NCBI RefSeq assembly: GCF_017876795.1
Contig: NZ_JAGIOR010000001.1
Coordinates: 186,001-250,000 of the forward strand
Direction: 5' to 3'
From: Rhizobium leguminosarum
GTDB taxonomy: Bacteria > Pseudomonadota > Alphaproteobacteria > Rhizobiales > Rhizobiaceae
Length of the DNA: 64,000 bases
Position numbers and translations under genes: made by a program. Within the stretch, counting starts at the first letter, position 1, and each line of letters opens with the position of its first letter. The notes under the pieces are model-generated. The model had not been told where the DNA came from and searched no databases. It was given only the letters and a program-made list of their open reading frames with translations. Below are positions 1 through 64,000 of the stretch, piece after piece.

Positions 1-2
1 CG

Positions 3-335
3 ACCTCCGCCTTCGACGTGCTGGCGACGCTACGCCGCGCCGGTGCGCCCCACCGGCTTTCGCCGGGCGAGCTTCTCGAGATGACCATGGTCAGCTCCGG
101 CACGATGACGAACCGCATCGACCAGCTGGAAAAGGCGGGCTTCGTCGAGCGGATCCTCAATCCCGACGACCGCAGGAGCGTGCTCATCGCGCTGACGGAA
201 AAGGGACGTGTGACGGTCGAGACCGCTGTCGACGCCCATGTCGCCAATCAGCACCGGCTGTCAAAAAACCTGAGCGCTGCCGAAAAGGCGGACCTCGACA
301 GGCTGTTGCGCAAATTCCTTGCGGATTTCGAGTAA
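3..335 (+). CDS. MarR family transcriptional regulator (5' end cut by window edge)
   Basis: The reading frame is open to the left edge, so the gene starts outside the window; the visible 110 residues are the C-terminal two thirds of a MarR regulator. A winged helix-turn-helix is visible, with the recognition helix around SSGTMTNRIDQLEKAG followed by the wing RxxxPDDRRSV, the usual MarR hallmark. MarR dimers repress genes for drug, phenolic or oxidative stress responses; the ligand and targets cannot be told here. Stop is TAA at 333-335. Family confidence is high; the specific role is unknown. Confidence 0.9.
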   Translation, partial: TSAFDVLATLRRAGAPHRLSPGELLEMTMVSSGTMTNRIDQLEKAGFVERILNPDDRRSVLIALTEKGRVTVETAVDAHVANQHRLSKNLSAAEKADLDRLLRKFLADFE

Positions 336-371
336 TTTTCGCACGCTTGCCGATGATGATGAACACCGCGG

Positions 372-860
372 TTATGCCATGCAGCATTCCGGGGCCTGCT
401 TCGAAGGCTCGGAGATGGTGGCATCTGGAAAGAAATCCCGCCGCTCTTGCCGCATCGCTTCTGCAATCATATCGGCATCCTCATTGCTGATGCCGAACAA
501 ACCGAAGCGGAGCTGATAGCCCCAATTGGGGCCGACCTGCGTGAAGGCGAGCCGGCCGAGCAGCGGCCGGATCAGGGTTTCCTCCTCAGGCCACCAATCG
601 ACATCCCGCCGCCAGGGCCTGAAACCACTTTCCATCTCCACCTGATAAGGCGCCCCATTGCGTGCCGCGCCGATCGCGGTGAAAGCTTGCAGGCGGTCCT
701 TGCCGCCAAAGACGACGGTGGGCGAGTAATAGATGACACGATCCCCAGGCGTGATTCGCCTGAGGGGTGACGCCTTGCCGTGACAGACCTGCATGAAACC
801 GGCTTGACGGCCGATGCGGACATGCGCTGCGGAAGCGACGGCGATCCAGGCATTGGCCAT
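372..860 (-). CDS. EVE domain protein (PUA-like fold)
   Basis: A 162-residue protein consisting of a single EVE domain, the usual length of the family. It starts [14 protein letters not shown] and contains [10 protein letters not shown] and the aromatic stretch VDWWPEEE typical of EVE proteins. EVE domains are PUA-fold modules thought to bind modified bases in nucleic acids. Here it is encoded 3 bp after the VOC gene, with its ribosome site AGGAGG lying over the end of that gene, so the two are probably one transcript under the upstream WYL regulator. The substrate is unknown. Confidence 0.85.
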
Positions 861-863
861 GGC

Positions 864-1238
864 TCAAACCTCCTCGGACAGGGTGTAGACCCGCAGGCGA
901 TGGCCATCGGGATCGGCCGCGACGAAGCTTCGGCCGAAGTCAAGATCGGTCGGCGCCATGACGATGTTGGCGCCCTTGGCCTGCCAGTCGGCATGGGTCG
1001 CATCGACCTTGCTGGCCGTGGAAACCTTGAACCCGATCTCGCTGCCGCCGCCGGCTGTCGCCGGCGCGGGCTCCACACCGGCTTTGCCCCAGAGACCGAG
1101 CCCCAGGCCGGACGGCAGGATAAACATGGCGAAGGTTGCACTTGCCTCCACGGGCTCCCGCCCAAGCAGCGTGGTGTAGAAGCGGGCGCTGGCCGGGGCG
1201 TCGGTCACGTAGAGAAGAATGCTGTTGCGGTCGGACAT
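864..1238 (-). CDS. VOC (glyoxalase/bleomycin resistance) family protein
   Basis: A 124-residue single VOC protein built from two beta-alpha-beta-beta-beta half modules: residues about 1-55 start SILLYVTDAPASARFY, and the second ends in FVAADPDGHRLRVYTL. Such proteins bind metal and act as lyases, dioxygenases or drug-binding proteins; the reaction here cannot be assigned. It is first gene of a probable VOC-EVE operon. A 25-bp palindrome lies 44-68 bp upstream (1282-1306), and a similar site precedes the adjacent WYL regulator, so that regulator probably controls it. Confidence 0.85.
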   Translation of the reverse strand: MSDRNSILLYVTDAPASARFYTTLLGREPVEASATFAMFILPSGLGLGLWGKAGVEPAPATAGGGSEIGFKVSTASKVDATHADWQAKGANIVMAPTDLDFGRSFVAADPDGHRLRVYTLSEEV

Positions 1239-1281
1239 AAGGATCTCCCGTCGTTGGTTGGACGCGAGGACCTTATGATCT

Positions 1282-1306
1282 GATACTGCCAGAAACTGGC
1301 AGTATC
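1282..1306. promoter_or_regulatory. Probable operator of the adjacent WYL regulator (site 1)
   Basis: A perfect inverted repeat with 11-bp arms GATACTGCCAG / CTGGCAGTATC around AAA. It overlaps the stop codon of the regulator gene and lies upstream of the VOC-EVE pair. Twenty-two bases of it align with the site at 2026-2047 with three mismatches, which supports a shared DNA-binding protein. Confidence 0.7.
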
Positions 1307-2000
1307 ATTTGTCGCCATGCGATATACCCTGAATCTCCCGCCACTGTTTCAGCAGCGTCTGCCGGCGCTTGGGATAGCGCGCGTCGAGCGCTTCCGCATG
1401 AGCAATTCGATCCGTGCGAAAAGAACGGAAATCCTGGCGGAGTTCGCACCAGCCGAGGAGCACACGCACCTGATCGAAAAAGGCGAGCGCAAACGGCCAC
1501 ACCACACGCTCCGACCCGACGCCGGCGCCATCGCGATAGGACAGGGAAAGCTTGTGTTCGGTTCGGATCGCCTTGCGCAGAAGGGCCGGATCGACCGAAT
1601 CGACAGGGATGCTGACGCCAGGCCCCACCAGAAGCGCAGAGGCGTCCAGCTCGTCGCGCAGCTCGGGCGGCAACACGGCGGCAATCCGTGCCAGCGCATT
1701 TCGCGCCGCATCGCGCAGATGACCGTCGGCTCTGTCCGCCACCCATCGGGAGCCGAGCACAAGCGCCTCTATCTCCTCCGGCGGAAACATCAGCGGCGGC
1801 AGGAGAAATCCGGGTTTCAAGACATAACCAACACCCGGTTCGCCGTCGATCGCGGCGCCTTGGGCCTGAAGGCTGGCTATATCGCGATAGAGCGTGCGGA
1901 TACTGACGCCGATTTCGTCGGCCAGCACCACGCCACTCACCGGCCGACGGTGGCGGCGCAGCACCTGGAGAAGGTCGAGGAGACGTTCGGAACGGGACAT
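1305..2000 (-). CDS. YafY-type HTH/WYL transcriptional regulator
   Basis: A 231-residue regulator with an N-terminal HTH_11 domain (MSRSERLLDLLQVLRRHRRPVSG, then VSIRTLYRDIASL as recognition helix) and a C-terminal WYL-type region (LSYRDGAGVGSERVVWPFAL, FRTDRI). WYL domains sense small ligands or nucleic acids. The ATG at 1998-2000 is chosen because the HTH alignment starts there; an upstream ATG at 2027 would add nine residues and overlap the operator. The inverted repeat at 2026-2047 in front of this gene and the related one before the VOC gene suggest autoregulation plus control of the VOC-EVE pair. Confidence 0.88.
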   Translation of the reverse strand: MSRSERLLDLLQVLRRHRRPVSGVVLADEIGVSIRTLYRDIASLQAQGAAIDGEPGVGYVLKPGFLLPPLMFPPEEIEALVLGSRWVADRADGHLRDAARNALARIAAVLPPELRDELDASALLVGPGVSIPVDSVDPALLRKAIRTEHKLSLSYRDGAGVGSERVVWPFALAFFDQVRVLLGWCELRQDFRSFRTDRIAHAEALDARYPKRRQTLLKQWREIQGISHGDK

Positions 2001-2025
2001 GCAGGCAAACTTATACATTCTTGCC

Positions 2026-2047
2026 ACTGCCAGATAGTGGCAGGATC
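2026..2047. promoter_or_regulatory. Probable operator of the WYL regulator (site 2, autoregulatory)
   Basis: The sequence ACTGCCAGATAGTGGCAG followed by GATC lies 26-47 bp upstream of the regulator start. It matches 19 of 22 bases of the palindrome at 1282-1306. Position over the expected promoter fits negative autoregulation. Confidence 0.65.
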
Positions 2048-2064
2048 AGACTGCGCGGTTTTGC

Positions 2065-2135
2065 GCGACATGCTCTAGAAAAGGATGATTCTAGGCATGA
2101 GAAAACCGCTCACACTTTTCGGCATCATGCTCTAG
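2065..2135. repeat. Rhizobium-type interspersed palindromic repeat
   Basis: Contains CATGCTCTAGAAAA at its left end and, at 2101-2135, a 35-base unit ending in CGGCATCATGCTCTAG. That unit is repeated in inverse orientation at 44642-44676 with one mismatch. Non-coding repeats of this kind are common in Rhizobium intergenic DNA. Confidence 0.7.
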
Positions 2136-2266
2136 AAAAGACTTCCCTGCTTCGACGGATCGCCGGCTTCCGGCTTGGCAGGCCGCTTCCTCAGCGAGGC
2201 CGGCGGCATGCCGCCTTCGGTGGTCACCGCGCCGATGCGGCCGTCGGAAAATTCGATCGAGACCGC
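2132..2266 (-). pseudogene. Duplicated C-terminal fragment of xseA
   Basis: This stretch encodes the last 44 residues of exonuclease VII large subunit, ending SKQGSLF and stop. It lies in the 141-bp segment 2126-2266 that matches 6209-6349 with only two mismatches. Beyond 2266 the similarity to xseA ends abruptly, and the frame continues into unrelated sequence (VRRGWEVA) up to a TGA near 2327. There is no start codon or upstream domain, so it is a remnant. It marks the left boundary of accessory segment 1. Confidence 0.85.
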
Positions 2267-2347
2267 GACCTCCCATCCTCGGCGAACCAGCATCGAGGGC
2301 TTGAAACCGGCGTCACGTGCTCAAAGAGCTAATCATCAGCCTTGCGA

Positions 2348-3130
2348 TTAGTGCGACATCAGAACCGGCATTGAAACGTTATTCAGCAGATCGCGCGTCG
2401 CACCGCCGAACATATCTTCGAAAAGCGGCGAGTGGCCATAGGCGCCGCAAACGATAAGATCTGCGCTCTCTCGGTCGAGGCCGGCAAACAACGCACTGGT
2501 GAAATCGTTCTCGCCCGTCTTGCGCCATCCCGCCAAGACTATCGCTACCCCATGGTGCTCGAGATGCGCCTTTATCTCCTGAACATCCGCATTTTTGTCG
2601 CTGTAGTTGCTCGCGAATACGAACAGAAAAACCTTGCGTGCTGCCTTGAGGATCGGCATTGCGTCGTGGACAGCCCTCGTTGACTCGCGGCTGAAATTCC
2701 AGGCAATGACCACCTGCTCGCCGATTGCTTCTTTTCCTGTCCAACCCGTTGGAAGGACCAACATGGGAATCCCGGCTGTCACCAAAATTTCTTTGGGGAC
2801 TGCTGAATTGGAAAGATGGTGGTGGTCCGGATGCGGCTGTGTCGTTACCAGAAGGTCCGCACAATGGGAGAAAAGTTGCTCTGCGGTATGCGCTTCCGGC
2901 CGCGCCGCGTGATATTGGAAATCAAGGCCAGACTCCCGAACTGCGGTGCTGAACTGAGCTTCAATCGCCAGCGCCTGATCGCGGTTCTCCCCCTCCAGTG
3001 CTTCTTTCGTGCTGACGTCGACGCCGATCAGCCTTGCTTGGTACTTGGCAGCGACATCAATGGCAGTGCGCACACGGGCCGCGCAATCTTCCCCGACGTC
3101 CAAATAGACAACGATATCTCTGTAGGCCAT
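2348..3130 (-). CDS. Universal stress protein with two tandem Usp domains
   Basis: A 260-residue protein of two fused Usp domains, about residues 1-135 and 145-260, each an alpha/beta nucleotide-binding-like fold. The second ends with GAYGHSPLFEDMFGGAT, close to the G-2x-G-9x-G(S/T) ATP-binding signature; the first lacks it. Tandem Usp proteins respond to stress, low oxygen or starvation in rhizobia. The ATG at 3128-3130 is chosen because GGAGGAGGTT lies directly upstream; an in-frame codon eight residues earlier has no such site. It is the first gene inside accessory segment 1. Confidence 0.9.
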   Translation of the reverse strand: MAYRDIVVYLDVGEDCAARVRTAIDVAAKYQARLIGVDVSTKEALEGENRDQALAIEAQFSTAVRESGLDFQYHAARPEAHTAEQLFSHCADLLVTTQPHPDHHHLSNSAVPKEILVTAGIPMLVLPTGWTGKEAIGEQVVIAWNFSRESTRAVHDAMPILKAARKVFLFVFASNYSDKNADVQEIKAHLEHHGVAIVLAGWRKTGENDFTSALFAGLDRESADLIVCGAYGHSPLFEDMFGGATRDLLNNVSMPVLMSH

Positions 3131-3329
3131 AACCTCCTCCGTTCGCGAACGCACAAGACCGAGCGTTTCACTGCTGCTTCTCTGTCGCAGGAGTCACCAG
3201 CAGAATCGCGGTTAAAGGCGAACCCCATCACCTTGAGAAGTTAATGTCCCTTGACGCCGTCTGTTCCGGACGGCAGCAAAGAATTAACGATGTGATCGGG
3301 TTTGATTGTCGCGATCCTTTTCTGGAAGG

Positions 3330-3470
3330 ACACGGCACCAGTTCGAACGAACCGAAAACCGAAAACAGGCGCTGGGCAGCGGCGTCATGGCGAATACGGT
3401 GATGTCGTGAACAAGGAAGGCGGAAAGACTGCCGCCGACGGTGATCGTCAACGCCAGCAGGCGCAACGGG
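3330..3470 (-). pseudogene. Possible remnant of an anion transporter
   Basis: One frame on this strand reads RLLALTITVGGSLSAFLVHD followed by ITVFAMTPL. This resembles the membrane segment of SLC13/ArsB-type anion permeases (usual form: LSAFLxND followed by TPL). The frame loses resemblance on both sides, no start codon fits and the rest of the protein is missing. Resemblance was judged by eye only, so confidence is low. Confidence 0.3.
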
Positions 3471-3589
3471 AAACAAACAATGCCGTGATCGGTTCATGCT
3501 CGGGGCCGCTGTGCTTTATGCCTAAAGAGCGCTGAAAATGGTTTGTTTCTCTTTCACTGAGGAACTGGCGCATCAGCGCAGGTCGAACT

Positions 3590-3730
3590 TCATTTCGGCT
3601 CCGGCTGTTGAATCACCGCGGGTGGTGTGTCGCTCTTACTGCTGCCGCGGTCAAATGGCTTGATCACCAGGATACCGAGTATTGAAGCGATCATTGCTCC
3701 AATGATGAGGATCATCAGCATTCGTATCAT
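3590..3730 (-). CDS. 46-residue single-pass membrane protein, unknown function
   Basis: A short gene running from ATG at 3728-3730 to TGA at 3590-3592. The ribosome site GAGGT lies six bases upstream of the start. The product has a hydrophobic helix of about 20 residues at the N terminus (MLMILIIGAMIASILGIL), then a short polar tail rich in Ser, Pro and Gln ending QQPEPK. This suggests an inner-membrane anchor with a small soluble tail. Apart from the possible transporter remnant it is the only coding signal seen between 3131 and 4115. No family is recognised. Confidence 0.55.
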   Translation of the reverse strand: MIRMLMILIIGAMIASILGILVIKPFDRGSSKSDTPPAVIQQPEPK

Positions 3731-4115
3731 CGACGGACCTCTACCGATCCAAGATCAACTTTGGTCGAGGCAGATCGTTCCCTTCATTGTCCCAACCGCA
3801 CGCCTGTAAGAGGCCGTACGGGCGGCGACGGCTTATCGACAAAGGCGGTTGTGGAGCCTATGCGATGAAGCCGTCCTGCTGGCAGTGCTTTCCCGAAACA
3901 GATCGGCCTCCACCGCGATGGTTTCCTTCTCTGAATGACCATTGAGCACCCACCACGTGGAGCGCCTAAGAAATGCCAATTTGACATCGCGCAATCAGGT
4001 CTCGCAGGACAGAGCGCGCGCTCGCGCGCCGCGGTGAAGCGGCTGACGCGGGTAATCCCGACGCGAAGAGCGCGACCGGCGATGCTCCGTTGCATCAAGA
4101 GGTTTTGAGAGCAAA

Positions 4116-5057
4116 ATGATCAACCAAGATGATCGAAATGGTTTGGCCGGGGAGAGCGTTGTCACAGTGTTCGGCGCAACCGGCTTCCTCGGTCGCCGGA
4201 TCGTGACGAGGCTTCTAGAAAGGGGTGTCGACATCCGTGCCGCGTCGCGCCATCCGCACCAGCTGCGGGGAAATGCGTCCGGTAAGAGGCGCTCCCGCCC
4301 GATAGAAGCGGATATCCTGGATCCATCCTCAATCGCCGCTGCCGTGGCCGGATCTCGCGCCGTCGTTAACGCGGTCAGCCTCTATGTCGAACGCGATGAG
4401 CAGACCTTTGAGCGTGTCCATGTAGAAGCCGCGGCCAATCTGGCGACCGCTTCGCGGCATGCGGGTGTCGAGAGATTCGTCCAGATTTCGGGCATTGGAT
4501 CGGATCCGAAGTCTCATTCGGATTACATCCGGGCCCGGGGCCGCGGCGAAGAAGTGGTGAAGGCGGCGTTCCCGGGCGCGGTGATAGTCCGTCCTGCTGT
4601 CATGGCGGGCGCAGACGACGCATTCATCTCGACCATCGCTAGGCTGGTACCCCTCCTCCCAATCTACCCGCTATTCGGCGACGGCCACACTCGGCTTCAG
4701 CCGGTTCACGTCGAGGATGTGGCTGACGCCGTAAGCCGCCTTGTCTCGGGTCAGGTTGCGATAGATGCTTCGATCTTCGAGTGCGTCGGTACACGCATCT
4801 ATTCGTTCCAGGAACTCGTCCAGGAGATCGCCACTGAACTCAACACGCGCGTCACACTGATGCCCGTGCCATTCCCGCTATGGCGTATATTGGCGGCTGC
4901 CTCGGAGGGTTTTGCCGCCGCTCCCCTGACGCGCACCCAAGTTGATCTCATGCGTCGCGACAACGTCGCGACAAGCGACCTGCCGGGTCTGGAAGAGCTG
5001 GGTATCCAGCCACGCGATATTGTGGAAGTTATTCGCATGATCGCGCACGAGGCTTGA
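4116..5057 (+). CDS. NDUFA9-like atypical SDR / NAD(P)-binding epimerase family protein
   Basis: A 313-residue protein with an N-terminal Rossmann motif VFGATGFLGRRIV (GxxGxxG) near residue 18. A second conserved region VERFVQISGIGSD follows, and YIRARGRGEEVV takes the place of the YxxxK active site. This pattern fits atypical SDRs of the complex I NDUFA9 type, which bind NAD(P) and often have a structural or quinone-related role rather than classical dehydrogenase activity. The C-terminal part carries the LQPVHVEDVADAV motif usual in this group. It stands alone in accessory segment 1. Substrate unknown. Confidence 0.85.
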   Translation: MINQDDRNGLAGESVVTVFGATGFLGRRIVTRLLERGVDIRAASRHPHQLRGNASGKRRSRPIEADILDPSSIAAAVAGSRAVVNAVSLYVERDEQTFERVHVEAAANLATASRHAGVERFVQISGIGSDPKSHSDYIRARGRGEEVVKAAFPGAVIVRPAVMAGADDAFISTIARLVPLLPIYPLFGDGHTRLQPVHVEDVADAVSRLVSGQVAIDASIFECVGTRIYSFQELVQEIATELNTRVTLMPVPFPLWRILAAASEGFAAAPLTRTQVDLMRRDNVATSDLPGLEELGIQPRDIVEVIRMIAHEA

Positions 5058-5281
5058 GCCGGCGGCGACGACGACTCTTACCGTGGCACGCCATGAGGTT
5101 GTCGCGTCCTCCCGCTTATTGCGGCACCAGTTGACGTCGGGGTGCGGGGTCAGTGCTATTTTGGCATGTCTCGGTTCGCATGGGTGGGAACCGACAACGA
5201 ATTCCGAGGTTCTACCAACACGGTTCGCCAGGTTCGCAAAGTGCGAAGCAGATCAAACCTGACGCTAAACAGGAGGTTCCC

Positions 5282-5491
5282 ATGGATAGAGAAGACGACC
5301 GCAATCCGCTTCACCATACCGAGAAGATGAAAACCCGCCTCACGGAGATGATCATCCATTTGCGGGAAGACATCGACAAGGTCGACGAGCCGCAGTTTAA
5401 GGCGATGTTCGAGACGGCGGCAGAGGTTCTCGAGGGCTTGAAAACAGCCTTCGCCCATTATGAACAACGTGGTGAGAGGGTCTGGCGCTAA
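5282..5491 (+). CDS. 69-residue conserved-looking small protein, unknown function
   Basis: The ATG at 5282 follows a strong ribosome site AGGAGG at 5271-5276. The product is acidic and predicted helical: residues 14-60 (KMKTRLTEMIIHLREDIDKV, then EPQFKAMFETAAEVLEGLK) look amphipathic, with no signal peptide or membrane segment. A longer frame from 5153 exists, but only the 5282 start has a ribosome site. No family is recognised. Such small helical proteins are common near stress genes in rhizobial accessory DNA, but that is only context. Confidence 0.6.
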   Translation: MDREDDRNPLHHTEKMKTRLTEMIIHLREDIDKVDEPQFKAMFETAAEVLEGLKTAFAHYEQRGERVWR

Positions 5492-5695
5492 GAGACTGCA
5501 TGACGGCGCAAGCGTCGTCAGGTCAAAGGCTGACATTCCAATCCGTCGCGCTTGAAGGGATGGTATCTGGATGCCGAAGGCTCCCGTCGATGGCTACTTA
5601 ACAGGCAGGCGCTCTCACCGGAACTCGACAATTACCGACGGGTTCGCTGTCGCATCGGTCAGGATGCGGAGAGTGCAAGGCAATGGCGCGGCAGC

Positions 5696-5887
5696 TTAGG
5701 CCGGTGCGGAGGTCGCACGGAAATCGCGATGCTCGCCGTTCGGGTTCGGTGCCGGCGTCTCTCGTGTATCTCGCGTCGGATCTTTGCGATCGTCAGGCTC
5801 CGGTGGCACTTCCTTGTCGTCGGGCCGGCGGACAGGGTGCTCTTTAGGGACGACCCTCTTGGGTAGCGGCGCAATTTTCTTGGCCAT
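5696..5887 (-). CDS. 63-residue proline- and charge-rich protein, unknown function
   Basis: Starts at ATG 5885-5887, with AGGA eight bases upstream. The product MAKKIAPLPKRVVPKEHPVR and onward is low-complexity. It is rich in Pro, Asp, Glu, Arg and Lys and lacks hydrophobic segments, so it is probably disordered. It could be a small nucleic-acid or protein-binding peptide, but there is no homology-type motif to support this. Lies in accessory segment 1 near its right boundary. Confidence 0.45.
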   Translation of the reverse strand: MAKKIAPLPKRVVPKEHPVRRPDDKEVPPEPDDRKDPTRDTRETPAPNPNGEHRDFRATSAPA

Positions 5888-6208
5888 CGCCAGTTCCTCT
5901 AGCTTCAGAGACAAGAACCGGATGGCAGGGCTGAAGGTTCCGAGGCCGCTCGTTAAAGTGAATGAGTCGACCGTGAAGAACGCTGTTTTCGTTGTGGCGG
6001 GCAGGATTGTCCGTCGCCACAGTTTTTACGCTGAGATCTTCAGGAAGCGTGTGACGCGGAAACATGCGGGATCGCGGCAGACCCGCCGGGAGCAAGGCGG
6101 CGAGCTGCTGGAAAGCGCGTCGCGATCTTTCAGATTCGCTTGTCGCGCTTTAGCTCATTGTTTTTCCGCATGTCGTCATCGCAAAAGCGCTGCACACATT
6201 TTGCACGA

Positions 6209-6349
6209 CATGCTCTAGAAAAGACTTCCCTGCTTCGACGGATCGCCGGCTTCCGGCTTGGCAGGCCGCTTCCTCAGCGAGGCCGGCGGCGTGCCGCCTT
6301 CGGTGGTCACCGCGCCGATGCGGCCGTCGGAAAATTCGATCAAGACCGC
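6209..6349. repeat. Right copy of 141-bp direct repeat (native xseA 3' end)
   Basis: Matches 2126-2266 in the same orientation with 139 of 141 bases identical. This copy is part of the intact xseA gene. The 4-kb stretch between the copies is accessory segment 1. Confidence 0.9.
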
Positions 6350-7801
6350 CGCACCTGCCGAAAGAGCTGCGGCCTCAGAGACCGGCCTGTCCTCGTCGTC
6401 GCGGATCACCGCGTAGCCGCGCTTCAGCACATTCTTGTAGGAGAGCGACTGCAGCACGCGATCCTGCGCCGCAAGGGCTGCTTTTGCGCGGATCAGCCGA
6501 TGGGATGTCGCGGTGTTGGCGTGCCGGATGAGATTGGCGAGGTGGTCGCGGGCGCGGCCGGTCTGCGCCTGCAGGCGGGCGGGCAGCGAGGCGAAGACTG
6601 CCTCGGCGCGGCCGACGCGGGATTTCGAGCGGTCGATCAGCCGCTCGACCATGCGCTCGGCCCGCACCATCCGCTCGTTCAGCGTCTGCCGCCGCTCGGC
6701 GATACGGTTGGCCAGCACATCGGGACGCAGATGCGCGGCGACGCGCTCGAAGCCGCGGCGCTTGTTGATGGTGTTGAGTTCCAGTCCGCGGCCGAGGCCG
6801 GCGGCCGCCTCGTCGAAACGCCGGCGCGGTAGGGCGAGAAGCTGATCGATCGACGGCAATGCCCGCATCAGAGCGCGCACCGACTGGCGGCGCTGATCCA
6901 TCTGCCGGTTCATGCAGCCCTGCAGCCGCGCGGCAAGGGCGGCGGCCTGGGCCTCGAGCTCCGCCTTGACCGGCACCGCCATTTCCGCGGCCCCCGTTGG
7001 CGTCGGCGCACGGACATCGGCGGCATAGTCGATCAGCGTCCAGTCGGTCTCATGACCGACGGCCGAGATCAGCGGGATCCGGCTTTCGGCCGCAGCACGC
7101 ACGACGATTTCGTCGTTGAAGCTCCAGAGATCCTCGAGGCTGCCGCCGCCGCGCGCGACGATCAGCACGTCGGGGCGGGGAATGGCGCCGGCCGGCTCCA
7201 GTGCGTTGAAGCCGCGAATGGCGTTCGCCACCTCCTCGCCGGACCCCTCGCCCTGAACCTTCACCGGCCAGACGAGGACATGCACGGGAAAACGATCGGA
7301 GATGCGGTGAAGAATATCGCGGATTACCGCACCGGTCGGCGAGGTGACGACGCCGATCACCCTGGGCATGAAGGGCAACCGCTTCTTGCGGGCGGCATCG
7401 AACAGGCCCTCGGCGCCGAGCTTGCGCTTGCGCTCCTCGATCAGCGCCATTAGCGCGCCGGCGCCGGCCGGTTCCAGCGTCTCGATGACGATCTGATATT
7501 TCGAAGAGCCGGGAAAGGTGGTGACCTTGCCGGTGGCAATGACCTCCATGCCTTCTTCCGGGCGGAATTTCAGCCGCGAGAAGGTGCCCTTCCAGATGAC
7601 GGCGTCGATGCGGGCACGGTCGTCCTTCAGCGCGAAATAGGCATGGCCGGAGGAGTGCGGGCCGCGATAGCCGGAGATCTCGCCGCGCACGCGGACCTGG
7701 TCGAAGGCGGTTTCGACGGTGCGCTTGATCGAGCCGGAAAGCTCCGAAACCGAATATTCGGCAAGGTTGGTCGGCGAATCGCTGTCGAAGACGTTGCTCA
7801 T
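6215..7801 (-). CDS. xseA: Exodeoxyribonuclease VII large subunit
   Basis: A 528-residue catalytic subunit of exonuclease VII, which with XseB degrades single-stranded DNA in both directions during repair. An N-terminal OB fold is visible (residues about 12-110, [17 protein letters not shown] and [19 protein letters not shown]), followed by the nuclease core with [31 protein letters not shown] and [18 protein letters not shown] long helical region and a short C-terminal tail complete it. Length is within the family range. Its 3' end is duplicated at 2126-2266. The interval 7802-8121 upstream shows no gene and probably holds its promoter. Confidence 0.97.
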
Positions 7802-8121
7802 CCCTTCTTTCTATGTCGATCGGCGGCAAACTGGAAGGTCGCGGTCATCGCCGAGATCTGTTTTCCGGGCTGTCGAGGTCGTTGGCGGCGGACGCACGCT
7901 GCGCCAAGCACGCTCACCATGCGGCCGTGGCAGCTTGGCGGATGAACAACGAAATCGGATAAATCCGTTTGGTTGCGGAACGCATAGTTAGAATGCGCGT
8001 TATAGACGAAAGGAGTTGCTAACCACCGCAATACAAAGGCTTTTCGGCGGCGACCGCCGGTAAATCTTTGTTAGTTGGCGCTTCCTATGCTTCCCCTCGT
8101 TATCTCTGGGAAGGTGCTGAA

Positions 8122-8367
8122 ATGATTATTCTCACAGCAGCAGCATTGGGCATCAGCGCCGGGCAAACCCGCTCGGCTGCCGCAATCGCTTTGGTCGCCG
8201 CACTGATCGGAATGACATTCGCGGCGGCGGCGATAACCTCGCCCGGACCAGTGTCGATCCTGGCGTTCGTCTATGCCGTGCTCGGCTTTAATGGCGGCCT
8301 CATGCTTTTCGTTCTCGGGCTGTTTGCCAATGCCCGTCTTCGCCGCGCGATGCGCGTTTCCCACTAA
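8122..8367 (+). CDS. Small two-helix membrane protein, unknown function
   Basis: An 81-residue product from the ATG at 8122, with GGAAGGTG upstream. Three hydrophobic stretches are visible: the start (MIILTAAALGI), AAAIALVAALIGMTFAAAAI and ILAFVYAVLGFNGGLMLFVL; the last two probably cross the membrane. The C terminus is basic (ANARLRRAMRVSH). It is convergent with the GT-C gene. No family recognised. Confidence 0.55.
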   Translation: MIILTAAALGISAGQTRSAAAIALVAALIGMTFAAAAITSPGPVSILAFVYAVLGFNGGLMLFVLGLFANARLRRAMRVSH

Positions 8368-8390
8368 ATTTTTGCCGAAAGCTGCCGGCG

Positions 8391-10235
8391 TCAGTTCGCC
8401 GCCGGCCGATAGCGAAAGAACTGAACGCCCACCTCCGCTGCCTTCGGAAGCGGCTCCAGATAGGGCGGGATATTGCCCTTGCCGAGCTCGGCATAAAGGC
8501 CATCCGGTTTCAGCTTGGCAATCTCGCGCGTCTGCGGATCATTGGGGCAGAAGCCAACCACCGTCACACCAGCACCCTTTAGGAAGGCTTCCGCCTCCTG
8601 CGGCTGCGCCAGACCGATATGCAGTTCCGTCAGCATGCCGCCCTGATTGCGGTGATAGGGCGCCGAGAGAACCCGGTTTTTCGTAAAGCGAAGGATCGGA
8701 ACGCCCATCTGCGACGGGGCGGAGATCAGCCCGTCCGGAAGCCCGGCAAGCGGCGCCAGTGCCTCTTTCGAAGTGCAGGAAAGCACCTTTGCCGCCGCCG
8801 CCTTCTTCTGCGCGCCATTGTCCATCTGCAGCGAGACAAGTCCGCCGGCGACCGCCCAGGCCGCCGGAACGCTTGCGAGCACCGTCACGATATAGACGAA
8901 GGCGGCGGCAACATTGTCGCTGTCGCTGTTGGAGATCCGCCTGATATCGATGATCAGCAGCGCAAGCGGCAGAATGGAGAGCAGGTTCGAGAAAGTCGCG
9001 CCGCGCACCTGGACCAGCGCGATCGCCCAGCTGGTGATAAGCAGGAAGAGCAGCACCAGATGGATCTGCATACGGTCGCGCCGAACGATGCGGAAGATGC
9101 AGACGGCGATACCGAACAGGCCGGCCGCATAGAAGGCACCGATCGAGAAGGGATCGGTACGCGCGAGCACGAAGGCCGACTGCGCTTCCGACACGTTCCT
9201 CAGCCAGAGTTCGACCAGCATCGGATCGAGACCGGCCAGCGGATCGCTGAGGCATTGCGGCGCTATCACCATCGCCGAACCGAGAACGCCGGCACCGACA
9301 AGGCCAAGCGCGGCAAAACGCAGGGGGCGACGCAGGCGGCTCGCAAAGACTGCCGAAAACAGCATCAGCCCGCCGCCGATCGCCGCCAGGCTGTAATAAC
9401 CGAGCGAGAGATTGTCGCAGGTAACCATCGAATAGAGCCGGGGCGGCACCGTTGCGACAAAGAGCATGCTGATGGCAATCGCCAGCGCCAGGCCGAAGGC
9501 CCCCGCGGCAACAGCGAAATTCTGCCCCTCCCATGCCCAGAGCAAAGCGACCGTCAGGCAGACGGCGGCGACGAAAGGCGTGGTCTCGGCGCCGATGGCG
9601 ATGGCGACCGCTGCGGCGATGCCGGCGATCGCATAGCTCCAGCCGCGGCGCTGCGGATCCAGAAGCATCACCACCATCGTCGCGACAAGTCCCAGCTGCG
9701 CATTGTGATGATCGATGGCTCCAGGCGCGAACCGGCTGCCGGTGAAAATCGCAAGGCCGGTCATGGCGAGACTGAGATGCATGCCGGCAACACCGCCGAT
9801 ACGCCGCCCGGCGACGGCCATGGCGAGCATGGCGGGCAGGACGAGCGATACCGGCCAGACGGCAAGCGCCAGCGCCTCGGCGGTCTCGTGGGGCGCAAAC
9901 AGGCCGAAGAACCAGATCAGCGAAGCGATCGGTAGATCGATCAGCCTCGACCAGTGCATCAGCGTGCCGCCCTCAAGACCGAGGCGGTATTGCATCAGAT
10001 CGAACCAGCCCTGCCCGGCGAGAAGATCGCGAACCTCGATGAGACGCATTCCGTCGTCATTGTCGGGACCGACGTAATCGGTCGCGGTGGAGAGCTTGGT
10101 GACAAGGAGGATAGCGGCGAGGATGACGCTATAGATATTGACGGTTGGCCAGAGGCGCATCAGCAGGCCGCCCAGCCCTCCCCTTGGAGCAGTGGTCACG
10201 GAGGAGGCATTGGCGATCGGCTGCACAGCGTTCAT
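8391..10235 (-). CDS. GT-C type polytopic glycosyltransferase-like membrane protein
   Basis: A 614-residue protein with about a dozen hydrophobic segments and a long loop after the first helix. That loop contains VGPDNDDGMRLIEVRDLL and GWFDLMQYRLG, with an acidic DNDD cluster, in the place where GT-C enzymes (oligosaccharyl and polyprenol-sugar transferases) keep catalytic carboxylates. The motif AIDHHNAQLGLV lies in a later loop. The C-terminal 110 residues look soluble and periplasmic. It diverges from a GT2 transferase and a GtrA protein. In phage Gtr systems the third, serotype-specific member is such a protein and moves the sugar from undecaprenyl phosphate to the acceptor. Substrate unknown. 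Confidence 0.75.
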   Translation of the reverse strand: MNAVQPIANASSVTTAPRGGLGGLLMRLWPTVNIYSVILAAILLVTKLSTATDYVGPDNDDGMRLIEVRDLLAGQGWFDLMQYRLGLEGGTLMHWSRLIDLPIASLIWFFGLFAPHETAEALALAVWPVSLVLPAMLAMAVAGRRIGGVAGMHLSLAMTGLAIFTGSRFAPGAIDHHNAQLGLVATMVVMLLDPQRRGWSYAIAGIAAAVAIAIGAETTPFVAAVCLTVALLWAWEGQNFAVAAGAFGLALAIAISMLFVATVPPRLYSMVTCDNLSLGYYSLAAIGGGLMLFSAVFASRLRRPLRFAALGLVGAGVLGSAMVIAPQCLSDPLAGLDPMLVELWLRNVSEAQSAFVLARTDPFSIGAFYAAGLFGIAVCIFRIVRRDRMQIHLVLLFLLITSWAIALVQVRGATFSNLLSILPLALLIIDIRRISNSDSDNVAAAFVYIVTVLASVPAAWAVAGGLVSLQMDNGAQKKAAAAKVLSCTSKEALAPLAGLPDGLISAPSQMGVPILRFTKNRVLSAPYHRNQGGMLTELHIGLAQPQEAEAFLKGAGVTVVGFCPNDPQTREIAKLKPDGLYAELGKGNIPPYLEPLPKAAEVGVQFFRYRPAAN

Positions 10236-10396
10236 CGTGGTTAGCGCTTCGTTTCAAGATGGCCGAAGCTTAGCGACCGCCGATCAAGAAAGTGTAAAGC
10301 CGTTTGCGGCAGGTGCCGATTTTGCCTGCGTCATAGGGTCTTATTAACGGCGGGTGATTTAGGCTGAGTGCGGCTTTCAGTGTAACGAGTAGAGTC

Positions 10397-11404
10397 ATGG
10401 CCCGATCGCGTCCCGATAATCCCAATATTGTCGTCCTGCTTCCCTGCTATAATGAAGCCGCGACGATCGGCGCGGTCGGGCGGGGTTTCCGCGCGACGCT
10501 GCCGGATGCCGCGATCCACGTCTACGACAATAATTCCACCGACGGCACCGCGCTGCAGGCGATGCTTGCCGGCGCGTATGTCGTGCGCGAGCGACGCCAA
10601 GGCAAGGGCCACGTCGTGCGCCGCATGTTCGCCGATATCGACGCCGACATCTACATCATCGCCGACGGCGACGGCACTTACGCGCCTGGCGATGCCGAAG
10701 AGCTGGTGCGCACGCTGGTGACCGAGCGCGCCGACATGGTTGTGGGAACCCGGCGCGGCGTTCATGCCGATGCCGGCCGTCAAGGCCATGCGATCGGCAA
10801 CCGGCTTTTCAACCTGCTCTACCGGACGATCTTCGGCCCCGACTTCACCGATATCTTTTCCGGCTACCGCGCTTTCTCGCGCCGCTTCGTCAAGAGCTTC
10901 CCGGCGGTATCAGGCGGCTTCGAAATCGAAACCGAGATGTCCGTGCATGCCTCGCGGCTGAAGCTTCCGGTCAGCGAACTGGAACTCGACTATGGCCGCC
11001 GGCCGGAAGGCTCGCACTCGAAGCTTTCGACATTTCGCGACGGTGCCAAGATCCTCTGGATGTTCGCGATGCTGATGAAGGAAACCCGGCCCTTCGCCTT
11101 CTTCGGCGCGATCAGCGCCATCTTCATGCTGACGAGCCTCGGCTTCATGGCGCCGGTGCTGGCGGAATATTTCCAGACGGGTCTCGTCAGCCGCATGCCG
11201 ACCTGGGTGCTGTCGACAGCGCTGATGATGATCGCCTTCATGCTTTTTACCGCCGGCGTCATCCTGGATTCGGTTGCCCGCGCCCGCGCCGAACAGCTTC
11301 GTATCCATTATATGAGCCTGGAGACGCCGAGCGCCGTCAAAGCGCCGCTCGGCGAAGCAGGGCCGGTATCGCGCGCCCGCGCCCGCAAGGCGGATGCGGC
11401 ATGA
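10397..11404 (+). CDS. Family 2 glycosyltransferase (DPM1/GtrB-like) with C-terminal membrane helices
   Basis: A 335-residue protein with an N-terminal GT2 domain: VVLLPCYNEAATIG, the nucleotide-sugar site VYDNNSTDGT, and the metal-binding DGDGTY around residues 92-97. Two hydrophobic helices follow near residues 236-295 (FGAISAIFMLTSLGFMAPVL and STALMMIAFMLFTAGVIL). This layout matches GtrB/DPM synthases, which load a sugar onto polyprenyl phosphate at the cytoplasmic face. The stop overlaps the GtrA gene start by four bases (ATGA), indicating one transcript and coupled translation. Confidence 0.88.
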   Translation: MARSRPDNPNIVVLLPCYNEAATIGAVGRGFRATLPDAAIHVYDNNSTDGTALQAMLAGAYVVRERRQGKGHVVRRMFADIDADIYIIADGDGTYAPGDAEELVRTLVTERADMVVGTRRGVHADAGRQGHAIGNRLFNLLYRTIFGPDFTDIFSGYRAFSRRFVKSFPAVSGGFEIETEMSVHASRLKLPVSELELDYGRRPEGSHSKLSTFRDGAKILWMFAMLMKETRPFAFFGAISAIFMLTSLGFMAPVLAEYFQTGLVSRMPTWVLSTALMMIAFMLFTAGVILDSVARARAEQLRIHYMSLETPSAVKAPLGEAGPVSRARARKADAA

Positions 11405-11778
11405 GAAAGCTCATCCGTTTCGCGATCGCGGGCGGCATCGGCTTCCTCGTCGATGCCGGCGTGCTGTCGGCGCTGCTGCATCTGACGCCGCTCGGGCCGT
11501 TTCTGGCGCGGATCGCGGCGATCGCGGCCGCAATGGCGGTAACCTGGGTTTTCAACCGTCGCTTCACCTTCGACCGGTCCAGCCGGTCGCTGGCCGTCGA
11601 AGGCTTCCGCTACGGCTCGGTCGGGGTGACGGCAGCGCTCGTCAATTACGGGCTTTATTCCGCGCTTCTGCTTTCGCTGCCGGCACTTCAGCCGCTTGCG
11701 GCCATGGTGATCGCCAGTATCGCCTCGATGGTGTTCAGCTTCTTCGGCTATTCGCGCTTCGTCTTCCGCGCCGAATGA
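11401..11778 (+). CDS. gtrA: GtrA family membrane protein (lipid-linked sugar flippase)
   Basis: A 125-residue protein of four predicted membrane helices that starts RKLIRFAIAGGIGFLVDAGV. It carries the family pattern VTWVFNRRFTFD after helix 2 and ends FSFFGYSRFVF; both are standard GtrA signatures. GtrA is proposed to flip polyprenyl-phosphate sugar across the inner membrane. It is translationally coupled to the GT2 gene, and the GT-C protein is divergent at 10235, so all three parts of a surface glycosylation route are present. Confidence 0.9.
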   Translation: MRKLIRFAIAGGIGFLVDAGVLSALLHLTPLGPFLARIAAIAAAMAVTWVFNRRFTFDRSSRSLAVEGFRYGSVGVTAALVNYGLYSALLLSLPALQPLAAMVIASIASMVFSFFGYSRFVFRAE

Positions 11779-11779
11779 T

Positions 11780-11877
11780 TAGAGCGCCGCGCGTCCCAAT
11801 GGGCGCGCAAAGGACGCTCTAACACTTTAAATTGGCGCATAACCCCGAAAATCGATTCGATTTTCGGGGTTATGCGC
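11780..11877. terminator. Tandem palindromes between convergent genes (repeat and likely bidirectional terminator)
   Basis: Two inverted repeats sit between gtrA and the oxidoreductase. 11780-11821 begins AGAGCG and ends CGCTCT. 11835-11877 is a 43-base palindrome, perfect except at its centre, with arms GCGCATAACCCCGAAAATCG. Both are of the type scattered in Rhizobium genomes. The second overlaps the stop codon of the oxidoreductase gene and could stop transcription from both sides. Confidence 0.65.
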
Positions 11878-12863
11878 TAAATTGCTTCCCAACCGTCTTT
11901 CTCGCTGGCGCGGTAGATCGCGTCGATCACCGTCTGGTTCAATTTCGAATTTTCGAGCGTGACGATCTCCTCCTTGCGGTCCTTCACCGCCCGGGCGAAG
12001 GCTTCGACCTCACGCTTGTACTGGCGGCTGTCCTGGAAGCGGAAGATGCGCGATTCATTGTGGCTGCGATCGGCAAGCTCGATCTCCTCAGGCCCCCAGC
12101 GATTGGCGTTGAACGGCGACTTGACCTCGATGTAACCGTCGGTGCCGTGGAAGACCATGACCTGGCGGTTGGCCATCTGCGTCGAGATATAGAAGCTCAG
12201 CTCGAAATCGCCGAAATCGGCCTTGACGCTCGAATAGATATCCGTGCCGAATTCGGGATCGCGTTCGGTGACCGCCTGGATCCGGAGCGGTTCCTTGCCG
12301 GTGGAAAAACGCGTGCCCATGACGGGATAGACGCCGATATCGGGAAGGCCGCCGCCACCGAGTTCGGGGACGTTGCGCATATTGGCGGGATCGCGGTTGA
12401 AATAGGTGAAGGCGCCTTGCACGTGCCGGAGCGTCCCGATCGCACCCTCGTCGATCAGCGCGCGCACCTTCTGCCAGACCGGCGAATAGGTGATCATATA
12501 GGCTTCGGTGACCACCACCCGGTTGCGGTCGCGGGCGGCGATCAGATCGTCGATGTCATCGGCCTTCAGCGCCAATGGTTTTTCGCAAAGCACGTGCTTG
12601 CCGGCATCGGCTGATTTGATCGACCATTCGATATGCTGCGAGGTCGGCAGCGGGATATAGACGGCGTCGATGAGGTCGGAGGCCAGCATCTCCTCGTAGG
12701 AACCGAAGGCATGCGGCACGGAGAAACGGTCGGCCATCTCCCTGGCACGCGTGAGATCCCGGCTGGCAATCGCCGTAACGACGCAATTTTCCGCGTCCTG
12801 GATTGCCGGAACGACATTGTCACGGCCGATCTTTGCCGTTGAAATGATACCAAAACGCAGCAT
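11877..12863 (-). CDS. Gfo/Idh/MocA family NAD(P)-dependent oxidoreductase
   Basis: A 328-residue sugar-type dehydrogenase. The N-terminal Rossmann fold begins [20 protein letters not shown]; the EKPLAL motif, whose Lys is catalytic in this family, lies near residue 92. The C-terminal alpha/beta domain contains [13 protein letters not shown]. Many members act on inositol or other sugars in rhizobia; this substrate is unknown. The ATG at 12861-12863 is preceded by GGGAGG eight bases upstream and is preferred to an upstream start 26 codons earlier. Confidence 0.9.
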
Positions 12864-13042
12864 GATCCAAACCTCCCAAACAGATTTCCGCGAACCATAT
12901 TCAGGCCTTAACTGCGGCGCAATGGCGCGGGCTGAAATCACGGAAGTTTGCCTTCCCGGATGCCCGGAATGCGCTAGGTTGTTGCAAGGCGGCGTTCTGC
13001 CATGTCCACGATTTCAATCACATCAGCATATTGGAGAGCGTC

Positions 13043-13990
13043 ATGGAAATGCGCCGGCTTGGAAAAACGGGTCTTTCGGTCGCGCCGATCGTCATCGGCG
13101 GCAATGTCTTCGGCTGGACGGCCGACGAGAAAACATCCTTCGCCATTCTCGACGCCTTCTTCGACGCTGGCCTGAACACGATCGATACGGCGGATGTCTA
13201 TTCCGCATGGGTCCCGGGCAACAAGGGCGGCGATTCCGAGGAGATCATCGGGCGCTGGCTGAAGCGGGCCAAGGTTTCCCGCGACCAGGCGATCATCGTC
13301 ACCAAGGTCGGCTCGGACATGGGACAGGGAAAGACGCTGAAGGAGAGCTATATCCTCAAGGCAGTCGAGGATTCGCTGCGACGGCTGCAGACTGACTATA
13401 TCGACCTCTATCTGTCGCACTGGCCGGATGCCGATACGCCGCACGAGGAAACACTCGGCGCCTATGCCAAGCTCAAACGGCAGGGCAAGATCCGCGCCAT
13501 CGGCTGCTCGAACTATGATGCGACGCTGCTGCAGGCCTCCTTCGACGCTGCCGAAAAAGCCGGCCTGCCCCGTTACGATGTGGTGCAGCCGGAATATAAT
13601 CTTTATGAGCGCGCAAGCTTCGAGGGGCGGCTCGCCGAGCTCTGCGTTAAAGAGGACATCGGCGTCATCACCTATTTCAGCCTGGCCGCGGGCTTCCTCA
13701 CCGGCAAGTACCGCAGCAAGGCCGATACGCAGGGCCGCGCCCGCGAGGGCCGGGTTTCGACATATCTGGACGACAAGGGCCTGCGCATTCTTGCCGCGCT
13801 CGACACGGTTTCTGCCGAGACCGGCGCCAAGCCCGCGGAAATTTCGCTCGCCTGGCTGCTGCGCAAGAAAGGCGTGACGGCGCCGATCGCCAGCGCCACC
13901 AGTCTTTCGCAGCTTGAAAGCCTGGCGAAATCGGCGACACTTCAGCTTTCCGATGACGCAATGGCCCTGCTCGATCAAGCCGGGAACTGA
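13043..13990 (+). CDS. Aldo/keto reductase
   Basis: A 315-residue TIM-barrel NADPH-dependent reductase. The catalytic tetrad is visible: Asp and Tyr in TIDTADVYSAW, Lys in IIVTKVGSD and His in YLSHWPDAD. The later GCSNYDATLL and FSLAAGFLTGKY are typical of the AKR subgroup related to plant-type and YajO-like reductases. The start at 13043 (GGAG upstream) is preferred over a TTG four codons earlier. The acetyltransferase follows 12 bp downstream and may be cotranscribed. Physiological substrate unknown. Confidence 0.92.
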   Translation: MEMRRLGKTGLSVAPIVIGGNVFGWTADEKTSFAILDAFFDAGLNTIDTADVYSAWVPGNKGGDSEEIIGRWLKRAKVSRDQAIIVTKVGSDMGQGKTLKESYILKAVEDSLRRLQTDYIDLYLSHWPDADTPHEETLGAYAKLKRQGKIRAIGCSNYDATLLQASFDAAEKAGLPRYDVVQPEYNLYERASFEGRLAELCVKEDIGVITYFSLAAGFLTGKYRSKADTQGRAREGRVSTYLDDKGLRILAALDTVSAETGAKPAEISLAWLLRKKGVTAPIASATSLSQLESLAKSATLQLSDDAMALLDQAGN

Positions 13991-14002
13991 AAGAAAGAGC
14001 CC

Positions 14003-14446
14003 ATGACCGTGACGATCCGCGATGCCCGCGCCGAGGACGAAACCCGCTGGCGCGAACTCTGGGCGGCCTACCTCGCCTTTTACGAAGTCACGGTCGATGC
14101 CGATATCACCGATTCCACTTGGCGCCGAGTTTTCGATCCGGCGTCGGCGATCGCCATGCGGGTCGCCGAGGTCGATGGCAGGATCATGGGCTTTGCGCTC
14201 TATCTCACCCATGAGGGCACCTGGATCCGCTGCAGCGACTGCTATCTCGAAGACCTGTTCGTCGATGCCGATGCACGCGGCAAAGGGGTCGGGCGGGCGC
14301 TGATGGACGATCTCGTCGCCACCTGCAAGGCCAGGGGCTGGTCGCGGCTCTACTGGCATACGAGCGAGCAGAACAAGACGGCCCGGGCGCTCTACGACAG
14401 TTATGTCGAGAGCGACGGCCACATCCGCTACCGCATCAGCTTTTGA
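14003..14446 (+). CDS. GNAT family N-acetyltransferase
   Basis: A 147-residue single GNAT domain. The acetyl-CoA loop is visible as LFVDADARGKGVGRALMDDL (pattern R/Q-x-x-G-x-G/A), and the C-terminal strand-helix part as WHTSEQNKTARALYDSYV. Substrate unknown. Its last 11 bases overlap the 3' end of a short opposite-strand fragment (14436-14543), which is a copy of the end of the gene at 19956-20573. In the ancestor the two genes were probably tail-to-tail neighbours. The last 109 bases are repeated at 19858-19966. Confidence 0.92.
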   Translation: MTVTIRDARAEDETRWRELWAAYLAFYEVTVDADITDSTWRRVFDPASAIAMRVAEVDGRIMGFALYLTHEGTWIRCSDCYLEDLFVDADARGKGVGRALMDDLVATCKARGWSRLYWHTSEQNKTARALYDSYVESDGHIRYRISF

Positions 14447-14543
14447 GTCTGGGAAAACCTTCGTAGAAAGCGGCGTGATCGCCCTCCCAGTTCGCCATGC
14501 CAGGTTTGGTCAGGATGCCGCGCGGGCTGATATAACTCTGGAT
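14338..14543. repeat. Left copy of the 206-bp direct repeat flanking accessory segment 2
   Basis: Aligns without gaps with 19858-20063, with 11 differences (about 95% identity). It covers the end of the GNAT gene and the last 36 codons of an opposite-strand gene whose complete form lies at 19956-20573. The match ends exactly at the first base of the inverted-repeat element at 14544. Confidence 0.92.
14436..14543 (-). pseudogene. C-terminal fragment of the M15-like gene
   Basis: Encodes only the last 36 residues, including the stop, of the protein encoded at 19956-20573. The frame is cut at 14543 where the inverted-repeat element begins. No start codon remains. It is the left remnant of the duplication that brackets accessory segment 2. 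Confidence 0.85.
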
Positions 14544-14779
14544 GGTAGCGTCGCCTTAACCTGTGTTGGGCAAAGGATGCCCACAATGGGCGCGCTTGAT
14601 GCGGCAGTCGCCAGCAGATCTTCTACATGACGCAGGCTCAGCGGAAAGCAGAAATGCGGCCAAACCGCATGCGCTATAATCTCCGCGGGAAATCGATGGC
14701 GCTTATACCTGGGCGTCGTAATAGGCGGGTTCGGGCTCATGCCCATAAATACCGCCGAGGATGTTAAGGCGACGCTACC
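14544..14779. mobile_element. 236-bp MITE-like element with 17-bp terminal inverted repeats
   Basis: Begins GGTAGCGTCGCCTTAAC and ends with its exact reverse complement GTTAAGGCGACGCTACC. It is too short for a transposase and holds no plausible gene. No target duplication is visible: the left flank is truncated M15-like sequence and the right flank is the end of an SDR gene. This suggests that the insertion site was later rearranged. It is either a non-autonomous element or fused ends of a lost insertion sequence. The IS family was not identified. Confidence 0.7.
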
Positions 14780-14788
14780 CCTCAGTGG

Positions 14789-15541
14789 CTAGTGAGCGGT
14801 GTAGGCCCCGTCGACCATATGACAGCTTCCAGTAATGAAGCTTGCCTGTTCCGAAAGGAGAAAACATACCAGAGCCGCCACTTCATCGGGCGATCCACGC
14901 CGGCCCATTGGCTGCAACGAGTTCAATCTCCGAGTGCTTGTTACAGGCTCACACAGAATCGGCGTTTCGATCCAGCCGGGGCCAACTGCATTGATCCGAA
15001 TACCCATACGCGCGTACTCGATCGCAGCGGCCTTCGTGAGGCCGATGACCCCGTGCTTAGCCGCGGTATAGGCCGATGCCAGTGGCAATGCAACGGAACC
15101 GAGAATGGAGGACATGTTTACGATGGCCCCGCCTACGCCGGCTTGCAGCATGGCGGCAATCTCATATTTCATGCAATAGAATGTACCGTCCAGATTGACG
15201 CTCATCAACTTGCGCCATTGGTCGAGCGGGTAATCCGCCGTAGCGGTCCGGACGCCAGTCAGCCCTGCATTGTTCACCGCTAGGTGGAGGCCACCACATT
15301 TCTGGACGGCAAACTCAACCAACCGCTCGACCGCATCGGCGATGGTGACATCGACGGCGAAATCGACAGCCTTTCCTCCCTGCGTCCGTATATCAGTAGC
15401 AACGCGGTCGGCACTATCGGCATCAATATCCGCGACGATGACCTCTGCCCCCTCAAGAGCAAGTTGTCGCGAAATCGCAGCGCCAATCCCCGACCCCCCA
15501 CCTGTCACAATCGCAACTTTTCCGTCGAAGCCAAGCTCCAT
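14789..15541 (-). CDS. Classical short-chain dehydrogenase/reductase
   Basis: A 250-residue SDR of the FabG/glucose dehydrogenase type. The cofactor motif TGGGSGIG starts near residue 14. VADIDAD at the end of beta 2 suggests NAD(H) preference through Asp. NNAG lies near residue 90, and the active site is the Ser of NMSSILGS with YTAAK. The C-terminal part shows NAVGPGWIETPI and SFITGSCHMVDGAY, usual for the family. Substrate unknown. It is the first gene of accessory segment 2, just right of the inverted-repeat element. Confidence 0.92.
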   Translation of the reverse strand: MELGFDGKVAIVTGGGSGIGAAISRQLALEGAEVIVADIDADSADRVATDIRTQGGKAVDFAVDVTIADAVERLVEFAVQKCGGLHLAVNNAGLTGVRTATADYPLDQWRKLMSVNLDGTFYCMKYEIAAMLQAGVGGAIVNMSSILGSVALPLASAYTAAKHGVIGLTKAAAIEYARMGIRINAVGPGWIETPILCEPVTSTRRLNSLQPMGRRGSPDEVAALVCFLLSEQASFITGSCHMVDGAYTAH

Positions 15542-15834
15542 TCCCGCCCCCCAGTTTTACTCGATCCTAATCGAACAGAGGCGGGTCGTGCATGCAAGAA
15601 TTTTAAACAAATTCTCATCTAACAACCACTCATTGAAGGTGCCAATCGGTGGAACACAACGACTCTGCCGGCCGTCGATCCCAAAACTCCGCAGGAAAAT
15701 GCCCGGCATTTGACGGATATCATAATATGCGAGTTCCCCGTTTTCCGTTGCTCTATAAGCACTGATGCAAGAGCGTTTGCCAAAAAGCGCGGCAATGTTA
15801 AATACAAGGGTGGGCTGATCAATCGCGTTGGCAG

Positions 15835-16431
15835 ATGAAAATGGACGAAAGTCACGTTACGCGCCGGGGAATTCTTCTGGGAAGTCTGGCTCTGATAATG
15901 TCCGGATGTACTACCGAGGACGGGCCGCCATTTGGGTATTACGCCCTTGGGCGGAACCCGGATCGTGATACCCGCTACCGGCGGCAAACAGTGAGCTATA
16001 GTGGTGATGAGCCGCCCGGCACCATCGTCGTCGATACCGCCAGCCGATATCTCTATTTCGTCGAGGCGGGCGGTCAGGCAACACGCTACGGCGTCGCGGT
16101 TGGACAGGAAGGATTGAGTTTCAAGGGCCAAGCCACGGTAGGTCGCAAGGAAGAATGGCCGTCGTGGACACCGACCGCCGACATGATCGCGCGTAAGCCG
16201 CGCCTCGGCCAATACGCTGAAGGCGTCCCAGGCGGACCAGGAAATCCGTTAGGTGCGGCCGCCCTCTATCTCTATCAGGACGGAAAAGACACCCTGTTTC
16301 GTCTACATGGAACGAACGCGCCGTGGTCGATTGGTCAAGCAGTGTCGAACGGATGCGTCCGGCTCACCAACCCCAACATTGTGGATCTCTATGGGCGCAC
16401 CCATGTGGGAACCAGAGTCCTAGTGATCTAG
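15835..16431 (+). CDS. L,D-transpeptidase (YkuD domain) with lipoprotein/Tat-like signal
   Basis: A 198-residue exported enzyme. The N terminus has VTRRGILLGSLALIMSGC, a twin-arginine-like motif followed by a lipobox with Cys near residue 25. The YkuD domain follows (IVVDTASRYLYFV), with the catalytic motif HGTNAPWSIGQ then SNGCVRL, in which the Cys is the acyl-acceptor nucleophile. Such enzymes form 3-3 cross-links in peptidoglycan or attach proteins to it. About 290 bases upstream (15542-15834) show no gene. It lies in accessory segment 2, so it is probably an additional copy beyond core enzymes. Confidence 0.92.
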   Translation: MKMDESHVTRRGILLGSLALIMSGCTTEDGPPFGYYALGRNPDRDTRYRRQTVSYSGDEPPGTIVVDTASRYLYFVEAGGQATRYGVAVGQEGLSFKGQATVGRKEEWPSWTPTADMIARKPRLGQYAEGVPGGPGNPLGAAALYLYQDGKDTLFRLHGTNAPWSIGQAVSNGCVRLTNPNIVDLYGRTHVGTRVLVI

Positions 16432-16611
16432 CGGCGGCATTCCTCGCTCGAATCGGCAGGCAGCCGACCCATTTTCCCGCTGTGCAGGCAGCAAAAGCCT
16501 AGGATGCGCTCAGATTGTGTTCTTTCTGCACTAGCCTTTACGTAAGTTGACGCTACTATTATCGACGTTGCCTACGATAAGTGATGCCGATTCTAAGGAG
16601 AGGACTTCTTG

Positions 16612-16734
16612 ATGAGCAGAATTCTAATCGTGATCATCTCTGTGCTTGCTGTTGCCAATCTCACCGCCTGCGGAATGATTGGCAAAGGAAAAGGCAAGGC
16701 ACCGCCACCGGCTGCTGCTCAAGTATATAAGTAG
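16612..16734 (+). CDS. 40-residue small lipoprotein
   Basis: Runs from ATG at 16612 to TAG at 16732-16734; AAGGAG lies about 12 bases upstream. The product has a hydrophobic signal ILIVIISVLAVANLTAC with a lipobox LTAC, Cys being residue 20. A mature part of about 20 residues follows, rich in Gly, Lys, Pro and Ala (GKGKGKAPPPAAAQ). It is probably an envelope-anchored peptide. It lies between the L,D-transpeptidase and another lipoprotein, so an envelope role is likely but unproven. Confidence 0.6.
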   Translation: MSRILIVIISVLAVANLTACGMIGKGKGKAPPPAAAQVYK

Positions 16735-16875
16735 CGACCATCCCTCGATTTGTGACGAGGGTCGAGTTCGGTCCTCCTCACAACTTAAGTCGCCAGCACC
16801 GGGCTATCCCCGGAGCCTGGTTCATATGAGCATTCACCCCCCGTGCGAACCGAGGCAGGTGAGAGGAGTGCATTA

Positions 16876-17457
16876 ATGACGCTTGCAAGAGGTTGTCTGC
16901 CGCTTGTAATCCTGATGGCGATTGCCGTCGTGTCATGCCAGACCAAAGACAAAGCCCAGCAGCCGCGTTTCACGTCCGATGCCAATGGCCAAATAACCAT
17001 CTCGGCCAACGAAAATTCAAATCGGCATTTCCTTGAGTTCCGTTCGCGATATGCGCTCAGCTATGGACACACCTATGTTGTCTTCGGGCGTACGGACAAG
17101 GACGGAAACATGGTTGATCCGCAGGTCGCCGGCCTCGCCCCGGCCTCGACCGATCCCGGAGCCTACGTCTTGGGCCATTTCGTGCCGGTTTCAGCAACAA
17201 CCGGAGCGACCGATGGTGATCTGGAAGAGGCGTACCGGTCGGCAAGCTGGAGAGTCATGCTATCGGACGGCGAGTACGAAGACGCTGTTCGCTTCATCCG
17301 CAAACAACAGGCAACTTCCCGTCTCTGGGATGCAACGGTCTACAACTGCAATGCATTCGTGGCGGACATTGCACGTCACATGGGATACAAGGCGCCCAGC
17401 ATTTGGCTGAGGCCGCAACAATTCATTACGAAGCTTCGCGAGATGAATACCGGTTGA
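16876..17457 (+). CDS. Lipoprotein with possible permuted papain-like (YiiX/LRAT-type) fold
   Basis: A 193-residue protein with signal peptide PLVILMAIAVVSC, in which Cys is the lipobox residue. Downstream it has SYGHTYVVFGR and later YNCNAFVADIARHMG. A His on an early strand followed by an Asn-Cys at a helix start is the order expected in circularly permuted papain-like hydrolases (YaeF/YiiX, LRAT). That assignment is inference from motif order. The ATG at 16876 has AGGAG nine bases upstream and begins the signal peptide; a longer frame upstream would bury it. Neighbours suggest an envelope function. Confidence 0.6.
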   Translation: MTLARGCLPLVILMAIAVVSCQTKDKAQQPRFTSDANGQITISANENSNRHFLEFRSRYALSYGHTYVVFGRTDKDGNMVDPQVAGLAPASTDPGAYVLGHFVPVSATTGATDGDLEEAYRSASWRVMLSDGEYEDAVRFIRKQQATSRLWDATVYNCNAFVADIARHMGYKAPSIWLRPQQFITKLREMNTG

Positions 17458-17561
17458 GGGCATTTTAGATTTGACCAAGAATCCAAGGTAGGTCGACTCA
17501 TGAATGTACGTTGGTAAACCGGCAAACGCCGGCCAGTGCGGAAAGGCTTTGGTGACCTGAA

Positions 17562-18155
17562 TTGTACCTATCGATCGCTACTGCAGGTAAGGTCATCTGG
17601 GTCCTCGGGGTCGTCGCCTGGGCGATCATTCGCCGTCCTCATGCGCGCCGCGCCAAGCGCTTGCAGGTTGTTAGTGATCGCCGCACGCCTTCGGAGGCCG
17701 TAGGACTTGCCGCTGGCCTTCTTGGCCTCTCCATCATACCGGCGATCTATGTTGCAACCGGATTTCCCCTCGCTGCCGACTACCCGCCCCATCTGTGGGC
17801 CGTGGCATTTGGTGCGGTACTTCTCGTCTGTGCGATGTGGGTTTTCCGTAGGACCCACAAGGCCCTCGGCAAGAATTGGTCGATAACGCTGGAGATCCGC
17901 GAAAAGCACAAACTCATCTCTCAAGGACCCTATGCCCTCGTCCGCCATCCGATGTACACATCATTTCTGCTCATGGGACTTGGCCAAGCCTTCCTCCTGT
18001 CGAACTGGGTGGCGGGACTAGCGGGGTTGCTCGGCGCCGGGATCCTCTTTTTCCTCAGAGTAGACAAAGAGGAGCGTATGATGCTGGACGTTTTCGGTCC
18101 CGAGTATCAAGCCTACATGGACAAGACAAAACGAATTATTCCGTATCTCTATTAG
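17562..18155 (+). CDS. Isoprenylcysteine carboxyl methyltransferase (ICMT/PEMT)-like membrane protein
   Basis: A 197-residue protein with about five hydrophobic segments. The C-terminal motif GPYALVRHPMYTSFLLMG followed by KEERMMLDVFGPEYQAYM is the signature of the ICMT/PEMT group that binds S-adenosylmethionine. Bacterial members methylate lipids or small molecules, not prenylated proteins. TTG at 17562 is the first available start, because a TGA lies just upstream. It is 10 bp before the acyltransferase gene and probably the first gene of a three-gene operon. Confidence 0.85.
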   Translation: MYLSIATAGKVIWVLGVVAWAIIRRPHARRAKRLQVVSDRRTPSEAVGLAAGLLGLSIIPAIYVATGFPLAADYPPHLWAVAFGAVLLVCAMWVFRRTHKALGKNWSITLEIREKHKLISQGPYALVRHPMYTSFLLMGLGQAFLLSNWVAGLAGLLGAGILFFLRVDKEERMMLDVFGPEYQAYMDKTKRIIPYLY

Positions 18156-18165
18156 AGGTGGCCCC

Positions 18166-18951
18166 ATGCGAGGTCGAGCCATTAAACTCTCCGCATCGCG
18201 ACGCCTTGTCGGCGATCTGATGAAATTCTCGATCGGTGTGCCGCGCGTCACGGTGCAGCGGAAGATGAATATCGGCGCCCTCCTGGCGGCCAGAACAGCA
18301 CAGCCAGTCAGGTCGTCATGGACCGTTCTCTTCTTAAAGGCATATGCACTTCTCGCACAGGAATTGCCGGACCTGCGCCGCGCTTATGTCAAGTTTCCGA
18401 CACCGCGACTTTATGAATATTCGGGAAATGTGGCGTCCATTGCCCACGAACGGGAACATGAAGGCGAGCGGATCGTTCTACTGAGCCTGATCAGGGCTCC
18501 CGAGAAGAGATCCATCACTGAGCTTCAGACCTTGATCCAGGCGGCAAGGTCCCGCCCTGTCATGGAGATCAAGGAATTCCGGCGCATATTGAAGTTTGCA
18601 CGCCTTCCAGGCCCCATCAGGTGGATTGTGATGTGGCTTGGACTGAATCTCGGTCGGCAGCGGCCGCGTTTTTTTGGCACTTTCCAATTCTCCGTCTACT
18701 CTGGCCTCGGGGCAGAATCCCTCAACCCCCTTACGCCGCTAACCACGCTTCTCAACTACGGCCCAATAGACGATGATGGGACTGTAACCGTGCGCATCCA
18801 TTACGACCACAGGGTCATGGACGGTGCAAATGTTGCACGAGCGCTGGATCGGTTGGAAAACATACTGAATGGCGAAGTCGCGGGGGAATTGAAGGGTCTC
18901 GCTCAGACAGGAGCCACCCCTGGCACGACAGCCTTGAGAACCGCGACATGA
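18166..18951 (+). CDS. Stand-alone E2-like acyltransferase (CAT-fold) protein
   Basis: A 261-residue protein resembling the catalytic domain of 2-oxoacid dehydrogenase E2 (chloramphenicol acetyltransferase fold). The motif HYDHRVMDGANVARAL near residue 207 contains the active-site His and Asp. There is no lipoyl or subunit-binding domain, so it is not part of a dehydrogenase complex. A basic, partly hydrophobic middle part (PGPIRWIVMWLGLNLG) may touch membrane. A good ribosome site GAGGTGG precedes ATG 18166, and its stop overlaps the next gene by four bases. Substrate unknown; an acyl-CoA-dependent transfer is likely. Confidence 0.75.
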   Translation: MRGRAIKLSASRRLVGDLMKFSIGVPRVTVQRKMNIGALLAARTAQPVRSSWTVLFLKAYALLAQELPDLRRAYVKFPTPRLYEYSGNVASIAHEREHEGERIVLLSLIRAPEKRSITELQTLIQAARSRPVMEIKEFRRILKFARLPGPIRWIVMWLGLNLGRQRPRFFGTFQFSVYSGLGAESLNPLTPLTTLLNYGPIDDDGTVTVRIHYDHRVMDGANVARALDRLENILNGEVAGELKGLAQTGATPGTTALRTAT

Positions 18952-19823
18952 GCCTACAAATCGTGCTCCGTCCAGCCATCGTTGTTGTCGGCGCATCGCG
19001 CGGCATCGGGCGGGCCATCGCCAAAGTTGCCGCACGCGAGCGTGCCGCAATTGTTCTTGTTGCGCGTTCGATAGAGGGCCTCATATCGGCGGCGGCAGAC
19101 GTGCGGGAGGCGGGGGGCGAGGCTTTCGTGCTGGAAATGGATCTCTTGGCCACAGATACATCGACGCGTCTGCAAAATTTCCTGTCGATAAATGCCTTGT
19201 TCTGCGATGTTCTCGTCAATAGCGCCGGCTATGGCTTGCGCGGCGCCGCGACCTTATTGCCTATCGACGACCAACTCGGAATTATCGATGTCAACATACG
19301 CGCATTAAGCGATCTGACCCTTCGCTTCTTGCCGGAAATGGCGGCGCGTCGGCGCGGCGGCGTCATCAATCTTGGCTCAGTGGCAAGCTTCCTTCCCGGG
19401 CCGAATATGGCATTGTATTACGCCAGCAAAGGCTTCGTGCGCTCCTTTTCGGAAGCGCTTCATCAAGAGTTGCACGGCACCGGCGTGACAGTTACGTGTG
19501 TCGCTCCAGGACCAGTATCGACAGAGTTTCTGGAACGATCCGGCGCTGGCCGGTCGACGCTCTTCAAGGTCCTCCCGAAGCTGGACGCGGACTATGTGGC
19601 CGAACGAGCCTGGCGCGGCTTCAGGTCCGGGCGGCGCCTCGTCGTACCTGGTACCTCCGCTAAACTGGCCGTTTTTGCGGCGGCGCTCTTGCCCTCGACC
19701 GTCTTGCTGCCTTTGGTCAGCAGAATGCAACGCCGAACAAATGATCCATGTCCTTGTGGTTCCGGGGAAAAGTTCAAGAAATGCTGCGGCGGGTGGACAA
19801 CGTTTCATCGCGGACGTCGATAA
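18948..19823 (+). CDS. Short-chain dehydrogenase with C-terminal SEC-C zinc motif
   Basis: A 291-residue protein with an SDR domain at residues about 8-240: cofactor motif VGASRGIGRAIA, NSAGYG near residue 90, and the active-site YYASKGF. A hydrophobic stretch LAVFAAALLPSTVLLPLV follows. The last 30 residues form a SEC-C motif, DPCPCGSGEKFKKCC, a zinc-binding module known from SecA and many accessory proteins. This fusion is unusual. The start overlaps the upstream acyltransferase stop (ATGA), so translation is coupled. SDRs of this form often reduce ketones or acyl groups; the substrate is unknown. Confidence 0.85.
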   Translation: MSLQIVLRPAIVVVGASRGIGRAIAKVAARERAAIVLVARSIEGLISAAADVREAGGEAFVLEMDLLATDTSTRLQNFLSINALFCDVLVNSAGYGLRGAATLLPIDDQLGIIDVNIRALSDLTLRFLPEMAARRRGGVINLGSVASFLPGPNMALYYASKGFVRSFSEALHQELHGTGVTVTCVAPGPVSTEFLERSGAGRSTLFKVLPKLDADYVAERAWRGFRSGRRLVVPGTSAKLAVFAAALLPSTVLLPLVSRMQRRTNDPCPCGSGEKFKKCCGGWTTFHRGRR

Positions 19824-19857
19824 GAGTCAGGTAGGGCGCCATCACTTTTTTTGTTCC

Positions 19858-19966
19858 CTGGTCGCGGCTCTATTGGCATACGAGCGAACAGAACAAGACA
19901 GCGCGGGCGCTCTACGGCAGCTATGTCGAGAGCGACGGCCACATCCGCTACCGCCTCAGCTTTTGA
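19858..19966 (+). pseudogene. 3' fragment of the GNAT acetyltransferase gene
   Basis: Repeats the last 109 bases (35 codons and stop) of the gene at 14003-14446. It has a few mostly silent differences and no upstream part. It is part of the right 206-bp repeat and marks the right boundary of accessory segment 2. Confidence 0.88.
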
Positions 19967-20063
19967 GTCCGGGGAAACCTTCGTAGAAAGCGGCGTGATC
20001 GCCCTCCCAATTCGCCATGCCCGGTTTGGTCAGGATGCCGCGCGGGCTGATATAACTCTGGAT
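19858..20063. repeat. Right copy of the 206-bp direct repeat flanking accessory segment 2
   Basis: Gapless match to 14338-14543 with 11 substitutions. It contains the GNAT fragment and the genuine 3' end of the M15-like gene. The about 5% divergence shows that it is not a fresh target duplication made by a transposase. Confidence 0.92.
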
Positions 20064-20573
20064 CACCCGTTTCGGCCGTTCGTGCCACTGGATATTGAAG
20101 GCCCAGAGCTTCGGGAAGAAACAGAGTGAGGCATAGGGCAGGTGGTCGTGGATCCACCAGGCGAGCCGCCGCCAGTCGCTTTCGCCGCTGTAGCGGTCGA
20201 GCATCCACGGCACGGCAATGCAGACCGCGGCACCCATGCAGCCGTCGAAGTCCCGCATGTCCCAGATGTGATGCGCTGATGTGGCGGCATTGGTCGAGCA
20301 GTTCAGATCGTTCTCGTTGCCGAACCGGTTGACCGCGGGCGAACGATAGCCGGAGCGGATATGCAGGCGCCCGAAGGTTGCTTCCAGCGGCTCCAGCAAT
20401 TCCTCGCAGAGCCTCCTGCCCGCCTCGATCGCCAGATCAGGATCCTCGGGGATATTGGGAATGCGGTAGAAATCGGCAATTTCGGAGTGCAGGAAATCGC
20501 GGAAGAAGAAGTTCTGCGACAGCCGCACGCGGCCAAGATCCTCCAGACCCTTCATCGAACCCGGCTTTCGCAT
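19956..20573 (-). CDS. Peptidase M15-like protein
   Basis: A 205-residue protein without a signal peptide. The middle contains HIRSGYRSPAVNRFGNEN and later TSAHHIWDMRDFDG. This order (RSGYRS, then S-x-H and an acidic residue) resembles M15-type D-Ala-D-Ala carboxypeptidase and phage endolysin domains, but the metal ligands are only partly as expected, so activity is uncertain. The ATG at 20571-20573 follows GGAGGAAGAG. The last 36 codons are also present as a fragment at 14436-14543. Upstream, DUF892 diverges at 20724. Confidence 0.6.
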   Translation of the reverse strand: MRKPGSMKGLEDLGRVRLSQNFFFRDFLHSEIADFYRIPNIPEDPDLAIEAGRRLCEELLEPLEATFGRLHIRSGYRSPAVNRFGNENDLNCSTNAATSAHHIWDMRDFDGCMGAAVCIAVPWMLDRYSGESDWRRLAWWIHDHLPYASLCFFPKLWAFNIQWHERPKRVIQSYISPRGILTKPGMANWEGDHAAFYEGFPGLKS

Positions 20574-20723
20574 GACGTTCTCTTCCTCCCACATCGACGG
20601 CAGGAATGATCGCCCGGAGCAGATTTCCAGTCCACCCGAAATCGATCGGGAACAATTTGCGCGATCCTCGCTTCTTAATGTGTCGCCGCATTCGCGGCCT
20701 TTCCCAGAACGAGGATCGAGAAA

Positions 20724-21221
20724 ATGGCCAAGGAAAAGACGTTGGAAGATCTCTTCTACGATACGCTCAAGGACATCTATTTTGCCGAACGGCAGATCTT
20801 GCGCGCCCTGCCGAAGATGGCGCGCGCCGCGCAGTCGTCCGAACTGAAGGCTGGTTTCGAAAAGCATCGCGAGGAAACCGAAGGCCAGGTCGAACGCCTG
20901 CAGCAGGTTTTCGAACTGATCGGCAAACGCGCCCAGGGCAAGACCTGCGAGGCGATCCAGGGCATTATTGCCGAGGGCGAGGAAATCACGGAGGAATTCA
21001 AGGGCACATCAGCCCTCGATGCCGGCCTGATCTCTGCTGCCCAGGCCGTCGAGCATTATGAAATCGCCCGTTACGGCACGCTGAAGACCTGGGCGGCGAC
21101 GCTCGGCCTCAAGGATGCCGTCCGCCTGCTCGACCAGACGCTGCAGGAGGAAACGGCGACCGACAAGACCCTCTCCCAGCTCGCCACCACGGCGGCGAAC
21201 CAGAAGGCGAAAGCTGCCTGA
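20724..21221 (+). CDS. YciE/YciF ferroxidase family protein (DUF892)
   Basis: A 165-residue four-helix ferritin-like protein, typical length for DUF892. The start KTLEDLFYDTLKDIYFAERQ carries the first conserved acidic residues. KHREETEGQVERLQQVFE and AVEHYEIARYGTLKTWA provide the other Glu/His iron-binding positions. The last residues are lysine- and alanine-rich. These proteins are linked to stress and envelope damage and may store or oxidise iron. It stands alone and diverges from the M15-like gene. Confidence 0.92.
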   Translation: MAKEKTLEDLFYDTLKDIYFAERQILRALPKMARAAQSSELKAGFEKHREETEGQVERLQQVFELIGKRAQGKTCEAIQGIIAEGEEITEEFKGTSALDAGLISAAQAVEHYEIARYGTLKTWAATLGLKDAVRLLDQTLQEETATDKTLSQLATTAANQKAKAA

Positions 21222-21271
21222 CGGAATGAACAGAATGGGCGGCAGGCCTCTTGCCGGTCGCCCACATCTTC

Positions 21272-22159
21272 CTAAACATATTTGAAGAAATCGATGAAGG
21301 CGCGCAGTGCCGGCCGCATCTGCCGCCGGGTGGGATAATAGAGAAACGGCCCGGGATAGGGCGCGCACCAATCCTCCAGCACCCGCACAAGCCTGCCGGC
21401 CGCCAGTTCGGTATGCACCCGCATATCAAAGAGATAGGCAAGGCCCACGCCGTTCAGCGCCGCAAGCAGGGCCAGGCGATCCTCGCTGACAACAAGCGGC
21501 CCGTCGACCGAGACGATCAATTCCTGCCCGTCCTTTTCGAATTCCCAACGATAGATCGAGCCGTTGGTGAAGCGCCGCTTGATGCAGCGATGGCGGACGA
21601 GATCGCGTGGATGCTCCGGTTTCGGATAGCGCTCGAAATATTCCGGCGATGCGGCGATGACGGTCGTCAGGTTCGGTGAGGTCCTGACCGCGATCATGTC
21701 GGCCTCCAGGCTCTCCTCCAGTCTTATGCCGGCATCAAACCCCTCCTTGACGATATCGGTGAAGCCATCCTCATTGGCGATTTCCAGGGTGATATCGGGA
21801 TAGAGGTTGAGAAAATCGCCGAGGCGCGGGGCGAGCAGGATATCGGAGGCGAAGCGCGGCGCGGTGACGCGCAGGTTTCCGGCAGGCCTGGCGCGGGTAT
21901 CACGGACCGCCTCCAAAGCAACGCCGATCTCCTCGAGCGCCGGGCGAAGCCTGTCGAGAAGCAGGCGGCCCTCCTCTGTCGGCGCGACGCTGCGGGTGGT
22001 GCGCGCCAGGAGCCGCACACCCAGGCTCTCCTCCAGGCTCGAGATCGCATGGCTGACGGCCGACGGCGCGACGAGGAGTTCCTTCGCTGCCGCCCGAAAG
22101 CTGCGATGTTCCGAAACGGCAGCGAGAACGGCGAGTTGTGAGAGTTGGGTTCTGTTCAT
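21272..22159 (-). CDS. LysR family transcriptional regulator
   Basis: A 295-residue LysR protein with an N-terminal winged HTH (residues 1-65; FRAAAKELLVAPSAVSHAIS is the recognition region). The substrate-binding domain starts near residue 92 (GNLRVTAPRFASDILLAPRL). It is close to the group that regulates adjacent reductase genes. It diverges from the aldo/keto reductase at 22287, leaving 127 bp that probably hold both promoters and a T-N11-A site. The inducer is unknown. Confidence 0.93.
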   Translation of the reverse strand: MNRTQLSQLAVLAAVSEHRSFRAAAKELLVAPSAVSHAISSLEESLGVRLLARTTRSVAPTEEGRLLLDRLRPALEEIGVALEAVRDTRARPAGNLRVTAPRFASDILLAPRLGDFLNLYPDITLEIANEDGFTDIVKEGFDAGIRLEESLEADMIAVRTSPNLTTVIAASPEYFERYPKPEHPRDLVRHRCIKRRFTNGSIYRWEFEKDGQELIVSVDGPLVVSEDRLALLAALNGVGLAYLFDMRVHTELAAGRLVRVLEDWCAPYPGPFLYYPTRRQMRPALRAFIDFFKYV

Positions 22160-22286
22160 TGATCGAAATGATAGAACAGCTTGTTAGAATCTGCATGTAT
22201 TTTCTGATTGATGTCGCAACGATATGGTCTGTCCGTACCGCAACGATCCCTGACGCGGTTCAGTTCAGCTCAAAAAGGAGCGCAAC

Positions 22287-23282
<996 letters not shown>

Positions 23283-23298
23283 ACCCTTACTGAAACCA

Positions 23299-23328
23299 AA
23301 GCCCGGCCTGATACAACCGGCCGGGCTT
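23299..23328. terminator. Hairpin downstream of the aldo/keto reductase
   Basis: A perfect 10-bp stem AAGCCCGGCC / GGCCGGGCTT around a 10-base loop, 16 bp after the stop codon. The T tract is short, so termination is likely but not certain. Confidence 0.6.
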
Positions 23329-23382
23329 GCCTTCGAGGCGGGTGAAACTATCTAACGCCATCCCACCAAACGGGATGAAAAA

Positions 23383-23742
23383 ATGTCGGATAGGCAAGCA
23401 GTCGAACAGACGGTTCATCTCTATGTCGAAGGCATGGCCTTCGCCAATGAGGCGGCCTTGAAAAAGGCCTTTCACCCGAAAAGCGCGATCATCGGCTATT
23501 ATCAGAATGCCGTCGAATGGCTGACGCGGGACGAGTTCATCGCCGCAATCCTGGCGGAGGAGCCTGCCCCGCCCGGAACGCAGCCGTACATGGATATCCA
23601 AAGCGTCGATGTCGAGGGCGATGCGGCAAGCGTCAAGGTCACCGACGATTTCGCCGGAATGCGCTTCACCGATTATCTCTCACTGCTGAAAATCGAAGGC
23701 CGCTGGACGATCGTCAGCAAGCTCTACCATCTTCATACGTGA
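23383..23742 (+). CDS. NTF2-like protein (putative lumazine-binding group)
   Basis: A 119-residue cone-shaped alpha+beta NTF2-like protein. The N-terminal helix pair AVEQTVHLYVEGMAFANE is followed by strands containing FHPKSAIIGYY, and the last strands are VKVTDDFAGMRFTDYLSLLK and GRWTIVSKLYH. The pattern matches the Lumazine_bd_2 subgroup common in proteobacteria. Its function is usually unknown; members bind small hydrophobic ligands or serve as isomerases. It ends convergent with pheT and shares the hairpin at 23747-23770. Confidence 0.82.
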   Translation: MSDRQAVEQTVHLYVEGMAFANEAALKKAFHPKSAIIGYYQNAVEWLTRDEFIAAILAEEPAPPGTQPYMDIQSVDVEGDAASVKVTDDFAGMRFTDYLSLLKIEGRWTIVSKLYHLHT

Positions 23743-23746
23743 AAAG

Positions 23747-23770
23747 ACCGGCCGCTTAACGACCGGTCCC
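23747..23770 (-). terminator. Terminator of the pheST operon
   Basis: On the minus strand GACCGG pairs with CCGGTC and is followed by TTTT. It lies 24 bp after the pheT stop codon and just after the stop of the convergent NTF2-like gene. Confidence 0.65.
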
Positions 23771-23794
23771 ATTGTCTCGGCAAAGCCGGCAGGA

Positions 23795-26218
23795 TCAGCT
23801 TCTGAGGACGCCGCCGGTGAACTTCGTCACGCTGGCGATGATCTTCTGCGTCAGCGCCTCGAAATCCTCATCCGTCAGCGTGCGTTCGACCGGCTGGATC
23901 TGAACCTCGATCGCCACCGACTTCTTGCCCTCGCCGACAGAGGCGCCTTCGAAGATGTCGAAGACATTGACGCCGGTGACGAGCTTGCGGTCGGCGCTTG
24001 TCGCAGCCTTGATGATGGCGCCTGATTCCACCGTCTTGTCGACGACGAAGGCGAAGTCCCGCTTGACCGCCTGGAAGGGCGATAGATCGAGCGCCGGCTT
24101 GGTGCGGGTCGCCTTCTTCTTCGGCTCGGCCATCGCATCAAGATAGACCTCGAAACCACAGAGCGCGCCGGAGACATCGAGCGCTTCCAGCGTCAGCGGA
24201 TGGAATTCGCCGAAATAGCCGAGCACGACCTTCGGCCCCATCTTGATGGTGCCGGAGCGGCCGGGATGATACCATTCCGGCCCACCCTGCTCGATCTGGA
24301 TATTGCCCATCGGCAGGCCGCAGGCTTCGATGACGGCAAGCGCATCGGCCTTGGCATCGAAGACGTCGACCGGTTTGCCGCCGCCCTTGGCGGCATTCGA
24401 CCAGGCGCGACCGGCGCCGGCAAGCGAGGCCGTGCCGCGGCGGATGCCGCCGGCAACGCGGCGCTGGCCGTCCGGCCTGTCGTTCTCATAGGTGCCGGAG
24501 ACTTCGAAGAGGGCGACGTCGGCATACCCCTTGTCGGCATTGCGCTGGGCCGCTGTCAGCAGGCCCGGCAGCAGCGAGGGGCGCATATCTGACATTTCGG
24601 CGGCGATCGGGTTGGCAAGCTTGAGGGCGGGCGAACCGCCGCCGAAGAGCTTGGCCTGATCTTCCGGAATGAAGGACCAGGTGACGGCTTCGAGGATGCC
24701 GCGCGAAGCAAGCGCCCGCTTGGCGAGACGGGTGCGGATCTGCAGCGTCGTCAGGATCTTGCCGTTGACAACGGTATGGCTTTCGAGAGGTGCCGGCTTG
24801 ATATTGTCGACGCCGTGGATGCGCATGACCTCCTCGACGAGGTCGGCCTTGCCGTCGACATCGGGACGCCAGGAGGGAACGGCGACGGAGACGCGCTCGC
24901 CGGAACCGGAAACCGTGAAGCCGAGGCGGGTCAGAATGCTGTTGCTTTCCTCATCGGAGACTTCGAGCCCCGTCAGGCGCTTGACCTCAGAATAAGGGAA
25001 ATCGACGATCTTTGGTTGGTAACCCTTGTAGCCGACGACCTCGGCCCTGGCGGCCGTGCCGCCGCAGAGTTCCAGCACCAGTTCCGTCGTGCGTTCGAGA
25101 CCGGGAACCATATAGTCCGGATCGACGCCGCGTTCGAAGCGGTAGCGGGCATCGGTGATGATGCCGAGGCTGCGGCCTGATTTGGCGATGTTCATCGGGT
25201 CCCAGAGGGCGGATTCGATCAGCACGTCGACGGTGTTTTCGTCGCAGCCCGAATGTTCGCCGCCCATGATGCCGCCGATCGATTCGATACCGTCTTCATC
25301 GGAGATGACCACATTGTTCGGGCCGAGCTTGTATTCGCGTTGGTCGAGCGCCAGCACGGTTTCACCTTCGGTGGCGCGACGGACGGTGAGGCTGCCCTTG
25401 ACCTTGGCAGCGTCGAAGACGTGCATCGGCCGGCCCTGATCGAAGGTCATGTAGTTGGTGATGTCGACCAGTGCATTGATCGGACGCAGGCCGATGGCGA
25501 TCAGCCGCTGCTGCATCCAGCGCGGGCTCGGGCCGTTGCTGACGCCGCGCACCAGGCGCAGCGCAAAGCCCGGGCAGAGCTTCTGATCGTTAAGATCGAG
25601 CGTCAGCTTCACCGGCGTCTGGCCGTCGACGGCGAAGGACGGAGCGGGCCGGGTCTTCAGCGTGCCGAGGCCGGAGGCGGCAAGATCGCGGGCAATACCG
25701 TGGATCGACGTGCAATCCGGCCGGTTGGGCGTCAGGTTGATCTCGATGACCGGGTCATCCAGATGCGCATAGGCGGCATAACTCTTTCCGACCGGCGCAT
25801 CTTCAGGCAGATCGATGATGCCGTCGTGACTGTCGGAGATCTGCAGCTCCTTTTCGGAGCACATCATGCCATGGCTTTCGACGCCGCGGATATTGCCGAC
25901 GGCGAGCGTCACATCGATGCCGGGAACATAGGTGCCGGGGGCGGCGAAGGCGCCGACGAGGCCGGCGCGCGCATTCGGCGCGCCACAGACGACCTGAACC
26001 GGCGCGCCGGCACCGGTATCGACCATCAGCACTTTCAGGCGATCGGCCTGGGGATGTTTTTCCGCCGAGACAACTCTGGCGATGACGAAGGGCTTGAACG
26101 CCGCCTTGTCGTCGACATCCTCGACCTCCAGCCCGATCTCGGTGAGGCGCGTGCAGATTTCATCGAGGCCGGCATCCGTTTCCAGATGCTCTTTCAGCCA
26201 GGAGAGCGTGAATTTCAT
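23795..26218 (-). CDS. pheT: Phenylalanine-tRNA ligase beta subunit
   Basis: An 807-residue subunit of the (alpha-beta)2 PheRS that charges tRNA-Phe. Domains in order: N-terminal tRNA-binding/OB part ([20 protein letters not shown], residues about 40-150), B3/B4 editing region ([20 protein letters not shown] onward in variant form LTPNRPDC), B5 ([12 protein letters not shown]), the catalytic-like core, and a C-terminal ferredoxin-fold anticodon-binding domain ([13 protein letters not shown]). It starts 16 bp after the pheS stop, with GGAG upstream, so it is cotranscribed. Full length, no defects seen. Confidence 0.98.
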
Positions 26219-26234
26219 CGTCCCAATTCTCCGT

Positions 26235-27317
26235 TCAAGCGCTGAGGCCGCCGAACAGCGTCGGCATGTCGAGCGGGCGGAAGCCGTAATGCGTCATCCA
26301 GCGGACGTCGGCGTTGAAGAAGTCGCGCAGGTCGGGCATGCCGTATTTCAGCATGGCGATGCGGTCGAGGCCCATGCCCCAGGCAAAACCCTGATACTCG
26401 TCCGGATCGAGCCCGCCGTAACGCAGCACGTTCGGATGGACCATGCCGCAGCCGAGGATCTCCATCCAGTCGGTGCCTTCGCCGAACTTGACGATCGGGC
26501 CGGAGCGGTCGCACTGGATATCGACCTCGAAAGAGGGCTCGGTGAAGGGAAAGAAGGACGGGCGGAACCGCATCGTCACGCTGTCGACCTCGAAGAAGGT
26601 CTTGCAGAATTCCTCGAGCACCCAGCGGATGTTGGCGACATTGGCCTTCTTGTCGATGACCAGGCCCTCGACCTGATGAAACATCGGCGAATGCGTGGCG
26701 TCGCTGTCCTGGCGGTAGGTCTTGCCGGGGATGATGATGCGGATCGGCGGCTTCTGCGTCTCCATGGTGCGCACCTGCACCGGCGAGGTATGGGTGCGCA
26801 GCACCTTGCGCTCACCATTCTCGTCCGGATGGAAGAAGAAGGTGTCGTGCATCTCGCGGGCCGGGTGGCCCTCGGGAAAATTCAGAGCGGTGAAATTGTA
26901 GTAGTCGGTCTCGATGTCGGGACCTTCGGCGATCGAGAAGCCCATGTCGGCGAAGATCGCGGTGATCTCGTCGACGATCTGGCTGATCGGATGGATGCGA
27001 CCGCGCTCGGCAGGCGAAGAGCGCACCGGCAGGCTGACATCGACCGTCTCGGCCTTCAGCCGCGCATTGATCGCCTCTTGGCGGAGCGTCGTTTTGCGGG
27101 CGGCGAGCGCCTCGGTCACCGCATTCTTCAAAACGTTGATCGCAGCGCCCTTGGTCTGGCGTTCCTCCGGCGTCATGGCGCCGAGCGTCTTCAACAGTTC
27201 GGAGACGGAGCCCTTCTTGCCGAGGGCGGAAACGCGCACGGCCTCGAGGGCCGCCTCGTCATTGGCGGCGGCGATTTCGGCGAGCAGCGAGGCGTTGAGC
27301 TGGTCGATATCTGACAT
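26235..27317 (-). CDS. pheS: Phenylalanine-tRNA ligase alpha subunit
   Basis: A 360-residue class II synthetase subunit. The N-terminal coiled coil (about residues 1-90) is followed by motif 1 around [14 protein letters not shown], motif 2 [14 protein letters not shown], and motif 3 [17 protein letters not shown] with its conserved Arg. The alanine commonly replaced in dominant pheS mutants lies in the GFAWG region. ATG at 27317 is preferred to GTG two codons earlier because the length then equals that of other rhizobial PheS. It is followed by pheT after 16 bp. Confidence 0.98.
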
Positions 27318-27398
27318 TGTCACTTCTTTCCGTCCAGTATCAGGCGGGCGATCGGGAGGCAGGCGGCGCCGGCCGGCGCAAGGAATATAAAGAAAGAA

Positions 27399-27430
27399 AA
27401 ACCCGCGCTAGCCCAAACCAGCGCGGGTTT
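27399..27430 (-). terminator. Intrinsic terminator after rplT
   Basis: An 11-bp stem AAACCCGCGCT / AGCGCGGGTTT with a 10-base loop is followed on the minus strand by TTTTTCTTTC. It lies 37 bp after the rplT stop and before pheS. It may end the ribosomal transcript or act as an attenuator in front of pheST. Confidence 0.75.
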
Positions 27431-27466
27431 CCCAAAATCAAAAATTCAAAGCTTGGGAAGCGCTGG

Positions 27467-27871
27467 TTACTTGACCGCGCCTTCAAACTCGTTCGCCGTG
27501 CCGGCTTCCTTGAGGTACTCAAGGGCCTTTTTGGCAGCGTTGACCAGCGCGCCGAATGCTTCCGGCTCGTGGATCGCCATGTCGGAGAGAACCTTGCGGT
27601 CGACTTCGATGCCAGCCTTTGTCAGGCCGTCAATGAAGCGGCCGTAGGTCAGGCCGAATTCGCGGACAGCGGCGTTGATGCGCTGGATCCAGAGCGCACG
27701 GAAATTGCGCTTGTTGACCTTGCGGTCGCGGTAAGCGTACTGCTTCGAACGATCGACAGCAGCCTTGGCGGTCCGGATGGTGTTCTTGCGACGGCCGTAA
27801 AAGCCCTTTGCGGCCTTCAGAACCTTCTTATGCTTGGCGTGCGAGGTAACGCCTCTTTTTACACGTGCCAT
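27467..27871 (-). CDS. rplT: 50S ribosomal protein L20
   Basis: A 134-residue L20, which binds 23S rRNA early in assembly. It begins [20 protein letters not shown] and contains [17 protein letters not shown] and [20 protein letters not shown], all diagnostic. The C-terminal extension of about 15 residues is usual in alphaproteobacteria. It follows rpmI after 38 bp in the standard infC-rpmI-rplT order; in other bacteria L20 represses this operon, but no leader structure was confirmed here. Confidence 0.98.
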
Positions 27872-27909
27872 TTCATGATCTCCTTAAATCTAGCGTTCGC
27901 GGACGAGTC

Positions 27910-28113
27910 TCAGAGACCGTTCGGCAGGTAATTCTTGATAACCTTGCGGCCATCCGGTTCTGCGAGAACCATGGTGCCACGTGCATCGCGAATGAACTTG
28001 TTGGAACGCTTGATCATGCCATGGCGCTTGCCGGCAGCGGCAGCCTTGACCTTGCCGGTTGCGGTGATCTTGAACCGCTTCTTGGCAGAGGACTTCGTCT
28101 TCATCTTGGGCAT
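27910..28113 (-). CDS. rpmI: 50S ribosomal protein L35
   Basis: A 67-residue L35, beginning [19 protein letters not shown] and containing [20 protein letters not shown]. It is a small basic protein of the large subunit. A good ribosome site (AGGAG) precedes ATG 28111-28113. It lies between infC and rplT. Confidence 0.97.
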
Positions 28114-28387
28114 TTTGCTACTCCTTCTGTCCTCCCTGCGCGCTTATCAAAAAAGCCCTTCTCGCGAAGTCCGGTTCTCCGGCCGTCGCAACAAGGTGCG
28201 GGAGCGTTTGTTGTTGATCTGCGGCATCGGCGACGAACCGTTCCGCAAGCATTCGAAACTGCCACGGCATGCCCTGCCGGTCAGTTCGGACGCGCGCTTA
28301 TAACCGCAGCGTCCTGAAAGTGCAACGGGGCCGCGGCGGAATCTTCACGCATCCAGTACAAGGCCCGAATCATCATGGCCGAAAGCA

Positions 28388-28412
28388 CAAAAGCCGCCCT
28401 TGCGGACGGCCT
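28388..28412 (-). terminator. Terminator-like hairpin between infC and rpmI
   Basis: On the minus strand GCCGTCC, loop GCAA and GGGCGGC form a 7-bp stem with one G-T pair, followed by TTTTGTGC. It lies 24 bp after the infC stop. With the 322-bp gap up to rpmI it suggests a separate promoter or partial termination. No gene is seen in the gap. Confidence 0.6.
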
Positions 28413-28435
28413 TGGGGCGAAAACGTGCCTGGTGC

Positions 28436-28972
28436 TTACTTCGGCGCCAGCACCATCATCATCTGGCGGCCTTCGAGTTTGGGTTCGGCTTCGACCTTGG
28501 CAAACTCGATCGTATCGGCCTTGACCTGCTGCAGAAGCTTCATGCCGAGTTCCTGGTGGGCCATTTCACGGCCGCGGAACTTCAGCGTCACCTTGACCTT
28601 GTCGCCTTCGTCGAAGAAGCGACCCATCGCCTTCATCTTCACCTCATAGTCATGGGTGTCGATGTTCGGGCGCATTTTGATTTCTTTGACTTCGACGATC
28701 TTCTGCTTCTTGCGCGCCTCGGCAGCCTTCTTCTGGTTGGCATATTTCAGCTTGCCCAGATCGAGGATCTTGCACACAGGCGGTTCGACATTGGGGGAAA
28801 TTTCGACGAGATCGAGGCCGGCTTCCTCAGCCATTTTCAAAGCCTGGTCGGTAGGCACGACGCCCATATTCTCGCCGTCAGCCCCGATCAGCTGAACTTT
28901 GGGAATGCGGATTTCACGGTTCGAGCGCGGTCCGTCCTTCACGGGCGCGTCGGTTTTAAAAGGTCTGCGAAT
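28436..28972 (-). CDS. infC: Translation initiation factor IF-3 with ATT start codon
   Basis: A 178-residue IF-3, which keeps the 30S subunit free and checks initiator tRNA. The N domain has [20 protein letters not shown] and the C domain [18 protein letters not shown] and [19 protein letters not shown]. The alignment starts at an ATT codon (28970-28972) read as Met, followed by RRPFKTDAP, with GAGGAG upstream. No ATG gives a sensible start: the frame extends upstream to 29095 but the extra 41 residues do not resemble IF-3. A rare AUU start is the known autoregulatory device of infC. Confidence 0.96.
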
Positions 28973-29152
28973 GGTCGTATTCTCCTCGCGTTGTTTTCGG
29001 AACGTTGCAGCCTCGCGCTCCCATATCCAGGGTGCACAAACGTGTCGCGTCATCGCTGCAACGGAGTCAATATCATCCTTTAGCGGAAAAATCACCCGCT
29101 GTCAGCCTGCCAAGAATCTGTTTTATAGGCCAAAATAACAGGAGTTTCGCCG

Positions 29153-30007
29153 ATGTTCGATCAAATTCCCAATGCCCAGCCGCAGTTCCTGACGGTTGGC
29201 GAGGGAGAGGCAGCGCGCGAGATCGCCATGCTGGTGCGCCCGGCGCAGGCCGGCAATGGCGCCCCGGCGCTCGTCTGGCTGTCCGGCTACCGCTCCGACA
29301 TGAGCGGCACCAAGGCGGTGGAACTCGACGGGCTGGCGGCGGAACTTGGGCTCGCCTGCATCCGTCTCGATTATTCCGGCCACGGACTTTCCGGCGGCAG
29401 CTTCAGCGACGGCACGATCTCACGCTGGCTGGAGGAGGCGCTTGCCGTCATCCGCCACGTTGCCCCCGAGCGGGTGATCCTCGTCGGCTCGTCGATGGGC
29501 GGCTGGATCGCGCTCCGGCTGGCGCAGGAGCTTCAACGGCGGGACGGCCCGAAGCTCGAAGGCCCAAAACTCGAAGGGCCAAAGCTCGAAGGGATGGTGC
29601 TGATTGCGCCCGCCCCCGATTTCACCTCGGAGCTGATCGAACCCAACCTCAAGGCCAAAGAGCGCAAGTCGCTTGCCGAGCGCGGCTATTTCGAAGAGCG
29701 TTCGCAATACAGCCCTGAGCCGAACATCTATACCAGGGCACTGATCGAAGACGGCCGCGAAAACCGGGTGCTCGACGGCATCATCGAAACGGGCTGCCCG
29801 GTGCATATCCTCCAGGGCATGAAAGACGCCGACGTGCCACATGCGCATGCGATGAAACTGGTCGAGCATCTTCCCGCCGACGACGTGGTGCTGACCTTCA
29901 TCCGCGACGGCGACCACCGGCTTTCCCGGCCGAGCGATATCGCGCTTCTGCTCAGCGCCGTCAAAGGTATCATCCGTTCATCGACAAATGTGCAGATGCC
30001 CGTTTGA
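29153..30007 (+). CDS. Alpha/beta hydrolase
   Basis: A 284-residue serine hydrolase. The oxyanion region is LVWLSGYRSDMSGTK. The nucleophile elbow is VGSSMGGW (GxSxG), the acid lies in GMKDADVPH, and the His in RDGDHRLSRPSD. It resembles carboxylesterase-like YqiA/S9-related proteins without a signal peptide, so it is cytoplasmic. The surface loop after the nucleophile helix carries three copies of GPKLE (residues about 132-146), an unusual expansion. Substrate unknown. Confidence 0.9.
   Translation: MFDQIPNAQPQFLTVGEGEAAREIAMLVRPAQAGNGAPALVWLSGYRSDMSGTKAVELDGLAAELGLACIRLDYSGHGLSGGSFSDGTISRWLEEALAVIRHVAPERVILVGSSMGGWIALRLAQELQRRDGPKLEGPKLEGPKLEGMVLIAPAPDFTSELIEPNLKAKERKSLAERGYFEERSQYSPEPNIYTRALIEDGRENRVLDGIIETGCPVHILQGMKDADVPHAHAMKLVEHLPADDVVLTFIRDGDHRLSRPSDIALLLSAVKGIIRSSTNVQMPV
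29546..29590 (+). repeat. Three 15-bp in-frame tandem repeats in the hydrolase gene
   Basis: Units at 29546-29560, 29561-29575 and 29576-29590 each encode GPKLE with small silent differences (ctcgaa is constant). A multiple of 15 bp keeps the frame, so the copy number could vary between strains without breaking the protein. Confidence 0.85.
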
Positions 30008-30153
30008 ACGGCACCAGCGGAGAAATTCCCCTGATGCAAGCCCCCAAGCCGTTGCATTTTAACCATGTCGGCGAGTCGCAAGGCACTCCCAAGAAGTAAC
30101 GATTGACTCTTCTCGGCCCTCTCCATTAACACTTTGTTAATAAATAAGGGGCG

Positions 30154-30771
30154 ATGCGAGGAAGATCGGGCGTGCGGATAAAGGGTATTTTTGTGGCCAT
30201 GATGGCCATGTTTGCGATGGCGACGGCCGCCATACCGGCCCCCAGCAGAAATGCTTCCATGGTAACGGGCAATGCCACGTCTCAGCCGATTGGCCATTAC
30301 GATTTCTGTCAGATCCACCGCAGTGAATGCGGCGCAAACCGCAATTCTGGCCCGGTCGAGATGACGCCGGCAAAGTGGTCGCTGGTGCGTTCGGTCAACG
30401 CCACGGTCAACCGCACGATCACGCCGATGACCGACAAGGAAATCTACGGCAGGGATGAGGTCTGGGCCTATCCGACCACTGCCGGCGACTGCGAGGATTT
30501 CGCGCTCTTGAAGCGCCGCATGCTGATCCAGCGCGGCTTTTCGGCTGCCGATCTGCTGATGACCGTCGTGCGCAAGCCGGATGGTGAAGGCCATGCCGTG
30601 CTGACGCTGCGCACCGGCGAGGGTGATTTCGTGCTCGACAACCTCGCCTCCGAGGTCAAGCCGTGGTTTGGAACGCCCTATTCCTTCGTCAAGCGCCAGT
30701 CGAGCTACAATTCCGGCCGCTGGGTCACCATCGAGAACGGCCGCGACGTTCTGGTCGGCGCGCTACGGTAA
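30154..30771 (+). CDS. Bacterial transglutaminase-like cysteine peptidase (BTLCP)
   Basis: A 205-residue exported protein. The signal peptide IFVAMMAMFAMATAAIPAP is followed by the BTLCP domain. The catalytic triad is Cys in AGDCEDFALLKR, His in GEGHAVLTLRT and Asp in DFVLDNLAS. In proteobacteria such peptidases often pair with LapD-type c-di-GMP receptors and cut adhesins, although many rhizobial copies stand alone, as here. It ends in a strong terminator. Confidence 0.92.
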   Translation: MRGRSGVRIKGIFVAMMAMFAMATAAIPAPSRNASMVTGNATSQPIGHYDFCQIHRSECGANRNSGPVEMTPAKWSLVRSVNATVNRTITPMTDKEIYGRDEVWAYPTTAGDCEDFALLKRRMLIQRGFSAADLLMTVVRKPDGEGHAVLTLRTGEGDFVLDNLASEVKPWFGTPYSFVKRQSSYNSGRWVTIENGRDVLVGALR

Positions 30772-30792
30772 GGTATTTTGGGGGGTGTGGGG

Positions 30793-30820
30793 AAAAAGGC
30801 CGGCGAAAGTCGGCCTTTTT
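30793..30820 (+). terminator. Intrinsic terminator after the BTLCP gene
   Basis: A 10-bp stem AAAAAGGCCG / CGGCCTTTTT with an 8-base loop, 22 bp after the stop; its own T run follows. A separate palindrome at 30889-30913 (12-bp arms GCAATCGATCCA) is a Rhizobium-type repeat. Confidence 0.8.
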
Positions 30821-30888
30821 GTTTAGCAGGTTTGAAAGACGTGGCACCGTCTCCCGGCCCTTCGCTTGGGCTCGGGGCGTTCGTTGCT

Positions 30889-30913
30889 GCAATCGATCCA
30901 CTGGATCGATTGC
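30889..30913. repeat. Short perfect palindrome, Rhizobium-type repeat
   Basis: Arms GCAATCGATCCA / TGGATCGATTGC around one base, between the BTLCP terminator and the end of mbfA. It could serve as a terminator for mbfA but has no T tract. Confidence 0.5.
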
Positions 30914-30936
30914 TCGGGCGGCGCCCGACCGCAAAC

Positions 30937-31920
30937 TCACCCATTTCCAATCAAAATGCCGGCGCCGAGCACCAGGCCGCCGCCGAGCACGACCTGGAAG
31001 GCGGCGCGCAGGAAGGGTGTTTCCATGAAGCGGTTCTGGATGAAGGCGATTGCCCAGAGTTCGAAGAAGACGACGATGGCGGCGGTGATGGTCGCCGTCC
31101 AGAAGTGTGGGATCAGGTAAGGCAGCGCGTGGCCGAGGCCGCCGAGCGCCGTCATGATGCCGCAGGCAAGGCCGCGTTTGACCGGCGAGCCTCTGCCGGA
31201 GATCTTGCCGTCGTCGTGGGCGGCCTCGGTGAAGCCCATCGAGATGCCGGCGCCGACGGAGGCCGAAAGGCCGACAAGGAAAGTCTGCCAGGTATCCTGC
31301 GTGGCGAAGGCGGCGGCGAAGATCGGCGCCAGCGTCGAGACCGAGCCGTCCATCAGCCCGGCAAGACCCGGCTGCACATAGGTCAGCACGAACTGCCGAC
31401 GCACCGTCTCGTTTTCATCATGCTTGACATCTTCAGGCGTATGTTTGTCGCCCAGCATGCGGGCGATGTCTTCATGCCCTTGTTCGGCGAGGGCGAGATC
31501 GCCGAGAAGCTCGCGCGTCGAGGCGTCCGAGGTGCGCTTTGCCGCCTCGACATAGAAACGATAGGCCTGCTCCTCCATCGCCTCGGTCTCCCGCCGCATC
31601 GCATCCAGCGTTAGATTTGCCCTCAGCCAGTCGGGTTTGCGTTCGTAGAAGCCCTCGACATGCTCACGCCGGATCAGCGGAATGCGCTCGCCGAAACGCT
31701 GGCGATGGATTTCGAACAAGGATTTGCGATGGGTGTCCTCAACCTCGGCCATATCCTCGAAGACCTTGGCGGAGGCCGGAAATTCGCGGCGCAGCCTGTC
31801 GGCATAGGCGAGATAGATGCGAGCATCGTCCTCCTCGGAGGCGATCGCGAGGGCGAGAATCTCCTGCTCGGACAGCGACTCAAAGGATCGTTTCGGGGAT
31901 CTGAAAAACCGCGCCAGCAT
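30937..31920 (-). CDS. mbfA: Membrane-bound ferritin MbfA (erythrin-VIT1 iron exporter)
   Basis: A 327-residue fusion of an N-terminal rubrerythrin/ferritin-like domain (residues about 15-160) with a C-terminal VIT1 membrane domain. Di-iron ligands are seen in IASEEDDARIYLAY, DMAEVEDTHRKSL, ETEAMEEQAYRFY and LALAEQGHEDIA. The VIT1 part begins PGLAGLMDGSVSTLAPIFAA and has five predicted helices. In rhizobia MbfA exports iron and protects against iron and peroxide stress, and is repressed by Irr. ATG at 31918-31920 follows GGAGAAGG; an Irr-like palindrome lies just upstream at 31936-31952. Confidence 0.95.
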   Translation of the reverse strand: MLARFFRSPKRSFESLSEQEILALAIASEEDDARIYLAYADRLRREFPASAKVFEDMAEVEDTHRKSLFEIHRQRFGERIPLIRREHVEGFYERKPDWLRANLTLDAMRRETEAMEEQAYRFYVEAAKRTSDASTRELLGDLALAEQGHEDIARMLGDKHTPEDVKHDENETVRRQFVLTYVQPGLAGLMDGSVSTLAPIFAAAFATQDTWQTFLVGLSASVGAGISMGFTEAAHDDGKISGRGSPVKRGLACGIMTALGGLGHALPYLIPHFWTATITAAIVVFFELWAIAFIQNRFMETPFLRAAFQVVLGGGLVLGAGILIGNG

Positions 31921-31935
31921 GACCTTCTCCAATTT

Positions 31936-31952
31936 TTTAGAATAATTCTAAA
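31936..31952. promoter_or_regulatory. Iron control element (Irr-box) upstream of mbfA
   Basis: The 17-base palindrome TTTAGAATAATTCTAAA has 8-bp arms around one central base. It lies 16-32 bp before the mbfA start and fits the core TTTAGAA-N3-TTCTAAA of Irr operators in rhizobia. Position close to the gene fits repression under low iron. Confidence 0.8.
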
Positions 31953-32097
31953 TCTAAAGAACGAGGCAATGACGGTCAAGTGCTTAGGATTAGTGGGGCG
32001 AACCGACTGACAGATTGCCGCAATCGGCGCCGACCACTTTGGCACGCAGCCATGAAGGCCTATATGAGGGCTGCTGCATCACGCAGCGCCGGGGTTT

Positions 32098-32568
32098 ATG
32101 ATGGACAATGAGATTCAGGGCCGCCCTGCCCATGTCGCGGCGATCCGCGAAAGGGCGGGGGCCGAAATGCGGGAGATGGGCGTCGACGCGGCCTTCATCG
32201 ACAGGTTGGTCGAGACTTTCTACGCTCGCGTGCTTGCGCATCCCGATCTCGGCCCGGTGTTCGACGCCAAGCTCTCCGGCCGTTGGCCGGCGCATATGGC
32301 GAAGATGAAGAGCTTCTGGTCGGCGGTCGCCTTCCGCAGCGGCGCCTATGGCGGCAAGCCGGTGCAGGCGCATACCGGCGTCCAGAACCTGACGCTTGAC
32401 CTCTTTCCGAAGTGGCTGTCGCTGTTTGCCGCGACGCTCGACGATATCGCCCCAACGCCGGAGGCCAAGGCCTGGTTCATGACGACGGCGGAGCGGATCG
32501 CCAAGAGCTTGACGCTCTCGCTGTTCTACAATCCCGCCCTCGACGATCCCACCAAGAAGACGGGCTGA
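32098..32568 (+). CDS. Group III truncated haemoglobin
   Basis: A 156-residue two-over-two globin of the trHb3 type. Conserved parts are FIDRLVETFYARVLAHPDLG (helix B region), MAKMKSFWSAVAFRSGAYGG and KPVQAHTGVQNL, containing the proximal-side His, and FPKWLSLFAATLDDI. Group III globins bind oxygen or NO and may help under low oxygen. ATG 32098 is followed directly by a second ATG; either could be used. Upstream 31953-32097 shows no gene. Confidence 0.92.
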   Translation: MMDNEIQGRPAHVAAIRERAGAEMREMGVDAAFIDRLVETFYARVLAHPDLGPVFDAKLSGRWPAHMAKMKSFWSAVAFRSGAYGGKPVQAHTGVQNLTLDLFPKWLSLFAATLDDIAPTPEAKAWFMTTAERIAKSLTLSLFYNPALDDPTKKTG

Positions 32569-32572
32569 CGCA

Positions 32573-33466
32573 TCAGGGCTTTGCGGAAAAGGTCGCGCCG
32601 GCGCTTGCGGCGACCACCAGGGCCGTTCCGGCCATCTGCAGAAGGGTCAGGGGCTGCGTCAGAATGGCCAAGCCTGCAAGCGCCGCAATGGCCGGCTCGA
32701 GACTCATCAGGATGCCGAATGAGGTTGTCGGCATGCGCCGCAGGGCAATCAGCTCCAAGGTGTAGGGCAGCAGCGGCACGAGAATGGCAAGGCCTGCCAT
32801 TTCGATCAGGCCGTAGCTATCGAGCGCCGGCACGGCGCCTGCGAAGCCGAAAGGTGTGGCGACCAGAGCGGCGACCATCAGCGACATGGACAGGCCTTCC
32901 AGCCCCTTGAAGCTTGCGCCGACCTTCTTGGTGAGCACGATATAGATCGCCCAACCGGTTCCCGCGCCGCAGGCGAAGAGAATGCCCGGGATATTCCCAA
33001 CCCAGCCTTCACCATCATGGGCAAGAGCCAGAACCCCGAGCGCGGCAATGAGCGGCCAGACGAGACGCCGACTGAGGCCGTAGCCGATGGTCGCCACCGA
33101 AAGCGGGCCGAGAAAATCGATCGCCACGGCAAGACCGAGCGGTATGCGCTCGATTGCCGCGAAGAAACTCATGGTCATCAGCGCTGTCGTCGTGCCGAGA
33201 ACCAGAGCGCTTGTCCATTGCTCCCGGCTATAGCTGAATATCCGCGGACGGACGACGATGGCCAGAATGATGGCGGCAAAGGCAAGGCGCAGCCAGCTGG
33301 CGCCGGCTGGCCCATAGGTGGCGATGGCGGAAGCGGAAAGTGCCGCACCGAACTGGATCGAGGACATGGACAGGAGGCACATCAGGGCACCCGCCGCCAG
33401 GCCGCCGGATGTTGCCGGCGCTTCGATGGCCAGCACGCCGGAACCGTCGTTCGTTCTGTCTTCCAT
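32573..33466 (-). CDS. EamA/DMT family exporter (RhtA-like)
   Basis: A 297-residue inner-membrane protein with ten hydrophobic segments made of two EamA repeats (residues about 20-140 and 155-290). The pattern ASWLRLAFAAIILAIVVRPR, LGPLSVATIGY and SLEPAIAALAGLAIL resembles RhtA, the threonine/homoserine exporter. The start at 33464-33466 has GGAGAC upstream; an ORF extension to 33523 lacks a ribosome site. The exported compound is unknown. Confidence 0.88.
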   Translation of the reverse strand: MEDRTNDGSGVLAIEAPATSGGLAAGALMCLLSMSSIQFGAALSASAIATYGPAGASWLRLAFAAIILAIVVRPRIFSYSREQWTSALVLGTTTALMTMSFFAAIERIPLGLAVAIDFLGPLSVATIGYGLSRRLVWPLIAALGVLALAHDGEGWVGNIPGILFACGAGTGWAIYIVLTKKVGASFKGLEGLSMSLMVAALVATPFGFAGAVPALDSYGLIEMAGLAILVPLLPYTLELIALRRMPTTSFGILMSLEPAIAALAGLAILTQPLTLLQMAGTALVVAASAGATFSAKP

Positions 33467-33556
33467 GTCCGTCTCCGATTGCGCGCTCTTCATACGAAGG
33501 CGATTTACGACCGACAAATTCAAACTTCTGATCCAGGCAGCAAAAGACCTGATGCA

Positions 33557-34108
33557 TCAGAGGCGGCCGGAGAGGATCACCTCTTCAACGTCTTCGAAGC
33601 TCATCTCGAAGACTTTCCTGCCGATCTCGAAGCTGAAGCCGTTGCGGGCGAAAGCGGAGAGCTCCTTGGCCTTTCGCTTTTCGTCGAGTTCAACCCGGCG
33701 GAAGGGACCGAAGGCGCGCTTGCGGGCAAATATCGCTGCGGCACGGAGATCATCCGCCCCCTCGAGTGCGGTCTCGACCTTGTCGCTGGAGACACCCTTG
33801 GCTGTCAGCTTCTGGGCGATCGCGCGCTTCGATTTGCCGCCGCGCACGGCAGAGCGCGTGCTGATCTCAGCATAGGCGCTATCGTCGAGCACCTTGTTGT
33901 CATAGGCAAATTTGACGGCGAAATCGGCAACGGCCTTGAGTTGCGCCGCGCCGATATCCTCGAACTTCTCCTTGGCCTTGCGGCTGATGGCGTCGAAGAG
34001 TTGCTTTTCCGTCATCATCCGCCGCTCCAGGCGATAGATGGCGGAGTTGCGCGCCCAGCTCAGCATGCGGGGTGTCGGGATATCGGATGGAACGGTCTCG
34101 TCGGTCAT
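33557..34108 (-). CDS. recX: RecX family regulatory protein
   Basis: A 183-residue RecX, which binds RecA filaments and limits recombination and SOS. Three-helix repeats are visible: LSWARNSAIYRLERRMMTEK, DSAYAEISTRSAVRGGKSKR (with the usual SAVRGGKSKRAIAQKL) and FARKRAFGPFRR. In rhizobia recX is often not next to recA, as here. ATG 34106-34108 is just after the end of the amidohydrolase gene (34118), so the two are probably cotranscribed. Confidence 0.9.
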   Translation of the reverse strand: MTDETVPSDIPTPRMLSWARNSAIYRLERRMMTEKQLFDAISRKAKEKFEDIGAAQLKAVADFAVKFAYDNKVLDDSAYAEISTRSAVRGGKSKRAIAQKLTAKGVSSDKVETALEGADDLRAAAIFARKRAFGPFRRVELDEKRKAKELSAFARNGFSFEIGRKVFEMSFEDVEEVILSGRL

Positions 34109-34117
34109 ATCAATCAA

Positions 34118-35143
34118 TCAGGCTTCCAGACCCTTGAGGACGTTGGCGACATTGAGGCCGATTTCCGGCACGCCGTAGCCGCCCTCCATGCAGGCGAGCA
34201 CCGGCAGGCCGGCAGAGGCGAACATCGCGCCCATGCGGGTGAAATTGTCGGAGGTGAGGCTGAAGAAGGAGATCGGATCGCGCTCGAAAGTATCGACGCC
34301 GAGCGCCACGACGATAGCCTCGGCGCCGAAGGCCTTGATGCGGGCAAGCGCATCGGCAAGCGCCGACGACCAGACCTCCCAGGGCGTGCCCGGCGGCATC
34401 GGATAATTGCGGTTGGCGCCGGTGCCCGCCCCCTCGCCTTCCTCGTCGGCATGGCCGAGGAAATAGGGAAAGGCCTGCATGGGATCGCCATGCAGCGAGG
34501 CGGTGAAGACATCGCCGCGGCGATAGAAGATATCCTGCGTGCCGTTGCCATGATGGAAATCGACATCGAGCACGGCGACCTTTTTCGCGCCGCGATCGAG
34601 CAGCCGCTGTGCCGCGACGCCTGAATTGTTGATGAAGCAATAGCCGCCGAAGAGATCGATGCCGGCATGATGGCCGGGCGGGCGGCAGAGCGCGAAGGCG
34701 AAACGATGGTTCTGCGCCAGCCAGTCGGCGCCTGAGACGGCGCAGCGCATCGAGGCGATCGCCGCCTCATAAGAGCCCTTGGTGATCGAGGTGTCGGCGG
34801 CATTGGCATAATGGCCGATCGCGCCGACGATATTGTCGGGTACGCGTTGGCTGGTGCGGCGCACCGGGAAGGAATTGGCGATCGCCTCCCCTTCGAACCC
34901 GGCTGCTACCCAGCGATCCCAGACGGTGGCGAGAAAATCGAGATAGGCGGGATCATGCACTTTCCCCGCCGTTTCCAGCCCGTGCGCATCAGGTGCGACG
35001 ACATCGGCAAAGCCCGCCTCCTTGACCGCCGCCAGGATCCATTCGGCGCGGAACGGCGCCTCGAAGGGGGTCACCAGCTGGCCGGCATAGAGCTCGGTCC
35101 TGGCATCGCGCAGCTTGTGGTCTTCGGAATAGATGACGCGCAT
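34118..35143 (-). CDS. Histone deacetylase-like amidohydrolase (acetylpolyamine amidohydrolase type)
   Basis: A 341-residue arginase/deacetylase-fold zinc enzyme. The motifs are CRPPGHHAG (catalytic His pair), VLDVDFHHGNGTQDIFY (zinc Asp and His), GVDTFERDP (second zinc Asp) and MEGGYGVPEIG (Gly-Tyr near the active site). Bacterial members remove acetyl groups from polyamines or other small amides. The ATG at 35141-35143 follows AGGATC; longer upstream frames do not fit the family N terminus MRVIYSEDHKLRD. The gene precedes recX. Confidence 0.93.
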   Translation of the reverse strand: MRVIYSEDHKLRDARTELYAGQLVTPFEAPFRAEWILAAVKEAGFADVVAPDAHGLETAGKVHDPAYLDFLATVWDRWVAAGFEGEAIANSFPVRRTSQRVPDNIVGAIGHYANAADTSITKGSYEAAIASMRCAVSGADWLAQNHRFAFALCRPPGHHAGIDLFGGYCFINNSGVAAQRLLDRGAKKVAVLDVDFHHGNGTQDIFYRRGDVFTASLHGDPMQAFPYFLGHADEEGEGAGTGANRNYPMPPGTPWEVWSSALADALARIKAFGAEAIVVALGVDTFERDPISFFSLTSDNFTRMGAMFASAGLPVLACMEGGYGVPEIGLNVANVLKGLEA

Positions 35144-35276
35144 TTCAGATCCTGCCTTTGGTTGAAAGTCGAGATTTACACGGGTTGACGCCAGCAAAAA
35201 AGCCGCATGAGGCATTGATCGCCGAGGCAGATAACGCCACCTTCACCGGTGTTTTGAGAACGAGGAAATTTACCGC

Positions 35277-35888
35277 ATGAAAGTGCTGATGGTCGATGTC
35301 GACGGCGTGCTCATTCATGGTCGTCCGACCGACGGGCTGCCTCTCTTCACCTATCTCGAGCGCGATCTCGGGCTGCGCCTCGACCTGCTGCAGCAGGAAT
35401 TCTTCCAGACCTGCTGGGGCGATATCATCATCGGCCGCGAGCCGTTGGAGCCCGGACTTTCCAAAGTGCTGGCAAAGATCGCGCCCCATCTCAGCGCCGC
35501 GACGCTGATCGATTATTGGTTCGAAAACGATCGCCGCCGCGATCTCGACTTGCTGAAAGAGCTTGCCACGCTCCGGCAAAGCGGCATCACCCTTTTCCTG
35601 GCGACCAACCAGGAGCACAGGCGGGCGCGCTACCTGATGGAAGAGGCCGGCCTTGGCGCGCATTTCGACGGCATCCTCTATTCCGCAGCGCTCGGGCACC
35701 GCAAACCTTCGCCTGAGTTTTTCCGGCTGGCGACCGAGCGGGCCGGCGCCCTGCCCGGCGAGATCGCCTTTATCGACGATATGGCGGAAAATATCGAAGC
35801 GGCGCGACTATTCGGCTGGAACGCGGCGCAATGGACGGCGGGCGCCAGGCTGCACGAGACGCTTTCCGCTTTCACCCAGCCGCGATGA
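35277..35888 (+). CDS. HAD superfamily hydrolase
   Basis: A 203-residue HAD phosphatase-type protein. Motif I is VDVDGVLIHG, with the nucleophile Asp at residue 7. Motif II is LFLATNQ, motif III the Lys in GHRKPSPEFF, and motif IV FIDDMAENIEAA. A helical cap lies between motifs I and II. It resembles YihX-type phosphatases of sugar phosphates. It diverges from the amidohydrolase gene with 134 bp between. Substrate unknown. Confidence 0.9.
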   Translation: MKVLMVDVDGVLIHGRPTDGLPLFTYLERDLGLRLDLLQQEFFQTCWGDIIIGREPLEPGLSKVLAKIAPHLSAATLIDYWFENDRRRDLDLLKELATLRQSGITLFLATNQEHRRARYLMEEAGLGAHFDGILYSAALGHRKPSPEFFRLATERAGALPGEIAFIDDMAENIEAARLFGWNAAQWTAGARLHETLSAFTQPR

Positions 35889-35915
35889 GCCGTCTGAGGT
35901 GAGTCGGGGGCGCAA

Positions 35916-36434
35916 TCAGGCGAGCCGCTTGTAGAACAGCGTGGTATCGCAGAAGCCGCCTTGCGGCCACATCGCATAATCCGGGATGACGCCGACCCGC
36001 TGCCAGCCCAGGCGCGGATAGATCGCCTCGGCATCGCTGCCGGTTGCGGTATCGAGTACCAGCAGGGTCTTGCCACGCTTTGCCGCTTCGCGCTCGGCGG
36101 CATCCATCAGCAGCCGGGCAAGGCCACGCCCGCGGGCGGAGCGATGCACCAACAGCTTCTTCAGATCGCCGCGATGCGGCTGGTTCGGCATCTGCGCGGC
36201 ACCCACCTGCACCGTGCCGACGATGCTGCCGTCGAGTTCGGCGACCAGCAGCAGATTGCCGCCCGCCGCAACCGTATCGGCGACATCGCGCCAATAGGGC
36301 TCGGCATCCTCAGGCCCATAGGGCTGCATGAAGCCGACGGAGGCGCCGCCCGCGACGCAATCGGCAAGTACCTGCGCAAGCGCCGGAATGGCGGCGCGCG
36401 CCTCCTCGGCGGAAAGGGTACGAATATCGACCAT
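35916..36434 (-). CDS. GNAT family N-acetyltransferase
   Basis: A 172-residue GNAT enzyme. The acetyl-CoA site HRSARGRGLARLLMDAAEREA and the C-terminal LVLDTATGSDAEAIYPRLGW are characteristic, followed by GVIPDYAMWPQGGFCDTTLFYK of the subgroup often called PhnO/YesJ-like. ATG 36432-36434 has AGGAG upstream. It is 23 bp downstream of the XRE-cupin gene, so both are probably on one transcript, divergent from tenA. Such XRE-cupin and GNAT pairs are common and may act in detoxifying amines; this is inference. Confidence 0.9.
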   Translation of the reverse strand: MVDIRTLSAEEARAAIPALAQVLADCVAGGASVGFMQPYGPEDAEPYWRDVADTVAAGGNLLLVAELDGSIVGTVQVGAAQMPNQPHRGDLKKLLVHRSARGRGLARLLMDAAEREAAKRGKTLLVLDTATGSDAEAIYPRLGWQRVGVIPDYAMWPQGGFCDTTLFYKRLA

Positions 36435-36457
36435 CCTGTTCTCCTGAAATGAAGCTG

Positions 36458-37027
36458 TTAGCGGCCGCCGCGATCGAGCACGACGCAATAGCGCGCTGGG
36501 GCATGGCCGGGATTGTGGAAGACATGGCCCTCGCCAACCGGCATGAAGAGACAATCGCCGGGGCGCAGCCGATAGACCACCTCCCCCGCCGTCATCTCCA
36601 GCTCGCCGTCGAACAGCCAGACATGTTGGGTCATGCCATGGGCGCTGGCATGTGGGGGAAAGCTGACGCGGGCGCCGGACGGAAATTCGACTTCAACGAT
36701 ATCGATGTCGGACGCCGTGCCCGGCGCTGAAACAGACCGTCTGAGATAACCAGTCTCCGGGTCGCGCCAGACCTGCTGCTCCTGCCGGCGGGCAAGCGGC
36801 GAGGCCTGCTGCCCCTCCTCGGCAAAGAAGGCCGACAGCGACAGGCCGAGGGCGGCGCAGATTCTGGCCAGCAGCGAGGCGGTGGGGCTCGCCTCCGCCC
36901 GCTCGATACGCGAGATCATCGCCCGGCTGACCCCGGAGGCTGTGGCGAGATCGTCAAGGGTCAGCCCCTTTTCCAGCCGCAGCTTGCGGATACGAATGCC
37001 GATCGCCTGTTCGAGTTCCTGTTCCAT
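36458..37027 (-). CDS. XRE family regulator with cupin domain
   Basis: A 189-residue protein with an HTH_3 domain at residues about 7-62 (IRKLRLEKGLTLDDLATASG, VSRAMISRIERAEASPTASL). A C-terminal cupin follows (residues about 95-185: VEFPSGARVSFPPHASAHG, LRPGDCLFMPVGEGHVFHNPG). The cupin senses a small ligand. ATG at 37025-37027 is chosen by alignment with the HTH start; in-frame starts at 37039 and 37063 exist. It is divergent from tenA and likely regulates tenA, its own GNAT partner, or both. Confidence 0.9.
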   Translation of the reverse strand: MEQELEQAIGIRIRKLRLEKGLTLDDLATASGVSRAMISRIERAEASPTASLLARICAALGLSLSAFFAEEGQQASPLARRQEQQVWRDPETGYLRRSVSAPGTASDIDIVEVEFPSGARVSFPPHASAHGMTQHVWLFDGELEMTAGEVVYRLRPGDCLFMPVGEGHVFHNPGHAPARYCVVLDRGGR

Positions 37028-37166
37028 CGTCCGATCCATGATTCTACTATAAGAGAAATACATGATCTGATCATGGAATCAACTCTCTTCAGGCGGTCGG
37101 CGCTCGACCTTGCTTTCGCCACAGCCTCGCCGATATATGGCATCGCAATTCAGATGGGAGAAAGTG

Positions 37167-37865
37167 ATGGACGCCAGCACACAGAGCACGGAACTGACGG
37201 CAGGCTTCACGGCCGCCGCCTGGGACAGGATCGCGCCCGTCATGGCCAAGATCGAAGTCTTGCCGCTTCTCACCCGCCTGTCCGACGGCACGCTACCGCC
37301 TGAGGTTTTCCGGCACTACATTCTGCAGGATGCGCTCTACCTGAAGCATTATGCGCGCTGCCTGGCGATCGTCGCGGCCAAGGCGCCCGACAATGCGCAG
37401 GTGCTGCGCTTCCTCGGTTCGGCGCAGAAGGCGATCACCGTCGAGCAGGGCCTGCATGCCGGCTTCCTTACCCAGTTCGGCATCACCTCTGCAGATGTGA
37501 CATCAGCCGAACCCTCGCCCGCCTGCTTTGCCTATACGAATTTTCTGCTCGCCACCGCCTATCACCGCTCCTACGCGGTGGCGCTTTCTTCAATCCTTCC
37601 CTGCTTCTGGATCTACTGGCATGTCGGCGAGGCGATCAAGAACCGGCCGGCGATCGAGGGCAATGCCTTCCAGGCCTGGATCAACACCTATGGCGATCCG
37701 CAATTTGCCGCCGGCGCCCGCGAAGTGATCGCGCTGACCGACATTGCCGCCCGTGCCGCATCGCCGGTGGAGCGCGCCGAGATGAGCGATGTCTTCGTGC
37801 GCGCCTCGCAATATGAATGGATGTTCTGGGATTCGGCCTGGCGGCTGGAGACGTGGCCAGTCTGA
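37167..37865 (+). CDS. tenA: TenA family protein (thiaminase II / aminopyrimidine aminohydrolase)
   Basis: A 232-residue all-helical TenA protein that salvages thiamine pyrimidine. Conserved parts are FRHYILQDALYLKHYARCL, SPACFAYTNFLL and LSSILPCFWIYWHVGEAI; the Cys in LPC is the expected nucleophile. SQYEWMFWDSAW near the C terminus holds the conserved Glu. ATG 37167 has GGGAG upstream. No TPP riboswitch pattern is seen in the 100 bp before it, so control by the divergent XRE-cupin regulator is more likely. Confidence 0.93.
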   Translation: MDASTQSTELTAGFTAAAWDRIAPVMAKIEVLPLLTRLSDGTLPPEVFRHYILQDALYLKHYARCLAIVAAKAPDNAQVLRFLGSAQKAITVEQGLHAGFLTQFGITSADVTSAEPSPACFAYTNFLLATAYHRSYAVALSSILPCFWIYWHVGEAIKNRPAIEGNAFQAWINTYGDPQFAAGAREVIALTDIAARAASPVERAEMSDVFVRASQYEWMFWDSAWRLETWPV

Positions 37866-37942
37866 TCCGCGTCCGACCGGCCGGCAAAATAGCGTAAACA
37901 GCGGGATAATTACCGCTTTGCGGCAGGGGGCGGCGCTGCTAT

Positions 37943-39775
37943 ATGGCGCGCATGAGCACCAATTCCACCACTCCGCTGTCCCATATCCGCAACTTTTCGA
38001 TCGTGGCCCACATCGACCACGGCAAATCGACGCTGGCCGACCGGCTGATCCAGACGACGGGCGGCCTTGCCGAGCGCGAAATGTCCGAGCAGGTGCTCGA
38101 CAATATGGATATCGAGCGCGAGCGCGGCATCACCATCAAGGCGCAGACCGTGCGCCTGCATTACCAGGCGAACAACGGCGAGAAATATATTCTCAACCTG
38201 ATCGACACTCCCGGCCATGTCGACTTCGCCTACGAAGTCTCGCGGTCGCTGTCGGCCTGCGAGGGTTCGCTGCTCGTCGTCGATGCCAGCCAGGGCGTCG
38301 AGGCGCAGACACTCGCCAACGTCTACCAGGCGATCGACAACAATCACGAGATCGTTACCGTCCTCAACAAGATCGACCTGCCGGCCGCCGAACCAGACCG
38401 CATCAAGGAGCAGATCGAGGAAGTGATCGGCATCGACGCTTCGGAGGCCGTGCTGATTTCGGCCAAGACCGGTCTCGGCATTCCCGACGTACTGGAGGCG
38501 ATCGTCAACAAGCTGCCGGCGCCGAAGAGCCCCGGCGGCGACAAAGCGCCGCTGAAGGCGCTGCTCGTCGACAGCTGGTACGACACCTATCTCGGCGTCA
38601 TGGTTCTCGTGCGCATCATCGACGGCGTGCTGACCAAGGGCCAGACGATCCGCATGATGGGCACCGATGCGAAATACCAGGTGGAACGCGTCGGCGTGCT
38701 GACGCCGAAGATGGTCAATGCCGACAGCCTCGGGCCCGGCGAGATCGGCTTCATCACCGCTTCGATCAAGGAAGTGGCCGATACCCGCGTCGGCGATACG
38801 ATCACTGAGGACAAGCGGCCGACCGCCCAAGCGCTGCCGGGCTTCAAGCCGGCGCAGCCGGTGGTGTTTTGCGGCCTATTCCCGGTCGATGCCGCCGATT
38901 TCGAGGATCTGCGCGCCGCCATGGGCAAGCTTCGCCTCAACGACGCCTCGTTCTCGTTTGAAATGGAATCGTCGGCCGCTCTCGGTTTCGGCTTCCGTTG
39001 CGGCTTCCTCGGCCTCCTGCATCTCGAAATCATCCAGGAGCGGCTGGAGCGCGAGTTCGACCTCGACCTCATCGCCACCGCACCCTCCGTCGTCTACAAG
39101 ATGTTCATGACCGACGGCTCCGAGCGCGAGCTGCACAACCCGGCCGACATGCCCGATGTCGTCAAGATCTCCGAAATCCACGAGCCGTGGATCCGCGCGA
39201 CGATCCTGACGCCTGACGATTATCTCGGTGGCATTCTGAAGCTTTGCCAGGACCGCCGCGGCATCCAGATCGAACTCACCTATGTCGGCACGCGCGCGAT
39301 GCTGACTTACGATCTGCCGCTCAATGAAGTCGTCTTCGATTTCTACGATCGGCTGAAGTCGATCTCGAAGGGCTACGCCTCCTTCGACTATACGCTGACC
39401 GACCACCGCGAGGGCAACCTGGTGAAGATGTCGATCCTCGTCAATGGCGAGCCGGTCGACGCGCTGTCGATGATGGTGCACCGGACGGCGGCCGAAAAGC
39501 GCGGCCGCGACATGTGCGAGAAGCTCAAGGAGCTGATCCCGAAGCATATGTTCAAGATCCCGATCCAGGCGGCGATCGGCGGCAACGTCATCGCCCGCGA
39601 GACGATCTCGGCGCTGCGCAAGGACGTGACCGCGAAATGCTACGGCGGCGACGCCACCCGCAAGCGCAAGCTGCTCGACAAGCAGAAGGCCGGCAAGAAG
39701 CGCATGCGCCAGTTCGGCAAGGTGGAGATCCCGCAGGAAGCCTTCATCGCCGCGCTGAAGATGGGCGACGAGTAA
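37943..39775 (+). CDS. lepA: Elongation factor 4 (LepA GTPase)
   Basis: A 610-residue translational GTPase that acts on stalled ribosomes. The G domain has HIDHGKST (G1), RGITIKAQ (G2), DTPGHVDF (G3) and NKIDLP (G4). Domain II follows, then the G''-lacking layout typical of LepA ([20 protein letters not shown]), and a C-terminal domain with [15 protein letters not shown]. Full length. An alternative start lies three codons later. Convergent or downstream genes: ccdAB begins 58 bp after the stop. Confidence 0.98.
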
Positions 39776-39792
39776 CGCTTCTCAATGGCATC

Positions 39793-39817
39793 TGATGCGC
39801 ATATAGTGTGCGCATCA
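39793..39817. promoter_or_regulatory. Operator overlapping a -10 box upstream of ccdAB
   Basis: A perfect inverted repeat, arms TGATGCGCA / TGCGCATCA, around TATAGTG, which itself looks like a -10 box. It lies 17-41 bp before the ccdA start. This is the expected place for the CcdA/CcdB autorepression site. Confidence 0.7.
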
Positions 39818-39833
39818 GACCAAGGAGATCGTC

Positions 39834-40064
39834 ATGGCGCAGCGGCCAAGAAAGGCAGCGAACCTCTCTCTCGATGAGGGTCTGGTGTCGCAGGCGCGTG
39901 ACCTCAAGATCAATATATCCAGGGCGGCGGAAGATGGCATCGCCAAGGCCATAAAGGCGGAACGCGAGCGGCTGTGGCGTATCGAGAATGCCGAGGCCAT
40001 CGCCGCGTCCAATGCCTATGTCGAAAAGCACGGCCTGCCGTTTCAGAAATATCGACAATTCTGA
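39834..40064 (+). CDS. ccdA: CcdA-type antitoxin
   Basis: A 76-residue antitoxin. The N-terminal ribbon-helix-helix region RKAANLSLDEGLVSQARDLK binds DNA, and the C-terminal tail ENAEAIAASNAYVEKHGLPF, ending in RQF, binds and wraps the toxin. These match the CcdA family. A ribosome site AAGGAG precedes the ATG. Its stop overlaps the toxin start by one base (TGATG). The operator upstream suggests autoregulation. Chromosomal copies like this may stabilise the region or act in stress; role here unknown. Confidence 0.92.
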   Translation: MAQRPRKAANLSLDEGLVSQARDLKINISRAAEDGIAKAIKAERERLWRIENAEAIAASNAYVEKHGLPFQKYRQF

Positions 40065-40363
40065 TGGCGCGGTTTCACGTCTACAATCTCGTGCATACCG
40101 ATGCGCTTGCTCTCGATCTGCAGTCAGATCTGCATGGCGAGCTGACGACGCGGATCATGGCGCCGATGCTTCCGCTGGAAGCTCTTCCCAAAATAATGCG
40201 CCAGCTCAATCCGCAATTCGTGATCGACGACGTGCCATACGTGATGGCGACCCAATTTGTCGGTGCGATTTCCACTAAAGAGATCGGCGTCGCCGCCGCG
40301 GACCTCACCTCCGACAGCGATCGTATCACCAGCGCCCTGGATTTTCTCTTCCAGGGCTTCTGA
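40064..40363 (+). CDS. ccdB: CcdB-type toxin
   Basis: A 99-residue toxin of the CcdB/MazF-like fold that poisons DNA gyrase. It begins ARFHVYNLV and contains LALDLQSDLHGELTTRIMAPMLP and YVMATQFVGAISTKEIG, typical of CcdB. The C-terminal DFLFQGF includes the aromatic and Gly residues at the end that contact gyrase in F-plasmid CcdB (which ends WGI). Complete and in frame, coupled to ccdA. Confidence 0.93.
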   Translation: MARFHVYNLVHTDALALDLQSDLHGELTTRIMAPMLPLEALPKIMRQLNPQFVIDDVPYVMATQFVGAISTKEIGVAAADLTSDSDRITSALDFLFQGF

Positions 40364-40364
40364 G

Positions 40365-40816
40365 TCACTGTCCGCCCATATACTCCTTCACCAGCCCCTC
40401 ATAGGCTTCCATCTCGGGCAGCGCCTCGTAGCTGTGCACGGCGCCGGTCTCGGCAAAGGCCAGCTTCTCGCTCGTCCAGGTCTCGATGAAGGGCGTGAAC
40501 CAGCTGGGATCGTCGAGCATAGTGACACGCAGGTTGACGAACCAGTCCATGCCTTCGGGGCGGGTGAACATCCAGCTCATGCAATGCGGGCAGAAATAAT
40601 GTTTCGTAAAACCGTGCAGGCCGCGATGACGGGCTCGCCTTTCGTCACTTCGAAGCCTTCGCTGGGGATGGCGGCGCTCAGCGAATAGGCGCTTGCGGCC
40701 ATCCTCTGGCAGCCTGTGCAATGGCAGGCCATGGTCAGCATCGGCGGCGCGCTGATCTTCAACCGCACCCGGCCGCAACGGCAGCCGCCTTCCATGGGTA
40801 AGTTCTGCGCTGTCAT
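40365..40816 (-). pseudogene. GFA (glutathione-dependent formaldehyde-activating-like) family protein, frameshifted
   Basis: The N-terminal half reads MEGGCRCGRVRLKI and CHCTGCQRMAASAYSLS up to about 40625. The C-terminal half (GLHGFTKHYFCPHCMSW onward, ending VKEYMGGQ) continues in another frame. Adding one G in the GC-rich stretch 40621-40625 joins the two into one normal GFA protein of about 149 residues with its zinc-binding Cys sets CxC, CxxC and CxxC. Either a real mutation or a sequence error. Start ATG at 40814-40816 with GGGAG upstream. Confidence 0.8.
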
Positions 40817-40903
40817 GATATTTCTCCCTTCGTCCATGATCTAGCGGAATGATCGCCGCTGTCGAGGTGGCAAGGCCACGATGCGTAGCCTTGGCAAGCG
40901 CCG

Positions 40904-42334
40904 TCAGGCGACCGCCTCGCGGCGGGAGCCACCGCGGCCCCGCAGGCCCGTTGCCATGACCAGCCCCCGAGAGCGGCAGCTGCGATCGGCACCAGAAGCG
41001 CCACACGCAGCGATTCCAGCCGGGCTTCGGGAGAGATTTCCTCGCCCAGCATATAGGCGCCGATGGCGCTGACGCCGGAAAGGCCGAGCGCGGCTCCGAA
41101 TTGGATCGCGGTGTTGACCAGCCCGCTGGCAAGCCCGTGCTCGTCCTCGGCAATACCGTCGGTCGCGATGATGGTCAGCGGGCCGTAGCCGAGCGCGAAA
41201 GCAAGGCCGAGCAGGAGCATCGACGGGAACATGGCAGCATAGGTCCAGTCGAAGCCCATGCGCGAGAAGAGCGCATAACAGACAAGCGCCAGCAGGAAAC
41301 CACCGAGAATGACGCAGACATTGCCGAAGCGGTTGACGAGCCGCGGCGTCAGGATCGGGGCAACCACCGCGTCAATGCCGATCGCCAGCAGCGCCAGGCT
41401 CGTCTGCATCGGCGTCCAGCCGAGCAGCTCCTGTAGATACAGGGAGGCGATGAACTGGAAGCCGAAAAAGGAGCCGGCAAACAGCAGAGCGCCGAGATTG
41501 GCGCGGATCAGGGCAGCCGAGCGCAGAATGCCGAGCCGCACCAACGGGGCAGTCGAGGAGCGCTCGATCAGAATGAAGGCAAACCAGAGCAGCGTACTTG
41601 CCACAAAGACGGCGATCGTCCATTCCGCGCCCTCGCCCGGATGTTCGAGCCGGGTGATCCCGTAGGCGGCAAGCAGCATGGCGCCGGTCAGCGTCACCGC
41701 GCCTGATAGATCGAATTTCCCACGCGCAGCTCCCGCACCGCGGTCGACGATCAGCCGCGGGGCGACGGCCAGCAGGATCGCTGCAAGCACCACCGGTGCG
41801 AAAAACACCCAGCGCCAGTCGATCGCGGCAAGCAGGCCGCCGGCGACAAGGCCGAGTGAGAAGCCGGCCGACGCAGTCGACGCATAGATCATTACCGCCC
41901 GGTTGCGCTGCGCTCCCTCAGGGAAATTGGCGGTGATGAGCGCCAGGCCGGCGGGCGTCATGAAGGCGGAAGCGGCACCGGTGACGAAGCGGGCAACGAG
42001 CAGTATCCAGCCTTCGCTCGCAAAACCACCGAGACCGGAGAAGGCGAGGAAGACGGCGAGCGCCGTCAGGAAGACGCGCTTCCTGCCGAAGATATCGGCG
42101 GCGCGGCCGCCAAGCAGCATAAAGCCGGCATAACCCAGCACATAAGCGCTGACGACGGCGCTGAGCGTGGTTGTCGACAGGCCGAGATCGGCGCGGATCG
42201 CCGGCAGCGCGATATTGAGCATGGCGACATCGATGCCCTTCGAGGAAAATCGCGCCGCAGAGCACGATCAGCGCCCCGGCTGAGCGTGCGCCCATGCGTC
42301 CTTCTGCTTTGATCTGGGAAGATGGGGTGGACAT
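40904..42334 (-). pseudogene. MFS multidrug-type transporter, two frameshifts
   Basis: An EmrB/QacA-like major facilitator with about 14 helices. The intended start is ATG 42332-42334 (MSTPSSQIKAEGRMGARSAG); the frame must shift at the CCC run 42236-42238 to reach IDVAMLNIALPAIRADLGLS and the rest. Motif A is seen as GGRAADIFGRKRVFL. Near the 3' end, at the C5 run 40964-40968, the open frame leaves the expected ALGGLVMATGL ending, which would stop at 40904-40906. As written the middle frame (40813-42222) stays open for 469 residues. Possible sequencing error. HxlR regulator is divergent. Confidence 0.8.
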
Positions 42335-42381
42335 GGATCCGTTCCTTCGGTTGACGAGCTGAAACAACGGGGGCGAGGCAA

Positions 42382-42414
42382 GTTACTTTTGATGCCTCTG
42401 TTCCCCCTTGTAAC
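42382..42414. promoter_or_regulatory. Possible HxlR operator between the MFS and HxlR genes
   Basis: GTTAC at 42382-42386 and its inverse GTAAC at 42410-42414 lie in the 110-bp divergent promoter region. HxlR proteins bind inverted GTTAC-like half sites. The long spacing makes the call tentative. Confidence 0.35.
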
Positions 42415-42444
42415 CAAGGCCTAGTTAAGACATGATCCGGCACC

Positions 42445-42897
42445 ATGGAAGAAGGCACTTCAAACTCACCGAGTGACATTTGCAGCACCGGCAAGGACGA
42501 TAACGTCCTGCCTGGCAAGGACTATGACGTCCTGCAATGGGATGCGCGCGAGGAATGCGAGGTCCGGCAGATCCTCGACCGGATCGCCGACAAATGGTCG
42601 CTGCTCGTCATTGCGCTGCTTGAAAAACGCACGCTTCGCTTCACGGAATTGAAGAGGAATATCGACGGCATCAGCCAGCGCATGCTGACGACGACGCTGC
42701 GGCACCTGGAGCGCGACGGTATCATCGAGCGCACCGTCTATCCGGTCGTGCCGCCGAAGGTCGATTATGCACTGACGCCGCTCGGCTGCACGCTGCACGA
42801 GACGATCCGTTCGCTGGTGCTGTGGACCGAGCAGAACCAGGCCGGCATCATCGCCGCGCGGCAACGCTACGATGCGCGAGCCGACAGCGGCATTTAG
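42445..42897 (+). CDS. HxlR family transcriptional regulator
   Basis: A 150-residue winged-helix regulator. The HxlR domain covers residues about 31-120: CEVRQILDRIADKWSLLVIA, LRFTELKRNIDGISQRMLTT and RTVYPVVPPKVDYALTPLG. The Cys at the domain start is a thiol-sensing position in some relatives. It diverges from the MFS transporter and probably represses it. N-terminal 30 residues are poorly conserved, so a later start is possible. Confidence 0.93.
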   Translation: MEEGTSNSPSDICSTGKDDNVLPGKDYDVLQWDAREECEVRQILDRIADKWSLLVIALLEKRTLRFTELKRNIDGISQRMLTTTLRHLERDGIIERTVYPVVPPKVDYALTPLGCTLHETIRSLVLWTEQNQAGIIAARQRYDARADSGI

Positions 42898-42965
42898 CCG
42901 GGCAACGAATGCTGGCGGGCGCCTTGGCTAAACCGCATGCCGCGACGGATAAATTTGGGCGAAGC

Positions 42966-43481
42966 CTATCGAACGCGCGCCGGGTTGCCGATCACGGTGG
43001 CGCCCGCCGGCACATTCCTGGTGACCACGGCGCCGGCGCCGACGATCGCACCGTCGCCGATCGTGATGCCGCCGAGGATGATGGCGCCGCCGCCGATCCA
43101 GACGTCGTTGCCGATAACGACCGGCCGGGCGATCTCGATGCCCTGGCTGCGAAGTTTCGGGTCCTTGTGATGTTCGGCGCAATAAATCTGCACGCCGGGG
43201 CCGAACATGGTGCGGTCGCCGACGGTCACCCGGCCGGAATCGAGGATGGTGCAGCCGGCATTGAAATAGACGCGCTCGCCGAGAATGATGTTGATGCCGT
43301 AGGAGCAGTGAAACGGCGCTTCGATGAAGACATCGGGCGCCATGGCGCCGCGCGCGTCCGGCGGCAGCGTATTGTGGGCATGGACGGCCAAGCGCGCCTG
43401 CCGGCGCAAGAGATCGAGTTCGTCATCGAGACAGCAATACCATTCGCCTGCCGCCATCTTCTCGCGTTCGCTTGCCGACAT
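42966..43481 (-). CDS. Maltose O-acetyltransferase / NodL-type sugar acetyltransferase
   Basis: A 171-residue left-handed beta-helix acetyltransferase. The N-terminal Mac domain [15 protein letters not shown] is followed by hexapeptide repeats ([19 protein letters not shown] [15 protein letters not shown], then [20 protein letters not shown], then [13 protein letters not shown]). His in YCAEHHKDP is the catalytic base. It starts inside or just after the upstream amidotransferase: a GTG at 43496 overlaps its stop (GTGA), while ATG 43481 follows GAGGTC. Acceptor sugar unknown. Confidence 0.9.
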
Positions 43482-43492
43482 GACCTCGCCTC

Positions 43493-44230
43493 TCACGCCG
43501 AGGCCTGCGACAGCATCTCGATCTCGTCTGCTTCAATCAGGCTGACCCAGGCGCGGGCGATAGCAAGGCCCGCGGCATCGGCGCCACGCCCATGTCTTGC
43601 CGCCAGTTCGGCATGGCTCTCCAGCCAGCCAGGCGCGATGCGCTCGATCGTATCGGGGAATTCGGCCTTCCATTGCGCGACGACCGCGGAATTGGCCTCG
43701 AAATGGAACTGGGTGCCATAGACGGCGCGGCCGATGCGGAAAGCCTGGTTCTCGGCGACGGGGCTTGTCGCCAGACGCACCGCGCCCGCCGGCAGGGAAA
43801 ACGTGTCGGCATGCCATTCGAAGATGGTGAATTCGCCGCCAAGCGCCGACAGCAGCGGGTCGGCCCGGCCCTCCTCGGTGACGCCGATCCCGTGCCAGCC
43901 GAATTCGCGAGCGCTTCCTAACAAATTGTCGCCGCCATAGGCGCGGGCGAGGATCTGGCTGCCGAGGCAGATGCCGAGCACGGCCTTGCCGGCATCGCCG
44001 AAGCGGCGCGCCAGCCGGACGAGCTCCGGCAGGTAAGGATGCGTCTCGTCATCCAGCGCGCTCTGCTCGCCACCAAGAACGACAAGCGCGTCATGGCCGG
44101 ATATATCCAATGGCAGGATGCCGTCCTGCCACACCCGAAACCACTCGATATGAGCTCCCGCCTCTTGGAGTGCAGCAGCAAGCGCGCCGAGGCCGGTGTT
44201 CTTCATGTTTTCGACGACTGCGACTCGCAT
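43493..44230 (-). CDS. Type 1 glutamine amidotransferase-like protein
   Basis: A 245-residue class I GATase domain protein. The nucleophile is Cys in [16 protein letters not shown], and the His/Glu pair lies in [27 protein letters not shown] gives the oxyanion side. It stands without a synthetase partner, so it may act as a GMP-synthase-like glutaminase or a peptidase of gamma-glutamyl compounds (PuuD/YfeJ-like). The ATG at 44228-44230 begins [11 protein letters not shown]; an in-frame extension to 44269 is less likely. It overlaps the acetyltransferase start. Confidence 0.88.
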
Positions 44231-44351
44231 GGGCTTTTCCCGGTATGGCCGATAGGGGGAAGAGACCATGCCGGCGGGTGGCGCGCAAGACGCTGGCGAT
44301 TGCGCGCGCCAACAACAGGGCTTACATCAGCGCAGAGAAAAGGAGTCTGCC

Positions 44352-44645
44352 ATGACCGTAAAAGCCCGTGTCTCGATCCTCTACTGCACCCAGTGCAACT
44401 GGCTGCTGCGCGCCGCCTGGATGGCGCAGGAGCTGCTGCACACCTTTTCCGACAGTCTCGGGGAAGTGGCGCTGATCCCCGGCACCGGCGGCAATTTCGA
44501 GATCCGCGTTAACGGCGATCTGATCTGGGAGCGCAAGCGCGACGGCGGCTTTCCCGGGCCGAAGGAGTTGAAACAGCGGGTCCGCGATATCATCGAGCCC
44601 GGCCGCGATCTCGGCCACGTCGACCGCGCCTCGCTCGAAAGCTAG
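44352..44645 (+). CDS. SelT/SelW/SelH family (Rdx) thioredoxin-fold protein
   Basis: A 97-residue protein with the Rdx motif CTQC at residues about 12-15 (ILYCTQCNWLLRAAWMAQEL). It is the cysteine version of the selenoprotein W active site. GTGGNFEIRVNGDLIWERKRDGGFPGPKELKQ gives the rest of the fold. Such proteins are thought to act in redox signalling. AGGAG precedes the ATG. No UGA is needed because the active residues are both Cys. Confidence 0.92.
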   Translation: MTVKARVSILYCTQCNWLLRAAWMAQELLHTFSDSLGEVALIPGTGGNFEIRVNGDLIWERKRDGGFPGPKELKQRVRDIIEPGRDLGHVDRASLES

Positions 44646-44757
44646 AGCATGATGCCGAAAAGTGTGCGCGGTTTTCTTATGACATCATGCTCTCACTCTA
44701 GAATGTAGAACAGGATTCAGATTTTAGGCCAACGGGCCTAAAATCATCCTGTTCTAA
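44642..44757. repeat. Two adjacent Rhizobium-type palindromic repeats
   Basis: 44642-44696 begins CTAGAGCATGATGCC and ends CATCATGCTCT; its 44642-44676 part is an inverse copy of 2101-2135 with one mismatch. 44705-44756 has arms around TTTTAGGCC-AACG-GGCCTAAAA, flanked by TAGAACAGGAT / ATCCTGTTCTA. They lie between the SelW-like and BA14K-like genes and probably terminate both. Confidence 0.75.
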
Positions 44758-44767
44758 TGGCGGCAAC

Positions 44768-45190
44768 TCAGCGATAGGGCGAGCGGCAGGTCTTGTAGAT
44801 GCCTTCATAGGTGAGGAAACGATCCGTTCTTGGATCGTAGGAGCGGTATTCATTGCTGCACCAGGCGATATGGCTGTTCTTGTCAGCCACCTTCGGCTGC
44901 AGCCGGCGCACCGGCGGCGGCTCATACGTCAACTGCGGCCGGCCAGCCGCACCCGGCTGGTAATAGGTCGGACCCGTCGCGCCGCTCGGGCGGTAATTCG
45001 GCTGGACATAGACGGGTCGATGCCATTGCTGCGGCCCGAAACCGAAGCAGCCGCGAAAATCGCAGAGCGTCGATCCGGTATTGAGTGGCCCGAACCCCGG
45101 CTTGCCCAGCTTCAGCGAATCAGCACCTGCCGTGGCAGGCGCGAGAACGGCGAGAAGACCGGCGAACACTATCATGCGGGCAACGGGCAT
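44768..45190 (-). CDS. BA14K-like secreted protein
   Basis: A 140-residue exported protein with signal peptide MIVFAGLLAVLAPATAGA. The middle is rich in Pro, Gly, Gln and Tyr (YVQPNYRPSGATGPTYYQPG). The C-terminal 36 residues form a BA14K-type domain, HIAWCSNEYRSYDPRTDRF and TCRSPYR, with two Cys likely paired. In Brucella BA14K is an immunoreactive envelope lectin-like protein; here its role is unknown. The gene is separated from the tRNA-Leu gene by 168 bp. Confidence 0.85.
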   Translation of the reverse strand: MPVARMIVFAGLLAVLAPATAGADSLKLGKPGFGPLNTGSTLCDFRGCFGFGPQQWHRPVYVQPNYRPSGATGPTYYQPGAAGRPQLTYEPPPVRRLQPKVADKNSHIAWCSNEYRSYDPRTDRFLTYEGIYKTCRSPYR

Positions 45191-45358
45191 GAGGGATTCC
45201 TTTCGATATTTCCTTTATATAGGGCGTACCAAGCGAAGCGCTATGCCTGCCCTCCAACCACTCCCTCTCATATGACCAACTGTTTTTCGCCAACTGTCAG
45301 AAAAACTTCAAAAACCCGGTTGACAGTCAGGAGCTGCCCCCTTACATCGCTCTCCGTC

Positions 45359-45445
45359 GCCCAGATGGCGGAATTGGTAGACGCGCCAGCTTCAGGTGCT
45401 GGTACCCGAAAGGGTGTGGAGGTTCGAGTCCTCTTCTGGGCACCA
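45359..45445 (+). tRNA. tRNA-Leu (anticodon CAG), CCA encoded
   Basis: An 87-base class II tRNA. The 7-bp acceptor stem is GCCCAGA / TCTGGGC, then A and genomic CCA. The anticodon stem CCAGC / GCTGG encloses TTCAGGT with anticodon CAG at 45393-45395. A long variable arm (ACCCGAAAGGGT) and the T loop GGTTCGAGTCC are present. It is intact although its 3' end is the attachment site of an integrative element: the last 19 bases recur at 58645-58663. Confidence 0.97.
45427..45445 (+). other. attL core of the tRNA-Leu integrative element
   Basis: AGTCCTCTTCTGGGCACCA, the 3' end of tRNA-Leu including CCA, is identical to 58645-58663. The integrase gene begins within about 100 bp, as usual for elements in tRNA genes. 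Confidence 0.9.
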
Positions 45446-45543
45446 TTCCCATTATAAGTCCTTGTTAGGACATGTGTTTCAGCAAGATCAAAGACTTGCG
45501 AACTGCGCTTGGTACAAACGTTTGGTACAAAGGCAGTTTCACA

Positions 45544-47331
45544 ATGGGTGTCGTGGTGCGCAATCTTTACAACGTAAATGGTAAGTGGAAATACCGAAAG
45601 GTAATCCCCGCTGCGCTTAGACCGCACGTCGCTGGCAACCTCACAGAGTTTGTACGATGGCTTGGTTCGGGCAGCCAAAATAGCGCTGATGTTACTGCCC
45701 GCTATTCGGCGGCTGCCAAGGAGTGCGAAGCCCTTCTTGAGGTGGCGAAGAAGCGTTCACATGCTTCCTATGACGAACTCAGCGCCGAGATGATTGTTCA
45801 TATCATTGAAACCGAGCGCAGCAATTTGCTCTGGGAAGATGATGAGGACCGATTTGACCAAGAAGCAGACATGCTGTTCGAGCACGTTCGCCAGCAGGTC
45901 GCTGCTTCGGGCGCAGGCGCAATCGTCAACGACGATCCCGACCGTCGATGGAATAATCGACAGGAAACGCTTGAGGCATACCTTTCGAACCTTAGACACG
46001 ATTATGCTCGCGGAACGGTCGACGCCTTCCACCTCGGTGAACTCATGGATGTATGTGCGTCTCATGGGCTTCTAGTCGATCCGCAAAACCTGAGCTTCCG
46101 ACGGCTCGGCAAGGCCTACATAGGGATGATGATCGAAGTCGGCGAGGCAAGGCTGCAGCGGCAGAGAGGGATTGTTGTACCGACACCAGAGCCTCCAAAG
46201 GCCGCGACGGTCCAGCAGGTGATCTCCGGCGACCTAACGCTGCGGGAGCTAGCCGAGAAGAAGCTCGCGATGAAGAATAAGAGCGAGGCGACCACTCAGG
46301 CTACCGAAACGGCACTTCGGTTGTTTGAAAGCGTCTATGGTACCCGCGCAATGACAACTATCACACGCAGGGAAGTTGCCGACTGGATATTTCTCCTTCA
46401 GAAAAAGCCGGCCACTCCGGATAAGAAGCACCGTGCTCTCGGTCTGCGAGAGATGGTGGACGCCTATGAAACCCGCAAGGATGTTCAGCGGCTCACCGGC
46501 AAGAGCGTGAACGGCCATGTCAGCCATCTCAACTCAATCTGGGCTTGGGCCAGACAGCGCGGCTTTGTGGATCGTTCGCTAGACAATCCATTCGGTGAGC
46601 AGCGCGTCGATGAACGTCCGCCTGAGGCAAATGAAGGCTTTACGCCGACCCAGCTCCAAGCTCTTTTCAATCTTCCGGTCTTCACGAAGGGAGAACGTCC
46701 CAAAGGTGGCCGGGGTGAGGCGGCATTCTGGCTTCCTCTGCTCCTTCTAACCTATGGTACTCGCCCGGAGGAGATGTGCCAGCTTCTTGTGAGTGATATC
46801 ACTTACGATGACGAGGAAGCCCTTTGGTGCCTCAGAATTACAGACGAAGGGCTTCATCCCGTTAAGGGTCCTAGACACATCAAAGCTGATGGCAACGCTC
46901 TGGTACGCCGTAGCCTCCCCATCACGCAGAAACTCATTGAGCTTGGCTTTATCGACTATGTAGAGCGGCTCCGCCAAACCGGAGAACTGGCGGTGTTTCC
47001 GCTGCTGACCACTAAGGGCAAGCTCGGCTATCTCCATTCCAGCTTCGCAACATGGTGGGGCAAATATGCACGGGAGCACAAGGCCATTCCAGAAAGCGGT
47101 AACAAACCGCTACGCGGCTTCAGGGATACTTGGACAACTGGGGCTGCACGTTCGGGCGTAACGGAAGAGGAGCGCGAGTGGATACAGGGGCACTACGTCG
47201 GGAAAGGGAAGACCGCCAATCGGAACTATGGGACCCGCGATTTCGGCAAGAAAATTGAGCAAATCAACTTCCGGGGGCTAGATCTCTCCAAACTACTGCC
47301 TCCCAAGCTGCTTGGAAAACATGGTGATTGA
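45544..47331 (+). CDS. Tyrosine recombinase (site-specific integrase) of the tRNA-Leu element
   Basis: A 595-residue integrase. It starts GVVVRNLYNVNGKWKYRKVI, the arm-binding region of DUF6538-type integrases, and has a long helical middle part. The C-terminal catalytic domain shows Arg in YGTRPEEM, HIKADG, a second Arg in LRGFRDTW, His in GHYVGKG and a final Tyr in NRNYG. The usual His of the HxxR box appears replaced by Arg (RGFR). ATG 45544 is chosen by the domain start; an ATG at 45472 would add 24 residues. It probably mediates integration into the tRNA gene 99 bp upstream. Confidence 0.88.
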   Translation: MGVVVRNLYNVNGKWKYRKVIPAALRPHVAGNLTEFVRWLGSGSQNSADVTARYSAAAKECEALLEVAKKRSHASYDELSAEMIVHIIETERSNLLWEDDEDRFDQEADMLFEHVRQQVAASGAGAIVNDDPDRRWNNRQETLEAYLSNLRHDYARGTVDAFHLGELMDVCASHGLLVDPQNLSFRRLGKAYIGMMIEVGEARLQRQRGIVVPTPEPPKAATVQQVISGDLTLRELAEKKLAMKNKSEATTQATETALRLFESVYGTRAMTTITRREVADWIFLLQKKPATPDKKHRALGLREMVDAYETRKDVQRLTGKSVNGHVSHLNSIWAWARQRGFVDRSLDNPFGEQRVDERPPEANEGFTPTQLQALFNLPVFTKGERPKGGRGEAAFWLPLLLLTYGTRPEEMCQLLVSDITYDDEEALWCLRITDEGLHPVKGPRHIKADGNALVRRSLPITQKLIELGFIDYVERLRQTGELAVFPLLTTKGKLGYLHSSFATWWGKYAREHKAIPESGNKPLRGFRDTWTTGAARSGVTEEEREWIQGHYVGKGKTANRNYGTRDFGKKIEQINFRGLDLSKLLPPKLLGKHGD

Positions 47332-47511
47332 TTTCCGCGCTCACCTGTCTTTCGTTGATGCAGTGAAGTGAAGATGCATCACCAATGGTGATAAGCCACC
47401 AAATCACTATCTCCACAGCATCGTCCATTGACGCCCCACACGAGGTCTTGCACAGTCCTCTGCGTCGTCCAGTCGGGTCCGGCTAACCTTCACAAATACA
47501 GAATTGAAATT

Positions 47512-49092
47512 ATGGCAGCAGACCTCAAGACGATCTCCGACAAACTGTGGACCACCGCAGACAAGCTTCGGGCCAATTCTGGCATTCTGCCGGCTGAGTA
47601 TGCCCGACCCGTACTCGGCCTCCTGTTCCTACGCCATGCCGACGAGCGGTTTACCGAGGTTGAAGCAAGGCTTGCGCCGCGTGAAGGCTCGCGTATCAAG
47701 CCCGGCCCGGAAGCCTACAAGGCCGAAGGGGCTGTCTTCCTGCCACCTGACGCTAGATTTTCGTTCCTGCTTGCCCTTCCTGAAGGTTTGAACCTTGGCC
47801 GCGCGTTGACAACCGCCATGCGTGAGATCGAGGCAAAGAACCCGGAACTGGCGGACGTGCTGCCGAAGACCTATCAGTCGATCCCCGACGACGTACTCGT
47901 CGAACTGCTTCGCGAGCTTCAGCCGCTGAAAATTCGTGGCGACGCCTTCGGCCACGTCTATGAATATTTCATGGGCAACTTCGCCAAGGACACAATGCAG
48001 AAGGGCGGCGAGTTCTATACGCCCTCGTCTATCGTCCGGCTGATCGTCGAAATCATCGAGCCCTATCACGGGCGGATTCTGGACCCGGCCTGTGGCTCAG
48101 GCGGCATGTTCGTACATTCGGCGGATTTCGTGAAGCGCCATCAGCGAGAGCCCGACAAGGAGCTGTCGATCTATGGTGTCGAGCGGACCCGAGAAACCTG
48201 GCGCTTGGCTCAGATGAATCTTGCGGTGCATGGCCTCTCCGGCAAAATCCTCGACGCCGACACCTATCGGGACCCGACCTTCGAAGAGGTGATGCCAAAG
48301 AAGAACGACAAGGGCCGTTACGAGGGGCCGGGTGGTTTCGATTTCGTCATGGCCAATCCTCCCTTCAACGTAAAGGAACTCGACAAGAGCAAGCTGCTGG
48401 ACGTCGCCAATCGCTTTCCCCACGGTGTCCCAAGTGCCGACAATGCCAACTATCTCTGGATCCAGTTCTTCTGGTCGCGCCTGAACGAGACGGGCCGCGC
48501 CGGATTCGTCATGGCCAATTCCGCAGCCGATGCGCGAGGCACCGAACAAGAGATCCGAAAGAAGCTGATCCAAAGCGGCAGCGTCGATGTCATCGTTTCG
48601 GTGGGACCGAACTTCTTCCTGACGGTTACGCTTCCCTGCACCCTCTGGTTCTTCGACAAGGGCAAGGCGACGGGACCGAGGGCCGATGAGGTGCTGTTCC
48701 TCGATGCCCGACACATCTTCCGCCAGATCGACCGCTCCCATCGCGACTTCACCGAAGAACAGGTCGAGGCTCTGGCCAATATCGTGCGGCTCTGGCGGGG
48801 CGAGGAGCCGGAGTTCTTCACTCACTCGAAGGCGTGGCTGGAGGAACGCTTCCCGGGACTTGCCTACTGTGACGTGGCCGGTCTTTGCCGCAGTGCCACC
48901 CGCGTCGCGATCGCGGGGCACGGTTGGTCGCTCAATCCTGGGCGTTATGTCGGGGTCGCCGCCGGTGAAACGGACGAGGAGGATTTCCGGGAGAAGCTGG
49001 AAGAGTTGCATGAAGAGCTAGAGACGCTGAACGTTGAGGCCGCAAGGCTGCAATCAATTATATCCCAGAATGTTGGTGAGGTGCTGCAATGA
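47512..49092 (+). CDS. hsdM: Type I restriction-modification system methyltransferase subunit
   Basis: A 526-residue N6-adenine methyltransferase. The HsdM N-terminal domain starts DLKTISDKLWTTADKLRANS. The AdoMet motif I is DPACGSGGMFVHS and the catalytic motif IV is MANPPFN. A helical C terminus (EEDFREKLEELHEELETLNV) contacts HsdS. The ATG at 47512 begins the domain; the frame is open upstream to 47428. Its stop overlaps the hsdS start (ATGA). With HsdS it makes the modification enzyme that protects host DNA. Confidence 0.95.
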   Translation: MAADLKTISDKLWTTADKLRANSGILPAEYARPVLGLLFLRHADERFTEVEARLAPREGSRIKPGPEAYKAEGAVFLPPDARFSFLLALPEGLNLGRALTTAMREIEAKNPELADVLPKTYQSIPDDVLVELLRELQPLKIRGDAFGHVYEYFMGNFAKDTMQKGGEFYTPSSIVRLIVEIIEPYHGRILDPACGSGGMFVHSADFVKRHQREPDKELSIYGVERTRETWRLAQMNLAVHGLSGKILDADTYRDPTFEEVMPKKNDKGRYEGPGGFDFVMANPPFNVKELDKSKLLDVANRFPHGVPSADNANYLWIQFFWSRLNETGRAGFVMANSAADARGTEQEIRKKLIQSGSVDVIVSVGPNFFLTVTLPCTLWFFDKGKATGPRADEVLFLDARHIFRQIDRSHRDFTEEQVEALANIVRLWRGEEPEFFTHSKAWLEERFPGLAYCDVAGLCRSATRVAIAGHGWSLNPGRYVGVAAGETDEEDFREKLEELHEELETLNVEAARLQSIISQNVGEVLQ

Positions 49093-50351
49093 AATCACCC
49101 GCTTGGCAGGACGTGACGCTTGGAGAGTTGATTGAGCTAGACGCGGGTTTCGCATTCAAGAGTGCTCAGTACACAGAGGCGGATACTGATATCAAGTTGT
49201 TGCGAGGAGACAACATCGGACAGGGGGGGCTTCGATGGGAGGGTGTAAAGACGTGGCCGAAATCTGACGCCCTCAACCACACTCGGTACGAATTGCGAGT
49301 TGATGATGTCGTGCTGGCAATGGACCGGCCTTGGATAGAGGCGGGGCTGAAGTTCGCCGCAGTCAGACAACGAGACTTGCCATGCCTTCTGGTGCAACGA
49401 GTGGCCCGATTGAGGGCGAAGCATGGTCTACATCAGAGGTATCTACGGTACGTAATCGGTTCGAAGGCGTTTACTAATCATGTGAAGTCCATCACTACCG
49501 GAGTGAATGTGCCGCATATCTCGGGACATGACATCTCCGCGTTCAAGCTGTCCCTGCCCCCCTTTGACATTCAGCAACGTGTCTCCGGCATCCTCTCTGC
49601 CTACGACGACTTGATCGAGGTGAATCAGCGGCGCATTGCGATCCTTGAGGACATAGCGCGGCGACTTTTCGATGAATGGTTCGTCCGCTTCCGCTATCCG
49701 GGCCATGAAGCCGTGCCGTTGATCGAGACGGAACTCGGAACAATGCCTGAGGGATGGCATCCGCGAAAGCTGAGTTGGTGGGCTGCCGAGATCAGAGCCA
49801 CCATTAGTCCGCAGCGAGTTGATCCTCTGATCTCCTATTTAGGTCTTGAGCATCTCCCAAGGCGCTCAATAACATTGGTGGAGGTGGGCAGGGCTCAGGA
49901 CGCCACCAGTTCAAAGCTCAGATTTGAACCCGGAGACATACTTTTCGGCAAGATCCGCCCCTATTTCCACAAGGTCGCATATATGCCTTTCTCCGGCGTG
50001 TGTTCAACTGACGCGATCTGCATCCGTGCAACCAACCCGGACCACACGGCTTTGATCCTCGGCTTGGTCTCAAGCGACGCTTTTGTTGCTCACGCTGTGG
50101 CAACGTCAAATGGCACCAAAATGCCACGCGCCGACTGGAAGGTGCTCAAGAACTATCCTCTCCCTGAGCCGCCAAAGCTCCTGCTCTCAGCCTTTGAGCG
50201 AGCAGTGAATCCCATGATAGAGAGTGCAACAAACTTGGCCGCGCAAAACGTCCGCCTCCGCTCTGCTCGCGATCTTCTTCTCCCCAAGCTGCTCTCTGGC
50301 GAAATCGACGTCTCGACCGCCGAAGAGACCTTTGCCGAGGCGGCGGAATAG
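49089..50351 (+). CDS. hsdS: Type I restriction-modification specificity subunit
   Basis: A 420-residue HsdS with two target recognition domains, residues about 1-165 and 212-380. The conserved helical spacers are LIEVNQRRIAILEDIARRLFDEWF and at the C terminus NLAAQNVRLRSARDLLLPKLLSGEID. TRD1 starts WQDVTLGELIELDAGFAFKS; TRD2 starts around GWHPRKLSWWAAEI. Each TRD reads one half of a bipartite target; the sequence cannot be deduced here. It overlaps hsdM by four bases and is followed by hsdR after three bases. Confidence 0.94.
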   Translation: MKSPAWQDVTLGELIELDAGFAFKSAQYTEADTDIKLLRGDNIGQGGLRWEGVKTWPKSDALNHTRYELRVDDVVLAMDRPWIEAGLKFAAVRQRDLPCLLVQRVARLRAKHGLHQRYLRYVIGSKAFTNHVKSITTGVNVPHISGHDISAFKLSLPPFDIQQRVSGILSAYDDLIEVNQRRIAILEDIARRLFDEWFVRFRYPGHEAVPLIETELGTMPEGWHPRKLSWWAAEIRATISPQRVDPLISYLGLEHLPRRSITLVEVGRAQDATSSKLRFEPGDILFGKIRPYFHKVAYMPFSGVCSTDAICIRATNPDHTALILGLVSSDAFVAHAVATSNGTKMPRADWKVLKNYPLPEPPKLLLSAFERAVNPMIESATNLAAQNVRLRSARDLLLPKLLSGEIDVSTAEETFAEAAE

Positions 50352-50354
50352 TTT

Positions 50355-53300
50355 ATGGCCGACAGCCCGAAGGACATCCAATATGGCATTCCCGAGGGCA
50401 CCCGCGCCACGCTGGCCGGCTTCTCTGAGGACGGGCTCGTAGAGAAACCGGCAATCGAGCTTATGGAGAGCCTCGGCTGGAGCCATTTCAATCTCTATGA
50501 CGAAACCTTCGGTCCCGACGGCTCCCCGTTTCGCGACACGTTGCGCGATCCTTATGTGACCAAGGTGCTTCGGACCGCGCTAGCCCGGCTAAACCCCGGC
50601 TTGCCCCAGGACGCCCTCGACCTCGCCTTCGACATCCTGACGCAAGACCGGGCGTCGATGGTGCCTATAGCCGCGAACCGGGAAGTGCTGGAACTGTTGC
50701 GGGACGGCGTCGATGTGGAATACCGCGACGATGACGGCGGCATGACCAAGGATCGGGTCCGTGTTATCGACTGGCGCCATCTTGACGCCAATGACTTCAC
50801 CCTGATCTCGCAGGTCTGGATTTCGGGCGAACTCCACCGCCGCCGCACGGATCTGATCGGCTTCGTCAACGGAGTGCCGCTGCTTTTCATTGAGCTGAAG
50901 GCCGGACACAGGCGGATCGAGGATGCCTATCGCCACAATGTCCGCGACTACCGCGACAGCATTCCGCAGCTCTTCCGGCCCAATGGGTTTGTTCTCGTCT
51001 CCAACGGTCTCGACACCCGGATCGGCGCTTCGGCCCATTCACCGTGGGATGCTTACAAGGAATGGAAGCGGATCGACGACGAGACCGAGCCGGGCCGCGT
51101 GTCGCTCGAAGCCGCGATCCGTGCCGCCGCCACGCCCGAGCGCCTGATCGACCTTGTCGAGAACTTCCTCATCTTCGAGGAGACCAAGGACGGCCTCGTC
51201 AAGAAGATTGCTCAGAACCACCAGTTCCTCGGGGTGAACAAGGCGGTTCAGGCCGTGGTCAATCTCGGGGAGAACCGAGGCAAGCTCGGGGTCTTCTGGC
51301 ACACGCAAGGGTCAGGCAAGAGCCTTTCCATGCTGACCTTTACGCGAAAGGTATTGCGAACGATCCCCGGGGCCTGGACCTTCGTGATCGTCACCGACCG
51401 CGAGGAACTGGACAAGCAGATTTCCGACGTCTTCGCCGCCTGTGGCGCGGTGACCAAGGATGTGCGGGAGGTTCGCGCCGGGTCGAAGGAGCATTTGAAG
51501 ACGCTGCTACGGGGCAACGAGCGCTACGTCTTCACCCTGATCCACAAGTTCGGCACGGCCAAGGGCGAGACCTTTCCAGTCCTTTCCGAACGGTCGGACA
51601 TCATCGTCATCGCCGACGAGGCCCATCGCTCGCAATATGACACGCTGGCCGCCAACATGCGCCGGGCGTTGCCAAACGCCGCGTTTATCGGTTTCACCGG
51701 GACACCGTTGATGGCCGGGGAAGAGAAGACCCGCGACGTCTTCGGCGAGTACGTCTCGACCTACACCTACCAGCAGTCGACCGAGGACGGAGCCACGGTT
51801 CCGCTCTACTACGAGAATCGCATCCCCGAGCTGGAATTTGCCAACGAGAGCTTCGCCGGGGATCTGGAAGCCGTCATCGAAGAGGCCGATCTCGACGAGG
51901 AACAGGAGCGCGAGCTCGAGAAACGCCTCGGCACCCAATACCACCTGATCACCCGCGAGGACCGTCTGGACCGGATTGCCGAGGACCTCGTTCGCCACTT
52001 CGTCGGTCGCGGCTATCGCGGCAAGGCCATGTTCGTGGCGATCGACAAGGCAACGGCGGTGCGGATGTACGACAAGGTTCGTCGCGCATGGGATGCCGAG
52101 ATTGGACGGCGCGAGACAGCCTTAGTTTCAGGTCCCGCCGATCAACGCGAGAGCTTGGCCGCTGTTATCGCCTTCATGCGCGAGACGGAAATGGCGGTAG
52201 TGGTCAGCCAAGGCCAGAACGAGATTGCCGACATGGAGGCCAAGGGCCTCGACATTCGCACCCACCGTAGGCGTATGATCGAAGAGGATCTGGACGAGCG
52301 GTTCAAGAAGGGCAGCGATCCGCTTCGACTGGTCTTTGTCTGCGCCATGTGGATCACCGGCTTCGATGTACCGACTTGCTCGACTATCTATCTCGATAAG
52401 CCGATGAAGAACCATACTTTGATGCAGACCATCGCCCGGGCAAACCGGAATGCGCCGGGCAAGAAGGCCGGTTTGATCGTCGACTATGTCGGCATCTTCC
52501 GAAATCTGGAGAAGGCGCTCGCCATCTATGCCCTGGGCGGCGCAACGAATGCCAAACCCATCGAGGATAAATCCGCACTGGTCGAGGACCTAGCCCAAGC
52601 CATCGAAGAGGCTCTTGCTTTCTGCCAGGTGCGGGACGTCGACCCGCGTGCGATCCTTGAGGTGACCGGGTTTGACCGGCTGGCGAGGCTCGGCGATGCA
52701 GTAGAAGCGTTGAACGGCACAGACCCCGAGCGCCGCACCTTCCTCGCGCTGGCTTCCAATGTCTGGAATACCTTCAAGGCCGTGCTGCCCGACGCCCGGG
52801 CCGAGCCATACCGCAAGATCTCGGCAGCCATCGAGGTCATTGCCGAGCGTATTCGCTCTCTCGCCGAAAGGCCGGATATCTCCGAGGTCTCCAGCAAGAT
52901 CGAAGCCTTGCTCGACGACTCGATTGCAGGTGTGGAGATCACGGCCCCCATTCGCGAAGACGGCGACACCACCGGCCTGTTCGACCTCTCCCGGATCGAC
53001 ATCGAGCGCCTGAGGGCCATGTTCGACACGGGCAATCGCCAGCGCACCGAGACACAGCGTCTTCGTCGGGCCGTCGAAGATCGGCTGGAGGACATGGTCG
53101 CTCGCAATCCGACGCGCCGTGGCCTCGTCGAGCGCTTCGCGGCTCTGGTCGCTCAATACAATGCCGGAAGCCTGACCGCCGCCGACTTCTTCAATCAGCT
53201 CCTGGCATTGGTCGGCGACATGAACACCGAGGACCAGCGAGCAATCCGTCAGGGCTTGACCGAGGAAGAGCTGGCGATCTTCGACATCCTGACGCAGCCG

Positions 53301-53567
53301 GAGCCGAAGCTCGGACCCGGGGACGAGGACCTCGTCAAGCGCGTGGCCAAATCACTGCTGGAGAAGCTCAAGGCCGAGAAGCTAGTTCTGGACTGGCGGC
53401 TCAAGGAACGGGCCAAGGCGGCAGTCAAGGCGACGATCCAGCAGCTCTATGACGACGGCCTGCCTCAGGCGTATGGGCAAGGCGTATTCGACGACAAGGT
53501 TGAGCGGACATATCAGTGGGTGTTCGAAAAATACGCCGGTGACACAGGAAGCAGCGCGACGAATTGA
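50355..53567 (+). CDS. hsdR: Type I restriction endonuclease subunit
   Basis: A 1070-residue motor-nuclease. The N-terminal nuclease domain has the PD-(D/E)xK-like FIELKAGHRR near residue 180. The SF2 translocase has Walker A HTQGSGKSLSML, DEAHRSQ (motif II), GFTGTPLMAGE (motif III) and FVCAMWITGFDVPTCST with RANRN (motifs V-VI). A long helical C terminus (DUF3387-like) ends near YAGDTGSS. Complete, so the RM system is probably functional. No frameshift seen. Confidence 0.96.
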   Translation: MADSPKDIQYGIPEGTRATLAGFSEDGLVEKPAIELMESLGWSHFNLYDETFGPDGSPFRDTLRDPYVTKVLRTALARLNPGLPQDALDLAFDILTQDRASMVPIAANREVLELLRDGVDVEYRDDDGGMTKDRVRVIDWRHLDANDFTLISQVWISGELHRRRTDLIGFVNGVPLLFIELKAGHRRIEDAYRHNVRDYRDSIPQLFRPNGFVLVSNGLDTRIGASAHSPWDAYKEWKRIDDETEPGRVSLEAAIRAAATPERLIDLVENFLIFEETKDGLVKKIAQNHQFLGVNKAVQAVVNLGENRGKLGVFWHTQGSGKSLSMLTFTRKVLRTIPGAWTFVIVTDREELDKQISDVFAACGAVTKDVREVRAGSKEHLKTLLRGNERYVFTLIHKFGTAKGETFPVLSERSDIIVIADEAHRSQYDTLAANMRRALPNAAFIGFTGTPLMAGEEKTRDVFGEYVSTYTYQQSTEDGATVPLYYENRIPELEFANESFAGDLEAVIEEADLDEEQERELEKRLGTQYHLITREDRLDRIAEDLVRHFVGRGYRGKAMFVAIDKATAVRMYDKVRRAWDAEIGRRETALVSGPADQRESLAAVIAFMRETEMAVVVSQGQNEIADMEAKGLDIRTHRRRMIEEDLDERFKKGSDPLRLVFVCAMWITGFDVPTCSTIYLDKPMKNHTLMQTIARANRNAPGKKAGLIVDYVGIFRNLEKALAIYALGGATNAKPIEDKSALVEDLAQAIEEALAFCQVRDVDPRAILEVTGFDRLARLGDAVEALNGTDPERRTFLALASNVWNTFKAVLPDARAEPYRKISAAIEVIAERIRSLAERPDISEVSSKIEALLDDSIAGVEITAPIREDGDTTGLFDLSRIDIERLRAMFDTGNRQRTETQRLRRAVEDRLEDMVARNPTRRGLVERFAALVAQYNAGSLTAADFFNQLLALVGDMNTEDQRAIRQGLTEEELAIFDILTQPEPKLGPGDEDLVKRVAKSLLEKLKAEKLVLDWRLKERAKAAVKATIQQLYDDGLPQAYGQGVFDDKVERTYQWVFEKYAGDTGSSATN

Positions 53568-53840
53568 TCGCGGGACGTCTGCCCGGCACCGGTACTCAAA
53601 TGATTTTGCTACGAAAATACGCTCCGCCCTCATTAGCAATGCAACCAGCATTAATCCCCCCTCGCCCCCCCCTTGCGTTGAGGAGTGGTGATCGGTCGCT
53701 CGGTTTGACCGCACAGTCAGTGGCGTGTTACTTCTTCGCTGTGACGAGCCGAGGCATTCGCGCCTCGACCCCTGCACCCCTCTGGGGCTGCCGGATTGGG
53801 CCGCTGGAACGGCTTTCTCCGGGATGGGACTATGGAGGTT

Positions 53841-54371
53841 TCATTGTGCACCTCCGGTCTTCTTAGGTGTCAGTACGGTGGACTTGAGTTGGTCAAGCTC
53901 ATCGTCTGATGTCTGAGATCGTACGGCTTTCGTATCTCGTCTCTGCGCATCACGGAGCTTTTTTGCGTCGAGTTTTTCCCGCAGAAGTTTCTCAGCAATC
54001 GGCAGAAGCAATTCCTTAGTCGGTGCGACGTTGTAGTAAGGTCTGCCGTCTGCGGTGCGACTCTTCACTATGAACCCTTTGCCTTCCAAAGACTTCGTAA
54101 TCCTTTGAATGGACCGAGGGCTTACGCCCATGCGGTCAGCGATCGTAGCGGCGCGAGGAAAAACGACATCCTTCGGTCGCCACCAATGCGCCAACAAGTT
54201 CAGAAGCACATTGAGCTCTTCGCTTGAGAGGCGCAGCTCGGACTGGGCAAATAGTAAGACGTCCGGAAGCGCTTGGTATCCAGCCTCGGCCACTTTCCCC
54301 CATCGCTCAGATATCCGAAAGCCTTCCAAAGGCTCCTGCGATGCCAACTCTGATAAGTTCTCAATTCTCAT
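53841..54371 (-). CDS. Helix-turn-helix DNA-binding protein
   Basis: A 176-residue protein. The central winged HTH is at residues about 48-110 (LSSEELNVLLNLLAHWWRP, RAATIADRMGVSPRSIQRIT, then wing SRTADGRPYYNVAPT). The C-terminal 50 residues are strongly charged and helical (KLLREKLDAKKLRDAQRRD). This form resembles replication-initiator-type and phage regulators. It is convergent with hsdR and divergent from the resolvase. The 248 bp upstream contain the candidate res site. The target is unknown. Confidence 0.75.
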   Translation of the reverse strand: MRIENLSELASQEPLEGFRISERWGKVAEAGYQALPDVLLFAQSELRLSSEELNVLLNLLAHWWRPKDVVFPRAATIADRMGVSPRSIQRITKSLEGKGFIVKSRTADGRPYYNVAPTKELLLPIAEKLLREKLDAKKLRDAQRRDTKAVRSQTSDDELDQLKSTVLTPKKTGGAQ

Positions 54372-54489
54372 GTTGAACCATGTAACGTTTAGAAGCTATT
54401 AAGTAAATAACTCTGTTTATTTATGCGCCAAAAATGACGCTTTTTGTGAAGGTCGCCCAGAGTCGCACGGATGAAGGTGCTGCCGGCCG

Positions 54490-54605
54490 AAAGCGTCCAC
54501 TAGCCTATACGGCAGCGTACAGGCACAATTAGGCCGGCTTGGGTGTCCACTAGGGTTGACATCGCCTTGTGTACAGCCTGCGTCTGTGTACACAGCCCTA
54601 ACAGA
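54490..54605. promoter_or_regulatory. Candidate res site and promoter region of the resolvase
   Basis: Two GTCCACTAG copies at 54495-54503 and 54545-54553, spaced 50 bp, are mixed with GTACAG (54517 and 54571) and two inverted TGTGTACA-type units at 54569-54593. A TTGACA lies at 54556-54561. Serine resolvases bind arrays of such inverted half-sites next to their own gene, and this one lies directly upstream. Confidence 0.5.
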
Positions 54606-54619
54606 CAGGACAGGCGACC

Positions 54620-55294
54620 ATGACCAAGACCGTTCTTTACGCCCGCGTTTCGACCGCTGATCAGACCGTAGGCCACCAGAAGACAACGGCAGAGGCCAAA
54701 GGATACGTCTTTGATGAGGTGGTCACCGATGACGGCATATCGGGAAGTGTGTCGCTGAAGGATAGGCCACAGGGCAAACGGTTGCTTGATCTGCTGCGCC
54801 GAGGTGACACCTTGGTCGTCCGGTGGGTTGATCGTCTTGGCCGTGACTACAACGATGTGACCGACACCATCCGCGATTTCATGCGCAGAGGCGTGATCAT
54901 CAAGACCATCATCAACGACATGGAGTTCGACGGGTCGCGTACCGATCCTATGGGAATGGCCCTGCGAGACGCGATGATGACGTTCATGGCTGGCATGGCA
55001 CAGGCGCAGCTTGAGGCCACCAAAGACGCCCAGAGGTCCGGGATTGCCCATGCTCAGACGAAAGAGCCTGAGAAGTTCCTAGGCCGGAAGCCGACCTTCG
55101 ATGGCGACCAGCTTGTCGAGGTAATGCGCCTGCTTGGCCTTGGTACCAGCAACAGCGAAATTGCCAGAAAGACGAGATTGGTGCGGCAGACAATCATTCG
55201 AATTAAAGCCGACCCTGCCAAAGCCGCACAGCAGGTGGCGTCTTGGGAGCAAGCCGAGGAGTTGCGGAAGTCACCAAAGAAGCGCCGGGGCTAG
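54620..55294 (+). CDS. Serine recombinase (resolvase/invertase type)
   Basis: A 224-residue recombinase. The N-terminal catalytic domain begins VLYARVSTADQT; Ser in RVS is the nucleophile and Arg residues in VVRWVDRLGRDY assist. The long helix E follows (FMAGMAQAQLEATKDAQRSG), and a C-terminal HTH_7-type domain (LGTSNSEIARKTRLVRQTIIRIK). This matches Tn3-like resolvases and invertases rather than large serine integrases. No Tn3 transposase is near, so it may resolve multimers of the excised element. Confidence 0.93.
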   Translation: MTKTVLYARVSTADQTVGHQKTTAEAKGYVFDEVVTDDGISGSVSLKDRPQGKRLLDLLRRGDTLVVRWVDRLGRDYNDVTDTIRDFMRRGVIIKTIINDMEFDGSRTDPMGMALRDAMMTFMAGMAQAQLEATKDAQRSGIAHAQTKEPEKFLGRKPTFDGDQLVEVMRLLGLGTSNSEIARKTRLVRQTIIRIKADPAKAAQQVASWEQAEELRKSPKKRRG

Positions 55295-56117
55295 CCTCAC
55301 GCATCGCCAGAAGCCTGCGAATGTTGAGCGGGAGCAGACTTGGACGAGTGTATAAATCGGATTGATACCCCGAAAATTGGCCGGGGTAATCGGTGCGTCT
55401 CTCCAGTTCTTAGGAGCGGGAACGTTGTTCACGAGGCAACAGGCACGGGTCGCAGGATGGCGGCAGAGGTAGCCGCTTGGGTGCGGCAGGGGTCCGGTGG
55501 ATTGATTTGGCCTCATTCTCCGCTCCAATATTTTCCCAATTTGAGGCCATATATTCTCCCACGCCAACCTCAGACACCCTGAGTTCCCTCATCTCCACAC
55601 CAGATCTTGCAGACTATGCGTCTACCTATGTCGTTGTAATTAATTGATTTTTTCTGATTTTCTCTTGACGGGTACAGCCTGATGCGGGCATACGTACACC
55701 GCCTGACGGTCTGGGGACATCACCCCGGCGCAGGGGAAGCGGAAGCGGCCCCGTATAGCGGAACGAAAGCACCAAATCGGGAGCGGTCATTGGCCGCAAG
55801 CAGTGGCAAGGCAGGACGGCAGTGGCCCGAATGTTGAACCGAGCGGTGAGGGATTGGCCGGGAAGCAAACCCGCGTCCCCTAACGACACCACAGAACCAC
55901 AGGTCATCATTCCGACACCGAGCGGCACAGCCGCCACCTTCGTGACGAGACAACACCAAGCCCACGGGCGACACATCACATCATCGATACTGCTCAACTA
56001 AATCCTGCTCCCGTGCCTCAGGGTCCCGGTACGGTCAGCCATGCAGCGGGTACTGCATGAACAGGGGTTCCATCCCCTGCCCCGACCCATTCCCAAAGAT
56101 TGAGATCACACGCACAT
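55295..56117. other. Gene-poor stretch of the integrative element
   Basis: About 820 bases without a convincing gene. Open frames exist on both strands (for example 55340-55582 and 55626-55997), but their products are low-complexity and lack ribosome sites, so I leave them out. An A+T-rich part lies near 55630-55670. Short hairpins occur at 56041-56090. The position between the resolvase and a polymerase-like gene would suit an origin of replication, but no iterons are visible. Confidence 0.4.
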
Positions 56118-56798
56118 ATGAAAACTTGCAAGGCTGGCGGATGCTCCGCTCAGGTCAATGGCTACAGTGCACTCTGCGAACAGCATAAGCGGACGAAAGC
56201 TCGCCACGGTCACCCTCTCCAGACCGGCGTCAAGAAATCCGACCTCAAACCCTACATCAAGGAAATCGAAAGCTACTTGAACACCGTCTCTACGACCAAC
56301 GCCTACGAGTCGATGAACGACATCTGGGCTCGCACTGTCGCTGCGGCGAAGGCCCACATCAGGACTTCAGAACGTGGCGTTGCGGCCAACGTCCATGAGC
56401 TTCAGGCATCCAAGGCAATCGTCTCGCTGTCCGAAGAGACCGATAGCATGACAATAGCCAAGCTCCTCATGGGGATGGGCTACTGGCACGAGGATGACCA
56501 GAGGCGCTGGAAGTACGACAATGGGTTCCGTTTCCAGACCGTACGCATGCTGCTTCGCCTGAACCCTCGTGAGGCCGCGTACAACTGGTCCATGAACGGG
56601 ATGACACGCAGCGTTTACCGAGAGGTGCCACCGAGGACCATAGCGGCTCTCTGGTCGATCATCGAGGCCACGAAGCTCGTTGGTTACGGGGTGGAAATTG
56701 CCAAGCGCAGGGCGAAAGCCATGGAGGCAGCTCGCAAGAAGGTCAGGACCGAGCGGGACGCGATCCTTGGACCAGAGCTGACAGGAGGCGCAGCATGA
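56118..56798 (+). CDS. Zinc-finger-like protein coupled to the polymerase-like gene, unknown function
   Basis: A 226-residue protein. The N terminus has Cys at residues 4, 9 and 20 and His at 23 (CKAGGC, CEQH), a likely C-C-C-H zinc site. The rest is helical and basic: KSDLKPYIKEIESYL, DIWARTVAAAKAH, and a C-terminal AKRRAKAMEAARKKVRTERD. Nucleic-acid binding is plausible. The stop overlaps the next start by four bases (ATGA), so both are translated together. No known family recognised. ATG 56118 is chosen over a TTG six codons upstream. Confidence 0.7.
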   Translation: MKTCKAGGCSAQVNGYSALCEQHKRTKARHGHPLQTGVKKSDLKPYIKEIESYLNTVSTTNAYESMNDIWARTVAAAKAHIRTSERGVAANVHELQASKAIVSLSEETDSMTIAKLLMGMGYWHEDDQRRWKYDNGFRFQTVRMLLRLNPREAAYNWSMNGMTRSVYREVPPRTIAALWSIIEATKLVGYGVEIAKRRAKAMEAARKKVRTERDAILGPELTGGAA

Positions 56799-58096
56799 GT
56801 GGAGCTTGCACCAAAGACAGCAGCAAGCCCGTGGACAGGCCATTCAGCCCGTGGCGCTTCGCCAAGACCGAGGCGTCAAAGGCGCTCATCACCGAGGCCA
56901 TCGCGGACGTTGAGCACTACGAGGAGCACGGTAAGCTCCGCAACCGCAGACGAAGGGAACACGACCAAGAAACCTTCGAGCTTACAGTGGAGGCCGTCCT
57001 CTGTGACCTGATGCATCACGCGCTCTACCAGCGTCCAGATGCGATCTACGTTACTCGCTCAAATGCCGTCCTTGGACGCCGGAACCGATACCGTCCACGG
57101 GTATACGGCAAGACCTTTCCCGATGTCCTTGACAGGCTGGCTGCTCCAGAACTGGGCTGGATTGTTCAACAGATTGGCGACAGCGATTGGCGGCAAAATG
57201 CGCGGCGCACGACCATCTGTCCCGGTCCGCAGCTACTCGCACGTCTGGACACCGGGGCGATCACCTTCGCCGACCTTGGGTTAGCTCGCGTGACGGAACC
57301 AATCATCCTGAAGAGCGAGAAGGCGGACTTCTGGGACGAAGCACATGTCATCGACTACGACGATACAGAGGAGACAAGCCTCTTTCGGCGAGAGATGCGG
57401 GACATCAACGATTGGCTGCGGTCTGCTGACATCGAATATGGAACGTACAACGGCGACACCAGCCCCGTTCCCGACACCAGCGACCGAGACCTACGCCGCA
57501 TCTTTACTCGGGGGCGGTTCGAGAACGGCGGTCGTCTCTTTGGTGGCTTCTGGCAGGTGATGAGCAAGGAAAGCCGGTTTGACCGCCTTGTCATCGACGG
57601 CGAGGCAATAGTCGAACTGGACTACGCTCAAATGGGACCAAGGCAGCTTTACGGCATAGCGGGTGCCGTTCCGGCTGCATCCGACCTCTACGCCATTCCC
57701 GGCTTTGAGGAACACCGAAAGGGCATCAAGGTCGTCTTCAGTTCGATGGTCTTCCGCGACACGCCCATGAGGAAGATGCTGCGGGGATCTGTTGGTAAGT
57801 TTCCTGAAGGCACTCGCATATCCGAAATCACCGAGGCCATCATCCGCCACCATCCCGCGATAGCACACCTCTTCTTCACCGGAGTTGGGCATCATGTTCA
57901 ACGTCAAGAGAGCCAGATCATGGTCAGCATCCTACTGAGCTTGAAATCTCATGGGATCGTGGCCCTGCCCGTACACGACGCGATCCTTGTGGCATCTTCC
58001 AATGCGATGGTGGCCAAGCAGGTGATGGGTGATGTCTTCTCACACCATGTCGGCTTACCTGGACTGGTCGATGTGTCTTCCACCCACGTACGGTGA
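56795..58096 (+). CDS. Compact family A DNA polymerase-like protein (uncharacterised)
   Basis: A 433-residue protein. The C-terminal part shows polymerase palm motifs in family A order. Motif A-like is VELDYAQMGPRQ (Asp276; PolA has DYSQIELR). Motif B-like is RKGIKVVFSSMVF (Arg308, Lys312; PolA has RxxxKxxNFG). Motif C is LPVHDAILVA (His394-Asp395; PolA has VHDE). The upstream stretch FTRGRFENGGRLFGGFWQ also occurs, as I recall, in an uncharacterised phage/plasmid family. No 3'-5' exonuclease or 5' nuclease domain is seen, and the N-terminal 230 residues are unassigned. It may copy the element or prime its replication. Activity is inference. Confidence 0.65.
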   Translation: MSGACTKDSSKPVDRPFSPWRFAKTEASKALITEAIADVEHYEEHGKLRNRRRREHDQETFELTVEAVLCDLMHHALYQRPDAIYVTRSNAVLGRRNRYRPRVYGKTFPDVLDRLAAPELGWIVQQIGDSDWRQNARRTTICPGPQLLARLDTGAITFADLGLARVTEPIILKSEKADFWDEAHVIDYDDTEETSLFRREMRDINDWLRSADIEYGTYNGDTSPVPDTSDRDLRRIFTRGRFENGGRLFGGFWQVMSKESRFDRLVIDGEAIVELDYAQMGPRQLYGIAGAVPAASDLYAIPGFEEHRKGIKVVFSSMVFRDTPMRKMLRGSVGKFPEGTRISEITEAIIRHHPAIAHLFFTGVGHHVQRQESQIMVSILLSLKSHGIVALPVHDAILVASSNAMVAKQVMGDVFSHHVGLPGLVDVSSTHVR

Positions 58097-58230
58097 CCTC
58101 GGTCTACCATGGTTGGGGGCCCCCTGATGGGGATGGCCCTCACACCTTCGACACCAATGGCTACCAATGCCTACCTACGTAACCCTTATATCAACCATGG
58201 TACTACTCATTGGAGGTCCCGTAAGAGGAC

Positions 58231-58503
58231 ATGACCGAACGCGACACCCCTAACGCTCACTCCATCATCATCGACCCGAAACGTCAGCGCTACCTCAAGT
58301 GGAAGGTCTCTAGGGAACGGACGACCGTTGAAGGGATAGCCAGTTCAATCGCCTTCCTCAGAACCGGCAAATTCAAAACTATCGAACAGCTTGCGGTCGC
58401 GATGACGCTGACAGTTCCACAGGTGAGATGGAGGCTTAGCAAGGGCCGGGAACGTGGTTTCATTAGCGACGGGTTCTACCAGTCTTTCGCAGAGCCCACG
58501 TGA
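58231..58503 (+). CDS. 90-residue protein with possible HTH, unknown function
   Basis: The product starts at ATG 58231 with AAGAGG upstream. A possible helix-turn-helix covers residues about 48-75 (FKTIEQLAVAMTLTVPQVRWRL), with basic residues before it (RQRYLKWKVSRERT). It is last in the element and 140 bp before the right att site, where excision factors or regulators often lie. No family recognised. Confidence 0.55.
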   Translation: MTERDTPNAHSIIIDPKRQRYLKWKVSRERTTVEGIASSIAFLRTGKFKTIEQLAVAMTLTVPQVRWRLSKGRERGFISDGFYQSFAEPT

Positions 58504-58644
58504 TTTGGACCGAGAAGCATATCAAGACCCCTGTTCGTGCGGGAACGCAAGACTGTTGACGCTGGTACAAAACATCAATACAAACGGAGAGGATGCGCAT
58601 ATCTAAGTGATTGATTTATAGCCGTAAACACGATGTAAATGGCC

Positions 58645-58663
58645 AGTCCTCTTCTGGGCACCA
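58645..58663 (+). other. attR core of the tRNA-Leu element / attL of the next element
   Basis: Identical to 45427-45445, the last 19 bases of tRNA-Leu. Sequence to its right includes a terminator (58705-58731) that was probably the native end of the tRNA gene. Confidence 0.88.
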
Positions 58664-58704
58664 AATTCCCACTTTTCCCGGTCCACTGGACATGAGGAAA
58701 GCAC

Positions 58705-58731
58705 AAAAAGCCCGGTTTTTCCGGGCTTTTT
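58705..58731 (+). terminator. Intrinsic terminator after the att site
   Basis: An 11-bp stem AAAAAGCCCGG / CCGGGCTTTTT around a 5-base loop with a T run. It lies 42 bp after the att copy, fitting the original terminator of tRNA-Leu displaced 13 kb by the insertion. Confidence 0.8.
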
Positions 58732-58848
58732 TGTTGATTTGGCCCCGTCGATGTCCGCCGCCGTCCACTTGCATCCACTGCCTTTGTTGGTACTCTCGTT
58801 GGTATTCATCGCTACCAACGCACTTGCGCCTATTCCGGTACCAACAAA

Positions 58849-60054
58849 ATGGCCCTCACCGACGTACAAGTTAGAAATCTGAAAGGCCAGACGGCCGCAA
58901 AGAAATACAGCGATGCCGGCGGCCTGCATCTGCTCGTCACGCCGAGCGGTTCGAAGCTCTGGCGAATGCAATACCGGTTCCACAACAAACAGCGGACATT
59001 GGCCTTCGGGGCGTATCCGGCCGTGAGCCTTGCTGACGCACGCAAACGCCGCGACGAGGCCAAGAAGCATCTTGCCGCCGGCTTGGACCCTTCCCACCAG
59101 GCGAAGATCGAGAAGATCATCAGCCGCACGTCGAATGGGACCACCTTCACCGTTATCGCGGACGAGTTCCTGGCGAAGGTCAAGCGCGAGGGCAAGGCGG
59201 CGGCGACGGTAGCGAAGAAGGAATGGCTTGTCGGCCTTGCACGTGGCGATCTGGGCAAGAGGCCCATATCTGAGATCACTGCCGCTGAAATCCTCGTACC
59301 GCTGCGCAAGGTCGAAGCAGATGGGAACTACGAGACAGCACGCCGGCTTCGATCAACGATCGGTCAGGTCTTCCGGTACGCGGTCGCCACGGGCCGGGCG
59401 GCAAACGACCCAACAGGCGCGCTAAAGGGTGCGCTCATCGCGCCCACTGTGACGCACAGGGCCGCTGCCACCGAACGAGATACGTTCGCCGGGCTTCTTC
59501 GGGCTATATGGGCCTACGACGGCATGCCCGAGACGCGGGCGGCTCTGAAGCTTATGGCGATCCTCTATCCGCGCCCCGGCGAACTGCGACAAGCGGAATG
59601 GTCGGAATTCGATCTGGGCAAGCGGGAGTGGATCATTCCATCGGAGCGAGCCAAGATGCGCCGGGAGCATCGAAAGCCTCTCCCCGATCAGGCAGTCGCG
59701 ATCCTGAAGGAAGTCCACAAGCTCACTGGCGACGGTCCACGCGTCTTTCCTGCCGTCCACACCCGACAGCGCCCGATGTCCGAAAACACGCTAAACGGGG
59801 CGTTGCGACGCCTGGGCTTCAGTTCGGACGAAATGACCAGCCACGGCTTCCGGGCGACCGCCTCGACCCTGTTGAACGAGAGCGGCAAATGGCCAGCTGA
59901 CGCTATCGAGGCCGAACTTGCCCATGCCGGCGCGGACCTGGTGCGCCGCGCGTATCACCGCGCTCTCTATTGGGATGAGCGTGTCCGCATGGCGAGATGG
60001 TGGGCGGACGAAATCGACGCGCTGCGCGCCGAGAAAGTGGACATCTTCTCGTGA
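58849..60054 (+). CDS. P4-type tyrosine integrase of a second element
   Basis: A 401-residue integrase of the DUF4102/P4 group. The N-terminal arm-binding domain begins ALTDVQVRNLKGQTAAKKYS and has DAGGLHLLVTPSGSKLW. The core-binding domain follows, and the catalytic domain shows Arg in PRPGELRQAEW, HGFRATAST (His and Arg), His in AELAHAG and Tyr in RRAYHRALYW. These integrases target tRNA 3' ends. It starts 185 bp after the att copy and faces right, so it probably belongs to a prophage-like element that continues past the window edge. Confidence 0.94.
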   Translation: MALTDVQVRNLKGQTAAKKYSDAGGLHLLVTPSGSKLWRMQYRFHNKQRTLAFGAYPAVSLADARKRRDEAKKHLAAGLDPSHQAKIEKIISRTSNGTTFTVIADEFLAKVKREGKAAATVAKKEWLVGLARGDLGKRPISEITAAEILVPLRKVEADGNYETARRLRSTIGQVFRYAVATGRAANDPTGALKGALIAPTVTHRAAATERDTFAGLLRAIWAYDGMPETRAALKLMAILYPRPGELRQAEWSEFDLGKREWIIPSERAKMRREHRKPLPDQAVAILKEVHKLTGDGPRVFPAVHTRQRPMSENTLNGALRRLGFSSDEMTSHGFRATASTLLNESGKWPADAIEAELAHAGADLVRRAYHRALYWDERVRMARWWADEIDALRAEKVDIFS

Positions 60055-60136
60055 CCGGGGGTTGACGGTCAGCGGTAATCGATGACTGCATGAGAACGAG
60101 GATATCTTTTAGGCGGTGTAAACGTGGGGTGGGGCT

Positions 60137-60523
60137 TTGAGATTACTATGGATTATTCTGGCAACAACTGTTGGCTTTGGGGTCAGCGGATGCCAGACGA
60201 ACGCGGAATACCAATCACAACTCAACGAAAATCTAGACGCCCGATTGAGCTCCTATCACGGCACGACCATGGCAGAGTTCATCGCGCGGACCGGCCTAAT
60301 TCCAGTGAACGCCTATCCCGTCGCGGGCGGCAAGGTGTTCGTGATCGAAGGCGCCCCGGTCTACGTCACGCTTCCTGCAACGCAGGTCACGCCGGCCATT
60401 ACAAGAGCATCGGCGTGCCAGCTTCTCATTCGAGCCGCTTTGACAGGGACCGGCGGCACGGCGGATGATTGGAAGATCGTCGGAACATCGCGGTCGGGAC
60501 CGTGCAACAATCTGCCAGTGTGA
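60137..60523 (+). CDS. Small lipoprotein, unknown function
   Basis: A 128-residue exported protein. From TTG 60137 the signal RLLWIILATTVGFGVSGC ends in a lipobox with Cys 19. The mature part contains ARLSSYHGTTMAEFIARTG and has two more Cys (SACQLL, GPCNN), likely a disulfide. No domain family recognised. It is upstream of the Abi gene and ends in a terminator-like hairpin. It could be a phage or element surface-exclusion protein, but nothing in the sequence shows this. Confidence 0.65.
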   Translation: MRLLWIILATTVGFGVSGCQTNAEYQSQLNENLDARLSSYHGTTMAEFIARTGLIPVNAYPVAGGKVFVIEGAPVYVTLPATQVTPAITRASACQLLIRAALTGTGGTADDWKIVGTSRSGPCNNLPV

Positions 60524-60549
60524 AGGCGAGGCGCCCGCTCATTGTGGCC

Positions 60550-60620
60550 TTGACAATATACAGAGACTAGCACATATCGAGGGGGACACGGCCGGCCCCT
60601 CTGCAACGCAAGGGTCGGCC
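60550..60620 (+). promoter_or_regulatory. Promoter followed at once by a terminator-like hairpin before the Abi gene
   Basis: TTGACA at 60550-60555 and CATATC at 60573-60578 with 17-bp spacing form a good promoter. At 60590-60620 GGCCGGCCCCT pairs imperfectly with AGGGTCGGCC, followed by TTCTTATTTT, and the Abi ATG is at 60633. The hairpin may end the upstream transcript or attenuate the Abi transcript from its first bases. Confidence 0.5.
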
Positions 60621-60632
60621 TTCTTATTTTCC

Positions 60633-61589
60633 ATGACATATAACAAACCGCACCTGACGGTTCCTCAGCAACGGGCCCTGCTCGAATCACGGGGCCTGTT
60701 GATCGCAGACACGGCCAAAGCCGAAGAGTATCTTCGACGGATCGGCTACTATCGCCTGAGTGCGTATTGGTACCCTTTTCGAAAGCTCGAGAAGCAGGCG
60801 GACGGTTCCCACAAGCTCGGCGATCACTTTAAAGACGGAACCGATTTTTCGCACGTCACCGACCTTTACGCCTTCGATAAGACACTGCGGCTCTTGGCGT
60901 TAGATGCGCTCGAACGGATCGAAGTATCGATACGCACAGAGGTGGCGCTATGCCTGGGTAGCCACGATCCCACCGGTCACCGCGACCCGAAAAAATTAGA
61001 TAGAAGGTTCACCACGCCAGGAGCCGGGTTCCAAAATTCAAAACACGGGGGCTGGCTGAAGCAACTGGACGATCGGGCAGCATCGTCCAAGGAGGAATTC
61101 GCTAACCATTTTCGATCGAAGTATCCAAACTCACATATGCCCATCTGGATCGCGGTCGAGCTTCTCGATTTTGGCCCACTCTCGCACCTCCTTGCGGGAA
61201 TGAGGTACGCCGACCTGCAGACCATTTCGAAGAGCTACGGCGGCCTCCAGCCCCACCTCATAAAATCATGGATCCGGGCGCTCTGCGGTGTCCGAAACGT
61301 CTGCGCGCACCATTCGCGTCTTTGGAACAAGCCTTTAGTCGATCAACCGGCATTGCCGCGCCAGGGAGAAGTGCCCGAGCTGGACCACTTGGCGCATACG
61401 CCAGGTGCGAACCGCAGGATCTATGCGGCATTCTCGGTCATGCAAACCTTTCTCAAATTGGTGAACCCGCGGACCAAATGGGCCGAACGCTTGAAGGCGC
61501 ACATGGCTACGTTCCCGGTCGCGCCCAACGTAACCATTTCGGACGCCGGCTTTCCGGCGAATTGGGAACAACTGCCGCTTTGGAAATAG
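60633..61589 (+). CDS. Abi_2 family abortive infection protein (AbiD/AbiF-like, HEPN)
   Basis: A 318-residue protein of the Abi_2 type. The N terminus is KPHLTVPQQRALLESRGL and the motif YLRRIGYYRLSAYWYPFR is the family mark, followed by FSHVTDLYAFDKTLRLLALDALERIEVSIR. Near residue 225 RNVCAHHSRLWN contains an RNxxxxH-like HEPN site, expected to be an RNase active site. Such proteins kill or stop infected cells to block phages. No ribosome site is seen before ATG 60633, and the hairpin upstream suggests tight control. Confidence 0.9.
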   Translation: MTYNKPHLTVPQQRALLESRGLLIADTAKAEEYLRRIGYYRLSAYWYPFRKLEKQADGSHKLGDHFKDGTDFSHVTDLYAFDKTLRLLALDALERIEVSIRTEVALCLGSHDPTGHRDPKKLDRRFTTPGAGFQNSKHGGWLKQLDDRAASSKEEFANHFRSKYPNSHMPIWIAVELLDFGPLSHLLAGMRYADLQTISKSYGGLQPHLIKSWIRALCGVRNVCAHHSRLWNKPLVDQPALPRQGEVPELDHLAHTPGANRRIYAAFSVMQTFLKLVNPRTKWAERLKAHMATFPVAPNVTISDAGFPANWEQLPLWK

Positions 61590-61607
61590 CTTCGCGGCGG
61601 CCTGTCC

Positions 61608-63647
61608 TTAGTCGGTTGTGGCGCCAGTTTGCCGCGCGGTGCGTGCCAAGCCTTCGGCAAAGCCGCCCGGTATGCTGCGTTGTGACGCTTCGCGAATGCG
61701 CTCGACGGAGCGTGGGTCGATGAACATTTCGGCCAGTGCTCCTAGGCTACGGCCATACGCTGCGCGCTTCGCGGCGTCGGACACGTTCCCGACAAACTTT
61801 GATCCGAGCGATAGAACGCTATCGAGAGCGCGACGAACCGGGGCATTCGCGCTCAACTCCCCGCGGATCGTGGCGTTGAAGTCCGTCGCGCTACCGATCG
61901 CCTTGCGCCGGCCGGTCGCCTGGAGCACGTCTAGCAGTTCAGGCATGTCGTTCAGCGCTGCCGGGGCGTTGATATTGCGCATGATCGCTTGCAGGACCGC
62001 GTCTTGTGCGTCGGAGCCGGCAATGGCGTTGCGGAACTTAATGCCTGCGGCCTCGTGAGACCCGCTCTGCGTATCCTTGGCCGCCACTGCGTAGCGATCG
62101 GCCAATTCCTGACGCACGAGCTGCTGTGTCGTCTCGGCGTCCTGCGCCATGAGACGTTGAACGGCATCGGCCGTTTCGCCTTCGGAGCCGACAAGCGGAT
62201 TGCGCGGCACGAGTGCTTCGCCGGCTTGCTGTGTCGTGCCGGCCGCCGCGATGCGACCAACCGGGCCTTCCTGCAACGGCTGAAGCTGCTCGCGGCGCAT
62301 GCGCGCCTGTTCCGTCAGTGCCTGGTCGTATTCCGCCGAGCCGCCCCGCGACGGATCGCGCGCAACACCTCGGGCGTTCGAAGCGGCCTCCGTACTCCTT
62401 CCGGCGAGCTCCGGCCCGTAGAGCGGGTTTGCTCGGTTCGCCAGCGCCTCGCCGCGGGCGAACAAGTCCTTCGAAACCGCGTCGAGCACGGCGACGGAGT
62501 TGTCCGGCAGGGCGGCGTAGTCCGGCGCAAGCTCCGGATTTCCGCGCAGCCGGGCGAGCGCCGCTTGAAAACGCGGATCCGCGGAGAGCGCCTGGAACTC
62601 TGCGGCCGGAATGGTCTGCGTTTCGGCCGCCTGGTAGAGCGGGCGCGTCTGTGCGTTGATGCCCTGGCGTGCGTCGTCGAGCACGGCCGTTGCCGCTTCC
62701 GACGCGCGCGGACCGAGCACGGATGGCGTCGGGCTCTGCGGTGCGATCTTGTCGAGAAGGCCATTGACCGCCGTGTCGACCTGACCCTGCCGAGCGGCGA
62801 AGAACGGCGCCGTCAACACACGGCCGTCCGGCGCACCTTCCACGACACGCAAGAGGTCGGGAAGGGCCGTCGCACCGCCTTGCGCTTGCGCGATCGCTTC
62901 CGGTCCCGTCAGGCGGACGCCCGTCGAATTGTTCTGTAGGCCAAGCGCACGCTGCCAGTCGATCGCATCGGCGGGGCCGAGCGCACGGCGCAGTGCGGCT
63001 TCCGGCGTGTTGGCGGCCTTGGTTACGGTCGCCAGCGTGTTGCCGAAGAGTGCGCCGAGAATGCGTGCCGCCGGTTCGTACTTCGTGCCTTCAGTCGCCT
63101 GCCCGGCTGCTTCGGACGTGACGCCAGGCAGCGCGGCCTTCGAACCAAACTCACCCGCATAACGGCCTACCTTGGAAAGGAGGGGCCCTGCGGAGCGTGC
63201 TGCCTTCGAAGGAATGCCGCCGGGCGCCGCAAACTCGCCGATTGTCTCGGCGTATTTGCCGGTCGTCGTCTCCGGCCTGTGCAAGTTGTCGTCCATGACG
63301 CCACGAACGGCGTCCTGTCCGGAATTAAGCAAATTCTGGACTGGTTCGTTCGAAAGCTCTTCGGCTGTCGGCCCGGCCACCGGATCGTAACCGAACGCTC
63401 CGCGGACAGCGTTAACCGCGCCCATCTCGTAAGGCGTGGCGTAGGTGTCGAGCAGGCGTTTCATCGTGACGGGCAACATGCCGAGCTCGACGGCGCCGCG
63501 CACGAGACCGCTGCCAAGGCTCTGCGCCACGTCGCCTATCGTGCTTGGCTGCTCCGGCGCGGCCGGTTGCGGAACAAGATCATCGAATGCCAGTGGCCCG
63601 GTGGCCGGCTGCTTCGGAACCAGATCGTCAAATGAAATTCCGGCCAT
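61608..63647 (-). CDS. Phage internal virion / ejection-type protein
   Basis: A 679-residue protein, Ala- and Gln-rich, mostly helical. The N terminus repeats a short motif, SFDDLVPKQ and then AFDDLVPQ, seen at the start of some podophage internal virion proteins. The middle is long helical segments (LTEQARMRREQLQPLQEG, AQDAETTQQLVRQELADRY). No catalytic motif is recognised. It follows a partial gene with a one-base overlap (TGATG). It probably belongs to the virion morphogenesis region of the second element, a prophage. Confidence 0.6.
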   Translation of the reverse strand: MAGISFDDLVPKQPATGPLAFDDLVPQPAAPEQPSTIGDVAQSLGSGLVRGAVELGMLPVTMKRLLDTYATPYEMGAVNAVRGAFGYDPVAGPTAEELSNEPVQNLLNSGQDAVRGVMDDNLHRPETTTGKYAETIGEFAAPGGIPSKAARSAGPLLSKVGRYAGEFGSKAALPGVTSEAAGQATEGTKYEPAARILGALFGNTLATVTKAANTPEAALRRALGPADAIDWQRALGLQNNSTGVRLTGPEAIAQAQGGATALPDLLRVVEGAPDGRVLTAPFFAARQGQVDTAVNGLLDKIAPQSPTPSVLGPRASEAATAVLDDARQGINAQTRPLYQAAETQTIPAAEFQALSADPRFQAALARLRGNPELAPDYAALPDNSVAVLDAVSKDLFARGEALANRANPLYGPELAGRSTEAASNARGVARDPSRGGSAEYDQALTEQARMRREQLQPLQEGPVGRIAAAGTTQQAGEALVPRNPLVGSEGETADAVQRLMAQDAETTQQLVRQELADRYAVAAKDTQSGSHEAAGIKFRNAIAGSDAQDAVLQAIMRNINAPAALNDMPELLDVLQATGRRKAIGSATDFNATIRGELSANAPVRRALDSVLSLGSKFVGNVSDAAKRAAYGRSLGALAEMFIDPRSVERIREASQRSIPGGFAEGLARTARQTGATTD

Positions 63648-64000
63648 CACAAACCTTTCGGGTCAATACCGTTATCGACGAGACGCTTGATCACCGCTTC
63701 GCGCGAAGCGCCTTTGGCGATAGCGGCCTTGGCTGCCGCAAGAGGATCGACCGCCGCGCTCGCCGCCCCTGTGCCCGTAGCGACCGTCGCCGCGCCGGGG
63801 TTCGTCTGGCCGCCGTTGCTTCCAGCCGCGTGGCGGCCTAGCGCCTCTTCGACCTTGGCGTAGCCCGGTCCCGCGACGGCCTTCGCTGTGCGAATGTATG
63901 TTTCGAACTGTCGGCGCTTCGCCGCGGTTACAGACTTGTCCTCGCCGGGAACGGGCATTAGCTCGAGCAGCTTGCGATCATATTCCTGCTCGGTCACGGC
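63647..64000 (-). CDS. Partial phage structural-region protein (cut by window edge)
   Basis: The frame is open to the right edge; 117 codons are visible, with a GTG at 63995-63997 that may or may not be the start. The product begins TEQEYDRKLLELMPVPGEDK. It has a Gly/Ala/Thr-rich middle, and ends in AAKAAIAKGASREAVIKRLV, a helical segment found in phage virion proteins. Its stop TGA overlaps the next ATG by one base, so it is coupled to the downstream virion-like gene. Function unknown. Confidence 0.55.
   Translation of the reverse strand, partial: AVTEQEYDRKLLELMPVPGEDKSVTAAKRRQFETYIRTAKAVAGPGYAKVEEALGRHAAGSNGGQTNPGAATVATGTGAASAAVDPLAAAKAAIAKGASREAVIKRLVDNGIDPKGL

Follow-up and report, generated by a model that had tools for sequence, protein, structure and literature searches.

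The window analysed here, a stretch of 64,000 nucleotides from a Rhizobium leguminosarum genome (contig 1, 186001-250000), contains an integrative element of 13.2 kb in a tRNA-Leu gene. Two genes near its right end, the first encoding a zinc-finger protein (ZNF) and the second a 433-aa polymerase (POL), overlap by 4 nt (ATGA). The tRNA gene and the features of the element are, in window coordinates:

45359..45445, + strand: tRNA-Leu(CAG), the target gene (ARAGORN); its last 19 nt form attL (45427-45445)
45472..47331, + strand: tyrosine integrase of the element, 619 aa, starting 27 bp past the tRNA
47428..49092, + strand: HsdM, type I restriction-modification (RM) methylase, cargo (PF02384, 1.7e-78; PADLOC MTase_I)
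49089..50351, + strand: HsdS, specificity subunit, cargo (PF01420, 4.3e-17; PADLOC)
50355..53567, + strand: HsdR, restriction subunit, cargo (PF18766, 2.7e-74; PF04313, 6.1e-45; PADLOC)
53841..54371, - strand: winged-helix protein, initiator- or regulator-like (HTH_36, 1.5e-9; DnaD_N, 27 bits, at the cut-off)
54620..55294, + strand: small serine recombinase of the resolvase/invertase type (PF00239, 1.2e-25)
55660..56117, + strand: conserved non-coding block, candidate origin, promoter or RNA (4 rhizobial relatives)
56118..56798, + strand: ZNF, 226 aa, with a Cys3His motif, a helical body and a beta-hairpin at residues 154-167 (34 alignment rows; model pLDDT 92.1)
56795..58096, + strand: POL, 433 aa, predicted family A polymerase of the divPolA2 type (motifs, PHROG match, model)
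58231..58503, + strand: 90-aa ORF, by eye a possible small DNA-binding regulator
58645..58663, + strand: attR, exact 19-bp copy of the tRNA-Leu 3' end and right end of the element

The element is delimited by an exact 19-bp direct repeat (AGTCCTCTTCTGGGCACCA, 45427-45445 and 58645-58663). In three relatives (G339, G303 and G023) the left and right chromosomal flanks meet with an overlap of 7 nt, and this empty site corresponds to a whole tandem array, the element plus a prophage, and not to the first element alone. Together, the repeats, the integrase and the array-level empty site identify the POL element as an integrative element in tRNA-Leu. The earlier note on this DNA had spoken of a plasmid-like element, and the repeats and the integrase bear out that the genes belong to a mobile element. 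The second insertion in tRNA-Leu starts at 58664 and extends on contig 1 to about 280276, ending at a copy that retains 16 of the 19 nt of the att repeat (window-equivalent 94258). It carries an integrase (58849-60054) and an Abi_2/AbiD gene (60465-61589) and is probably a prophage, listed as such in IMG/VR. This second integrase was considered as the POL element's own and rejected: it belongs to the next element because it lies beyond attR and has homologues in just 3 of the 87 POL loci analysed, one of them being the window's own copy (L037). The IMG/VR record of L037 mixes the two elements, since it starts at 54620, inside the POL element. Left of the tRNA gene, a repeat of about 55 bp (44702-44757) occurs in many places of this genome and its relatives and is probably a dispersed intergenic repeat.

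The element's own integrase is sub-threshold in Pfam (PF00589, E 0.055). With a profile of 69 integrases linked to POL it gives 183 bits, and 14 of the 87 POL loci have ORFs that it matches at E<=1e-5. Pfam detected no capsid, terminase or relaxase among the nine ORFs of the element and no helicase besides HsdR, COG3378 and DUF927 included; POL, ZNF and the 90-aa ORF matched nothing in this search. The winged-helix protein is hit by phage replication-initiation HTH profiles at E of about 2e-6 and has homologues in 2 of the 87 loci. The 90-aa ORF has no match in Pfam, NCBIfam or PHROG, and its homologues were found in three rhizobial relatives besides L037.

In POL, motif A (D276) is followed by R308xxxK312 and by motif C (H394-D395), in the order that the earlier note had described, and POL is, as stated there, a protein of 433 residues without an exonuclease. 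That note had made its polymerase reading depend on a palm and on conserved Asp residues. Both are found: an AlphaFold model built from 70 alignment rows (pLDDT 92.9) displays a family A palm and fingers, D276 is retained in 116 of 116 aligned relatives, and the catalytic residues are conserved across them. The closest relatives with names are from Rhizobium strains. The sequence itself was less informative. Pfam returned no family for POL at E<=1, PF00476 (DNA_pol_A) included, NCBIfam gave no useful match for POL or ZNF, and neither phmmer nor a profile search of POL against the PDB yielded anything useful. A profile-profile comparison with DNA polymerase I (PolA), which the earlier note had proposed, placed motif A in register and scored 21.7, which is not significant (E 0.16; 14.8-18.7 for five unrelated alignments); the scores against single sequences were 17.4 for T7 DNA polymerase and 21.2 for T7 RNA polymerase, the latter over 18 columns outside the palm. 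Following the PDB and PolA comparisons, sequence alone was rejected as proof of family A membership and the structure decided: POL is predicted by its model to have a family A fold. In structure comparison, its palm and fingers are equally close to single-subunit RNA polymerases.

POL matches PHROG 4756 (phrog_4756), a family with unassigned function in PHROG, at 7.4e-31. AUR84708, the representative of divPolA2 in Yutin et al. 2024, matches the same family at 1.8e-91. Two scores were obtained in a set of four sequences against the 70-row POL profile, which was built without isolate phages: AUR84708 reaches 67.8 bits (E 1.6e-22) and gp100 of phage ICP1 88.9 bits (E 6.4e-29). Vibrio phages including ICP1 carry the family of POL. 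Because AUR84708 matches both PHROG 4756 and the POL profile, we assign POL, by sequence similarity, to the known and uncharacterised phage lineage divPolA2/phrog_4756. The polymerase, which the earlier note took to be undescribed, is accordingly of a lineage already described in phages (Yutin et al. 2024, PMC11348598). As reported there, phages with divPolA2 also encode a regular polymerase, which argues against divPolA2 being a general replicase, and its neighbourhoods are variable; repair was suggested as its role, and an RNA polymerase was likewise left possible (PMC11348598). POL shares with divPolA2 the active-looking palm, the lack of an exonuclease and the similarity to DNA polymerases and mtRNAP. 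In divPolA2 an N-terminal globular domain without known relatives replaces thumb and exonuclease; the VIA structure comparison of POL extends for the most part over residues 165-432 and hardly touches residues 1-160. The difference lies in the setting: divPolA2 is known from phages, whereas POL is a common gene of tRNA-integrated bacterial elements and often accompanied by a zinc-finger partner, and the sections of PMC11348598 on which we draw mention neither this setting nor this partner. In the literature searched, open papers with few preprints, the term divPolA2 occurred only in Yutin et al. 2024 and its preprint, and no title or opening of an abstract reported it in integrative elements or with a zinc-finger partner. 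The tRNA-integrated setting with a zinc-finger partner therefore appears to be new for divPolA2. A pairing of phage divPolA2 with ZNF was rejected: a profile search near four phage copies gave no credible ZNF (best E 0.26), so that ZNF is not universal with divPolA2.

The recurrence of the element was examined with a DNA-pattern scan of species genomes, which gave 147 stretches, of which 134 encode POL relatives and 80 were kept; the coverage is partial because the pattern represents one conserved stretch (GGRLFGGFW type). Within the order, POL was detected in 26 of 297 genomes by the scan and in 27 by profile. Profile searches of all ORFs revealed a tyrosine integrase in 60 and relatives of the serine recombinase in 53 of the 87 POL loci, and HsdM-, HsdS- and HsdR-like ORFs (clusters named by their likeness to the window) occur in 17, 15 and 11. 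Of 41 tRNA-bearing loci, 23 repeat 15 nt or more of the tRNA 3' part, always across POL from the tRNA, and 18 have no such repeat; the window was counted here under its own label (WIN), with L037 excluded. Target tRNAs of the POL elements are those for Leu, Ser, Thr, Gln, Asn, Met, Ala and Pro.

Besides the window's element, 22 further elements of 5.6 to 14.2 kb were delineated. Integrase and POL are common to all 23, each of which was found through POL. The integrase lies at most 200 bp from an end in 22 of the 23, the exception being L044, whose integrase ORF straddles the end. A serine recombinase is present in 20 and ZNF in 17 elements, and the smallest (L110, 5.6 kb) consists of integrase, POL and small ORFs. 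The left bound of L055 is less sure because a long ORF resembling a molybdopterin oxidoreductase lies inside (by eye; PF00384 seen). The cargo survey covered 91 of 121 non-core ORFs. By Pfam it comprises restriction subunits, AbiU2, AbiEii-like ATPases, TIR domains, MmeI, C5 methylase and RNase H (two cases); PHROG added RNase H and helicases. Capsid, terminase and relaxase were not among the families listed (25 of 63 and 25 of 96). RNase H genes (PF00075) abut POL or are at most about 100 bp away from it in L039, L062 and L087, and an RNase HI was confirmed about 2 kb from POL in L060. Iterated-profile calls of RNase H in L042, L117 and L119 were not confirmed by Pfam (E 0.19 in L042) and were not counted.

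ZNF, which has no Pfam match, is conserved in its Cys3His motif across 34 aligned rows. The model (pLDDT 92.1) is helical nearly throughout, apart from a single beta-hairpin, and weakly matches the N-terminal domain of single-subunit RNA polymerases. The earlier note had coupled POL to an overlapping Cys/His-rich partner. This coupling extends well beyond the 4-nt overlap seen here: a member of the ZNF family lies within 415 bp of POL, upstream or downstream, in 42 of the 87 POL loci, while the other 45 have no recognised ZNF. On a POL tree of 70 rows, ZNF is upstream in 14, downstream in 21 and absent in 35, with 10 and 7 changes of these position labels. The occurrence of both orders and the label changes suggest that the pair was rearranged repeatedly yet kept together. 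Two other Cys/His proteins near POL, in loci where a recognised ZNF is absent (L112:6935-7552 and L064:2571-3374), are possibly divergent partners.

The distances of POL and ZNF are correlated, with a rho of 0.29 over 41 loci that was reached by 1 of 500 permutations, which is not the case for POL and the serine recombinase (-0.03, 48 loci) or POL and the integrase (0.02, 56 loci). In the 30 loci with POL, ZNF and serine recombinase, the POL-ZNF value was 0.19 (20/500) versus -0.12 for the recombinase. The contrast is weak in the 20 loci with all four genes (POL-ZNF 0.14, 44/500; POL-integrase 0.11, 107/500). For these tests ORFs were chosen greedily, giving integrase in 57, serine recombinase in 49, HsdM in 16, HsdS in 14 and HsdR in 10 of the 87 loci.

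Among the 297 genomes of the order, 27 encode ZNF, 15 of them together with POL and 12 without a POL hit; conversely, 12 POL genomes have no ZNF. We surveyed 12 stretches from 11 of the 12 ZNF-only genomes (all except G009). SF2-type helicase genes were identified by Pfam in L195 and L199, in the latter about 1 kb away, and a Walker-bearing, helicase-like protein near ZNF was noted by eye in L193 and L194. L203 encodes a RepA-like AAA_25 ATPase (Pfam) and an RNase H-like gene, and L200 has an RNase HI nearby. The remaining 6 of the 12 stretches have no helicase or RNase H neighbour: in L197 ZNF adjoins an MmeI-like gene (by eye), and no neighbour that is clearly catalytic was seen in L192, L196, L198, L201 and L202. 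L193, L194, L195, L199 and L203 are sister islands with a helicase-like gene near ZNF instead of POL. Because of these helicase-type, RepA-like and RNase HI neighbours, ZNF looks like a replication-type factor that in some cases is able to work with a helicase instead of POL.

The segment D276-YAQMG281 of POL aligns without gaps to DYSQIE of Pol I, whose final Glu is the steric gate. None of the 116 relatives has Glu at position 281, whereas it is present in 29 of 31 control rows of PolA and T7 DNA polymerase, the other two of which look misaligned there. The relatives have G (31), F (21), A (19), N (12), S (7), M (6), H (6), Y (4), T (3), L (3), C (2) or Q (2) instead, and thus not just small residues (F/Y/H 31/116, M/L/Q 11/116). 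Four residues after K312, where E. coli Pol I has Phe762, 115 of 116 relatives carry N, S, Q, A, L, G or V, and the remaining one has a gap. T7 RNA polymerase has Gly at the gate (DGSCSGIQ), and E615G in Taq is a steric-gate change of variants that take rNTPs (PMC4215692). Because the Glu gate and the Phe are lost, the POL lineage is predicted to be laxer toward ribonucleotides; an aromatic residue or His at position 281 (31/116) could form an alternative gate. CcPol, in contrast, keeps both residues (E174 and F225) and primes with dNTPs (PMC7581432). A link between Gly281 and ZNF was rejected, with Gly in 16 of 42 loci with ZNF and 12 of 45 without.

About 800 nt between the serine recombinase and ZNF are mostly non-coding. 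The block at 55660-56117 therein is strongly conserved in four rhizobial relatives, and sequence searches did not detect it beyond the rhizobial group; within 394 genomes of the family it occurs in three, the window's own and two with short weak matches. A structured RNA was suggested by this conservation and by double changes in 3 of 52 predicted pairs (5 sequences), but folding was no better than in shuffled sequences (MFE z +0.84; other strand +1.73; L046 +1.02) and Rfam had no match inside the block. A ColE1-like pre-primer RNA is at most a possible reading of it. A TTGAC box was seen by eye at about 55665, near which promoter prediction gave no sigma-70-like promoter. A promoter of the element's own was also rejected, the repeated intergenic motifs being no commoner than in shuffles. 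Short palindromes occur elsewhere in the element: ACCATGGT twice in the gap from POL to the 90-aa ORF, at 58106-58113 and 58194-58201 (a distance of 88 bp), with similar copies after POL in L044 and L046, and CTGTGTACACAG upstream of the serine recombinase (about 54584-54595).

An A-family polymerase with an adjoining small partner in integrated mobile elements is also known from the PolA-SSB primases (PMC10061031), with CcPol-MP, which primes de novo (PMC7581432). They likewise come with recombinases, RM cargo and known empty sites. In PolA-SSB, as described, the partner has an OB fold and is not zinc-binding, recombinases are mostly large serine recombinases and hosts are Bacillota, whereas here we find a helical zinc-finger protein, a tyrosine integrase with a small serine recombinase and mostly Pseudomonadota. 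Furthermore, all 17 published PolA-SSB pairs are reported to be helicase-associated (PMC10061031). POL and ZNF are not PolA-SSB members as defined, because the partner lacks an OB fold and a COG3378/DUF927 helicase is missing. They are best read as analogous to the PolA-SSB primases, differing in polymerase lineage, partner and recombinase. Rice 2023 likens the SSB partner to the T7 N-terminal domain in function (PMC10061031); ZNF may, judging from its model, resemble this domain in fold. The earlier suggestion of an undescribed system stands for divPolA2 with ZNF in tRNA-integrated islands but not for A-family primase pairs as such, which are known (PMC7581432, PMC10061031). Pipolins are similar in being tRNA-integrated and having att repeats; they encode tyrosine recombinases and RM genes, and the gene common to them is likewise a private polymerase. 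Their piPolB is of family B, while POL is family A-like (PMC7385651).

POL and ZNF probably act together to start copying or transcribing the island. Specifically, we propose, with a probability of about 0.5, that they are a two-protein, primase-like replication starter of the tRNA-integrated element. The tyrosine integrase would excise the 13.2 kb circle, and ZNF would bind and open an origin within the element, for which the block upstream is the best candidate, and hold the single strand. POL would then start synthesis without a primer, probably tolerating ribonucleotides since it lacks the Glu steric gate, and the product would be extended by host polymerases, so that the pair would work like the CcPol-MP primase of SCC elements. 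The predicted family A fold, the conserved catalytic residues, the presence of integrase and POL in 23 of 23 elements, the proximity and switches of POL and ZNF, the correlation of their distances on 41 loci, the RNase H neighbours, the helicase and RNase HI neighbours in some ZNF-only stretches, the gate loss and the precedent of CcPol-MP all argue for this proposal. Against it stand the 45 of 87 POL loci without ZNF, the 12 of 27 ZNF genomes without POL, the 6 of 12 ZNF-only stretches without helicase or RNase H, the lack of a recognised helicase beyond HsdR, in contrast to the 17 PolA-SSB pairs, the weak POL-ZNF contrast on 20 loci, F/Y/H and M/L/Q at position 281, the regular polymerase of the phages and the four phage copies without ZNF.

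With the single-subunit RNA polymerases (T7, N4, mitochondrial) the pair shares the equally close palm and fingers, the Gly at the gate and a weak resemblance of ZNF to their N-terminal domain. It differs from them in comprising two genes and a zinc-binding motif, and about 160 N-terminal residues of POL are unmatched. It is unlikely that the two proteins form a split enzyme of this kind that serves mainly transcription of the element in T7 style, with ZNF as promoter-binding N-terminal part and POL as catalytic part. In a broader version, which is doubtful yet conceivable, ZNF and POL would be the halves of a split, RNA-making single-subunit polymerase for primers or transcripts, ZNF being the zinc-containing N-terminal domain that binds template or promoter.

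It is quite unlikely that POL is a repair or second-strand polymerase, which would fill gaps or convert incoming single-stranded element DNA to duplex once it has been transferred and before it integrates. Its small size, the missing exonuclease and the RNase H neighbours in some loci are consistent with such a role, as are the suggestions of second-strand synthesis for PolA-SSB (Rice 2023, PMC10061031) and of repair for divPolA2 (Yutin 2024, PMC11348598), but it accounts neither for the loss of the Glu gate in all 116 relatives nor for the pairing of ZNF with helicase-type genes at some other loci. The type I RM, AbiU2, AbiEii-like ATPase, TIR and MmeI genes of the elements raise the question of whether POL is itself cargo, an anti-phage polymerase comparable to defence reverse transcriptases. 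This is very unlikely, as PADLOC has no match for POL or ZNF and Vibrio phages including ICP1 carry the same family; moreover, all 23 elements contain POL but differ in their defence cargo, an argument that is biased because the elements were found through POL.

For divPolA2, so far an orphan phage lineage, these results provide a genetic home, a recurrent partner and a testable role. They would extend two-protein A-family primases from Bacillota cassettes to a broad class of tRNA-integrated, often defence-carrying islands, found in Pseudomonadota and also outside this phylum. De novo starts or RNA synthesis by the pair, if they occur, would bear directly on how a primer-dependent DNA polymerase turns into a primase or RNA polymerase. 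Should POL and ZNF be the halves of an RNA-making polymerase, RNA primers would be removed by RNase H in those elements that encode it, and the pair would be a family A counterpart of pipolins that serves a widespread class of tRNA-integrated islands. It would also stand naturally between DNA polymerase I and the T7 and mitochondrial RNA polymerases, as an intermediate.
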